Part shown: piece by piece, positions 1 to 37,397 of the stretch | Numbering within the stretch: position 1 is the stretch's first letter | How the letters are laid out: each line of letters starts with the position of its first letter | DNA from: Nitrospiraceae bacterium | GTDB lineage: Bacteria; Nitrospirota; Nitrospiria; Nitrospirales; Nitrospiraceae | Assembly: GCA_023248355.1 (NCBI GenBank) | Contig: JAHFES010000013.1 | Location: 1-37,397 of the forward strand | Length of the DNA stretch: 37,397 nt | Direction of reading: 5' to 3' | Notes under the pieces: generated by a model | Seen by the model: only the letters and a program-made list of their open reading frames with translations | Databases searched by the model: none | Told to the model about the DNA's origin: nothing | Translations under genes and position numbers: made by a program

Positions 1-157
1 CCGTGGCAAAGGGACAGTTCGCCGCCAACGCGACGCCGCCGGTGAGCGCGTTAAAGACCGTCGGTTTGCCAACGTTCGGCAGCCCGATCATGCCACAACA
101 GAGTCCTATGGCTTCATTCGTGATAGGTGATGTGTGATCTGTGATGAGTCCGAACAT
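1..157 (-). CDS. ychF: YchF/OLA1-type ATPase, N-terminal fragment (cut by window edge)
   Basis: The minus strand encodes an N-terminal YchF G1 region: a GLPNVGK loop, then TVFNALTGG and AANCPFAT. YchF is a ribosome-associated ATPase of the Obg/TRAFAC class, and pth-ychF adjacency is common. The rest lies outside the window. The start is odd. Family proteins begin M-G-L-x-C-G, but here the matching codon at 109-107 is ATA, giving I-G-L-C-C-G. The first in-frame ATG upstream is at 157-155, inside the loop of a dyad repeat, and would add 16 residues. An internal ATG lies at 91-89 but would cut into the family N-terminus. The residue after the P-loop Lys is Pro (GKPT) where Ser or Thr is expected, and the usual Tyr of ANYPF is Cys. 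It may be an active gene with a rewritten start, a decaying copy, or sequence error. Confidence 0.7.
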
Positions 158-200
158 TCTCGGATGCCAGGCTCATCACCCTTCACCCATCACTGTTCAC
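120..200. repeat. GTGAT-iterated dyad element, copy 1 (pth-ychF)
   Basis: Left arm 120-148 and right arm 172-200 are 29-nt imperfect inverted repeats, matching at 22 of 29 positions, around a 23-nt loop. Each arm is built from iterated GTGAT units about 7 nt apart. The right arm overlaps the last codons and the TGA stop of pth. The left arm ends about 10 nt before the apparent ychF start. Related copies lie at 18095-18168 and 22928-23007. Confidence 0.8.
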
Positions 201-771
201 TTTCCTCTCGTTCACGTACGTTAAACTGATTCATGGCGACGGCTACGCCCCGATGAATCAGACACTCCAGCGCATCGACGGCTCGATCCAAGCACGGCTC
301 AAAGACGGCCATCTCATCCCGCGTGATCGACTGCAGTACATAATCGGCGGAATCTTGGCCCGGCGCAGGCCGACCAATCCCGATTTTCACCCGGACGAAT
401 TGCGGAGTGCCCAACGCCTCCACCACCGATTTGATCCCGTTATGTCCCCCATGCCCGCCACCCTGCTTAATACGCAGCCGGCCTGGCTCCAAATCGAGAT
501 CGTCGTGAACGAGAATGAGATTGTCAGGTTTCAGCTTGAACTCGCGCAGAAGGCCTTTAAGAGGAGGGCCGCTGAGGTTCATCCAGTCCAACAGACCGGC
601 GAGTTCGATGAACTCCGAGCCGAGCCGCCCGGAGCCTCGCTGAGCTGTGCCGCGTGGGGTGAGGCGAATGGACCATCGAGCGGCGGCCCGCTCGATGACC
701 CACATGCCGACATTGTGACGGGTCTGGGCGTAGGCTTTGCCAGGGTTGCCCAGTCCTACGAGGAGACGCAC
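190..771 (-). CDS. pth: peptidyl-tRNA hydrolase
   Basis: This 193-residue protein is the normal length for bacterial Pth, which hydrolyses the ester bond of peptidyl-tRNA released by drop-off and so recycles tRNA in the cytosol. Family residues are all visible: N9 in GLGNPG, catalytic H19 in TRHNVG, N65 in MNLSG, D90 in HDDLDL and N111 in GGHNGIKS. The start is GTG at 771, two bases after the rplY stop, with a purine-rich GAAGAAG in the rplY tail as likely ribosome binding site. rplY-pth-ychF is a common translation-linked order and these genes are probably cotranscribed. The stop codon lies inside a dyad repeat element. Confidence 0.96.
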   Translation of the reverse strand: MRLLVGLGNPGKAYAQTRHNVGMWVIERAAARWSIRLTPRGTAQRGSGRLGSEFIELAGLLDWMNLSGPPLKGLLREFKLKPDNLILVHDDLDLEPGRLRIKQGGGHGGHNGIKSVVEALGTPQFVRVKIGIGRPAPGQDSADYVLQSITRDEMAVFEPCLDRAVDALECLIHRGVAVAMNQFNVREREESEQ

Positions 772-773
772 CG

Positions 774-1544
774 CTACTTCTTCTTTTCGGCTTCCTTCTT
801 CTCAGCCTTGGGGGCTTCCTTCTTTTCACCAGCCTTGGCTTCGCCAGCCGCCGGAGCCGCAGCCCCAGCCTTCGCCGGTTCGCCACCCTCCCCAGCCACT
901 GCTTCTTTACCCTTGACCGCCACTTCAGGTTCGGCAACCGCGCCTGCACCGCTCGCTAACAAGGCTTCGAGCTTGGCATCGGTCATCGGCGCGGCGACAC
1001 TGACGATCATTTGCTCGGGATCGTCGAGAAACCGAATCCCCTCGCGCTGCGCGATTTCCTTCAAGTGAATGCCGCTGCTGATCATCAGAGCTGAGGCATC
1101 GACTTCGATGTTGTCCGGCAGTTCAGCCGGGAGACACTCAATGTGCAACTCACGCAAGTTGTGGTGAAGCACGCCGCCTTCCTTCACGCCGGCGGGAATG
1201 CCGCCGATGATATGGATCGGCACCTTGACACGAATCGGATTGGTCATGGAGATCTCAAACAGATCCGCATGCAACACAGCGCCGCTCACCGGATCGACCT
1301 GATAGTCGCGCAGGAGCGCGGTGCGGTTTGGCTTGGACGTCGCCCCAGTCACGGTCAAGGAGACCAAGGCAGTGCTTCCCGCCTGGGACTTCAAGATCTT
1401 GATCAACTCGTCAGGATTGACGGTTAACATGAGACACTCGCCCTGGCCATAGAGAACCGCAGGAACTTTTCCCGCCCGTCGCATAGATCGTGCGGCACCC
1501 TTGCCGGCCTGCTCTCTCACCGTCACTGCTAAATCGAATTTCAT
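774..1544 (-). CDS. rplY: ribosomal protein bL25, long Ctc/TL5 form
   Basis: The N-terminal part (about 1-95) has the bL25 5S rRNA-binding fold signature (AGKGAARSMRRAGKVPAVLYG). The middle (about 100-190) is the Ctc/TL5-type beta domain (VKVPIHIIGGIPAGVKEGGVL, split here only for naming). The last roughly 65 residues form a low-complexity Ala/Glu/Lys tail ending in a Lys run. At 256 residues it is the long form, in contrast to the short single-domain enterobacterial protein. The ATG at 1544 is preceded by a strong GGAGGAG at 6 nt. It lies about 50 nt after prs and 2 nt before pth, as part of a housekeeping operon. Confidence 0.95.
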   Translation of the reverse strand: MKFDLAVTVREQAGKGAARSMRRAGKVPAVLYGQGECLMLTVNPDELIKILKSQAGSTALVSLTVTGATSKPNRTALLRDYQVDPVSGAVLHADLFEISMTNPIRVKVPIHIIGGIPAGVKEGGVLHHNLRELHIECLPAELPDNIEVDASALMISSGIHLKEIAQREGIRFLDDPEQMIVSVAAPMTDAKLEALLASGAGAVAEPEVAVKGKEAVAGEGGEPAKAGAAAPAAGEAKAGEKKEAPKAEKKEAEKKK

Positions 1545-1595
1545 GATACTCCTCCGTCTCCCCTGCTTCCGGCCTGTGGCCCTGGGCTTGGGGGC

Positions 1596-2537
1596 CTAGG
1601 CAAATAATAAGCTGATTGATTCGTCTTCGTGAATGCGTCTGATGGCTTCGCCCAGAAGGGAGGCCACCGACAACTGATGCAACTTTGGACACACTTGATC
1701 TTTCCCACGCAGCGGGATCGTATTCGTGATGACAACCTGCGAAATACAGGACTGTTGCAACCGATCAAGCGCCGGCCCCGAGAGCACGGCATGGGTGCAT
1801 GCGGTCCAGACCTCCCGTGCTCCTTGAGCGGCGCAGGCTTGCGCACCCTGCACGATCGTCCCGGCCGTATCAATCATGTCATCGAGAAGCAATACGCTCT
1901 TTCCTTGCACATCACCGATGATATTCATGATCTGCGCCTGGTTCGGGCCTTCTCGCCGCTTGTCGATAATCGCCAAGTTGGACTGCAGGCGCTTGGCAAA
2001 GGCCCGGGCCCGCTCCACGCCACCGGCGTCAGGCGACACAACCACCAGATCACTGATCTTCTTCTTAGTAATGTAGTCCAGCAACACAGGCAAGGCGTAC
2101 AAGTGATCCACGGGCACATTGAAGAACCCTTGAATCTGCCCGGCATGGAGATCCATCGTGAGAACACGGTCGGCTCCGGCTGTGGTGATCAGATCGGCAA
2201 CCAGCTTGGCCGTAATGGGCACACGCGGTTGATCTTTGCGGTCCTGACGGGCGTAGCCAAAATAGGGGATCACGGCGGTGATCCGATTTGCCGACGATCG
2301 CTTGAGTGCATCAATGATGATCAACAGCTCCATCAACGAATCATTCACCGGCTGACAACAGGACTGCACGACGAATACATCGGCACCGCGCACATTCTCT
2401 TCAATCCTAACCCGAATTTCTCCATCGCTAAAGGACGACACGGTTGCCTCGCCCAGCTTCTGCCCTAAATAGGCAGAAATCTCCACGGCGAGCGCAGTAT
2501 TGGCGTTGCCAGAGAAAATTTTCAATTCTCTGTCCAT
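1596..2537 (-). CDS. prs: ribose-phosphate pyrophosphokinase
   Basis: PRPP synthase transfers pyrophosphate from ATP to ribose 5-phosphate, feeding purine, pyrimidine, His and Trp synthesis. The 313-residue length is typical of class I enzymes. Visible motifs are the N-terminal [11 protein letters not shown] region, the flexible catalytic loop [31 protein letters not shown] and the PRPP-binding loop [12 protein letters not shown]. The start is ATG 2537 with GAGAG upstream. A good sigma-70-type promoter sits about 140 nt upstream in the gap after ispE, so prs-rplY-pth can probably be transcribed apart from the pilSR-ispE genes. Confidence 0.97.
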
Positions 2538-2681
2538 TGGAATCTCTCGAACCGTCCTATCGCCTGTCTGTAAAGCGCTGAATTATCTAGTGGTTCTTCT
2601 GCGGTGAGCGTCGGCTGACCATCGTGATCCCTGCCTACCTCGTTCGCTGCACGCTGCTGCGGAAGTCAACCAAGGGGGCAA

Positions 2682-2711
2682 ACTGTATCGGAAATCTCAG
2701 GTCCTTGTCAA
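2682..2711 (-). promoter_or_regulatory. predicted sigma-70 promoter for prs
   Basis: On the minus strand TTGACA (2711-2706) is followed by an 18-nt spacer and TACAGT (2687-2682). It lies in the 199-nt ispE-prs gap, leaving a leader of roughly 140 nt before the prs ATG. No tRNA gene is visible in this gap. Confidence 0.5.
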
Positions 2712-2736
2712 CCAAACGATCGGACTGACTGCCCCG

Positions 2737-3663
2737 TCACGACTTGCAGATCAGTGGACCAGATCCGGCGGGAACCACGAAGACCTTGAGCTGAGGATTA
2801 GTCTGAAAACGTGCCCGCGCTTGTTGGGCTCCGGCCTCGTTCTTAAAGACGCCAAAGATCGTTGCGCCACTGCCTGACAACAGGGCAACTTCGGCACCTT
2901 CCGTGAGTAGCTGCTGCTTGAGTTCGCGAAGGACGGGATGGGCGTTAAACACCGGAGTTTCAAAGTCGTTTTCCGCCACATCAATAACTTGTTCCCAAGA
3001 GAGATGAATTGCTCTTCCCAGTCTGGCATGGGTGTCAGAGAGTGGCTGGACTACGGATCGAGTAGCAGAAAGTTGCTGGTAGGCCCACTTGGTTTCAACT
3101 GGGAATCCTGGATTGACAAGCACCACCCATCGGCTCCCGGTGACTCGAATGGCGTTCACCTGCTCGCCGCGGCCCGTCACAGTGGCCGACGGGGCAAAGA
3201 AGAAAAACGGCACATCACTTCCTAACATTTGGCCCACTTGAGCCATTTTCATCACCGACCATCCCAAATTCAGCAATCGGTTTAGCCCAATGATCGTCGC
3301 TGCGGCATCGCTGCTCCCGCCGCCCAACCCTGCCCCCATCGGGATTCGCTTGATGAGGGCGATCTCCACCCCGACCTTCAGGCCACTGTGTTGAAGCACC
3401 GCCGCGGCAGCACGATAGACAAGGTTGGTTTGATCCGTGCTCAACGAGAGCGAGTCACACTGCAATTTGATGTCTGCATGGTGTGGGCTGCATTGGATTG
3501 CGATTTCGTCCTCCAAGCCCACGGTCTGCATGAGAGACCATAGATTATGAAAGCCATCGGCACGGCGATCGAGAATTCGGAGGATGAGATTGACTTTCGC
3601 AGGGGCGAAAATGGTGACGGCGGAGGACGGGGTGGAGATCGATCCTGAGGAACTCTTAGTCAC
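2737..3663 (-). CDS. ispE: 4-diphosphocytidyl-2-C-methyl-D-erythritol kinase
   Basis: IspE phosphorylates CDP-ME in the MEP pathway to isopentenyl diphosphate; undecaprenyl carrier lipid for the wall genes further along depends on this pathway. It is a 308-residue GHMP kinase: PAKVNL with K23 near the N-terminus, the ATP-binding glycine loop PMGAGLGGGSSDAA (about 108-121), and a C-terminal GSGATIFGVF. The ATG at 3663 overlaps the end of the upstream response regulator gene by 8 nt, which implies translational coupling. The 10-15 residues before VTIFAPAKVNL are Ser/Thr-rich and not conserved, so a slightly later start is possible. Confidence 0.95.
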   Translation of the reverse strand: MTKSSSGSISTPSSAVTIFAPAKVNLILRILDRRADGFHNLWSLMQTVGLEDEIAIQCSPHHADIKLQCDSLSLSTDQTNLVYRAAAAVLQHSGLKVGVEIALIKRIPMGAGLGGGSSDAAATIIGLNRLLNLGWSVMKMAQVGQMLGSDVPFFFFAPSATVTGRGEQVNAIRVTGSRWVVLVNPGFPVETKWAYQQLSATRSVVQPLSDTHARLGRAIHLSWEQVIDVAENDFETPVFNAHPVLRELKQQLLTEGAEVALLSGSGATIFGVFKNEAGAQQARARFQTNPQLKVFVVPAGSGPLICKS

Positions 3664-5041
3664 GACCCCCTTTTATAGCATACTTCTCGAGCCGATAGCG
3701 GAAAGACCGGGTATTCAGCCGGAGCAGCCGGGCGGCCTTCTTCTTGACCCATTTCGAACGCTCAAGCGCCTTGCGTAACAAATCTTTCTCGATCCCATTG
3801 ATGAGCCCTTCGAGGTCCAATCCGTCGTCGGTCAAATCCATTGGCAGGCCTGGTTGCTGCTGGGGAGACACCGACCGGTGAAGCCAGCCACGCACATCCA
3901 CGTCGGTGACTGCTCCTCCGGTTGAAAACGCGACGACGCGCTCGATCAAATTCTCCAACTCTCGTACGTTGCCCCGCCATTCATGGCCCAACAAGACATG
4001 CATGGCCTCAGCGTTCAGCGTCGGCGCAGGCTTCCCACTTTCCCTTGAGAATCGTTCCAGGAAATGGTTGACCAATAAGGGGATATCACCACTGCGTAAA
4101 CGGAGCGGGGGAAGTCGAATCGGGATCACGTCCAGTCGATAATAGAGATCTTCGCGGAAAGAACCATCAGCAACAGCCTTTTCAAGATCCTTGTTCGTCG
4201 CAGCGACGATGCGCACATCGACTTTGACATCCTGGGTGCCGCCGACCCGACGGAACTCGCGCTCCTGAATGACACGCAAGAGTTTCACCTGAATGGTCGG
4301 TGTCGTATCACCGATTTCGTCCAGAAAGATGGTCCCGCCATTGGCCACTTCAAACAACCCTGCTTTATTCGAGATCGCACCGGTGAACGATCCTTTCATG
4401 TGTCCGAACAGTTCACTCTCCAACAGTGTCTCGGGGACTGCGCTGCAGTTTACGGCTACAAACGGCATAGGGCTTCGGGCGCTGTTGTAATGGATCGCCC
4501 GGGCCACCAATTCTTTTCCCGTCCCACTCTCACCACAGATCAGCACGTTGCTCTTCGAGTCAGCCACTTTCCGCACAACATCAAATACCTTCTGCATGGC
4601 TTCGCTCTGACCAACCAACTGCGCAAATGACGACTGGCTCGCCATCTCACGCTTGAGCAGGATGTTTTCGGTCGTGAGACGCCGCTTCTCGAGCGCATTG
4701 CGGATAATTAGCTGAACTTCATCAACTTGGAACGGCTTCGTGAGGTAATCATAGGCACCCTCTTTCATCGCTTCGACGGCCGAGTCAGCGGTTGCAAACG
4801 CTGTAATCACCAACACAACCGTTTCCGGCGAGGCTGACTTCACGGCCTTGAGCACCTCCATCCCATCAACCTTTGGCATCCGCAAATCGGTGATGACCAG
4901 GTCGAAGATTTCCTTGTTCAGATGCTCGATCGCTTCTTCGCCATCCGCCACACTTGTGACGGCATACCCAGCTCGTTTGAGCATGATGCTCAACACTTCT
5001 CGCAAGCTTTGCTCGTCATCCACGACTAGGATCTTTTCCAC
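3656..5041 (-). CDS. pilR: sigma-54-dependent response regulator, PilR/NtrC type
   Basis: This 461-residue bacterial enhancer-binding protein has three parts. The receiver (about 1-120) has acidic D8/D9, phospho-acceptor D52 in ITDLRMP and Lys in LTKPF. The AAA+ domain (about 145-380) has Walker A GESGTGKE, sigma-54 contact loop GSFTGA (Ser in place of the commoner Ala) and Walker B GGTIFLDE. The C-terminal Fis-like helix-turn-helix ends RSFRYRLEKY. It would activate sigma-54 promoters when phosphorylated by the kinase encoded directly upstream, whose gene it overlaps by 16 nt. The adjacent pilC and a PilS-like kinase support PilR, a regulator of pilin expression. The pilin gene itself is not in the window, so the name is inference. 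Confidence 0.85.
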   Translation of the reverse strand: MEKILVVDDEQSLREVLSIMLKRAGYAVTSVADGEEAIEHLNKEIFDLVITDLRMPKVDGMEVLKAVKSASPETVVLVITAFATADSAVEAMKEGAYDYLTKPFQVDEVQLIIRNALEKRRLTTENILLKREMASQSSFAQLVGQSEAMQKVFDVVRKVADSKSNVLICGESGTGKELVARAIHYNSARSPMPFVAVNCSAVPETLLESELFGHMKGSFTGAISNKAGLFEVANGGTIFLDEIGDTTPTIQVKLLRVIQEREFRRVGGTQDVKVDVRIVAATNKDLEKAVADGSFREDLYYRLDVIPIRLPPLRLRSGDIPLLVNHFLERFSRESGKPAPTLNAEAMHVLLGHEWRGNVRELENLIERVVAFSTGGAVTDVDVRGWLHRSVSPQQQPGLPMDLTDDGLDLEGLINGIEKDLLRKALERSKWVKKKAARLLRLNTRSFRYRLEKYAIKGGRD

Positions 5042-6720
5042 GGTTCCCTACCTTCGTGCCACAGCCGGACGCCGGCCTCCGCCGAACGGGGCAGGCAGAC
5101 GACAAGTCGTGATCCTTGGCTATCCTGGCTCTCCACCTTGATCCATCCGCCATGAAGATCGACGATTCGATGCACAGCAGCCAACCCTAACCCCGACCCC
5201 TGCTTCTTCGTCGTGAAGAAGGGAAGAAAAATCTTGTCCAGGTTCTTCTTGGAGATGCCTTCCCCGCTATCTTGAAACGAGATCTCCACGACATCGGCCT
5301 TTCGCCCGCTGACATCGATCTTCCGACACCCTGTCGCAATCGTCAATTGACCGCCTTTGGGCATGGCATCAAAGGCATTGGCCGCCAGATTCCAGAAGAC
5401 TTGTTTCATTTGGTCCTGATCCACTTGTCCGGGCAGAGCCCCGCTGGCGAGAGACGTCACAATCTTGATGTTGGTTCTAGTCCGGGCTTCATGTTGTACC
5501 AGATCAAGGGTCTCGGCAAGGACTTTGTTCAAATCATGCTCGGCCAAATTCAGTGCCGGCGGCCTGGCGTACTGGAGAAACTCTGTGATGATATTGTCGA
5601 GCCTGGTGGCTTCCCGAACCGCGATGTCCATCAACCGCTGGCTGGTCTCATCCGCATGGAGATCCTTCCGCAACATCTGCATCGCCCCGGCAAGCGCGCC
5701 GAGGGGGTTCCGAATCTCATGCGCCATCCCCGCGGACATCTCGCCTAGGCTGGCCAACCAATCCTTGCGCCGCATCTCCTCTTCCATGTCACGGATCTGG
5801 GTGAGATCTTTAAACACCCCAACCAATCCCGTTTCTTCTCCCTGTTCGTGCAAGGGCGAGAGCGTCATGCCGAGGATCAAGCGATTGCCGTCAGCCCGTT
5901 TACATTCCACTTCGAACCGCATGTTGGCGGAACTTTCCAGTATGTGCTCATCCGACGGCTGACTTGGATGCCAATTAAACACTTCCCGCCACGGTCGACC
6001 TTGAACCTGTTCAAAACTGTAACCTGTCGCCTCCTGTGCCGCGGGATTGAACGACGTAATGCGGCCACCCTCCTCCGTTGTAAAGACACCGCTGCTGATA
6101 CTATGAACAATATTTTCATGGAATTCTTGGAGGCGACTCAGCCCTTGTTCTTTTTCACGCAGTGAGTGATCCGCATGCTGCAGCTGATCCGCAAGTGCAC
6201 CGCTTAGAAAACCAACCACCAGAAACGCTAGGCTATACACGCCAAACGCTTGCAGGGTTTCTGCGGCACTCAAACGAGTATGGGGTAACCATCCCCATAC
6301 TTCTGCGAACCCGTAGAGCTGCACGTTGGTAAGAATTCCAAAGAGAATGATGCAGAGACTGGCGGTCAGCAACCCGACACGACGACGTGGGACCAGACTA
6401 GCGACAGTGACCGTGATGACGTAGAGCACGGCAAACGGGCTTTCGATTCCTCCCGTCCGAGCGATCAGAAGCGTTTCTAGCAGAAAGTCGACACCAACCT
6501 GAGCCCACGCGAACTGGACAAGGGCATCAGTACTCGTCAGTTTTCGAAGCACCAACGCATAGGGAATGGTGACCGCATAGGTGAAGATGATGAGCGCGTA
6601 GAACGTTTCTACTCGCTCGCCCTTGGTCACTTGAAATGTGAGAGAAAGCCCCAGTAGGAGGGTGACAACGACAACCCGCAGCCCCATCAACCAATGAATT
6701 CTTGCTTTAATGTTACCCAC
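5026..6720 (-). CDS. pilS: membrane sensor histidine kinase, PilS-like
   Basis: The 564-residue protein begins with about six hydrophobic segments (roughly 12-30, 42-59, 68-86, 96-110, 116-133, 158-178). A PAS domain follows (about 200-310, with GRITSFNPAAQEATGY), then a HisKA dimerisation helix with phospho-acceptor H334 in MAHEIRNPLG and a HATPase domain (NLAANAFDAM, DSGEGI, GSGLGLA). This is the PilS architecture: membrane-embedded sensor, PAS, kinase. The start is GTG at 6720; no strong ribosome binding site was seen. It overlaps pilR by 16 nt, so the pair should be made in a fixed ratio. The signal sensed is unknown. Confidence 0.85.
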   Translation of the reverse strand: MGNIKARIHWLMGLRVVVVTLLLGLSLTFQVTKGERVETFYALIIFTYAVTIPYALVLRKLTSTDALVQFAWAQVGVDFLLETLLIARTGGIESPFAVLYVITVTVASLVPRRRVGLLTASLCIILFGILTNVQLYGFAEVWGWLPHTRLSAAETLQAFGVYSLAFLVVGFLSGALADQLQHADHSLREKEQGLSRLQEFHENIVHSISSGVFTTEEGGRITSFNPAAQEATGYSFEQVQGRPWREVFNWHPSQPSDEHILESSANMRFEVECKRADGNRLILGMTLSPLHEQGEETGLVGVFKDLTQIRDMEEEMRRKDWLASLGEMSAGMAHEIRNPLGALAGAMQMLRKDLHADETSQRLMDIAVREATRLDNIITEFLQYARPPALNLAEHDLNKVLAETLDLVQHEARTRTNIKIVTSLASGALPGQVDQDQMKQVFWNLAANAFDAMPKGGQLTIATGCRKIDVSGRKADVVEISFQDSGEGISKKNLDKIFLPFFTTKKQGSGLGLAAVHRIVDLHGGWIKVESQDSQGSRLVVCLPRSAEAGVRLWHEGREPWKRS

Positions 6721-6760
6721 TCAGCCACACCCTGCTAGAGAAGGCTCTCTGGGTCCTGGC

Positions 6761-6789
6761 GTTATCTGCAGCCATCATGAGCAATTCAA
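6761..6789 (-). promoter_or_regulatory. possible promoter for pilS-pilR
   Basis: TTGAAT (6789-6784), a 17-nt spacer and GATAAC (6766-6761) lie on the minus strand, about 40 nt upstream of the pilS GTG and downstream of the putative pilC terminator. The match is moderate. Confidence 0.35.
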
Positions 6790-6824
6790 CTGACAACGCG
6801 AGATCAATTGGTTGGAGACGATAC

Positions 6825-6862
6825 ACAAAAAGACTCGGAGAACGGAGATGCAGTCTTTTTGT
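6825..6862 (-). terminator. predicted intrinsic terminator after pilC
   Basis: An 11-bp perfect inverted repeat (ACAAAAAGACT at 6825-6835 and its complement at 6852-6862) flanks a 16-nt loop. Read on the minus strand, the stem runs into a T tract, as in an A-tract/U-tract terminator. A second, weaker hairpin (CTCATTAC/GTAATGAG, 6877-6906) lies just before it and lacks a T tract. Together they would separate pilC from pilSR transcription. Confidence 0.5.
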
Positions 6863-6929
6863 ATGGAGCGAATCCACTCATTACCCAACCCATCTTGCGT
6901 AATGAGGTCACTTCGTCGTCTGCAGTCGC

Positions 6930-8144
6930 TTACCCAATGGCGGACGCCATCGAAAAGATGGGTAGATACATGGCAATAACGATAAATCCAATCGTGACCC
7001 CCAAGAAAACCATCATCATGGGTTCCAATAGTGCAGTGAGAGACGTCACGGCTTGGTCGACTTCTTCTTCATAAAAGTCTGCGATTTTCCCCAGCATGCT
7101 GTCGAGCGCGCCGGTCGACTCCCCCACGGCTATCATGTGGGTCACCATCTTTGGGAACGTTCCGCATTTTGCGAGTGGCTCAGAAATAGTTTTCCCGCCG
7201 CTAATGCTGATTCTCGCATCGAGTAAGGCACCTTCGACGACCTTGTTGCCCGATGTTTTTGCGCAAATTGTCAGAGCCTCAAGCAGCGGCACACCACTCG
7301 ATAGCAGAGTACCCAATGTGCGAGTAAATTTCGCAACCGATGCTTTCCTGATGAGATCCCCCATAACTGGAACTTTCAGCAGAAACCTGTCAATGGCAAG
7401 TCTTCCTTGGGGAGTCGCATAATACTTTTTAATCCCAAAAACAACGGCAACGACCGCACCCACAATCAGGTACCAGTTCCCCTGAACAAAGTTGCTCATG
7501 TCAATCACGAGCTGGGTTGGGCCCGGCAACGCCATCTTTCCGTTAGACAGCTCCTTAAACATTTTTTCAAAAACGGGAATGACCCAAATCATGAGGACCG
7601 CGATCACGATAACAGCAATCCCAACAATAGCCGACGGGTAGACCATCGCGCTCTTAATCTGCGCCTTCAACTTCATAGCTTTTTCGATGTGCTTCGACAG
7701 GCGACTCAAAATTGTATCGAGCAACCCGCCGACTTCGCCGGCATGCACCATATTGATGTACAAATCGTCAAAGATCTTTGGATGCTTTCGAAGAGCATCC
7801 GAGAAAGTCGACCCTCCCTCCACCTGCCCCTTGACGGCACCAATCGCCTTTCTGAGGGCTGCATTTTCCGATTGTGTCGAGAGAATTTCGAGACACTGGA
7901 TAAGCGGCAACCCGGCATTGATCATGGTCCCAAACTGACGGGTGAACACGACCAGATCCTTGTCGGTCATCCCTGTTCCCAGGCTAAACTGGAACCCTTC
8001 CTTTGCGGCTTTTTCCTCAAGACTCGTCACTACCACGCTTTGCTTGCGTAACTGCTCGACCGCTTCGTCGCGTGTCTTGGCGACGAGCTCACCCTTTTTA
8101 ACTGATCCTGATTTACTCCGTCCGACGTAAGCAAATGTGGCCAT
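6930..8144 (-). CDS. pilC: type IV pilus inner-membrane platform protein
   Basis: This 404-residue member of the GspF/PilC family forms the inner-membrane platform for type IV pilus assembly ATPases. The N-terminal MATFAYVGRSKSG motif is typical. Two homologous F domains follow (about 68-190 and 270-395), each with the F-G-T-M/L-L-S-S/A-G-V/L-P-L core (FTRQFGTMINAGLPLIQ and FTRTLGTLLSSGVPLLE). There are membrane segments near 170-195, 220-240 and 375-400. No pilB, pilT or pilM-Q genes are near, so it must work with genes elsewhere. A strong promoter lies upstream and a hairpin terminator downstream, so it may be monocistronic. GspF is the alternative, but pilSR next door favours PilC. Confidence 0.9.
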   Translation of the reverse strand: MATFAYVGRSKSGSVKKGELVAKTRDEAVEQLRKQSVVVTSLEEKAAKEGFQFSLGTGMTDKDLVVFTRQFGTMINAGLPLIQCLEILSTQSENAALRKAIGAVKGQVEGGSTFSDALRKHPKIFDDLYINMVHAGEVGGLLDTILSRLSKHIEKAMKLKAQIKSAMVYPSAIVGIAVIVIAVLMIWVIPVFEKMFKELSNGKMALPGPTQLVIDMSNFVQGNWYLIVGAVVAVVFGIKKYYATPQGRLAIDRFLLKVPVMGDLIRKASVAKFTRTLGTLLSSGVPLLEALTICAKTSGNKVVEGALLDARISISGGKTISEPLAKCGTFPKMVTHMIAVGESTGALDSMLGKIADFYEEEVDQAVTSLTALLEPMMMVFLGVTIGFIVIAMYLPIFSMASAIG

Positions 8145-8209
8145 TAGAATGTTTCGTCCTGTTGTGGCTCCCCGAGCCAGTTATGTGGCAAGACTACGAC
8201 TGCAAGGCG

Positions 8210-8238
8210 AGTCTACTGGGGGTCCAAAAACCTGTCAA
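8210..8238 (-). promoter_or_regulatory. predicted sigma-70 promoter for pilC
   Basis: On the minus strand TTGACA (8238-8233), a 17-nt spacer and TAGACT (8215-8210) lie about 65 nt upstream of the pilC ATG. I looked for a sigma-54 GG-N10-GC element in the same gap and did not find one. Confidence 0.6.
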
Positions 8239-8303
8239 AACAATTGCATTATTTGCTCGTTGCCCACGCAGCGCATGAGCAGAAAGCATGGGAAGAGATG
8301 GAC

Positions 8304-8846
8304 CTAGCTCAGCGGAGGAGCTGAATTAGAATGCCGATAGCCTCGGTAGAGATAGTGCAGACCGGAGGCGAGAGTGAACCCCACCATAATAGTTAAGAGC
8401 GGGGTCAGCACCGATAACCCAAGGCCACGCCACGTCAGGAGGACGACCAAGAGCACATAGCTCAACTGGAGCAATGTGGTCCCCTTTCCCCAAAACGTCG
8501 GGGAGATATTGATGGGCAAATTGGTCACATGCGCAACCGCGGTGCCCAACAGGAGAATGACGTCCCGGCTCACGACAAGAATCACCAGCCATGACGGCAC
8601 CAGATGAAGCATCGAAAGAGAGATGAATCCAGAGGTCAGGAGCAGCTTATCCGCAAGCGGATCGAGAAATGTCCCCAGTCTCGTCCGTTGATTGAGCCTC
8701 CGCGCGATGGGACCATCGATCGCATCGGTGAGCCCAGCCAGAAGCAGAACGAACAACGCCAGTCCATACTGGCCATACGTCATGAATCCTATATAGACGG
8801 GAATCAGCAGGATGCGAAGAATCGTCAGGCTATTTGGAATGTTCAT
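8304..8846 (-). CDS. pgsA: CDP-diacylglycerol-glycerol-3-phosphate 3-phosphatidyltransferase
   Basis: PgsA makes phosphatidylglycerophosphate from CDP-diacylglycerol at the inner membrane, the first committed step to phosphatidylglycerol and cardiolipin. The 180-residue protein carries the complete CDP-alcohol phosphotransferase motif D-x2-DG-x2-AR-x8-G-x3-D-x3-D: D41, D44-G45, A48-R49, G58, D62, D66. The MNIPNSLTILRIL start is typical of PgsA. Several hydrophobic helices surround the motif. Other CDP-alcohol transferases such as a CDS-like or cardiolipin enzyme are less likely given the start and length. It is transcribed away from the small plus-strand gene at 8993. Confidence 0.92.
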   Translation of the reverse strand: MNIPNSLTILRILLIPVYIGFMTYGQYGLALFVLLLAGLTDAIDGPIARRLNQRTRLGTFLDPLADKLLLTSGFISLSMLHLVPSWLVILVVSRDVILLLGTAVAHVTNLPINISPTFWGKGTTLLQLSYVLLVVLLTWRGLGLSVLTPLLTIMVGFTLASGLHYLYRGYRHSNSAPPLS

Positions 8847-8890
8847 GGGACTGGCCAGGAAACCAAGCCTCAGATTTGGTAAGGGGAGGC

Positions 8891-8919
8891 ATCATAGTTA
8901 TCGGAGGACACCTTGTCAA
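8891..8919 (-). promoter_or_regulatory. predicted sigma-70 promoter for pgsA
   Basis: Minus-strand TTGACA (8919-8914), a 17-nt spacer and TATGAT (8896-8891) lie about 45 nt before the pgsA ATG. It is a close match to consensus with ideal spacing. Its -35 box is 5 bp from the -35 box of the divergent plus-strand promoter. Confidence 0.65.
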
Positions 8920-8924
8920 CGCGG

Positions 8925-8953
8925 TTGCAGTCGCCACGAAAGGCTCCTATAAT
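8925..8953 (+). promoter_or_regulatory. predicted sigma-70 promoter for the small gene at 8993
   Basis: TTGCAG (8925-8930), a 17-nt spacer and a perfect TATAAT (8948-8953) lie on the plus strand. The expected start site near 8960 gives a leader of about 33 nt containing GGAGGAG. Confidence 0.65.
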
Positions 8954-8992
8954 TCCCTCCGTGTACGACATCCTGAGATTGTGGAGGAGTGA

Positions 8993-9310
8993 ATGAGCAC
9001 GCTGCCGCTGATGTTTAAGAAAGAAGGGTTAGTCGAGAAACACCAGATTGAGGGCGTGGACCCGAGCGATCGATATTTTAGCCGCGCCATCCTCGTCAAT
9101 CGGACGGCATCCGGATACGCAGCCAAGGCCATGTATGAAGCCTTCACCGTTGAGAGCGGATCGCACTCGACCATCACCGCAGCCGTAAAGGAACTCGTGG
9201 AGAAACTTCAGGGGTTCGGATTCACTCGGATGAGGACGCGGGCCAACTTCAAAGGGACGCGCTATCTTGCCGAAAAAGAAACCTGGGGCGACTACGCCGA
9301 CCAGCCTTAA
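8993..9310 (+). CDS. small hypothetical protein, 105 aa
   Basis: I do not recognise the family. The gene is credible: ATG 8993 is preceded by GGAGGAG at 4-5 nt, with a strong promoter 40 nt upstream. The protein is soluble and mixed-charge, with no signal peptide or membrane segment. It contains a segment with Tyr/Phe/Ser-Arg (DRYFSRAILVN), a probable helix (ITAAVKELVEKLQGFGF) and a basic stretch (RMRTRANFKGTRYLAEKETW) that could contact nucleic acid, which is speculation. It is divergent from pgsA. Its TAA stop interleaves with the TAA stop of the convergent serine hydrolase gene. Confidence 0.8.
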   Translation: MSTLPLMFKKEGLVEKHQIEGVDPSDRYFSRAILVNRTASGYAAKAMYEAFTVESGSHSTITAAVKELVEKLQGFGFTRMRTRANFKGTRYLAEKETWGDYADQP

Positions 9311-10437
9311 CGAACCGCCGCGAACTCCTGATACACCAGATCATGAATCACCGGACGAAACGCTCGAATCATCTCATTCTTCCTGCTCGGATAGACTCGA
9401 TTAGATAGCAGCACCACCTCCAGCTCGCACACCGGATCAATCCAGATCGACGTTCCTGTATAGCCGAGATGTCCGAACGACTTGGGGGAAAAGTATCGCC
9501 CTGACGAAGACGGTGTTGATGGCGTATCCCACCCGAGTGCCCAACTGGATCCAGGCACATACTCCTGTCGTCGGGTGAATTCCTGGACGACATCGCAATC
9601 GAGAATCGATGTTTGCCGATGATACGCGCGCAGCCAATTTCCTGTGACGGCGAGAACTGCCTCGGCAGTCCCAAACAACCCCGCATGCCCAGCCACCCCA
9701 CCAAGCGCCGCTGCGTTTTCGTCATGAACCTCGCCGCAGAGCAGACGGCCTCTCCACAAGTCATGTTCGGTCGGAGCGATTACGCCGACCATCGAACGCC
9801 TTGGGGAATGTTCGCCTCCCTCGCTTGGCAAATACCACAACGGGGGTTCGCCCAAGGGCTGAACAATGCGCTCGGCAACGAATCGATCCAAGGTGCTGTC
9901 ACTCAGCCGTTCGATGATCAATCCAAGCAGTATGAATCCAAGATCACTATACAGACTCCTCTCGCCCCGTCCATAGAGTACGGCTTCGCTTTTGAACAAT
10001 TGCAGCATTTGCTCGCCTGCAAGGCCCCTGGCTTGTCGTGACGAGGGCAGGACAGCATTCGGACTCAGCCGCTCGTAGAACCCGCGCCAGCCCGGCAGGC
10101 CAGAACTGTGCGTGAGCAAATGCCGGAGCGTCGCCGGCCCAACGGGCGCATCCCGTAACTCAGGCAACAGATCGTCAACACGATCGTCGAGTCGGCACTG
10201 ACCTCTTTGGATCAACAATGCCAACGATGTGACTGTGGCTAATGGTTTGGTCAGAGAGGCGAGGTCATACATCGTCGATGCTGTGACGGGATCGCCCAGA
10301 GGCTCACTGGAGAGGCGGCCGGCAGACACGAGGCAGACCCGATTCCCTCTGTGGCGCACCGCAAGGACAGCGCCGGGAAAGACCCCGTCAGCGACAGCCT
10401 GGTCTAGCGCCGCGTGGAGTGAAGGAGGAACCTGCAT
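9307..10437 (-). CDS. serine hydrolase, beta-lactamase/penicillin-binding (class C-like) family
   Basis: The 376-residue protein has the class C-like serine hydrolase triad: S61-x-x-K64 in LASLTKP, Y173-S-D as the YxN-type motif in LYSDLGF, and HLGYTG near the C-terminus in the KTG position. Such proteins act as esterases, D-aminopeptidases or DD-peptidases; the substrate cannot be read from sequence. No signal peptide is visible, so it is probably cytoplasmic. I chose ATG 10437 because the protein homology starts there (MQVPPSLHAALDQAV). A longer reading frame reaches 10566 but runs into divIVA. It is the last gene of the long minus-strand division/cell-wall run, which makes a cell-wall-related role plausible. 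Its stop interleaves with that of the convergent gene. Confidence 0.85.
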   Translation of the reverse strand: MQVPPSLHAALDQAVADGVFPGAVLAVRHRGNRVCLVSAGRLSSEPLGDPVTASTMYDLASLTKPLATVTSLALLIQRGQCRLDDRVDDLLPELRDAPVGPATLRHLLTHSSGLPGWRGFYERLSPNAVLPSSRQARGLAGEQMLQLFKSEAVLYGRGERSLYSDLGFILLGLIIERLSDSTLDRFVAERIVQPLGEPPLWYLPSEGGEHSPRRSMVGVIAPTEHDLWRGRLLCGEVHDENAAALGGVAGHAGLFGTAEAVLAVTGNWLRAYHRQTSILDCDVVQEFTRRQEYVPGSSWALGWDTPSTPSSSGRYFSPKSFGHLGYTGTSIWIDPVCELEVVLLSNRVYPSRKNEMIRAFRPVIHDLVYQEFAAVR

Positions 10438-10495
10438 GGTCGTGATGCACTCGCCCCGGTAAGCGTCCGCGCACGGGGAAAAACGTCCTTGCTGC

Positions 10496-11008
10496 TCAGC
10501 GGGCAGGACTCGACTCACCTTCCAGCTTGCCTTCGCGCACCACGCCACTGTCCTGGTAGGCTTCACTCACCTCAACATCCAGCATCCGCTCAAAGGTATG
10601 CACGGTCGCCCGCATCCGTTCGACCATGAGCAGCCGCTGTTTGAGGAGCATAGACAAATCCCGCTGGGTATCCGCCAGCTCAACCCGAGCCTGTCGGAAC
10701 AACTCGCAGGCCTTCAGCTCCGCTTCTTTGACAATCAACTCAGCATCCCGCTGGGCGCTGCGCTTCACATCTTCAGCCAGCGACTGCGCCGCCACCAGCG
10801 TGTTTGACAGCGTCGTTTCCGTTCGCTTCAATTCCGCCACCTGTTGCTCAGTCAAGGCCACCCGCTCACGCAACGCCGCATTGTCACGGTTCAACGACTC
10901 GACGGTTTGCGCAACTTCTTCGAGGAAACGATTGACCTCTTCCCGATCATAGCCACGGAGCTTGATGCGAAAGACCATTTGTTGAATATCAAGGGGAGTG
11001 ATTTTCAT
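10496..11008 (-). CDS. divIVA: DivIVA-domain coiled-coil protein
   Basis: The 170-residue protein opens with the DivIVA/GpsB membrane-binding signature (MKITPLDIQQMVF, then the RGYDREEVNRFLEEV segment). A nearly continuous coiled coil follows (about 30-150). DivIVA proteins sense negative membrane curvature and organise septal or polar wall synthesis. ATG 11008 was chosen over a longer frame because the family begins there and AAGAGGTG precedes it. It follows yggT by 10 nt, reproducing the yggS-yggT-divIVA order found after ftsZ in Gram-positive bacteria. Confidence 0.88.
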   Translation of the reverse strand: MKITPLDIQQMVFRIKLRGYDREEVNRFLEEVAQTVESLNRDNAALRERVALTEQQVAELKRTETTLSNTLVAAQSLAEDVKRSAQRDAELIVKEAELKACELFRQARVELADTQRDLSMLLKQRLLMVERMRATVHTFERMLDVEVSEAYQDSGVVREGKLEGESSPAR

Positions 11009-11018
11009 AGAACACCTC

Positions 11019-11327
11019 TTAATTAGATTCAGTGTGCATCCGTTTTGCCACCTCGAACAAGGACTGTACGAGCGCGTACTGCAGGAACACAATGATCAGA
11101 ATCGCCACCAGCGGGGACAGGTCGATTCCCATTCGCCATCCGATCCAACGACGAATTGGGGCCAGCACCGGTTCAGTCGCCCGATCGAGAAATTGCACGA
11201 TAGGATTCCATGGATCGGGGTTGACCCAGGAGATCAACGCACGCGCGATGATGACATACATATAAATGGTCAACGCCGAATTCATGACGTAGGCAAGGCC
11301 ATCTAAAACGTTCGCGGCAATGAACAT
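11019..11327 (-). CDS. yggT: YggT family membrane protein
   Basis: A 102-residue single-YggT-domain protein with two hydrophobic helices (about 10-32 and 70-92) and the characteristic loop between them (SWVNPDPWNPIVQFLDRATEPVL, P-I-R-R). Function is not firmly known; the family is associated with division clusters and membrane homeostasis. The ATG shares its A with the TGA of proC (TGATG), so translation should be coupled. Downstream is divIVA. Confidence 0.9.
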   Translation of the reverse strand: MFIAANVLDGLAYVMNSALTIYMYVIIARALISWVNPDPWNPIVQFLDRATEPVLAPIRRWIGWRMGIDLSPLVAILIIVFLQYALVQSLFEVAKRMHTESN

Positions 11328-12145
11328 CAGCGTCCGAGCTCCTGTGATCGTTTGGTGGCCGCTTCGACCGCGTTAATCAACGTCGCCCGCAATCCACCCT
11401 GTTCCAATTGATGCAAGCCAGCAATCGTCGTTCCGCCTGGTGAGGTGACCTGATCTTTGAGGCGAGCTGGATGTTGGCCGGTTTCCAACACCATCCGCGC
11501 AGCGCCCAAGACAGTCTGCGCCGCGAGCAATCCAGCGGTTTCTCGTGGCAAACCCATCTTCACTCCACCATCCGCAAGGGCTTCAATCGCGAGAAAGACA
11601 TAGGCCGGTCCGCTTCCACTGAGTCCAGTCACGGCATCCATGAGTCGTTCCTCGACCATCACGACCTTGCCGACTGACTCGAAGATCTGCTGCGCACAGG
11701 CCACGTCGTCCGCATCAACACCGGCTCCGATCGCCAAGGCCGTCATCCCCGCATGAACCATTGCCGGGGTATTAGGCATGGTCCGAATTACGCGTGTGGA
11801 CTGGCCACAGGCTTCTGCGATTCGACGGATCGGCACACCCGCGACGACTGATACGACAAGCGCTTTGGCCAACTCACTGCCAATCTCCTGAAGTACCACA
11901 TCGAGAACCTGCGGCTTCACCGCCAGTACCACGACATCGCCCCAGGCCACGGCCTCGCAATTCTGCCCGCCCACCTGAATCCCGTATTTCTTCTTGAGAT
12001 GATCCAGCCGTCCTGTGGCTGTATCAGTTGCCCAGATTCGATCGGGCCCGCAGAGCTTGGCGGAGAGCACGCCCCCGATCAACGCCTCAGCCATGTGACC
12101 GCCACCGACAAATGCGATCTTTCGTGTAAGGCCTGGGCTAGGCAT
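11327..12145 (-). CDS. proC: pyrroline-5-carboxylate reductase
   Basis: ProC catalyses the NAD(P)H-dependent last step of proline synthesis. The 272-residue form starts at ATG 12145 with GGAGCG 8 nt upstream; a longer frame to 12211 would run into yggS. The N-terminal Rossmann motif is IAFVGGGHMAEALIGG. AVKPQVLDVVL, RTMPNTPAMV and the C-terminal GLSGSGPAYVF and TSPGGTT segments are all family hallmarks. It overlaps yggS by 8 nt and yggT by 1 nt. yggS-proC-yggT linkage is widespread and may reflect PLP or amino-acid homeostasis rather than division itself. Confidence 0.95.
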   Translation of the reverse strand: MPSPGLTRKIAFVGGGHMAEALIGGVLSAKLCGPDRIWATDTATGRLDHLKKKYGIQVGGQNCEAVAWGDVVVLAVKPQVLDVVLQEIGSELAKALVVSVVAGVPIRRIAEACGQSTRVIRTMPNTPAMVHAGMTALAIGAGVDADDVACAQQIFESVGKVVMVEERLMDAVTGLSGSGPAYVFLAIEALADGGVKMGLPRETAGLLAAQTVLGAARMVLETGQHPARLKDQVTSPGGTTIAGLHQLEQGGLRATLINAVEAATKRSQELGR

Positions 12146-12848
12146 GACGCGCTCCAAAGATGGCGGTGCCGACGCGGACAAGGGTCGCCCCTTCTTCAAC
12201 GGCGACTTCATAATCGCTCGACATGCCCATGGACAGTTCGTCCATCATCACGGATGGGAGGCTCATCTCGGCAATTCGCGTGGCCACGTCGCGGAGCTTC
12301 CGAAAGTATGGCCGAGCCATCTCAGCATCAGCAGTCGGTGGCGGAATGGCCATCAGTCCTTTGATTTGAATGTGAGAGAGTGCAGCCATCGTTAGCACCA
12401 ACTGCACGATGTTATCAGGATGGAAACCCGTCTTCGTCGGCTCACTCCCAATATTCACTTCCAACAGAATGTCCTGGCAACTGCCGGCGTCGCCTGCGCG
12501 GCGATCAATTTCTTGGGCCAGTTCCAGGCTATCGACCGAATGGATCAAGTCAAACAAGCCCATCACCGACCGCACCTTGCGCCGCTGCAGTTGCCCTATG
12601 AAATGCCAGCGGACCGGCGCCTGCTTGAGGGCCGCGATCTTGGGGACCGCTTCCTGGACTCGATTCTCACCCACGATCGACAGTCCGGCTTCGATTCCTT
12701 CAAGAATACGATCGACCCCCACCGTCTTGGTAGCCGCCACGAGCCGGATGCTGCCGTGAGGCCGCCCGACTTTTTCTGCGGCACGACGAATCTTCGACAG
12801 CACCACCTGGACACGCGTGGCAATCGTCTCTCTGGCAGGCGGCTCCAT
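12138..12848 (-). CDS. yggS: YggS/PROSC pyridoxal-phosphate homeostasis protein
   Basis: A 236-residue fold-type III PLP-binding protein with no known catalytic activity; the family buffers free PLP. K41 in LVAATKT is the PLP-linking lysine. GENRVQEA, WHFIGQLQRRK, HSVDS and the C-terminal SMGMSSDYEVAVEEGATLVR-VGTAIFG phosphate-binding segment are present. ATG 12848 fits the family length. A 93-nt gap separates it from pgeF upstream, and no clear promoter was seen there. Confidence 0.94.
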   Translation of the reverse strand: MEPPARETIATRVQVVLSKIRRAAEKVGRPHGSIRLVAATKTVGVDRILEGIEAGLSIVGENRVQEAVPKIAALKQAPVRWHFIGQLQRRKVRSVMGLFDLIHSVDSLELAQEIDRRAGDAGSCQDILLEVNIGSEPTKTGFHPDNIVQLVLTMAALSHIQIKGLMAIPPPTADAEMARPYFRKLRDVATRIAEMSLPSVMMDELSMGMSSDYEVAVEEGATLVRVGTAIFGARHA

Positions 12849-12941
12849 TGTATGAATCGGGCCTCACATATCCTGGCCGCCACTCCCGGCGAACCGCACC
12901 TATTCTAACGGAAGGACCGGATAATTGTCAGAGGCGCTGCA

Positions 12942-13685
12942 TCACCCGCGCGAAGGCGCCAGTCCAATGGCACTCACCATCGTGCCGATCACTTTTCCCT
13001 CTCGTCGATAGGAAAAGAACAAGTCTTCATGACACATGGTGCACAGATTGACGGCTGTGATGGACTCCGGACTCGCGCCAGCCGCCTGGGCTTGTTCTCT
13101 GATGAGCGTCTTCAGGTCGAGATGCGCCTTTCCGCTTCGATGATCTCGAACCACTCTCTCCCAATTAGGAAACTCCTGACGCAGCCTGTCCAAAACCGGT
13201 TCATCCACCTCGTAGCAACACACTCCCGCGGACGGTCCGATACTGACCCGCAGATGCTCAGGGGCTGAGCCGAAACGTGACTTCATCAGCGCGATCGTCT
13301 TCGGCACAATGCCTGCGACAGCCCCTCGCCAACCAGCATGTATGGCGGCCACGACCCGTCGTTTCGGATCGTGCACGAGAATGGGGACACAATCTGCCGT
13401 CCGTACCGCCACCATGATCCCAGGCTGATTGGTGACCAAGGCATCCCAGCCGCCATGGAAGCGGTCGGCGGGTGTCAGCGCACGATCCACCACGAGCGCA
13501 GCCGTCCCGTGAACCTGCTTCACAGAGAGCATCCACGAAGATCGTACGGCACCTCGCGCACCCTGAACAGGGATACCCAATTCAAAGGCGAGGCCCGTCG
13601 CATGCCGACGGGTTCCGAAAAAATGACGGACACCACTCCGAGCAGGCGCAAATGCCGGCACGGTAATGACAGGGGCGCTCACCAT
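12942..13685 (-). CDS. pgeF: peptidoglycan editing factor PgeF (YfiH/laccase-domain family)
   Basis: The 247-residue protein has the multicopper-oxidase-like YfiH motifs: KQVHG, RTADCVPIL, HAGWRGAV and CCYEV, including the metal-binding His/Cys/His set. In E. coli the family member removes mis-incorporated L-Ser from UDP-MurNAc precursors; homologs also act on purine nucleosides. Placement directly after ftsZ, at the end of the mur/fts genes, supports the peptidoglycan proofreading role, although this is inference. ATG 13685 is preceded by GAGGG. It lies 42 nt after ftsZ. Confidence 0.9.
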   Translation of the reverse strand: MVSAPVITVPAFAPARSGVRHFFGTRRHATGLAFELGIPVQGARGAVRSSWMLSVKQVHGTAALVVDRALTPADRFHGGWDALVTNQPGIMVAVRTADCVPILVHDPKRRVVAAIHAGWRGAVAGIVPKTIALMKSRFGSAPEHLRVSIGPSAGVCCYEVDEPVLDRLRQEFPNWERVVRDHRSGKAHLDLKTLIREQAQAAGASPESITAVNLCTMCHEDLFFSYRREGKVIGTMVSAIGLAPSRG

Positions 13686-13727
13686 GACGTCATCCCTCGT
13701 GACTTCATCTCAATCGTAACACCCCGA

Positions 13728-14924
13728 TCAGTCCACTTGTTTCCGGAGAAATGTCGGGACATCCCATTCGTCCTCTGCCACCAACGCGGCCCGGTCTATC
13801 GATTCCCGCGCATCACTCATCCGCCGCAAGAATGTCGGACGGTCGAGATCCTTCATGGGCCGATCTACTGCAACGGCAGCACCCACGCCAGCCAACACAG
13901 GCTGCGCTGGCTTGGGCGCACGGGCTGTTGCGCGTTCCGCACCAATCGTCATTGCCGCCGCATCTTCCTCTCGCTCAAACCCCGTCGCAATCACGGTGAC
14001 GACCAGGTCCTCACCCATATCGGGATTGATCACCTGACCCACAATGATATTCGCTTCTGCATCAGCCGCCTGCTGGATGATGGAAGCTGCTTCCTCAATT
14101 TCATGCAGCGACATGCTGGGTCCGCCGGTAATGTTCAGCAGCACGCCGCGAGCACCTTCGACGCTGCCCTCTTCGAGCAGTGGACTGCAGATGGCTTTCT
14201 GCGCGGCTTCGATCGCCCGATTCGGCCCGCGCGAAATACCCATTCCCATGACCGCCCGACCCGTGTGCGACATGACCGTCCGAACATCGGCAAAGTCCAC
14301 GTTCACATGGCCCGTCGTGGTAATGACGTCGGCGATCCCTTGGATGGCCTGCCGCAGCACATCATCCGCAACTTTGAACGCTTCGAGAAGCGGGGTGGCC
14401 CTGTCGACAATCCCCAACAGCCGCTGGTTCGGAATCACGAGCAGCGTGTCGACGTGCCGACTCAGATCGCGAATGCCTTCTTCCGCATGTTTGTGTCGTC
14501 GTTGGCCTTCATATTGGAACGGCTTCGTGACCACGCCCACCGTGAGAATCCCCATTTCACGGGCAATGCTGGCGACGACCGGAGCGGCTCCTGTGCCGGT
14601 CCCGCCGCCCATTCCTGCAGTCACAAACACCATATCCGCGCCTTCAAGACATTCACGGATGTGGTCTTTGCTTTCCAACGCCGCTTCCTTCCCGATTTCC
14701 GGCTTCGCTCCCGCACCCAACCCACGGGTCCGCTCGGGCCCCAATTGGATCTTGTACGGAGCCAGAGACCGATCGAGTGCCTGGAGATCCGTGTTGCCCG
14801 CAATAAAGTCGACCCGCGCCAGGCCGGACGCGATCATGGTATTCACCGCGTTGCATCCGGCGCCGCCGACTCCGATCACCTTGATACGGACCGGCAAGAG
14901 CACATCTTCCTGAAAAGAGAACAT
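13728..14924 (-). CDS. ftsZ: cell division GTPase FtsZ
   Basis: FtsZ forms the cytokinetic ring. The 398-residue protein has the N-terminal [15 protein letters not shown], the tubulin signature [10 protein letters not shown], the TKPF loop, T7-loop residues ([11 protein letters not shown]) and the C-terminal conserved peptide DVPTFLRKQ (about 388-396). An additional DRPTFLRR occurs at 361-368, so the tail has two such motifs separated by about 20 residues. The ATG at 14924 is preceded by a near-perfect AGGAGGTG. It follows ftsA by 59 nt. Confidence 0.98.
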
Positions 14925-14983
14925 TGGGACACCTCCTCACATCTCCTCGCCTGGCGACCGCCGATCGCGCGCGAGGGCTCTGG

Positions 14984-16216
14984 TTAAAAGACCTCCAACA
15001 CTCGCTTTGTCCATCCAAACATTTTGGCCCAGGTCCCTCCATTGCGAAGTCCGGCCGTTTCCAGTTCTTCGGCATGCCGTCGGGCATGCAGCAACAACCC
15101 CACCCCGGTCGCATGGCTGGGATGACCGACAATATCTCTGAGCCCGCCTACGCCGGATGGCACGCCCCGGCGGGCCGGCAAATTCAACGCCTTTTCTACC
15201 GCGTCCGGCATGCCTTCCAGCAGCGACGTTCCGCCGGTGATCACCACCCCGGCACCCAACATCCCTTCATACCCGGCTCGTGCAATTTCTCGACGCACGA
15301 GTTCAAACATTTCTTCGACACGCGGTTCGAGGATCTCTGCGATGTCCCGACGTGAAAACGTGCGCGCTGGACGATCTCCGATAGAGGGGACCTCGACGAC
15401 TTGATGGCCAGTGACCAATTCTGTCAGCGCGATGCCATGCTGGGTCTTGATCTTCTCCGCCTCGGTTTGCGATGTGAGAAGGCCGATCGCCAGATCCTTC
15501 GTCAGATTCTGTCCGCCGATGGGCAGTACGGCGGAGTGACGGATGCTCCCATCGAGGAAAATGGCGAGGTCAGTGGTGCCCCCTCCAAGATCCACCATGA
15601 CGACACCCAGGTCGCGTTCCTCCAGACTCAGCACCGCTTCACTCGACGCGAGCGGCTGGAGAATGATGTCCACGACATCAAGCCCGGCTCGATTGACGCT
15701 CTTAATAATGTTTTGCGCCGACGTGACGGCCCCCGTAATGACATGTACGTTCACTTCCAGGCGATTCCCGGACAGGCCTAACGGCTGGCGCACGCCCTCT
15801 TGTCCGTCCACCATGTACTCTCGCGGAAGCACGTGCAGAATCCGGCGCTCATGCGGGATGACGGCCAATGTGCGGGCGCTCTCGATCGCCCGATGGATAT
15901 CTTCGCGCGTGACTTCCGCGCGCTTGAGCGCCACGACGCCCTTACAATTCTCCGCAGAGATGTGACTGCCTGCGATGCCGGTGTAGACCGAATTGATCTG
16001 CACAGCCGCCATCAGCTCCGCTTCTTCGACCGCCTTCTTGATCGATTCGACGGTACTCTCAATATCGACGACAACCCCCTTGCGCAGGCCGCGAGAGGGA
16101 CTCGACCCGACACCGATCACGTTTAGCGCACCCACGTCCGTGATCTCCGCGACAATCGCGCAGATTTTCGTTGTCCCGATGTCCAATCCGACAAGGATTT
16201 GATCCCGTTTTGGCAC
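14984..16216 (-). CDS. ftsA: cell division actin-like protein FtsA
   Basis: FtsA tethers FtsZ to the membrane and recruits later divisome proteins. The 410-residue protein has actin-family phosphate loops (VGLDIGTTKICAIV, VDLGGGTTDLAIF), the SHISAENCKGVV 1C-type domain region, GVVITGGTSLLEG, and a C-terminal amphipathic helix (WAKMFGWTKRVLEVF) that would serve as membrane anchor. I chose GTG 16216 because a GGGGGTGA ribosome binding site lies 5-6 nt upstream, overlapping the ftsQ stop. The open frame extends to 16345, but that part overlaps ftsQ and lacks homology. Confidence 0.97.
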   Translation of the reverse strand: MPKRDQILVGLDIGTTKICAIVAEITDVGALNVIGVGSSPSRGLRKGVVVDIESTVESIKKAVEEAELMAAVQINSVYTGIAGSHISAENCKGVVALKRAEVTREDIHRAIESARTLAVIPHERRILHVLPREYMVDGQEGVRQPLGLSGNRLEVNVHVITGAVTSAQNIIKSVNRAGLDVVDIILQPLASSEAVLSLEERDLGVVMVDLGGGTTDLAIFLDGSIRHSAVLPIGGQNLTKDLAIGLLTSQTEAEKIKTQHGIALTELVTGHQVVEVPSIGDRPARTFSRRDIAEILEPRVEEMFELVRREIARAGYEGMLGAGVVITGGTSLLEGMPDAVEKALNLPARRGVPSGVGGLRDIVGHPSHATGVGLLLHARRHAEELETAGLRNGGTWAKMFGWTKRVLEVF

Positions 16217-16221
16217 CGCGA

Positions 16222-17094
16222 TCACCCCCTTTCCCGTACGATGATACGGTTCTCGTACCGGAGATCCACTTCGTTCGCGCCCCGCCCGCGTCCATCGAAG
16301 CTCAGCGTCTTCAGGGTCGGTTTGACCCGTTGGAACCGCTCCCACTGGTCACCGACAGCCGACTCCCCGAACTGGAATTGAACGCCTCGGACGGAAGCCA
16401 CAAGATTCGACGGATTCGCCGCATTCACTTGCAACCGTCCTTCATAGGTATGCCCCACAAGTTTCGCGAGCTCGATACCCGACACGATCGCCTGCCGCAT
16501 GCCCCCATCGCCCCGCATCAGCTCTTTGGAATCGATGCCCGTCACCATGGGCAAGGTCTCATCGTCCGCTTGGCCGAGCCGGGCCAGCACATGGCCCCCT
16601 TCGTCACTGAGAAAGTTTTCAGCACCCGCCCGAACAATCGCGGCGGGCTTCCGCTCGATCACCGAGATCCGCAATTCATGAAACGGAACTCGGGTCACCA
16701 CCGCTTCTTTCACCCAGGGATGGGACTCCACTTGCTCCTTGATCGCGGTCGTCACAATGTGATGGAGCGGGGTGCCGGGTTTCAGCTCAACGAGATCGAT
16801 CACTTCCTGCTTATTCATATGGTGCACGCCTTCGACCGTCACCGCTTTAATTTCGAGCAGCCGTTTGAGCGCGGGCCCGGAATGTTTCACGCCCATCATG
16901 AGGATCCACCCCATCAGCACCGCACCCACCATCATTCCGCTCCACCGCATGAGGCGGGTCCATCTGGCCACAGTCTTGGCTCGCCTGGCCTCGGCATTCT
17001 GACTCATGACTTGGCCTGCACAGGGACCTCTCCACTGATTCTTTCGAGGCCCTGCGGGGCGCGCCCGCTTCCCCTTCAAGAACGATCGCATCAT
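16222..17094 (-). CDS. ftsQ: cell division protein FtsQ
   Basis: A 290-residue bitopic protein. It has a basic cytoplasmic N-terminus of about 45 residues, one transmembrane helix (about 52-68), a POTRA domain (about 80-150: IKAVTVEGVHHMNKQEVIDL) and an FtsQ/DivIB C-terminal domain. In the divisome it forms a complex with FtsL/FtsB-type proteins in the periplasm. The ATG overlaps the ddl TGA (ATGA), so the two are coupled. Sequence conservation in FtsQ is low; position and domain order make the call. Confidence 0.93.
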   Translation of the reverse strand: MMRSFLKGKRARPAGPRKNQWRGPCAGQVMSQNAEARRAKTVARWTRLMRWSGMMVGAVLMGWILMMGVKHSGPALKRLLEIKAVTVEGVHHMNKQEVIDLVELKPGTPLHHIVTTAIKEQVESHPWVKEAVVTRVPFHELRISVIERKPAAIVRAGAENFLSDEGGHVLARLGQADDETLPMVTGIDSKELMRGDGGMRQAIVSGIELAKLVGHTYEGRLQVNAANPSNLVASVRGVQFQFGESAVGDQWERFQRVKPTLKTLSFDGRGRGANEVDLRYENRIIVRERG

Positions 17095-18083
17095 GCCGAC
17101 TCCCTCTTCGCGGCTTGAGCGAATCGATGCGCACGATCAAGGGCCGACTGCAAAATCCACTCGACCAGGCTGTCGTAATCAATGCCCGCTTGCGCAGCCG
17201 CCATCGGCAGCAGACTCGTTTCGGTCATGCCCGGCACCGTATTGATTTCCAATACATACGAGCGTCCTTTCGGCGTAATCCGAAAATCGACACGGGCGGC
17301 CCCCTCACATCCCAAGACTTCGTACGTCCGCTGCCCCAGCGCTCCGATCTCTCGTAGAATCTTGGCCGGCAGCGGAGCGGGACAGAGATACCGGGTCTTG
17401 CCCTTCTGATACTTCGCGGAGAAATCATAAAACCCGTCGGGCGCGACAATCTCAACAGCCGGGAGTACTTTGGCAGATCCCGCTGACCCGCCAAGAATGG
17501 AAACCGTGACTTCGTGTCCAGCGATGTACGCTTCGACCATGGCATCGGGATCGTAACGATGGGCCAGGGCGAGCGCGTCCTTCCATTCTTTGACGTGACG
17601 AACGATCGTGACCCCGATCGTGGACCCTTGTGAAGCCGGTTTGACCACAACCGGCAATTTCAGCTTCGCCGATTTGAGAATTCTGGCCAGCGACGGCATG
17701 GCCCCACGCTGCACCACAGTCCCGGCAGGAACCGGAATAGCGTGCGCGGCCAGTACGGTTTTTGTGATCACCTTGTGCATTCCCACCGCACTCGCCTGCA
17801 CGCCAGAGCCGGTATAGGGCATCCCGATCGTGTCGAGAAATCCTTGGATCGTCCCGTCCTCACCACCGGGGCCATGCAGAGAGAGAAACGCGACGGCAAT
17901 CTTCTGGTCTTTCAAATCCTGATAGAGATGGTCAGTCACATCGATAGACACTGCGTCATAGCCTCGACGGACCAACGATTGATGCACGGCCTGCCCGGTG
18001 CGGAGCGACACCTCGCGCTCAGACGACCGTCCACCCATCAAGACCCCAATTCGTGCTGTAGTTAAACGAGCCGTCTGTCCCAT
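17091..18083 (-). CDS. ddl: D-alanine--D-alanine ligase
   Basis: Ddl joins two D-Ala using ATP, supplying the terminal dipeptide that MurF adds. The 330-residue ATP-grasp protein shows the N-terminal GGRSSEREVSL with substrate-binding Glu, LHGPGGEDG, PVVVKPASQGSTIG and the metal/ATP motif LEINTVPGMT. ATG 18083 follows GAGAGG. A dyad repeat element occupies the murB-ddl gap, and the 3' end overlaps ftsQ by 4 nt. Confidence 0.97.
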   Translation of the reverse strand: MGQTARLTTARIGVLMGGRSSEREVSLRTGQAVHQSLVRRGYDAVSIDVTDHLYQDLKDQKIAVAFLSLHGPGGEDGTIQGFLDTIGMPYTGSGVQASAVGMHKVITKTVLAAHAIPVPAGTVVQRGAMPSLARILKSAKLKLPVVVKPASQGSTIGVTIVRHVKEWKDALALAHRYDPDAMVEAYIAGHEVTVSILGGSAGSAKVLPAVEIVAPDGFYDFSAKYQKGKTRYLCPAPLPAKILREIGALGQRTYEVLGCEGAARVDFRITPKGRSYVLEINTVPGMTETSLLPMAAAQAGIDYDSLVEWILQSALDRAHRFAQAAKRESA

Positions 18084-18094
18084 AGTCCTCTCTC

Positions 18095-18168
18095 GTGATC
18101 AGTGATTAGTGATCGGTGATGGGTTGGTTGCTCTTTCTTCACGACCTGATCACGCATCACCCATCACT
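18095..18168. repeat. GTGAT-iterated dyad element, copy 2 (murB-ddl)
   Basis: The left arm (18095-18123) consists of GTGATC, GTGATT, GTGATC and GTGATG units. The right arm (about 18147-18168) is the inverted form. Aligned over about 23 nt the arms match at roughly 16-17 positions. In the murB-ddl mRNA the element begins about 5 nt after the murB stop and ends about 12 nt before the ddl start, just upstream of its ribosome binding site. Confidence 0.75.
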
Positions 18169-18173
18169 CTCCG

Positions 18174-19118
18174 TTACGCTTGGCCCACCAGTTTCAGTTC
18201 CAGTTCCAACTTCACGCCGGTCTTCCGAGCAACTTGCGCGCGGACCTTCCTGATGAGGGCCAAGACATCCTTGGCCGTGGCCTTCCCTTGGTTCACAATG
18301 AAGTTGGCATGCTTGTCCGACACCTGCGCATCGCCGACATGCGCGCCTTTGAGCCCGGCGGACTCAACCACCCGCCCCGCTGAATCGTTCGGCGGGTTCT
18401 TGAAAACACAGCCGGCGCTCGGCAACGTCAGCGGTTGCGTATCGCGACGATAGTGCAAGTAGTCTTTCACGACCTTCTCAATATCCGACCGCACGCCGGG
18501 CTTGAGTTGGAGCCAGACCCCCACCACAATTCCCGGTGGTAACTTCGCCCGCCGATAGCTGAACTCGATCTCCTCTGCCGGACATTCGATCAGTGCGCCT
18601 TTAGGGGTCACGATGCGGACGGCCTTCACGCTGTCCTTCATTTCGCCCAGCCTGGTTCCGGCGTTCATCACCACGCACCCCGCCACGGTGCCCGGAATGC
18701 CGGCCGCCCATTCCAATCCTGCCAACGACCGGCGGATGGCGTAGCCGATAAGCGTCGGCATGCCCACGCCGCCTTCGGCATAGAGCACCGATCCCGGTTC
18801 TTCTTTACTCGCGCGGAGCTTCGCCAGACTGACCACCACGCCTCTGATGCCCTTGTCCCGAATGAGGAGATTCGTGCCGCCCACCACAAAGATCGGGAGT
18901 TTCTCCACGTGCGCTTGCGTGACAAGTCGGACGACATCCTCCACATCAGCTGGTTCGACAAGCACATCGGCTGGGCCACCGATGCGAAAGGACGTGTACT
19001 CCTTGAGCGGCGCATTGAAGTGGACGGGCCCTCTGAGACCGGCCACCGCCGCCTGCAACTTGCGCTGAGTGCCGGTTCGACGTGTCTGCTTCGCATGCGT
19101 GTTACTCCGACGAGCCAT
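18174..19118 (-). CDS. murB: UDP-N-acetylenolpyruvoylglucosamine reductase
   Basis: MurB reduces UDP-GlcNAc-enolpyruvate to UDP-MurNAc with FAD and NADPH. The 314-residue protein has the FAD-binding features TSFRIGGPAD, VVGGTNLLIRD, GIPGTVAG and EFSYRR, and the C-terminal SAGCVFKNP, then KHANFIVN. The position that in E. coli carries the proton-donating Ser (AGSxFKNP) is Cys here, a plausible functional substitute. The ATG at 19118 has no clear ribosome binding site, but the start fits. The N-terminal 25 residues are basic and variable. The gene lies 3 nt after murC. Confidence 0.95.
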   Translation of the reverse strand: MARRSNTHAKQTRRTGTQRKLQAAVAGLRGPVHFNAPLKEYTSFRIGGPADVLVEPADVEDVVRLVTQAHVEKLPIFVVGGTNLLIRDKGIRGVVVSLAKLRASKEEPGSVLYAEGGVGMPTLIGYAIRRSLAGLEWAAGIPGTVAGCVVMNAGTRLGEMKDSVKAVRIVTPKGALIECPAEEIEFSYRRAKLPPGIVVGVWLQLKPGVRSDIEKVVKDYLHYRRDTQPLTLPSAGCVFKNPPNDSAGRVVESAGLKGAHVGDAQVSDKHANFIVNQGKATAKDVLALIRKVRAQVARKTGVKLELELKLVGQA

Positions 19119-19121
19119 GAG

Positions 19122-20516
19122 CTATGCGGTTGGCTCAAGCCGCGCAAGAATCCCCGTCCCTGCTTTCCAGATGTCTCCCGCGCCCAACGTCAGCACGAGG
19201 TCGCCGGGCTTCAGCTGCGGCAGCACCTGATCCGGCAAAGTTTCTTTCCGTTCAATGAACGTCACCGATGGATGACCAGCGGCCTTGATAGTCTCAGCCA
19301 GTTGTGCGCCGGACACGCCGGGTATCGGCTGCTCGCCGGCCGCATAGATTTCCGTCATGAACACAAGATCCGCTTGATCGAACGCATGCGCGAAATCCTC
19401 GATACAATCCCGTGTCCGGCTATACCGATGCGGCTGGAAGAGCACGACCAACCGGCGATCCCACCCTTGCTTGGCGGCCGCCAAGGTCGCTTTCACTTCC
19501 GTGGGATGGTGGCCATAGTCATCGACGACCATGATGCCGTTGGCTTCGCCCCGTAGATGGAATCGCCGTTCAACGCCGGTGAAGGCCGCCAGCCCTTTGC
19601 GAATCAAATCGACGGGGATATCCAGTTCGACCCCGATGGCAATCGCCGCGAGTGCATTCGACACGTTGTGAATGCCGGGGACGGCGAGACGGAACGGGCC
19701 AAGATTCTTTCCACGAAAATGCGCGCGAAACTCCGCCCCCCATTCTTTCAGGCTGACGTCGGTCGCTTTGAAGTCGGGCGCGAACCCTTCTCGCTCCTGG
19801 AGCCCGTAAGTGTGGTACCGCTTGACGATCCCCGGAAACAGCGCGCTGAGGCGTTCATTATCGGCGCACAGAACGGCCAATCCATAGAACGGAATCTTAT
19901 TGATGAACTCCAGGAAACATTCGTTGATCCGCTCCATCGACCCATAGTGATCCAAATGCTCACGATCGAGATTGGTCACCGCCACAATGGTCGGCGAGAG
20001 ACGGAGGAACGACCCATCGCTTTCATCCGCTTCGGCCACGAGCAGGTCCCCGCGGCCAAGTCGAGCATGACTGCCCAGTGCGTTCACCTTTCCCCCAATC
20101 ACCATCGTGGGATCGAGCCCACCCTGCGCCAAGACATTCGCCACCATCGACGTCGTAGTCGTTTTGCCGTGCGCCCCGGCAATCGCCACACCGAACTTGA
20201 GCCGCATCAGCTCCGCGAGCATTTCAGCTCGCGGGATTACCGGAATCTGTTTGGCCTTCGCCACGACCACTTCGGGGTTGCTCGCGGCAACAGCCGAGGA
20301 GATCACCACCACCTGGGCTTCGCCGACATTTGATTCTTGATGGCCGATGAAAATCTTTCCACCCAGTTCTTCCAATCGGCGTGTCGTCTCCGACGCCTGA
20401 AGATCTGAGCCGGTGACTTTGTACCCCATGGTCAATAATACTTCGGCTATGCCGCTCATCCCGGCGCCACCGATTCCGACGAGATGAATGTGTTGTGTCT
20501 TGCGAAACATTGCCAT
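19122..20516 (-). CDS. murC: UDP-N-acetylmuramate--L-alanine ligase
   Basis: MurC adds L-Ala to UDP-MurNAc. The 464-residue Mur ligase shows [18 protein letters not shown]-loop [14 protein letters not shown], the ADESDGSFL and [11 protein letters not shown] motifs and a C-terminal [13 protein letters not shown] chose ATG 20516 (MAMFRKTQH) with AAGGGT about 10 nt upstream. The frame stays open to 20615, but that extension overlaps murG and has no homology. A 61-nt gap from murG contains two GTGATCC words that may be remnants of the dyad element. Confidence 0.97.
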
Positions 20517-20577
20517 GCGCGTTAACCCTTGTGATCCGGTTGATGCACGTGATCCATTCCCCCGCTCTCCAACACCG

Positions 20578-21705
20578 TTAGGCTCCCGCCGCTCCAATAG
20601 TCCCGTTGATGTCATGTGTCACCCCCATGAGTGCGTAGCATTCACGGACAATCACCTCAGCCGCGTCGGTTCTCCTCATCCCCCAACTCTTCTCTCTCAT
20701 CGTCTGGATTCGCTGCGTGTCTTGCAGCAGGGCCACAATCGATTCACTGAGTCGCGCGCCGGTCAGCGCCCCCTGAGGAAGCACCACAGCCCCGCCCGCC
20801 GCCTCCATCGCTCGCGCATTCTTCATCTGGTGGTCATAGATCGCCGTCGGCAACGGAATGAGGATGGCCGGCTTCCCACAGGCGGTCAGCTCGGCAATCG
20901 TCATCGCCCCAGCACGAGCCACAACCAAATCAGCCAACCGTAGCGCCGTCGGCATGTTGTACAGAAACGGCACGACGTGCGCGTTGACTCCCAGCTTCCG
21001 GTACGCCTCGCTCACCCGCCCAAAATCCGCTTCGCCGGTCTGATGCGTAATCCTCAGATCAGGCAGGCGCGCAGCCAGTACAGACAATCCGTCGAGCACC
21101 GCGCTGTTGATGGCTTTGGCGCCCTGACTCCCGCCAAAAATCAGCACGTGCAGCCCGCGCCCAGCTGGTTCCTCCACAGGGCTCAGGCCGACCTGCGCCA
21201 GAAACTCTTGGCGAACCGGTGTGCCCACAACCCGAACCTTGCTTCGATCGAACAACGCTTCGGCCGATGCAAAGGCGAGGAACACCCGTTGCGCGAACGG
21301 CCCCACCACCTTGTTGGCCATACCCGGATAGGCATTCGGCTCCAGAATCACCCGGGCAATCCCTTTTAACGCTGCTGCGGCCAGCAGCGTAGGGCTCGTG
21401 TAACCTCCCACGCCAATCACCAAGTCCGCGTGACGTTCACGAAGAATCCGCAGCGACTGCCAAAGACCGAGTGGCACCGAGATCAGCCCTTGCACCACGT
21501 CCACAAGTCCCTTCCCCATCACAGGCTTGGCCGTAATGAGCTCCAACTCGAACCCCTCATGTGCCAGCACCTTCGACTCGATCCCGCGCGAGGTCCCGAC
21601 GAATAGAATCCTCGTCGAGGGATCGCGGCGTAGAAATTCGCGAGCCAGCGCCACGGCCGGATAGAGATGGCCTCCAGTGCCTCCTGCTGCAATCACAATC
21701 GTCAT
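20578..21705 (-). CDS. murG: UDP-GlcNAc:lipid I N-acetylglucosaminyltransferase
   Basis: MurG converts lipid I to lipid II on the cytoplasmic face of the membrane. The 375-residue GT-B enzyme has the N-terminal [16 protein letters not shown], the [11 protein letters not shown] segment, the central [14 protein letters not shown] and the donor-binding [17 protein letters not shown] plus [13 protein letters not shown] 21705 overlaps the ftsW stop as ATGA, so the flippase-like SEDS protein and MurG are translationally coupled. The reading frame continues open far upstream through ftsW; that extension is a shadow. Confidence 0.97.
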
Positions 21706-22907
21706 CGATGACCCGACCCGCCACGACCAGCCCGATGCCCAGCGTCCTGCCTCCCCGCTTGTCGATCCCGCGAGATATTCAGCAAGATCCCCACCCCGAC
21801 CAGGCTGATCACCAAGGAAGACCCGCCATAACTGACGAAAGGCAAGGTGAGCCCTTTGGTCGGCACCATGCCCGTGACAACACAGGCATTGACCAATGCT
21901 TGAATGCCGATGAGCAACGTGATGCCCATCCCGAGGTACCGGCCAAACGGTATCCGCGCCCGTGCCGCGATCTGAAATCCCCGCACGACGAACAGCGCGA
22001 AGAGCAGAATGATTGCGCCCGTCCCGACCAATCCGAGCTCCTCGCCCACCAACGCCAACACAAAGTCGGTGTGCGCTTCGGGTAGAAAGAAGAGTTTCTG
22101 TTTCCCCTCGCCGAGCCCCACTCCGAATGGACCGCCGCTGCCGAAGGCCAAGAAGGATTGCGTGATCTGAAATCCCGCGTCCGAGGCGTCTTTCCACGGC
22201 GCGAGAAACGTCATCAAACGCTGGCGACGATAGCTCGATCCGAGGACGAGCGCCAAAACGACCGGCACCGCACAGAGCCCGAGCGTCAGCAGATGCGAGA
22301 TGCGCGCTCCGCCGAGGAACAGCAGACCCACCGTCACCAACCCGATCACCACCACGGTCCCGAGGTCCGGTTCCAGCAACACCAAGCCGCTCAGCAGGCC
22401 GACCACGATCAGCACTGGCAGCAGGCCACTCGAGAAGATCGTGATGCGGTCTTCCTTCTTCGTCAGATAGGCCGCGAGATAGATTACGGTGACGAGCTTC
22501 ACCATTTCTGCTGGTTGCATCGAAATCGGCCCCAACCGCAACCATCGTCGAGCGCCCTTTGCAGCCACGCCGAGCGATGGAATGAGCACCATCACCAGCA
22601 GCACCATGATGAGACCGAGCAGGGGGATCGAGAGCCGCTTCCACCAGACATAGTCGATGCGGGAGGCCAGATGCAGGAGCAAGAAGCCGAACGTGAGCCA
22701 CGCGAGTTGCCGCTTGAGGAAGTAGCCTGAGTCGTGGAAGCGATTGCCCGCCACCACAGCACTCGCACTGAAGACCATCACCAGACCCACCAGTGCCAGC
22801 GTGATCGTGACGATCAACAAGGTGTGATCCATCGCGACCCGCTTCGTCGCTCGCGGGCTGGCTGTGGGCCAGGGCAGTGCCAGGGTCCCTGTGGATCTCT
22901 GTGACAT
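21702..22907 (-). CDS. ftsW: septal peptidoglycan polymerase FtsW (SEDS family)
   Basis: FtsW polymerises lipid II at the septum together with FtsI. The 401-residue protein has about ten membrane segments and SEDS landmarks: VMVFSASAV, GARRWLRLGPISMQPAE(M), LEPDLGT, HTDFVLALVGEELG and the C-terminal LPFVSYGGSSL. ATG 22907 has AGGAGA about 7 nt upstream. A dyad repeat element lies between it and murD. The C-terminal tail is Arg/Gly-rich. SpoVE or RodA are the alternatives; the cluster context gives FtsW. Confidence 0.96.
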   Translation of the reverse strand: MSQRSTGTLALPWPTASPRATKRVAMDHTLLIVTITLALVGLVMVFSASAVVAGNRFHDSGYFLKRQLAWLTFGFLLLHLASRIDYVWWKRLSIPLLGLIMVLLVMVLIPSLGVAAKGARRWLRLGPISMQPAEMVKLVTVIYLAAYLTKKEDRITIFSSGLLPVLIVVGLLSGLVLLEPDLGTVVVIGLVTVGLLFLGGARISHLLTLGLCAVPVVLALVLGSSYRRQRLMTFLAPWKDASDAGFQITQSFLAFGSGGPFGVGLGEGKQKLFFLPEAHTDFVLALVGEELGLVGTGAIILLFALFVVRGFQIAARARIPFGRYLGMGITLLIGIQALVNACVVTGMVPTKGLTLPFVSYGGSSLVISLVGVGILLNISRDRQAGRQDAGHRAGRGGSGHR

Positions 22908-22927
22908 TCATCATCTCCTGATGCACC

Positions 22928-23007
22928 GTGATCGGTGATGAGTGATGTGTGATGAGATCTGGCGATGGGTCGTTTTCATAGATCACTCGTCACCCATCAC
23001 TGCTCAC
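22928..23007. repeat. GTGAT-iterated dyad element, copy 3 (murD-ftsW)
   Basis: The left arm (22928-22957) reads GTGATCGGTGATGAGTGATG and onward. The right arm (22981-23007) is its inverted counterpart, with 21 of 26 aligned positions matching. The TGA stop of murD (23006-23004) is one of the GTGA units. The other end lies about 20 nt upstream of the ftsW start and next to its ribosome binding site. Confidence 0.8.
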
Positions 23008-24410
23008 GGTAATTCATTCACCAGGGCCTTAAACTGGCGGCCTCGATCCTGGTAATCCGCGAACATGTCGAAACTCGCGCAGGCCGGCGACATCAGAACC
23101 ACCTCACCGGCTGCCGCGCCCGCAGCGGCGATCTCGACCGCTTCCCGCAACGTGCCTGCCCGATCGATTGCCTGATAGCCCTGCACCGCGTTTGCGATGA
23201 GCGGAGCGGCCTCTCCGATCAGAATGAGCCGCTTGACCCGCTGCCTGATTGCGGGAGCCAACCGGGAGAAATCCCCGCCCTTGTCGCGACCACCGGCAAT
23301 GAGCCAGATGGGCTGGTCGATACTCTCCAGCGCCTTGAGTGTCGCATCGACATTGGTTCCCTTGGAGTCGTTGACGAAGCGGACGCTCCGTCGATCCTGA
23401 ACGATCTCCAGTGCATGTTCCAATCCAGGGAACTCCCTGAGCACCTGACGAATCACGTCAAGAGAGCACCCGCTCAGTAGCGCATAGGTCACCGCCGCCA
23501 TCACGTTGTCGATATTGTGATTGCCGATAATCCTGACCTCGCTGCGCCGGCAGACTTCTTGGAGTTGACCGGTCACAGTCGTCATGATCCGATCACGGTC
23601 GAGATAGGTCCCTCCGGCCACATCTGCCGGCAACGCCTGCGTCCTGGTGAAGCCCAACCGTCGCGCCTTCACTGCCCATCGAAGCGAGGCAACCCGCGCA
23701 TCATCCAGATTGAAGAGCGCGTAATCGGACGGGGTTTGATTCTCGAAGATCCGGTTCTTGGCAGCGACATATTCATCGATCGAGTCATAGCGATCTTGGT
23801 GATCGACGGTGACGTTGAGAATCGCTGCGATCCACGGATGAAACTGTTCCACCGTTTCCAGTTGGAAACTGGACACTTCCACCACAAGAACATCGTACGG
23901 ATTGGGCTGCCCCATCTTGGAGGCTTGCAAGGATCTTCCCGCAGCCTCACTGAGCGCTGTGCCTAGGTTCCCACCCACGAAGACCTGTTTCCCGCTTTGC
24001 TGCAGCATCTTCCCAATCAACGTCACCGTCGTGCTCTTGCCGTTGGTGCCGGTGAGGGCAAGAATCGGAGCGGAGAGAAATCGAGCAGCCAGTTCAAGTT
24101 CGCTGACCACTTTCACCCCTCGACGCCGAGCGCGTTCAAGCGCCTCCATGCGATAGGGCACCCCTGGGCTGATCACGACGAGATCGGCAGACTCCAGCGC
24201 AGCTTCATATCCGCTACCAACCGTGACGTTGACCTTCGATTGATCGAGATGCTCGAGCACAGCGGTGAGTTCAGTCCGATCCTTCCGATCGGCGACCGTC
24301 ACGCATGCGCCAGCTTCCTGCAGCAATCGGGCAGCCGCGACCCCGCTTCGAGCAAGGCCCACAACCGTCACATTGGTTCCAGATAATTCCATGACGTCTT
24401 CGCTCACCAT
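23004..24410 (-). CDS. murD: UDP-N-acetylmuramoyl-L-alanine--D-glutamate ligase
   Basis: MurD adds D-Glu to UDP-MurNAc-L-Ala. The 468-residue ligase has an N-terminal Rossmann-like segment ([17 protein letters not shown]), P-loop [14 protein letters not shown], the [12 protein letters not shown] motif, the [14 protein letters not shown] region and [13 protein letters not shown] 24410 lies 4 nt after the mraY stop; a second in-frame ATG at 24392 (MELSGTN) would also fit the family. The stop codon is inside a dyad element, which may have replaced the original 3' end. Confidence 0.96.
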
Positions 24411-24414
24411 CCCA

Positions 24415-25491
24415 TCACCGCAGCTTGAGGGTGCTCAGGCTCAGCAAGGCCAAGAGAATGGCAATGATCCACAAACGCACGACGACTTTCGGCTCTTCCC
24501 AGCCCTTCATCTCGAAGTGGTGGTGAATCGGGGCCATTAAGAAAATCCGCTTCCCTCTCGATTTGAACGACACCACCTGGAAAATGACCGATACGGCTTC
24601 GATCACAAACACGCCGCCGACCATGAGCAGCAGCAGCTCGTGCTTACTGATGACCGCCACGGTGCCGAGCGCCGCACCAAGCGGAAGCGAGCCCACGTCC
24701 CCCATGAACACCGAGGCCGGATAGGCGTTGAACCAGAGAAACCCCAGACTCGATCCCAGGATGGCGGCGGTAAAGACTGCAAGTTCTCCCGCGCCATCGA
24801 TATGGGGAATGAGCAGATAGTCTGACATCAACCGGTGGCCCGTGACGTAGGCTACGACTGTGTAGGCCAACGCGGCGATCATGACCGGTCCGATGGCTAA
24901 TCCATCGAGCCCATCCGTGAGATTGACGGCGTTGGAACTCCCCACAATGACGAGGATGGCAAAGACGATATAAAACCATCCGAGATCCGGCATGAAATTC
25001 TTGAAGAACGGCACGCTGAGCTTCGTGTTATAGCCCGGCAAGGAATACAGGACGAGCGCAATGGCCAGCGCCACACTCACTTGGGCAGCAAACTTTTGCG
25101 TTGCTGATAGCCCTTTCGACTGAGCCTTAATGAACTTGAGATAGTCGTCTGTAAAACCGATGGCGCCAAACCCCAGCGTCGCCGCGAGCACCAGCCAGAC
25201 GAAGGGCTTTGAGATATCAGCCCACAGCAACGTCGAGAACGTGACCGCAAAGATAATGAGGATGCCGCCCATCGTTGGCGTGCCGCTCTTGGCCAGATGC
25301 CGTTTCGGTCCGTCGTCCCGAATCTGCTGCCCCAATTTGATTTCTTGGAGCTTTCGAATCACCCACGGCGCCAGAACAAAGGCGATCAGAAACGCGGTCA
25401 CGGCGGCGTAAATAATGCGAAAGCTCTGATAGCGAAAGACGTTCAGGAAAGAGAATTCTGTGTGGAACGGATATAGCCAGTTATACAGCAT
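24415..25491 (-). CDS. mraY: phospho-N-acetylmuramoyl-pentapeptide transferase
   Basis: MraY makes lipid I by transferring phospho-MurNAc-pentapeptide to undecaprenyl phosphate. The 358-residue, roughly ten-helix membrane enzyme has D115-D116 in FTDDYLK, N200-x2-D203-G-x-D206 in [17 protein letters not shown] and the HHH motif in [16 protein letters not shown] 25491 fits the family start, but there is no good ribosome binding site directly before it. A perfect 7-bp hairpin sits about 22 nt upstream in the murF-mraY gap. Confidence 0.97.
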
Positions 25492-25513
25492 AGTCTAATC
25501 GATACATCTTCCA

Positions 25514-25534
25514 CTCAGCGCCCCATACGCTGAG
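25514..25534 (-). other. hairpin in the murF-mraY gap
   Basis: CTCAGCG (25514-25520) and CGCTGAG (25528-25534) form a perfect 7-bp stem with a 7-nt loop. There is no T tract after it on the minus strand, so it is not a standard intrinsic terminator. It is 22 nt upstream of the mraY ATG, which lacks a good ribosome binding site. An effect on mraY translation or mRNA processing is possible. Confidence 0.5.
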
Positions 25535-25550
25535 ACCGCCAAGACTCTCC

Positions 25551-26999
25551 CTACGAGGCCTTCTTCGCCGTACGCCTTGCCCCTTGGAGTGCATACACCA
25601 CCCGTTCCAACTTCATGCCGCGCGAGGCTTTCACCAGCACGACATCTCCCGGCTTCACCATGCTCTTCACGTCAGCGGCCGCGGCAGTGGCATCGGGCAG
25701 TTCAAGAATGCGCGTTCGATCCAGCCCCGCCCGTCTCGCCCCGTCCGCAAGACTCCGCCCCAATGCGCCACAGACCACGAGTTGATCAATACCTTGATGC
25801 GCCACAAACGCGCCGACATCCTCATGCATCTGGACGGCACCAGATCCAAGCTCCAGCATGTCTCCCAGCACCGCGATCTTTTTCCGGTCCAACCCTGTTT
25901 GCGCCAATAACTGCACCGCCGCCTTCATCGACGCCGGATTGGCGTTGTAGCAGTCATTGATGATCTTGACGCCATGACTCACAAGGATCTGAGACCGCAT
26001 CGCAGCGGGACGGAAGCGGGCCAGCCCCTGCGCAATGACCGCTCCAGGCAATCCCAGGACAGCTCCGACCGCCCCGGCCGCCAACGCGTTGGTGACGTTG
26101 TGCCCTCCTTGCACGCGAATGTGGACAATGGTGTGCCGCACCTTCCCTGGAAGCAGCAGACGGAAGATCGTCCCATCACGCCCATCGGCTTTCACATCCA
26201 TCGCGCGCACATCGGCCTTTGAGGAAAAACCAAACGAGATGACGCGGCATCGAGCCCTTGCCGCAAGGTAGTCGTAGTAGGGATCGTCGGCATTCAAAAC
26301 CGCCGTGCCGTCAGAAGGAAGGTGGTCGAGCAACTCCGCTTTGGCCTGGGCAGATCCTTCCATGCTCCCGAAAAACTCCAAATGGTCTGGTCCGATGTTC
26401 GTGATGATGCCGATCGTGGGCCGGGCCATTTCACACAGCCTGGTGGTCTGACCAATGTTGTCGACTCCCATCTCGATGACGGCCCCTTCATGGCGTCCAT
26501 TTAGCCGAAGCAGTGTCTGCGGCACTCCGATACGGTTATTCAGATTGCCCTCTGTCTTCAGCACTTTCCACCGATGGGCCATCACACTGGCGACCATTTC
26601 CTTGGTCGTGGTCTTCCCGTTACTCCCAGTGACGGCCACGACAGGGATCTCAAACCGGCTTCGATGGTGTGTCGCGAGTTGTTGGTACGCAAACAATGGA
26701 TCGCGGACACCCAAGATAAACGGCATCGAACGCTTCGACCCAGGCTTCAGAGCAAGAGAATCAATGTGATAGGAATCGTGCACAATCACGCCGACTGCAC
26801 CGCGCGACAACGCAGTGGCCACGAAATCATGTCCGTCAAAACGATCTCCCTTCATGGCGATGAAGAGATCGCCGGGGCGAATCGATCGGGTATCGAGACT
26901 GATCTGACGGATACGCTGTTTGGTCCAACCGGGTCCCTCACCAGCCAACACCTTCACGCTGATGACTTCCCTCAGTTCTTCAACGGTAAACAGAGCCAT
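25551..26999 (-). CDS. murF: UDP-MurNAc-tripeptide--D-alanyl-D-alanine ligase
   Basis: MurF attaches D-Ala-D-Ala to the UDP-MurNAc tripeptide. The 482-residue Mur ligase shows DTRSIRPGDLFIAMKG, P-loop VTGSNGKTTTKEMV, GVDNIGQ, NIGPDHLEFFGSMEG, and the MurF marker INDCYNANPASM followed by LGDMLELG. I chose ATG 26999 (MALFTVEEL) with AAGGA about 8 nt upstream; the longer frame runs into murE. A 37-nt gap separates it from murE. Confidence 0.97.
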   Translation of the reverse strand: MALFTVEELREVISVKVLAGEGPGWTKQRIRQISLDTRSIRPGDLFIAMKGDRFDGHDFVATALSRGAVGVIVHDSYHIDSLALKPGSKRSMPFILGVRDPLFAYQQLATHHRSRFEIPVVAVTGSNGKTTTKEMVASVMAHRWKVLKTEGNLNNRIGVPQTLLRLNGRHEGAVIEMGVDNIGQTTRLCEMARPTIGIITNIGPDHLEFFGSMEGSAQAKAELLDHLPSDGTAVLNADDPYYDYLAARARCRVISFGFSSKADVRAMDVKADGRDGTIFRLLLPGKVRHTIVHIRVQGGHNVTNALAAGAVGAVLGLPGAVIAQGLARFRPAAMRSQILVSHGVKIINDCYNANPASMKAAVQLLAQTGLDRKKIAVLGDMLELGSGAVQMHEDVGAFVAHQGIDQLVVCGALGRSLADGARRAGLDRTRILELPDATAAAADVKSMVKPGDVVLVKASRGMKLERVVYALQGARRTAKKAS

Positions 27000-27036
27000 C
27001 GGGGTCCTTGCCTGCGCCGACGAATGTTCGTCCGAG

Positions 27037-28545
27037 CTACGCACGGGTTCTGAGTTGTTCAATGGCTTCACGCGCCACTTCGCGATCGTCGAAATGAAAC
27101 TTCTTCGTGCCGATGATCTGGTAATCTTCATGCCCCTTGCCGGCGATTAACACCATGTCTCCGGGACGCGCTTCCCGCACCGCTGCATGAATCGCTTCCC
27201 GCCGATCGGACACTTTTTGATACTGCACGTGTGGTCGCTGATGAAGCGCTTTCGTCACGCCGACCTCCACGTCCTGGAGAATCGACTGAGGTTCTTCGGT
27301 CCGAGGATTGTCCGAGGTCAGGATCACGACATCGCTGTACTGCACCGCCGCCTGACCCATCTTGGGTCTCTTCCCGCGGTCACGATCCCCTCCGCACCCA
27401 AAGACTGTAATGATGCGACCCGCCTTCAGTGCCTGAGCGGCGGCGAGCAAACGCACCAACGCATCTTCCGTGTGGGCATAGTCCACCACCACGGTGAACC
27501 GTTGCCCCGCGATCACTCGCTCAAATCGTCCGGGCACGTTGGTTACCTGTGTGACGGCCTGACGAACCTGCTCCGGCGTCGCGCCTTCATGCAGCGCGAC
27601 ACCAATAGCGGCAAGGAGGTTATAGACGTTGTGCTCCCCGACAAGATGGCTCTCGACGGGAAACGATCCCGCCGGCGATGCCACTGTAAAGGTCGTGCCG
27701 TCGAGCGAGAGGCGTACGTCCTCAGCTCGCAGGTCTGCCTTGGCTTTCAACGCGTAGGTCCAAACTGGCGCCGGGCAGAGCTGCTTGATACGGTTGCCGC
27801 TAGGATCATCGATGTTGACGATCGCGCGCTTATTGAGTTTTTGCGGGCCCGTCAATCCGGTGAAGAGACGTAATTTTGCTTGGAAGTACTCTTCCATCGT
27901 CTTGTGAAAGTCGAGATGATCCTGCGTCAGATTCGAAAACACCGCGACGTCGTACTCACAGCCGCTGGTGCGATCTTGCGCCAGCGCGTGGGACGAGACT
28001 TCCATCACCGCCGTGGTGCAACCAGTGGCGATCATCTTGGCGAGAAGCTGTTGCAACTCCAACGCGCCAGGCGTGGTATGTGAAGCCGGAATCGTTTCCT
28101 TGCCGATCTGGTACGCGACAGTCCCAATCAATCCCACCTGCCGGCCCAACGCTTCCAGCAACGTTTTGCACACATAGGTCGTAGTGGTTTTCCCATTCGT
28201 CCCGGTGACGCCGATCATTCGAATTCGAGACGAAGGCTCTCCATAGAAGCGGCTCCCAAGCAGACCTACTGCCTTCCGAGAATCCTCCACACGCGCGAAT
28301 GGAATGGACAAGTCCGCTACGGGCTGTTGCATCACCAGAGCAGTCATGCCAGCCTTCATCGCAGCCGGAATGAATTGATGCCCATCCACCTGTTCCCCTT
28401 TTACGGCCACGAACAAACTCCCCGGACGAACGGCTCGAGAATCGTCGGTAATGGCGGTCACCGGCACATCGGGGTTGCCATGAGTCTCAAGGATCTTCAC
28501 TTGTCCCTGTAGCGCCTGAAGCATCATTGCCAACGTCATCGTCAT
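27037..28545 (-). CDS. murE: UDP-MurNAc-L-Ala-D-Glu--meso-diaminopimelate ligase
   Basis: MurE adds the third stem residue. The 502-residue ligase has DDSRAVRPGSLFVAVKG, P-loop GVTGTNGKTTTT (about 112-123), SSHALAQDR, the carbamylated-Lys region (YFQAKLRLF) and DYAHTEDAL. The specificity loop D421-N-P-R424 followed by TEEP is the meso-diaminopimelate signature; Lys-adding MurE enzymes lack it. ATG 28545 lies 15 nt after ftsI. There is a second in-frame ATG two codons later. Confidence 0.97.
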   Translation of the reverse strand: MTMTLAMMLQALQGQVKILETHGNPDVPVTAITDDSRAVRPGSLFVAVKGEQVDGHQFIPAAMKAGMTALVMQQPVADLSIPFARVEDSRKAVGLLGSRFYGEPSSRIRMIGVTGTNGKTTTTYVCKTLLEALGRQVGLIGTVAYQIGKETIPASHTTPGALELQQLLAKMIATGCTTAVMEVSSHALAQDRTSGCEYDVAVFSNLTQDHLDFHKTMEEYFQAKLRLFTGLTGPQKLNKRAIVNIDDPSGNRIKQLCPAPVWTYALKAKADLRAEDVRLSLDGTTFTVASPAGSFPVESHLVGEHNVYNLLAAIGVALHEGATPEQVRQAVTQVTNVPGRFERVIAGQRFTVVVDYAHTEDALVRLLAAAQALKAGRIITVFGCGGDRDRGKRPKMGQAAVQYSDVVILTSDNPRTEEPQSILQDVEVGVTKALHQRPHVQYQKVSDRREAIHAAVREARPGDMVLIAGKGHEDYQIIGTKKFHFDDREVAREAIEQLRTRA

Positions 28546-28560
28546 CCCACTAGAGTCAGA

Positions 28561-30279
28561 TCATCGTCCTTCAGACGCCATTGCGAGTTTGACTGGTTCA
28601 TTCGACGACACACCCAGATAGTTCAGCACCTGCTCACCCACGCGCCGAAACACCGGTGCGGCCACGGTCCCGCCCCAGGCTTCTCCCTGCGGCTCATCGA
28701 TCACGACAATCATAGCCAACCGTGGATTATCTGCCGGCGCGAAGCCGACGAAAGAGCCGACAAACTGCGTTGCCGAGTAGGCCCCGGTGCGTGCGTCAAT
28801 CTTTTGCGCCGTCCCGGTTTTCCCGGCCACTCGGAACCCAGGGATCGCCGCTTTCCCCCCGGTTCCGTCGGTGACGACTCCTTCAAGAATCGTGGTGACG
28901 GTTCGAGCGGTCTCCGGAGACACAACCCGGCGCTTCACTTGAGGAAACGTCTGTTTCAGCACCCGTCCTTGAGCATCCCGGATCTCCGAGACGACGTAGG
29001 GCTTCATCAGCACGCCCCCGTTCGCAATCGCTCCAATGGCCGACACCATTTGAATCGGTGTCACGCCGATTTCCTGACCCATCGAAATCGAGGCAACGGA
29101 TCGGCGACCCCAGTCACGCGGATTCTTGACCAACCCGCCCGCCTCTCCAGGCAAATCAATTTCCGTGCGCTGCCCGAACCCGAAGCCTTGCAGATACCGA
29201 TAGAGCCGCTGATCCCCCAAAGCCATGCCGGTTTTCGCTGCGCCGATGTTGCTGGACTTTTGAATGACCTGAGCAAACGTGACCCACCCGAGCTTTTCGT
29301 GGTCATGGATCACGGTGTTGGCAATGGCCATGCGCCCATTTTCACCAAAGACCATCGTAGTCGGCGTCATCACTCGTTCCTCAATCGCTGCGGCAGCCAC
29401 AAACGCCTTCATGGTAGAACCGGGCTCATAGGCATCCGTCAACGCGCGGTTTCTCCAGCGATCGGGCCCCAATGCGGCGACGGCGTTGGGATCGAATCGT
29501 GGGCTGATCGCCAACGCCAACAGCGCACCAGTCTGGGGATCCAGCACAATCATCGTTCCCGATTTGGCGTGCGCACGAGTGACCGCTTCTTCAAGTTCCT
29601 TTTCCGTGATGTACTGAATCACCTCATCGATCGTGAGTACGAGGCTATGTCCAGGCGCAGGATTCTGCTCCGCAAGCCCTTTTGGGAACACCGTTCGCCC
29701 CAAGGCATCGCGCTGCAAAACCGTCACCCGCTTTTCCCCATGCAGGTGCGATTCATAGCGACGTTCGACCCCCTCCAAGCCCTCTCCATCCATTCCCGCG
29801 AAACCCAAGACGTGCGAGAGAAGCGGGCCCTTGGGATAGAATCGACGGCCCTCCATGACCACGCCAATCCCATCCATCGGCATACGCTCAAGCCGACGCC
29901 CCTGCTCGGGATCCATTTTCCGCGCCAGCCATACAAATCCACGATCTTGCCGCAGCTTCCGCTCAAGCTCGCCAGTGCTCACATGGAGGACCGGCGAGAG
30001 ATATCGTGCGGTCTTGGCCGGACTATCGAGCGCAGTCGGCACGCCAAACACCGACGGCACTTCCATGTTCATCGCCAACATTTTTCCATGACGATCAATA
30101 ATCGTCCCTCGTGCGCCTTCGAGAGAGACAGTTTTCTGATGCTGCCGATCCGCTTTAACGGTTAATTCTGCCGCCTGAAGTACTTGCAAGGTGACCAGCC
30201 GAAACAGCACGACTCCGAAGCCGCACAACAACAGCAACAGGACGACATACCGACGACCACGCGAGAGAGGACCTGCCAC
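28561..30279 (-). CDS. ftsI: septal transpeptidase FtsI (PBP3, class B PBP)
   Basis: FtsI crosslinks septal peptidoglycan with FtsW. The 572-residue protein has one N-terminal membrane anchor (about 9-32), a PBP dimerisation domain (about 50-210, GTIIDRHGKMLA) and a transpeptidase domain with catalytic S288-T-M-K291, S342-S-N344 and K497-T-G. The start is GTG 30279, sharing its G with the ftsL TAG stop, with GGGAGGAG a few bases upstream. No PASTA domain is present, so it is not a sporulation SpoVD-type protein. Confidence 0.96.
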   Translation of the reverse strand: MAGPLSRGRRYVVLLLLLCGFGVVLFRLVTLQVLQAAELTVKADRQHQKTVSLEGARGTIIDRHGKMLAMNMEVPSVFGVPTALDSPAKTARYLSPVLHVSTGELERKLRQDRGFVWLARKMDPEQGRRLERMPMDGIGVVMEGRRFYPKGPLLSHVLGFAGMDGEGLEGVERRYESHLHGEKRVTVLQRDALGRTVFPKGLAEQNPAPGHSLVLTIDEVIQYITEKELEEAVTRAHAKSGTMIVLDPQTGALLALAISPRFDPNAVAALGPDRWRNRALTDAYEPGSTMKAFVAAAAIEERVMTPTTMVFGENGRMAIANTVIHDHEKLGWVTFAQVIQKSSNIGAAKTGMALGDQRLYRYLQGFGFGQRTEIDLPGEAGGLVKNPRDWGRRSVASISMGQEIGVTPIQMVSAIGAIANGGVLMKPYVVSEIRDAQGRVLKQTFPQVKRRVVSPETARTVTTILEGVVTDGTGGKAAIPGFRVAGKTGTAQKIDARTGAYSATQFVGSFVGFAPADNPRLAMIVVIDEPQGEAWGGTVAAPVFRRVGEQVLNYLGVSSNEPVKLAMASEGR

Positions 30280-30611
30280 TATCTCCTCCCACCAGGAAGA
30301 TCGTTTTTCGCTACCCGCACTTCACCCGGAGCGACTTGAGGTCCCGGCCCACCATCAGGCCTAGATTGGACCATGATCACCTGCCCCTGTTGCGGCAAGC
30401 CCATGCCGAGTTTTTCCGACGCCACTTTGGCGATCCGGTCAGGCGCACTCAGCGCGGAGAACTTGACCTGAAGCTCATCTCGCTCACGTTGAAGCATGAC
30501 CCTATCGTGCTTCAGTCGTTCGATCTGATACCCCACCCGAACCATATCCACTCGCTCCCACACGAACATGAAGACCAGGCACAGCCCCACAAATACAGCG
30601 AGTATTCTCAT
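30279..30611 (-). CDS. ftsL: cell division protein FtsL
   Basis: A 110-residue bitopic protein. It has a short N-terminus, one hydrophobic helix (about 2-20), then a coiled-coil/leucine-rich segment (about 25-60: VGYQIERLKHDRVMLQRERDELQVK) and a DRIAKVASEKLGM box typical of FtsL/DivIC. It links FtsQ to FtsWI activation. The A of its ATG is shared with the rsmH TGA, and its stop overlaps the ftsI start, so all three genes are coupled. The call relies on topology and position, because FtsL is poorly conserved. Confidence 0.9.
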   Translation of the reverse strand: MRILAVFVGLCLVFMFVWERVDMVRVGYQIERLKHDRVMLQRERDELQVKFSALSAPDRIAKVASEKLGMGLPQQGQVIMVQSRPDGGPGPQVAPGEVRVAKNDLPGGRR

Positions 30612-31561
30612 CAGGCCATCCCTTCCGGTAGACGTTCAGCTACCCGCAGCTTGGCACTCCGTGCCCTCGGATTCGCTCGACACTCTTCTTCAGTGGGAAC
30701 GACGGGCTTCTTAGTGAGGATCGCGAGTCTTGCTCCAGGCCCTTGAGCAAGAGATCGAAAGGTGTGCTTTACGATGCGATCCTCGAGAGAATGAAAAGAG
30801 ATCGCACAGATTCTTCCGCCTGGAGCCAACACATCGACCACATCCCGAAGTGACGGCTCCAAACTTTCAAGCTCGCGATTGACGGCAATGCGAAGCGCCT
30901 GAAATGTCCTCGTTGCACAATGTAGACGTCCATGCCGATATGACGATGGCACCGACCCTGCAATGACGGAAGCCAGAGCACCCGTCGTCTCGATCGGGCG
31001 GCGCTCCCGCTCTCGCACAATCGCACGCGCGATCCTCCGAGAATACCGCTCTTCCCCATGCTGAAAAATGATGTCCGCGAGTTCGCCCTCTGGATAGGTG
31101 TTCACAAGCTCTGCAGCCGTTGGGCCAGTCGTTTGATCCATGCGCATATCGAGCGGCCCTTCCTGCTGAAAACTGAATCCTCGCGCAGGATCGTCAAGCT
31201 GAGGAGACGACACACCAAAATCAAAGATCACCCCGTCAACCTTTGAGATCCCTACACCGGCCAGATGACGTTTCAAATCCTGATGATTGCCCTGCAGCAG
31301 CACCACCCGCTCTCCAAATCGCACCAGCCGCTCTTTAGAGAAAGCAAGCGCCTGGGAATCTCGATCCAACCCTATGAGCCTGGTGCCAGGAGCACTAGCC
31401 TCCAGTATCAAATCAGCATGCCCACCATATCCCACCGTACAATCAAGAACTGTCATTGGCCGTTGAAAACTAAGCCAAAAGCAAATTTCTTTGCCTAGTA
31501 CAGGAACATGTCTTGATTCATCAACAATATGAATTCCCCACTCATTACCACTTTTACCCAC
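30611..31561 (-). CDS. rsmH: 16S rRNA (cytosine-1402-N4)-methyltransferase RsmH
   Basis: RsmH methylates C1402 of 16S rRNA using S-adenosylmethionine. The 316-residue protein shows HVPVLGKE, SAM motif LDCTVGYGGHA (about 39-49), GLDRDSQALAF, FDFGVSSPQLDD, GFSFQQEGPLDMRM, TFQALRIAVNRELE and ISFHSLEDR. The only conventional in-frame start before HVPVL is GTG 31561, which lies just 10 nt after the -10 box of the predicted promoter, so the mRNA could be nearly leaderless. An ATT codon at 31528 with GGGGA 6 nt upstream is an alternative. It is the first gene of the dcw run; the usual upstream partner mraZ is absent. Confidence 0.94.
   Translation of the reverse strand: MGKSGNEWGIHIVDESRHVPVLGKEICFWLSFQRPMTVLDCTVGYGGHADLILEASAPGTRLIGLDRDSQALAFSKERLVRFGERVVLLQGNHQDLKRHLAGVGISKVDGVIFDFGVSSPQLDDPARGFSFQQEGPLDMRMDQTTGPTAAELVNTYPEGELADIIFQHGEERYSRRIARAIVRERERRPIETTGALASVIAGSVPSSYRHGRLHCATRTFQALRIAVNRELESLEPSLRDVVDVLAPGGRICAISFHSLEDRIVKHTFRSLAQGPGARLAILTKKPVVPTEEECRANPRARSAKLRVAERLPEGMA
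31537..31561 (-). promoter_or_regulatory. MraZ-box-like triple GTGGK repeat
   Basis: On the minus strand GTGGG (31561-31557), GTGGT (31551-31547) and GTGGG (31541-31537) recur at exact 10-nt intervals, directly after the dcw promoter. E. coli MraZ is known to bind TGGGN direct repeats separated by 5 nt in front of mraZ; the spacing here is the same. The repeats overlap the first codons of the longest rsmH frame. Confidence 0.5.
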
Positions 31562-31571
31562 TAATGGGCGG

Positions 31572-31599
31572 AGTATACTCCCGCAGTTTTTGTTGTCAA
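31572..31599 (-). promoter_or_regulatory. predicted sigma-70 promoter of the dcw operon
   Basis: TTGACA (31599-31594), a 16-nt spacer and TATACT (31577-31572) lie on the minus strand, which is near-consensus. A perfect 12-bp palindrome GGAGTATACTCC (31570-31581) covers the -10 box and could be an operator. The predicted start site near 31565 is only a few bases before the rsmH GTG. Confidence 0.65.
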
Positions 31600-31843
31600 T
31601 AGGGATTTCATGGACTTAGATTGTTTCTTGGGAATTCCTAAAATAGATCTCCGGACAGCACGCTATCACTCAGAATATCCCTCCTCAAATCGGGTTGAAT
31701 CCCCCCGTGTCATGAGTTTTCACTTCATCTGCGATGAAGCGTCCTTTCTTGTTCTAAAGAAAATTCCTGCAGGGCCTAAGAAAGCTGTGCGCCCTTGCAA
31801 GGAATGATTCTGTTGGCCCGACGCGTGAAATGTTTTCCTCTCG
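31600..31843. other. intergenic stretch upstream of rsmH
   Basis: The spacer between the dcw promoter and the promoter of the repeat-protein gene, visibly richer in A and T than the flanking genes. mraZ would be expected next to rsmH, but no MraZ-like coding sequence can be read here on either strand. One open frame of 65 codons (31610-31807, plus) has no recognisable features. I see no tRNA, repeat or terminator. Confidence 0.4.
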
Positions 31844-31872
31844 TTGACATGTCTTTGATTGGGGGCGACAAT
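31844..31872 (+). promoter_or_regulatory. possible promoter for the repeat-protein gene
   Basis: TTGACA (31844-31849), a 17-nt spacer and GACAAT (31867-31872) lie on the plus strand. An overlapping alternative is TTGATT (31855-31860), 17 nt, TATGAT (31878-31883). The first would start transcription close to ATG 31879. Confidence 0.4.
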
Positions 31873-31878
31873 GTTTTT

Positions 31879-32940
31879 ATGATATTGAAGGCTGTAGATT
31901 CAGTAGGGCACAATTCCAGGAGGGCGTGCAGAGCCATCCCCTTGTTGATGGCACTATTCTTTCCTGCAGGTATTACTTGGGCCGCTCCTCCTGTTGAATT
32001 CTGCGAGAACCGCACTCCAGACCAGCAATTGGGCGCAGCCAAAGGGGACTCCTCAGCGAATAACCGCGGGAAATGTATTCCTCTAGTAGAGAAAAGAGAA
32101 AAAACCTCCGGCGACGAGGGCAGCGCTGGTGAGAAAACTCGTGAATTGAAGATCGAGAATCTTCAAACCGAAGTCACGGCATTTCTTCAGAAGTACAATC
32201 AGTTTCTGGAGTGCTGTAAGACGGACATCGCCGAACTGCAAACAGTGGAAGAGCTTGGCGACGAAGTCGGCGAATTGCTTGCACTGGCACAAACTGGCCT
32301 CTTCAGCGAGCATATGAAACTCCGCGGCTGGACGCTACGTGAATTACTCCCCCCTGTCGCCAAGACGCGCGCTGACCTGAAGACGTTGCGCGAAAAACTC
32401 GAGTACGTTGGCACAAGCCGAGAGAAGCTTGGCGAGCTTGATTACGAGGAGTCAGCGCGAGAAGCGGCGCGGCTTCGTGAAGTGGAAGACTCCATCGATA
32501 AGGACATTCGATCACAGGCCTTACCTACAGGTCCGAAAACCGGAACGAGCATTGGGGCCAATTCTAGCGTGGGCGGTGCGATTGGAAAAACCCCGAGGAC
32601 TGGGACGCAGATTGGGGCCGAAGGCGCCGTCGGCGCAGATCTCGGCGCCAACCCCAAAGCGGGCAGGGACATTGGCGCGACGGGCCCGACCGGTTTTGAA
32701 ATCGGCGCGACAGGCCGAGCCGGCGCAGACATCGGCGAGTCTCGTTTGAATTCAGATCAATCCGCAGTGGGGTCGAGCTTGCAGCAGTCGACGGTCGGAT
32801 CGAGCATTTCAGATACGACCGTGGGATCAAGTCTCGGACGATCGACCATCGGCTCCAACTTGAGTGACACCTCTATCGGTTCGACGCTCGGGGGATCGTC
32901 GGTCGGATCCAGCCTGCAGAATCGCGGCACCAGCCGGTAG
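31879..32940 (+). CDS. exported helical protein with two C-terminal tandem-repeat arrays, unknown function
   Basis: I do not recognise the family. From ATG 31879 (353 aa) there is a credible signal peptide: RRACR, hydrophobic IPLLMALFFPAGITWA, cleavage near 35-36. A charged helical region follows (about 88-210, likely partly coiled coil) with paired Cys112-Cys113. Next come seven consecutive 10-residue units of pattern [T/V/A]-G-x-x-[I/L]-G (221-290). Last come six 9-residue units of pattern [V/I]-G-S-[S/N/T]-[L/I] (296-349). The phasing has no insertions. Such repeats suggest a beta-solenoid or extended surface structure, which is inference. Upstream in-frame starts (ATG 31849 and 31804, TTG 31795) would put over 50 residues before the hydrophobic core, so 31879 is preferred. 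It is divergent from the dcw operon and convergent with a lipoprotein gene. Confidence 0.75.
   Translation: MILKAVDSVGHNSRRACRAIPLLMALFFPAGITWAAPPVEFCENRTPDQQLGAAKGDSSANNRGKCIPLVEKREKTSGDEGSAGEKTRELKIENLQTEVTAFLQKYNQFLECCKTDIAELQTVEELGDEVGELLALAQTGLFSEHMKLRGWTLRELLPPVAKTRADLKTLREKLEYVGTSREKLGELDYEESAREAARLREVEDSIDKDIRSQALPTGPKTGTSIGANSSVGGAIGKTPRTGTQIGAEGAVGADLGANPKAGRDIGATGPTGFEIGATGRAGADIGESRLNSDQSAVGSSLQQSTVGSSISDTTVGSSLGRSTIGSNLSDTSIGSTLGGSSVGSSLQNRGTSR
32539..32748 (+). repeat. tandem array of seven 30-nt coding units
   Basis: Seven contiguous in-frame 30-nt units encode decapeptides with Gly at position 2, Ile or Leu at position 5 and Gly at position 6 (TGTSIGANSS, VGGAIGKTPR, TGTQIGAEGA and so on). 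DNA identity between units is much lower than protein-pattern identity, so the array is old or selected at the protein level. Confidence 0.85.
32764..32925 (+). repeat. tandem array of six 27-nt coding units
   Basis: Six contiguous in-frame 27-nt units encode nonapeptides (AVGSSLQQS, TVGSSISDT, TVGSSLGRS, TIGSNLSDT, SIGSTLGGS, SVGSSLQNR). Unit ends alternate between types such as S-D-T and G-R-S, hinting at an 18-residue higher-order repeat. Confidence 0.85.
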
Positions 32941-32970
32941 TCTTCTTCTCACTTCAGCGAACGCTGCGAA

Positions 32971-33987
32971 TCAATTGCTGACATACAGAGCCGGCATCGG
33001 CGTCCAGGTATTACCGGCGTCTTGACTGTGATACAGCCCGCTTCCATTGGTGCCTGCGTAAAAGATTTTCGGATCAGTTGCGCTCTGCGCAATCGTTCGC
33101 ACGTTCGTGGTCGTGAACCCGCTATTGATTGATTTCCAGCTTCCGCCGCCATCTTCACTCCGATGCACGCCCTCGCGACCGACAATGTAGATCACGCCTT
33201 TCCTGGCTCGATCGAGAATCATCGAAATAATCATCTGATCTTGGAGTGAGTCCCCGATCCGTTTCCACGACTTGGCGGCATCAGTCGTCTTGTAGAGCCC
33301 GGCCAATGTCGCAGCATAGACCGTATCGGGCTCGTAGGGATCGACCAGAATCGATGTGACATTCAAGGCACGCGACGTCTTCACCATGTCGGGTGGCACT
33401 AACCCGTTGTTTACCTGTTCCCAATGGCCCGCCTGATCAATCGACTTGTACACCCCGCCGCTCGTCCCCGCGTAGAGAATCGATGGTCGCGTCGGGTCCA
33501 TCCCCAAGGTCACCACCATCAGCACTTCCTTCATACCGTCCATCTTCTTCGACCAATTCTCACCGCCATTTTTGGTCTCAAACACACCCATCGTCGTGGC
33601 CAGAAAGATATGATTGCTGTCGGCCGGGTCGAACACGAACTGATTCACCACCGACGAAATCGTCACATCATCCAGCCCCGAGCGCATCGATCTCCAGACT
33701 TGGCCACCATCATGACTCTTAAACACCGCGTCGCCTTTTGTCCCCACATACACAGTGGCGGGGTAGGCCAGATCGATCGCCATCGTAATGACCCGCGAAT
33801 GGCTCATGCCTTTCGAAAGATTCGCCCAGGTCTGCCCGCCGTCGCGCGTCTTATAGATGTAGTCGTTCGTCGCCACGTAGATGATGTCCGGATTCTTGGG
33901 GTGAAGCTGGAGAACAACGATGGGATCGCTGCGATTGCAGCCTGTAAGTGCGGCAGCGAGAAGAAGGCGCGCGAGAAATATATTCAT
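32971..33987 (-). CDS. lipoprotein with Asp-box beta-propeller repeats
   Basis: The 338-residue protein begins with a lipoprotein signal (LLLAAALTGC, Cys at about 17). It then carries repeated Asp-box/BNR-like units ending in D/N-G-G-x-x-W: RDGGQTW, HDGGQVW, KNGGENW, DQAGHW, TDAAKSW, EDGGGSW and QDAGNTW. Between them recur strands such as DIIYVATN, ATVYVGTK, SILYAGTS, DTVYAATL and KIFYAGTN. This is the seven-bladed YCF48/sortilin/sialidase-like propeller pattern without a recognisable enzyme active site. A role as a secreted or membrane-anchored binding or assembly protein is likely, but the target is unknown. It starts 27 nt after yajQ, with a modest AGGG ribosome site, and converges on the repeat-protein gene with a 30-nt gap. 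Confidence 0.85.
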   Translation of the reverse strand: MNIFLARLLLAAALTGCNRSDPIVVLQLHPKNPDIIYVATNDYIYKTRDGGQTWANLSKGMSHSRVITMAIDLAYPATVYVGTKGDAVFKSHDGGQVWRSMRSGLDDVTISSVVNQFVFDPADSNHIFLATTMGVFETKNGGENWSKKMDGMKEVLMVVTLGMDPTRPSILYAGTSGGVYKSIDQAGHWEQVNNGLVPPDMVKTSRALNVTSILVDPYEPDTVYAATLAGLYKTTDAAKSWKRIGDSLQDQMIISMILDRARKGVIYIVGREGVHRSEDGGGSWKSINSGFTTTNVRTIAQSATDPKIFYAGTNGSGLYHSQDAGNTWTPMPALYVSN

Positions 33988-34014
33988 GAACCCTACAAGC
34001 GGTGCAAACCAACC

Positions 34015-34512
34015 TTACCTATAGTTGGTGAACTGCAGTTCAATGCTGAAATCTTTGCTTTTCAGAAATGCCATCGCCGCTTGCAACTCATCCTTGCTCT
34101 TGCCCAGCACGCGGACCTGCTCGCCTTGAATCTGCGCTTGTACTTTCAATTTCGATTCCTTCACCGCTTTCGTAATCTCTTTGGCTTTTTCGATCGCAAT
34201 ACCGCTTTGAATCTTGGCGGTCTGCCGCACCGTCCCGCTCAGCGCCGGCTCGATAGCGCCATAATCGAACGCCTTCAGCGACACCCCGCGCTTCGTACAC
34301 TTCGTCTTGATAATGTCGATCACCGCGTTCAACTTGTACTCGTCATCCGACACGATCACGAGTTCCTTTTCTTTCTCCTTCAGCGTGATCTCCGTCTTCG
34401 TGTCCTTGAAGTCGAAGCGCTGCTTCACTTCCTTCGTCGCCTGATCGACCACGTTCCGCAGTTCCTGCATGTTCACTTCTGATACGACATCGAATGAAAA
34501 TTGATCAGCCAC
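34015..34512 (-). CDS. yajQ: YajQ-family nucleotide-binding protein
   Basis: A 165-residue member of the YajQ (UPF0234) family, two ferredoxin-like RNP-type domains. In Xanthomonas a homolog binds cyclic di-GMP; in E. coli a member binds nucleic acid or GTP. The start SFDVVSEVNMQELRNVVDQA, RFDFKDTKTEI and the C-terminal VRVLGKSKDELQAAM are typical. The start is GTG 34512 with a strong AAAGGAGG upstream, chosen for that ribosome site. It lies downstream of a long inverted repeat that separates it from cstA. Confidence 0.94.
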   Translation of the reverse strand: MADQFSFDVVSEVNMQELRNVVDQATKEVKQRFDFKDTKTEITLKEKEKELVIVSDDEYKLNAVIDIIKTKCTKRGVSLKAFDYGAIEPALSGTVRQTAKIQSGIAIEKAKEITKAVKESKLKVQAQIQGEQVRVLGKSKDELQAAMAFLKSKDFSIELQFTNYR

Positions 34513-34542
34513 GATTTCCTCCTTTTTCCTCTTTGCCTATCC

Positions 34543-34661
34543 AAGGGGCGGCCTGGTCGATCCTCAAATGCGCGCATAGAACGAGCATATCGTTCACCAC
34601 AGTGTCATACAATGAGCAGATATGCGCGTTCCGCGAGCAAGAGGACGACCAGGCCGCCCTT
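34543..34661. repeat. long inverted repeat between cstA and yajQ (MITE-like or structured RNA)
   Basis: The left arm AAGGGGCGGCCTGGTCGATC... (34543-34565) and right arm (34641-34661, reverse complement AAGGGCGGCCTGGTCGTCCT...) are near identical, differing by one extra G and one extra A. The interior of about 75 nt holds ATGCGCGCAT (34568-34577), whose core is partly repeated in inverted order at 34621-34628. It ends about 8 nt downstream of the cstA stop. No open reading frame and no T tract at either end. Confidence 0.75.
34584..34612 (-). promoter_or_regulatory. weak candidate promoter for yajQ
   Basis: TTGTAT (34612-34607), a 17-nt spacer and TATGCT (34589-34584) lie on the minus strand inside the inverted-repeat element, about 70 nt before the yajQ start. 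Confidence 0.3.
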
Positions 34662-34669
34662 CTCTCCCA

Positions 34670-36685
34670 CTAACAACACCCGCCGCCGTGCGGCAGCTTA
34701 AAACTCTTCTCATCATGTTGGTGTATCGCCGTCTGCATGCGCCCAGCCGAACCACCGCCCGCCATCACGATTACTTCACTGCTCGTAAAGGGCCTCTTCA
34801 ACACCACATATCCGTACCATTGCCGCATACTGTCGCTCAAGACGATCAATCCGAGAATCGCCACCACCGCCACGAGCGCCGCATCCAGATACAGGGCAAA
34901 GGCCCCTCCCGCCGCCAGCGCCGCCGCCTTCTTCAGGAACATCCCGAACATTTCATAGGACCCAGTCAGCGTGATCGCGCCCACGAACAGCATCGGCACC
35001 GCCGTCACCCAGAGATAGGACGACTTCCACATCTTGATCAACACCGTCGTCCCGATACAGAGCGCCAGTGTTCCCAGCAGCTGATTCGCCGCGCCGAACA
35101 TCGGCCAGATCGTCGAGATACTCCCCGTGCCAATCAAATAGGCCCAGGATCCGACCACAACGCCACTGCTCAGCAGCACCCCGGGCCACCAGTTCATCCA
35201 GCGAAACGGCGCATACACCCGCCCCGCCATTTCCTGGATGAGATAGCGCCCCACGCGCGTCCCCGTATCGATCGTCGTCAGGATGAACAGCGCCTCGAAC
35301 ACCAGCGCGAACTGATACCAATAGGCCATCAGCCCCGCCATCCCCGGCAGCGCCGCAAAGATCGAGGCCATTCCGACTGCGAGCGATACCGCCCCGCCCG
35401 GCCGCCCAGCCACATCCACCTCGACCAGCTGTGACAGTTCTGCAATCCGCGCAGGCGCAAAACCCATGGCCGTAAGCGTCTCCGCCGAGAGGTTCGTATT
35501 GATCGCCAGATAGTCGCCCGGAATCAGCACCGACGCGGCAATCAACGCCATCACGCCAACGAAACTTTCCAGCAGCATCGCCGCATACCCCACCACCGCC
35601 TGCGACTCCTGCTCGATCATCTTCGGCGTCGTGCCGGACGACACCAATGAGTGGAACCCCGACACCGCCCCGCAGGCAATCGTAATAAAGAGGAAGGGGA
35701 AGAGGGTGCCGGGGATAATCGGGCCGCCGCCATGGGCGAACGCCGTGACGCGCGGCATCTCGATCGTCGGCGCCATGAGCACGACGCCGAAGCCGAGCAA
35801 AAACACCACGCCGAGTTTCATAAAGGTGGAGAGATAGCCCCGCGGCACCAGCAACATCCAGCCTGGCAGCACCGAGGCCAGAAACCCATAGCCGGCCAGC
35901 ATCCACACGAGCGTCGGTCGGTCGAACTCAAAGAGCCAGGCATAGGACGACTGCCCCACCACACGCCCAAACAGCACCGCCGCAATCAAGAGCACCACCC
36001 CGATCACCGACACTTCCGCCACCGCGCCAGGGCGAAACTTCTGGAGATAGAAGCCCATGATGAAGCCGATCGGAATCGTCATCGCAATCGTGAAGGTGCC
36101 CCAGGCATTCTGGTAGAGCGCATTCACCACCGCAAAGCCCAGCCCAGCCAATGCCACCACCACAATAAACAGCACTGCCACAGCCGTCGCGGTGCCGGTG
36201 ACGGAACCGAGTTCATCGTGAGCAATTTCAGGCAACGAGCGGCCATTCCGCCGCATCGAAGCCACGAGGATGATGAAGTCCTGCACCGCCCCCGCCAGCA
36301 CCGCGCCGATCACCAGCCAGAGAAAGCCGGGGAGAAAGCCGAACTGCGCCGCCAGCACCGGACCCAGCAGCGGTCCTGCACCGGCGATGGCCGCGAAGTG
36401 ATGACCGAAGAGGACGACTTTATTCGTGGGATGAAAATTCACGCCGTCGTTCATCCGAACGGCGGGAGTGACTCGCTGATTGTTCAGCTCAACGACTTGC
36501 CTGGCCAGCCAGCGACCATAGAAGCGATAGGCCAACACATAGATGCAGGACGCCGCGACGACGAGCCAGAGGCCGTTTACTTTTTCAGTGGGATTGATAA
36601 CGCCAACCACATGGGCCAGCGCCACAGCACCAAGGACGGAGAGCAGGCCCCATATGAGATGTACAAAGTGTCGCACGCGGGGCAT
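34670..36685 (-). CDS. cstA: carbon starvation protein CstA-type transporter
   Basis: A 671-residue polytopic membrane protein with some 16-18 hydrophobic segments. CstA family markers are RMNDGVNFHPTNKVVLFGHHFAAIAGAGPLLGP (read in parts), the GAVQDF loop, ACGAVSGFHSLVSSGTTPKM, and FEALFILTTIDTGTRVGRY with PMFGAANQLL near the C-terminus. Family members import peptides or pyruvate, and the substrate here is not determined. Length is usual. ATG 36685 has only a weak ribosome site. The last residues are HGGGCC, a Cys pair at the extreme C-terminus that I do not know as a family feature. It is divergent from the mazEF pair. Confidence 0.94.
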   Translation of the reverse strand: MPRVRHFVHLIWGLLSVLGAVALAHVVGVINPTEKVNGLWLVVAASCIYVLAYRFYGRWLARQVVELNNQRVTPAVRMNDGVNFHPTNKVVLFGHHFAAIAGAGPLLGPVLAAQFGFLPGFLWLVIGAVLAGAVQDFIILVASMRRNGRSLPEIAHDELGSVTGTATAVAVLFIVVVALAGLGFAVVNALYQNAWGTFTIAMTIPIGFIMGFYLQKFRPGAVAEVSVIGVVLLIAAVLFGRVVGQSSYAWLFEFDRPTLVWMLAGYGFLASVLPGWMLLVPRGYLSTFMKLGVVFLLGFGVVLMAPTIEMPRVTAFAHGGGPIIPGTLFPFLFITIACGAVSGFHSLVSSGTTPKMIEQESQAVVGYAAMLLESFVGVMALIAASVLIPGDYLAINTNLSAETLTAMGFAPARIAELSQLVEVDVAGRPGGAVSLAVGMASIFAALPGMAGLMAYWYQFALVFEALFILTTIDTGTRVGRYLIQEMAGRVYAPFRWMNWWPGVLLSSGVVVGSWAYLIGTGSISTIWPMFGAANQLLGTLALCIGTTVLIKMWKSSYLWVTAVPMLFVGAITLTGSYEMFGMFLKKAAALAAGGAFALYLDAALVAVVAILGLIVLSDSMRQWYGYVVLKRPFTSSEVIVMAGGGSAGRMQTAIHQHDEKSFKLPHGGGCC

Positions 36686-36727
36686 CCTAACAACCCGCCG
36701 GTCGCTTGTAAATCAAGGGCCCCCGGG

Positions 36728-36756
36728 TTGCTTCCGGTCCGGAATGTGATTACAAT
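36728..36756 (+). promoter_or_regulatory. predicted promoter of the mazEF pair
   Basis: TTGCTT (36728-36733), a 17-nt spacer and TACAAT (36751-36756) lie on the plus strand. The ATG at 36779 follows AGGAGA at a good distance. The spacer contains a palindrome. Confidence 0.55.
36732..36744. promoter_or_regulatory. candidate MazE/MazEF operator palindrome
   Basis: TTCCGG-T-CCGGAA is a perfect 6-bp inverted repeat around one base. It lies between the -35 and -10 boxes and overlaps the end of the -35. Toxin-antitoxin operons are usually repressed by the antitoxin or its complex at such a site. Binding here is inference. Confidence 0.45.
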
Positions 36757-36778
36757 GTATCCTCAATAGGAGATTCCC

Positions 36779-37030
36779 ATGAAAGCCCAAATCGTTCGAA
36801 TCGGTAACTCCAGAGGCATCCGTCTCCCGAAAACGCTCCTTCAGGAAGCTCAGCTTGGAAACGAAGTTGAACTCCATGCCGAACCAGGAAGAATTCTGAT
36901 TTCAAAGTCGGCAAAACCACGAGCCGGTTGGAGCGAAGCTGCTCAACGCATGCGCGAGCGTGAAGAAGATCGTCTTATCGACCCATCGACACCAACTCAA
37001 TTCGACAAAGACGAGTGGAAGTGGCGGTAG
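36779..37030 (+). CDS. mazE: MazE-type antitoxin (AbrB/SpoVT swapped-hairpin)
   Basis: The 83-residue protein has the AbrB/MazE DNA-binding signature at its start: A-Q-I-V-R-I-G-N-S-R-G-I-R-L-P-K, then ELHAEPGRILI. The C-terminal half is acidic and Trp-rich (DKDEWKWR), the usual flexible toxin-binding segment. ATG follows AGGAGA. The 3' end overlaps the toxin gene by 16 nt, which keeps antitoxin translation ahead of the toxin. It probably represses its own promoter through the palindrome upstream. Confidence 0.9.
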   Translation: MKAQIVRIGNSRGIRLPKTLLQEAQLGNEVELHAEPGRILISKSAKPRAGWSEAAQRMREREEDRLIDPSTPTQFDKDEWKWR

Positions 37031-37359
37031 AGCGCACAGAGCCGACGCGCGGCGATGTCTATCTGATTGCACTCGACCCCACCCGAGGCAGTGAAATCCG
37101 AAAAACAAGGCCCTGTCTGGTCGTTTCTCCCGATGAGCTCAATCAACATCTGCGGACGGTCATTATCGCGCCATTGACCACCGGAGGACACGCCTATCCC
37201 TGGCGCGTTCGATGCCGGTTTCGTGAGAAGGCAGGGTTTGTCGCACTGGACCAACTGCGGACAGTGGATAGTGAGCGCCTCGTCAAGCACCTTGGGCGAA
37301 TCTCCCCTGGAATACTCACAGCGGTTCTTTCAACATTGCAGGAAATGTTCACGCCATAA
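37015..37359 (+). CDS. mazF: MazF/PemK-type toxin endoribonuclease
   Basis: The 114-residue protein has the MazF/PemK fold signature RGDVYLIALDPTRGSEIRKTRPCLVVSPD, read in parts, with the conserved Arg of the TRP/RP segment. TVIIAPLTT with the catalytic-type Thr follows, then the FVALDQLRTVDSERLVKHLG helix region. Such toxins cleave mRNA or other RNA at short motifs; the specificity cannot be read here. The start is GTG 37015, or GTG 37021, both overlapping the end of mazE. Nothing further is recognisable in the last 38 bases of the window. Confidence 0.9.
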   Translation: MEVAVERTEPTRGDVYLIALDPTRGSEIRKTRPCLVVSPDELNQHLRTVIIAPLTTGGHAYPWRVRCRFREKAGFVALDQLRTVDSERLVKHLGRISPGILTAVLSTLQEMFTP

Positions 37360-37397
37360 TCAGCCTGACCTGCTGAAGATGTCGCCGGCATCGGATG

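Follow-up and report, generated by a model that had tools for sequence, protein, structure and literature searches.

The S-layer cassette of Clostridioides difficile (slpA) is a multi-allelic surface locus whose product, SlpA, probably serves as a phage receptor (PMC8809339, PMC10100898). The Nitrospiraceae locus described here shares with the slpA cassette a fixed chromosomal position between conserved neighbours, and several deeply different allele classes whose distribution cuts across lineage. It differs in comprising one small gene rather than a five-gene cassette, in not encoding an S-layer protein, in that its exchanges are old and lie between species and genera, and in that its surface exposure and phage binding are putative. 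A second point of comparison is the RTX beta-roll, which is likewise built of 9-residue units with an 18-residue super-period. However, the Nitrospiraceae units (VGSSLxxST and xxxGxxIGxx) lack the GGxGxDxUx calcium motif and have no Pfam match, the protein has an N-terminal signal peptide instead of the RTX C-terminal type I secretion signal, and its tail is predicted to be unstructured. Nitrospiraceae also carry paralogues (class C; L042:8660-9499, L145 and L146), which are exported proteins encoded at other chromosomal places. They share with the repeat protein a signal peptide, a YWC ... GCxPLVE motif, a CC pair and PPTGPEIGTT-like 10-residue tail units, but are shorter and lack the 9-mer array.

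The repeat gene (31879-32940, + strand) lies in a 37,397-nt stretch of Nitrospiraceae DNA, hereafter the window, and encodes an exported repeat-tailed protein of 353 amino acids that belongs to allele class A1 and to no known family, as seen from its translation, family searches and orthologues. All of its segments are given on the + strand. The predicted Sec signal peptide (residues 1-35; 31879-31983) has recognizable n, h and c regions and no lipobox, and its cleavage site, read from the sequence, falls between TWA and AP (LLMALFFPAGITWA before the cut, APP after it); it is the least conserved portion of the protein across orthologues. A cysteine segment with the motif [FWY]C ... CxPL (residues 36-72; 31984-32094), containing C42 and C66, separates it from a charged, helical head (residues 81-215; 32119-32523) delimited by AlphaFold2 and alignment, in which a C112-C113 pair is found. 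In the alignment, C42 and C66 are invariant across classes A1, A2 and B and the paralogue, as is the C112-C113 pair, and the four head cysteines probably form two disulfides. The tail is rich in Gly, Ser and Thr and is made of short units whose number is fixed in class A1. Array 1 (residues 219-288; 32533-32742) consists of seven gapless 10-residue units of the form xxxGxxIGxx, from PKTGTSIGAN to GRAGADIGES, with a 20-residue super-period. The 8-residue linker RLNSDQSA (residues 289-296; 32743-32766), which is kept among A1 orthologues, leads to array 2 (residues 297-350; 32767-32928), where six 9-residue units of the form VGSSLxxST, from VGSSLQQST to VGSSLQNRG, have an 18-residue super-period; the protein then ends in TSR. 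Translation and autocorrelation confirmed the architecture described in the original prediction for this open reading frame, namely a signal peptide, a helical charged middle, and 7 x 10-residue and 6 x 9-residue repeats.

In the autocorrelation analysis, identity within array 1 was 0.48 at lag 20 and 0.37 at lag 10, and within array 2 it was 0.56 at lag 18 and 0.47 at lag 9, the super-periods of 20 and 18 residues being stronger than the basic periods of 10 and 9. The best periodicity value was reached by 0 of 2000 shuffles for each array, and the same analysis found no comparable period in the helical head. At the DNA level the repeats are faint: Tandem Repeats Finder (TRF) reported a single array of 2.3 copies of 30 bp (75% match, score 75), and synonymous divergence from unit to unit approaches saturation (pS 0.71-0.74; dN/dS 0.21-0.27), which upholds the earlier argument that diverged DNA units under a strict protein pattern indicate selection. 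Between A1 orthologues, the arrays are conserved as well as or better than the head, with 93% and 91% identity against 78% for the head in the orthologue of genome G021. Tail length is 135-136 amino acids in 14 of the 15 distinct A1 tails, 11 of these 15 have seven 10-mers by a strict pattern, as do 12 of the 13 A2 tails, and six 9-mers occur in all 15 A1 tails. Because length and unit number are near-constant and dN/dS is about 0.05-0.13 in most comparisons of the arrays (maximum 0.23), we conclude that the tail is under purifying selection. Microsatellite-like expansion and contraction of the arrays was rejected for A1, where copy number is constant and the DNA units are saturated. The number of 9-mers varies in A2 (6, 5, 4 or 2). 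Array 2 is naturally shortened in G197 (L078), which has two 9-mer units against six in its relatives.

Of 175 Nitrospiraceae genomes searched with a 20-row profile, 167 contained the family, whereas the 94 remaining genomes of the class gave no hit; a phylum-wide search added one weak match, covering tail positions only. Three of the eight Nitrospiraceae genomes without a match were re-examined; two of these, G201 and G213, are small (1.7-1.8 Mb) and have kept the neighbouring Asp-box gene, and in G213 rsmH adjoins the Asp-box gene with no such open reading frame between them. We found no family match in Pfam, NCBIfam, PHROGs or PADLOC, nor in the PDB by sequence or by fold. A PAH match fell below the cut-off and spans only 31 residues. 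No relative was found among IMG/VR viral contigs and phage records, and carriage as phage cargo was rejected within those sets. This exported protein family did not turn up in literature searches on envelope proteins, leaderless genes and repeat proteins of Nitrospira. On these searches it is a Nitrospiraceae-specific family of putatively exported proteins with no known family match, and, together with the low dN/dS, they agree with the original prediction that the protein represents an exported family not previously recognised, whose two phased arrays are under selection.

The gene occupies a conserved slot. To its left, ftsI, ftsL and rsmH run leftward, with rsmH (30611-31561, - strand; conserved position and tree) heading the divergent dcw cluster. 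To its right, an Asp-box lipoprotein gene, yajQ and cstA also run leftward. The convergent lipoprotein gene (32971-33987, - strand) encodes a BNR/Ycf48-like beta-propeller with the lipobox LTGC, identified by Pfam (PF15902, 1.2e-22; PF14870, 9e-11), synteny and trees; the YajQ-like gene beyond it (34015-34512, - strand), assigned from its sequence, is conserved as well. Direct search placed the repeat gene in the same slot in 20 of the 21 larger orthologous regions, two of whose contigs end early on one side; the 21st region (G005) fell below the direct-search threshold, and its placement comes from other genome searches. In a wider sample drawn from many genera, in which a few genomes overlap the earlier set, the Asp-box-yajQ side was convergent in 40 of 40 loci, and rsmH was present in most of these short stretches. 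The divergent arrangement with rsmH and the dcw cluster and the convergent one with the Asp-box gene, both read from the window at the outset, are therefore conserved in relatives. Elsewhere in the order, families lacking the repeat gene still have the Asp-box gene, with different neighbours on the repeat-gene side. Ycf48-like Asp-box lipoproteins occur throughout the order, with paralogues. RsmH varies unusually widely among Nitrospira species (60-80% identity, against 80-91% for FtsI).

A leaderless promoter of its own appears to drive transcription of the repeat gene. It is a sigma70-type sequence fused to the start codon (31844-31881, + strand) and supported by conservation and a promoter scan: TTGACA (31844-31849), a 17-nt spacer, GACAAT (31867-31872), six nucleotides, and ATG (31879). 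The scan detected it independently with 10 of 12 matches, and the window's own genome has a single instance of the exact pattern, at this position. About 70 of 78 sequences, drawn from all classes, carry TTGAC-N17/18-nAnAAT-N6-ATG at their start codon, a count in which some genomes appear twice and a few sequences depart by one or two bases. The element is consistent with a leaderless transcript and supports the start codon at 31879. Since the promoter is common to classes A and B, it would either be kept by selection or lie outside the exchanged segment.

The orthologues in this slot fall into at least three ancient classes, A1, A2 and B, with G075 mixed. Class A1, that of the window, has an EFC motif and a tail of seven 10-mers and six 9-mers, and class A2 has a YWC motif and a tail of seven 10-mers and two to six 9-mers. 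Class B often carries KDFNPDNPLN ... YWC and has a tail of 108-118 amino acids with looser units of 12-13 residues, such as GTDIQDTTLPNR. The strict 10/9 double array is therefore the property of one allele group, and many orthologues in the same slot have the 12-13-residue pattern instead. Relatives of class B thus lack the 10/9 periodicity, which could have spoken against the original prediction, but through replacement or deep divergence of the gene rather than frameshift. A1 and B proteins are about 28% identical, against about 80% for the adjacent Asp-box protein in the same genomes, and proteins within a class have themselves diverged (e.g., 60-68% identity). In no genome searched did two classes occur together at the locus. 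Where a second copy exists, it is a fragment or the distant third type elsewhere (class C, with PPTGPEIGTT units).

The distribution of the classes conflicts with the species tree, which we examined with one genome per species. A gene tree built from the head alone separates A and B (support 100/99) and breaks up both genus g1 and genus g25, and AU tests on this tree reject the monophyly of g1 (p = 1e-43) and of g25 (p = 1e-40). The RpoB tree recovers both genera (99/99 and 98/95). Tail type is an independent discrete marker and agrees with the gene tree. On a tree of RpoB combined with AlaRS (AlaRS was not used alone), at least six class changes are needed, and a single clade for A (p = 9e-83) or for A1 (p = 6e-19) is rejected; the A2 genome G162 groups with the A1 genomes G022 and G025 (100/100), and the A2 genome G122 with the A1 genomes G123 and G120 (98/97). 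Genus g1 itself is neither recovered nor rejected by this tree (p = 0.45), so that some of the steps within g1 could be fewer. The Asp-box plus YajQ tree and the RsmH tree also scatter the allele classes. Between G022 (A1) and G162 (A2), DNA identity is mostly 70-78% in rsmH, about 50-57% in the repeat gene and 77-85% in the Asp-box gene, while the same-class pair G022 and G025 has no gene-sized drop beyond the signal peptide and an intergenic stretch. Divergence between classes is thus confined to the repeat gene. The locus has features of a multi-allelic surface-protein locus: it is fixed, its flanks are conserved, and its classes conflict with the species tree. Because no searched genome combines two classes there, and any second copies are fragments or class C genes elsewhere, repeated in-place replacement would be the simplest account of the conflict. 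Judged from the divergence already present within classes, the exchange events are old and do not represent rapid antigenic switching.

Gene replacement between stable neighbours is a pattern usual for externally recognised proteins. We tentatively favour, at somewhat below an even chance, the explanation that the gene product belongs to the envelope or the surface and that its alleles are recurrently replaced in place as a result of external recognition. Lineages would repeatedly have swapped A1, A2 and B in place beside the Asp-box gene, and homologous recombination within the conserved flanks would be the simplest route. The protein would be located in the envelope, its exposed tail forming an extended and largely flexible array, and class replacement would be favoured if an outside agent, such as a phage, a predator, a competitor or a class-specific partner, recognised it. 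The sequence shows a predicted signal peptide; both surface exposure and the selecting agent are inferred. Against this explanation, selection within classes is purifying and not positive, and together with the age of the exchanges this speaks against a rapid arms race centred on the tail.

A less probable but still serious reading is that the protein is a periplasmic spacer, a flexible, length-constrained linker in the envelope, and that the classes are ancient tandem paralogues lost at random. AlphaFold2 modelled the head as helices (81-93, 95-112, 117-139, 153-184 and 189-209) with pLDDT mostly 70-85, and in two runs, of the whole protein and of the tail alone, it modelled the tail without strands at pLDDT 32-44, from an alignment of only nine class A1 sequences. 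This predicted disorder suits a spacer, as do the near-constant tail length and the lack of a surface anchor and of recent exchange, and differential loss of ancient tandem paralogues would yield the same trees. However, this requires three or more paralogues to have been kept next to each other across many splits, when no searched genome has two at the locus, and class C, the only genuine paralogue type, is encoded at other places and is separate in kind.

The original prediction had proposed two stacked beta-solenoids or a surface stalk, of which the latter may hold. As a rival to recurrent replacement for recognition, the solenoids would be an ordered stalk on the helical head in which two units form one 18- or 20-residue coil, as in the RTX beta-roll. 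Super-periods that exceed the basic periods, a near-fixed unit number and tail length in A1, and strong purifying selection on the arrays are all consistent with such a stalk. The strandless AlphaFold2 tail counts against it; with a nine-sequence alignment, that result only weakens the solenoid. In addition, a single hydrophobic residue per 10-mer would make a poor core, there is no aspartate or calcium ladder, class B occupies the same slot without the period, and the 9-mers drop to two to five in some A2 proteins. Fold searches of the PDB and BFVD gave no match at E <= 0.001, and the BFVD hits resemble low-complexity or helix matches. We regard an ordered solenoid as unlikely. It is more doubtful still that the protein works together with the Asp-box lipoprotein, a beta-propeller resembling an assembly factor, in an envelope complex: the convergent pairing behind the initial suggestion of a two-part system persists throughout the family, including loci where no rsmH is seen alongside, but the suggestion is weakened because the Asp-box protein stays 65-88% identical while the repeat gene switches class, its tree does not follow the classes, and the Asp-box gene is retained without the repeat gene in G213, G201 and other families of the order.

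In soil, wastewater and drinking water, members of Nitrospira carry out nitrite oxidation and comammox, and what recognises their cells is, to our knowledge, poorly known. The wider possibility, which we consider rather improbable as it stands, is that this is an unnoticed Nitrospiraceae recognition locus, at which classes of a single exported protein persist and pass between species because they govern susceptibility to phages or predators, or cell compatibility in nitrifying aggregates. A strictly repeated tail is here constant in length and phase across a class, while the homologous slot of a sister species holds a quite different protein. Present in nearly all members and restricted to the family, with old class replacement at a single locus, the repeat protein is a concrete candidate for a determinant of phage or partner recognition, for a strain-typing marker and for a localisation target.

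Follow-up and report, generated by a model that had tools for sequence, protein, structure and literature searches.

The cstA-yajQ spacer and its palindromic element

The window, i.e. the whole stretch of 37,397 nucleotides that was analysed, stems from a Nitrospiraceae genome (2.49 Mb, 82.7% complete) that is assigned to 'Nitrospira' by relatedness. It carries cstA and yajQ, both on the minus strand, and in the spacer between them a short palindromic element. The genes and the parts of the element are the following:

34670..36685, minus strand: cstA (PF02554, E 1.4e-201), whose 3' end is abutted by the element
34670..34672, minus strand: stop codon of cstA, 8 nt from the hairpin
34015..34512, minus strand: yajQ (PF04461, DUF520, E 2.3e-63), the next gene, in the same direction
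34543..34661, plus strand: the whole element; the plus strand is the strand of the family model (R1) and antisense to cstA and yajQ
34543..34565, plus strand: 5' arm of the base stem, private in sequence
34569..34587, plus strand: 5' arm of the conserved core, TGCGCGCATAGAACGAGCA, with a 2-nt bulge (AT) at 34576-34577; conserved alignment columns
34588..34622, plus strand: variable terminal loop and stem, 35 nt here and 11 nt in the short class
34623..34639, plus strand: 3' arm of the conserved core, TGCGCGTTCCGCGAGCA; conserved alignment columns
34641..34661, plus strand: 3' arm of the base stem

Read directly from the sequence, 34543-34661 is a true inverted repeat, its arms measuring 23 and 21 nt. 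The 5' arm (AAGGGGCGGCCTGGTCGATCCTC) and the 3' arm (GAGGACGACCAGGCCGCCCTT) pair except for an extra G and a bulged A, each a difference of one base, and 34546-34559 pairs with 34646-34659 over 14 bp without interruption. Folded as DNA, the segment 34530-34675 reaches -41.5 kcal/mol, compared to -18.5 +/- 2.9 kcal/mol in 200 dinucleotide shuffles (z -7.9), none of which folds equally well. An inner palindrome (34579-34591 with 34619-34631) represents the conserved core of the family to which the element belongs, and G.A mismatches are located at 34572/34636 and 34584/34626. The covariance model of this family, R1, matches 34541-34667 with 134.4 bits. The near-perfect inverted arms, the internal secondary palindrome, and the absence of a T tract, all noted in a preliminary description of this DNA, are confirmed for the window element.

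The same description had read a weak promoter inside the element that might drive yajQ. This role finds no support in a consensus scan of 34400-34800, which returned no sigma-70-like site (0.3 expected). A scan of the same segment for terminator-like sites found none inside the element and two overlapping ones within the 3' end of cstA (34680-34697, minus strand). Elsewhere in the window, a gene pair encoding a MazE-like antitoxin (PF04014) and a MazF/PemK-like toxin (PF02452) occupies 36779-37359, and an open reading frame of 381 aa at 31795-32940, free of Pfam matches, shows a degenerate, repeat-rich C-terminal half (IGA.., VGSS..).

A dispersed family of Nitrospira and near relatives

The element is one copy of a dispersed family confined to Nitrospira and near relatives. 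By sequence it is single-copy in its own genome (blastn), and a pattern search for its end that allowed up to 3 mismatches likewise found one place there. Counting the own genome, 43 of 98 genomes give blastn matches, which lie partly at the cstA-yajQ pair and partly elsewhere. From an alignment of 28 copies the model R1 was built, in which the core is conserved and the base stem variable. In the own genome, R1 matches at 10 places that do not overlap (E <= 1e-4). The preliminary description had suggested a search for further copies and regarded a single-copy sequence whose relatives preserve only the stem by compensatory changes as speaking against mobility; with ten structural places, the genome shows a different picture.

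Among congeneric genomes, 54 of 58 harbor R1 matches at E <= 0.01, the exceptions being G008, G009, G049, and G050. In the phylum set, matches at E <= 1e-4 were found in 44 of 198 genomes, all 44 within the family of the window genome; three more genomes of that family gave no R1 match (phylum-set genomes without match: G225, G246, and G264). Copy numbers per congeneric genome are lower bounds, given stricter filters and at most 59 candidates scored per genome. The exact core pattern is present at no fewer than 80 loci in 84,980 species genomes. Among the matches listed, the scan yielded 80 loci with 120 stretches, and the titles of all but one of the listed loci name Nitrospira, Nitrospirae, Nitrospirota, or Nitrospiraceae, the remaining one Nitrosospira. 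The core-pattern loci supplied a set of 127 elements (R1 matches down to 50.6 bits, out of 176), on which most of the following counts rest.

Members of the family are about 100-130 bp long and consist of a base stem of about 20 bp, a conserved core, and a loop whose length is either 11 or about 35 nt. The sequence of the base stem is private to the copy or subfamily, yet self-complementary. In the core, the motif TGCGCG..CGAGCA occurs twice, so that the folded strand displays two mirrored blocks of G.A mismatches and a 2-nt bulge. On the R1 strand the core arms read TGCGCGCATnGAACGAGCA (5') and TGCGCGTTCnGCGAGCA (3') and pair with each other; taken singly, either arm directly repeats the imperfect palindrome TGCGCG-N(5-7)-CGAGCA. 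Pairs in the middle of the core covary, e.g. columns 40/102 with C-G 7, U-A 6, and G-C 6 times. Of 124 dispersed elements examined, 118 yielded the motif, and 115 of these have the outer G.A; the sample is biased by the fact that the loci were fetched with a pattern containing those bases and scored by a model built on them; an orthologous set found by synteny also keeps the G.A mismatch. Arrays are frequent, with copies about 125 bp apart.

The family is apparently undescribed. In the literature on Nitrospira repeats, under a coverage that leaves most subscription journals outside, no title or abstract opening describes it. A table row in PMC12306157 gives REP counts for Nitrospira moscoviensis obtained by a general tool, and these counts may include some of the present elements.

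Placement behind stop codons

The elements tend to be placed in one direction relative to genes. In 44 of the 127 elements, a stop codon faces the 3' side of R1 within -20 to +30 nt, as judged from crude gene calls by a simple codon model; random placement in the same gaps yields 7.8 +/- 2.7 (maximum 17 in 300 rounds). At the other end, a stop codon was met at a single element of the 127, compared to 7.9 by random placement. The placement in a second, smaller element set points the same way. In the own genome, five of the ten places are stop-adjacent by eye (cstA, contig C9, C160:172, and both places on contig C89), and one lies inside a gene. The element itself provides the stop codon in three cases (L125, L138, L148). 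Ten of the 127 elements overlap called genes, most of these calls starting inside the element; the overlaps are read as gene-calling errors. An RPE-like coding role was rejected, as no coding-like frame traverses any of the 127 elements and a response-regulator gene, treated below, is the sole case.

A second repeat, starting approximately with CAGGATGCTGAAAAAG, is also found directly behind stop codons at five loci (L095, L117, L139, L167, L169), where the present element comes after it; at L232 and L234 this repeat lies behind cstA.

Stem shape and the strand that is kept foldable

The base stem is supported as being kept by shape. Duplexes between the two 24-nt arms of the same element have a mean of -33.3 kcal/mol, compared to -20.1 kcal/mol for arms of different elements, and the best of 1000 permuted means is -21.9 kcal/mol. 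This comparison used 114 of the 127 elements; those without a recognisable core, with N, with short flanks, or with a duplicate stem were dropped, and about eight of the 114 that look mis-registered by the regular expression were retained. At an orthologous site behind an SDR gene (contig C89 in the own genome), aligned across 13 species, 94% of the cells are paired and 16 of 36 pairs have changed on both sides (13 sequences). Double-change cells number 59 there; shuffles give 27.2 and slid versions no more than 7, a contrast that in part separates two subfamilies and comprises fewer events than cells; further pair types are lower than in shuffles. The own-genome copy at this site resembles a chimera of two subfamilies and is included in the count. 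At orthologous sites, the stem is preserved by compensatory changes. Template switching that 'corrects' the palindrome was considered as the cause of the covariation, and the retained G.A mismatches argue against it.

Of the two strands, it is that antisense to the upstream gene whose folding is kept, as an asymmetry of G.T wobbles shows: 115 are found on the R1 strand and 22 on the gene strand (98 of the 114 elements, symmetric alignment of the two arms; p 2e-16, with elements not independent). Counted by cluster at 80% identity, 21 favor R1 and 3 the gene strand (p 3e-4); coarser clustering weakens the bias (8:0 at 70%, p 0.008; 4:0 at 60%, p 0.12). Elements away from stop codons display the same bias (75:15). 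At the SDR site the R1 direction is also seen by eye, although a plain count over that alignment gives 17 G.T to 13 A.C for the gene strand, about 12 of the 17 being one constant pair. The earlier reading of the element as a structured RNA has support insofar as compensatory changes occur in the stem and one strand is kept foldable; its RNA nature does not follow, as the wobble bias would fit single-stranded DNA and RNA alike and cannot tell the two apart. A mutational strand bias could also underlie the asymmetry.

Turnover and insertion sites

Orthologous positions are filled in some genomes and empty in others, a sign of mobility or turnover. Among 30 cstA spacers inspected by eye, 22 hold an element, one a partial element, and seven none, two of the latter being very short (L214, L217). 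The subfamily differs among species, one copy is nested (L215), and the loops can hold another repeat. Two other element-free spacers (L238, L240) have a terminator-like hairpin at the same place, which neither L214 nor L217 shows. Behind the SDR gene (30 loci by eye), 27 complete elements lie at the stop codon, one is collapsed (L287), and two sites are empty (L294, L300). Across assemblies, elements recur behind the same genes, namely purC, ribBA, and a DEAD-box gene (names by reading), and within single assemblies copies up to 94% identical are flanked by unrelated sequence. By eye, comparison of empty and filled sites at three loci revealed no clear target-site duplication.

Several loci exhibit composite arrangements. 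In the SDR loci L288-L299, a complete element beside the stop codon is followed by 3' halves of other (older) ones, and in the cstA loci L222 and L230 a half unit lies on the opposite side. The terminal loop of L224, L231, and the own-genome copy L244:172-320 carries another repeat of the approximate form GGGACGCGTCTTGGCGCGTCCC...GGTGAGAA, as if one palindromic unit had entered the loop of another.

On contig C150 of the own genome, a response-regulator gene (L243:1315-1872) contains a copy in frame. In-frame palindromic inserts of different subfamilies occupy the same loop of the receiver domain in five species, namely in this gene and in the orthologues of four others (L262-L265, with two inserts in L265); the orthologue L269 is empty.

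The preliminary proposal of a miniature inverted-repeat element holds in part: the family is dispersed and multi-copy, with empty and filled sites. It does not hold for a standard MITE, as the arms are variable and the core conserved, and neither a transposase with the same ends, near the 80 loci covered, nor a clear target-site duplication, at the three loci compared, was found.

Candidate partner enzymes and known RNA families

RAYT transposases (PF01797) are hit in 34 of 58 genomes. R1 has no match in 30 RAYT loci (94 kb), where a strict regular expression gave one palindromic chance match (L035), and four of the 15 copy-rich genomes (at least 15 copies) have no RAYT hit (G005, G014, G017, G033). 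Beside the arms of 124 of the 127 elements, no REP tetranucleotide tag (GTAG, CGTC) is dominant. RAYT was rejected as a partner. The integron integrase passes the cut-off in 6 of 58 genomes, two of them among the 25 with at least 15 copies, and its 8 loci contain no confident R1 match, with one at chance level (E 0.96). R boxes of the form RYYYAAC...GTTRRRY are present in 1 of 124 elements (mean 0.1 in shuffles). This partner was rejected for its lack of copy-number tracking and of R boxes. A reverse transcriptase is encoded in 20 of 58 genomes, is absent from the own genome and from 15 of the 25 genomes with at least 15 copies, and was likewise rejected; two weak matches near 30 of its loci (E 0.046 and 0.34) are read as chance. 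The draft genomes are incomplete, so all these absences are soft. Among 538 called proteins of the 80 loci, no recurrent transposase appears in the listed clusters found in at least three loci. Neither seven loci nor the window gave an Rfam match at gathering score; MIR5084, found below threshold near the element (20.5 of 110 bits), is at chance level and was discarded.

Possible nature of the element

In kind, the element is ordinary, a small palindromic repeat. Unusual are two measured properties, the one-way placement at stop codons and the folding of the antisense strand with stems kept by shape only; it is the mechanism beyond these that we infer. Our leading, if tentative, explanation is that the element may be a mobile site of which a single strand is recognised in its folded form, following a logic like that of attC sites or REPs and belonging to neither family. 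A putative trans-acting enzyme would recognise the sequence of the core but only the shape of the base stem, would act on the antisense strand, and would place the unit behind open reading frames. Copies would be kept or replaced in place because the spot spares both neighboring genes, or because the folded antisense strand is useful; the window copy would be such a unit in the cstA-yajQ spacer. Against this speak the lack of an enzyme among RAYT, integron integrase, and reverse transcriptase, the lack of a clear target-site duplication, and the fact that only 44 of 127 copies are stop-adjacent by crude gene calls; compensatory change in place and recurrence behind the same genes would also fit a host function without present mobility. 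A more specific version, which we regard as rather doubtful, supposes an undescribed enzyme, neither of the integron nor of the RAYT kind, that would recognise the antisense-strand hairpin via the mirrored G.A blocks and the stem shape and would insert it one-way behind stop codons across the genomes of Nitrospira. If true, such a stop-codon-directed, strand-specific element would represent a new mode of insertion. A structured antisense RNA is conceivable, albeit not the likely answer: transcripts arriving from the 3' side of the gene would fold, and a pyrimidine-rich tail would stop or process them; as variants, the element would insulate the gene from antisense transcription or form the 3' end of a convergent neighbor. 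The folding strand is indeed the antisense one, the orientation is fixed, the coding region lies immediately beyond the site, C and T prevail on the R1 strand behind the hairpin, and compensatory changes occur in place. However, a T-rich tail (at least 5 T in 8; 95 of the 114 elements) follows in only 4 of 95 on the R1 strand, so these are not canonical terminators; Rfam is silent at the scope given above, and arrays and in-frame insertion receive no role.

The mobile folded-strand site also has to be set against readings that assign the element to the mRNA or to an established class of repeat. That it is a 3'-end or intercistronic hairpin in the mRNA of the upstream gene, i.e. a host-kept terminator or a stabiliser of the 3' end of the kind suggested for REP and other small repeats, is unlikely. 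Direct placement behind stop codons and compensatory changes at orthologous sites agree with it, as does the canonical terminator-like sequence that two genomes with at most one copy (L238, L240) have in this position downstream of cstA, but no T-rich tail (0 of 95) follows on the gene strand and the wobbles favor the other strand. GTAG REPs, in the parts of PMC3733652 concerned, likewise form arrays of short, imperfect hairpins that follow stop codons; it is nevertheless very improbable that the element is a repeat of the REP/BIME type moved by a RAYT, i.e. a Y1 HUH transposase, in view of the matchless RAYT loci, the copy-rich genomes devoid of RAYT, and the missing shared tag. There is even less to be said for a classical MITE bounded by the terminal inverted repeats of a DDE transposon: a dispersed 119-bp unit with inverted ends would qualify, but here the ends vary freely around a conserved core, the end of the window copy occurs at a single place in the genome, and no recurrent transposase lies near the 80 loci in the listed clusters. 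Least credible of all are attC sites of integron cassettes. According to the passages of PMC2727003, these too use only the folded bottom strand and possess extrahelical bases and a variable terminal structure, but the boxes are practically missing, the integrase loci yielded a single chance match, the integrase does not track copy number, and the neighbors seen are housekeeping genes.

Bacteria commonly harbor small palindromic repeats, for which the mobiliser and the active strand are seldom known. Here, sequence statistics indicate which strand folds and where copies are located, and the choice between a mobile site of folded DNA and an antisense RNA element becomes a testable question. Nitrospira are major nitrite oxidisers and include the comammox organisms. 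Many of their gene 3' ends carry elements, and the answer bears on operon expression.

Comparison with known systems

YPAL, EFAR, REP/BIME, RPE, and attC each share some traits with the present element, which was assigned to none of them; further papers on these known kinds, seen in excerpt, are PMC10969869 and PMC6006769. The Yersinia palindromic sequences (YPAL or RU-2) are described in the passages of PMC2229807 as dispersed units of about 168 bp with internal inverted repeats, empty and filled sites, targets near dyad symmetry, target duplications of 3-26 bp, and a possible effect on upstream mRNA. They resemble the present element in being palindromic and dispersed with empty and filled sites, and differ in belonging to an unrelated clade and in their 3-26 bp duplications, whereas none is clear here; those same passages contain no test of stop-codon placement, strand-specific folding, or private stems.

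EFAR (Enterococcus faecalis repeats) inserts into stem-loop targets; by contrast, the base-stem length of the present element is nearly constant. The two, compared by description only, are both palindromic miniature elements, EFAR being named in the parts of PMC3733652 considered. With REP/BIME, as far as the excerpts of the sources go, the element shares imperfect mismatched hairpins, arrays, and ends able to supply a stop codon; it differs by the missing RAYT link, the long base stem, and the antisense strand being kept foldable. Rickettsia palindromic elements (RPE), as portrayed in the excerpts, are also palindromic, measure about 105-150 bp, and can sit in frame within a gene, whereas in-frame insertion is rare here (0 of 127, and one response-regulator locus). 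attC sites are located behind a stop codon. Their likeness to the present element, within the source passages named above, further includes one chosen strand that folds, variable sequence combined with structural recognition, here putative, and a variable terminal structure; unlike them, the present element shows no R boxes, integrase link, or cassettes.
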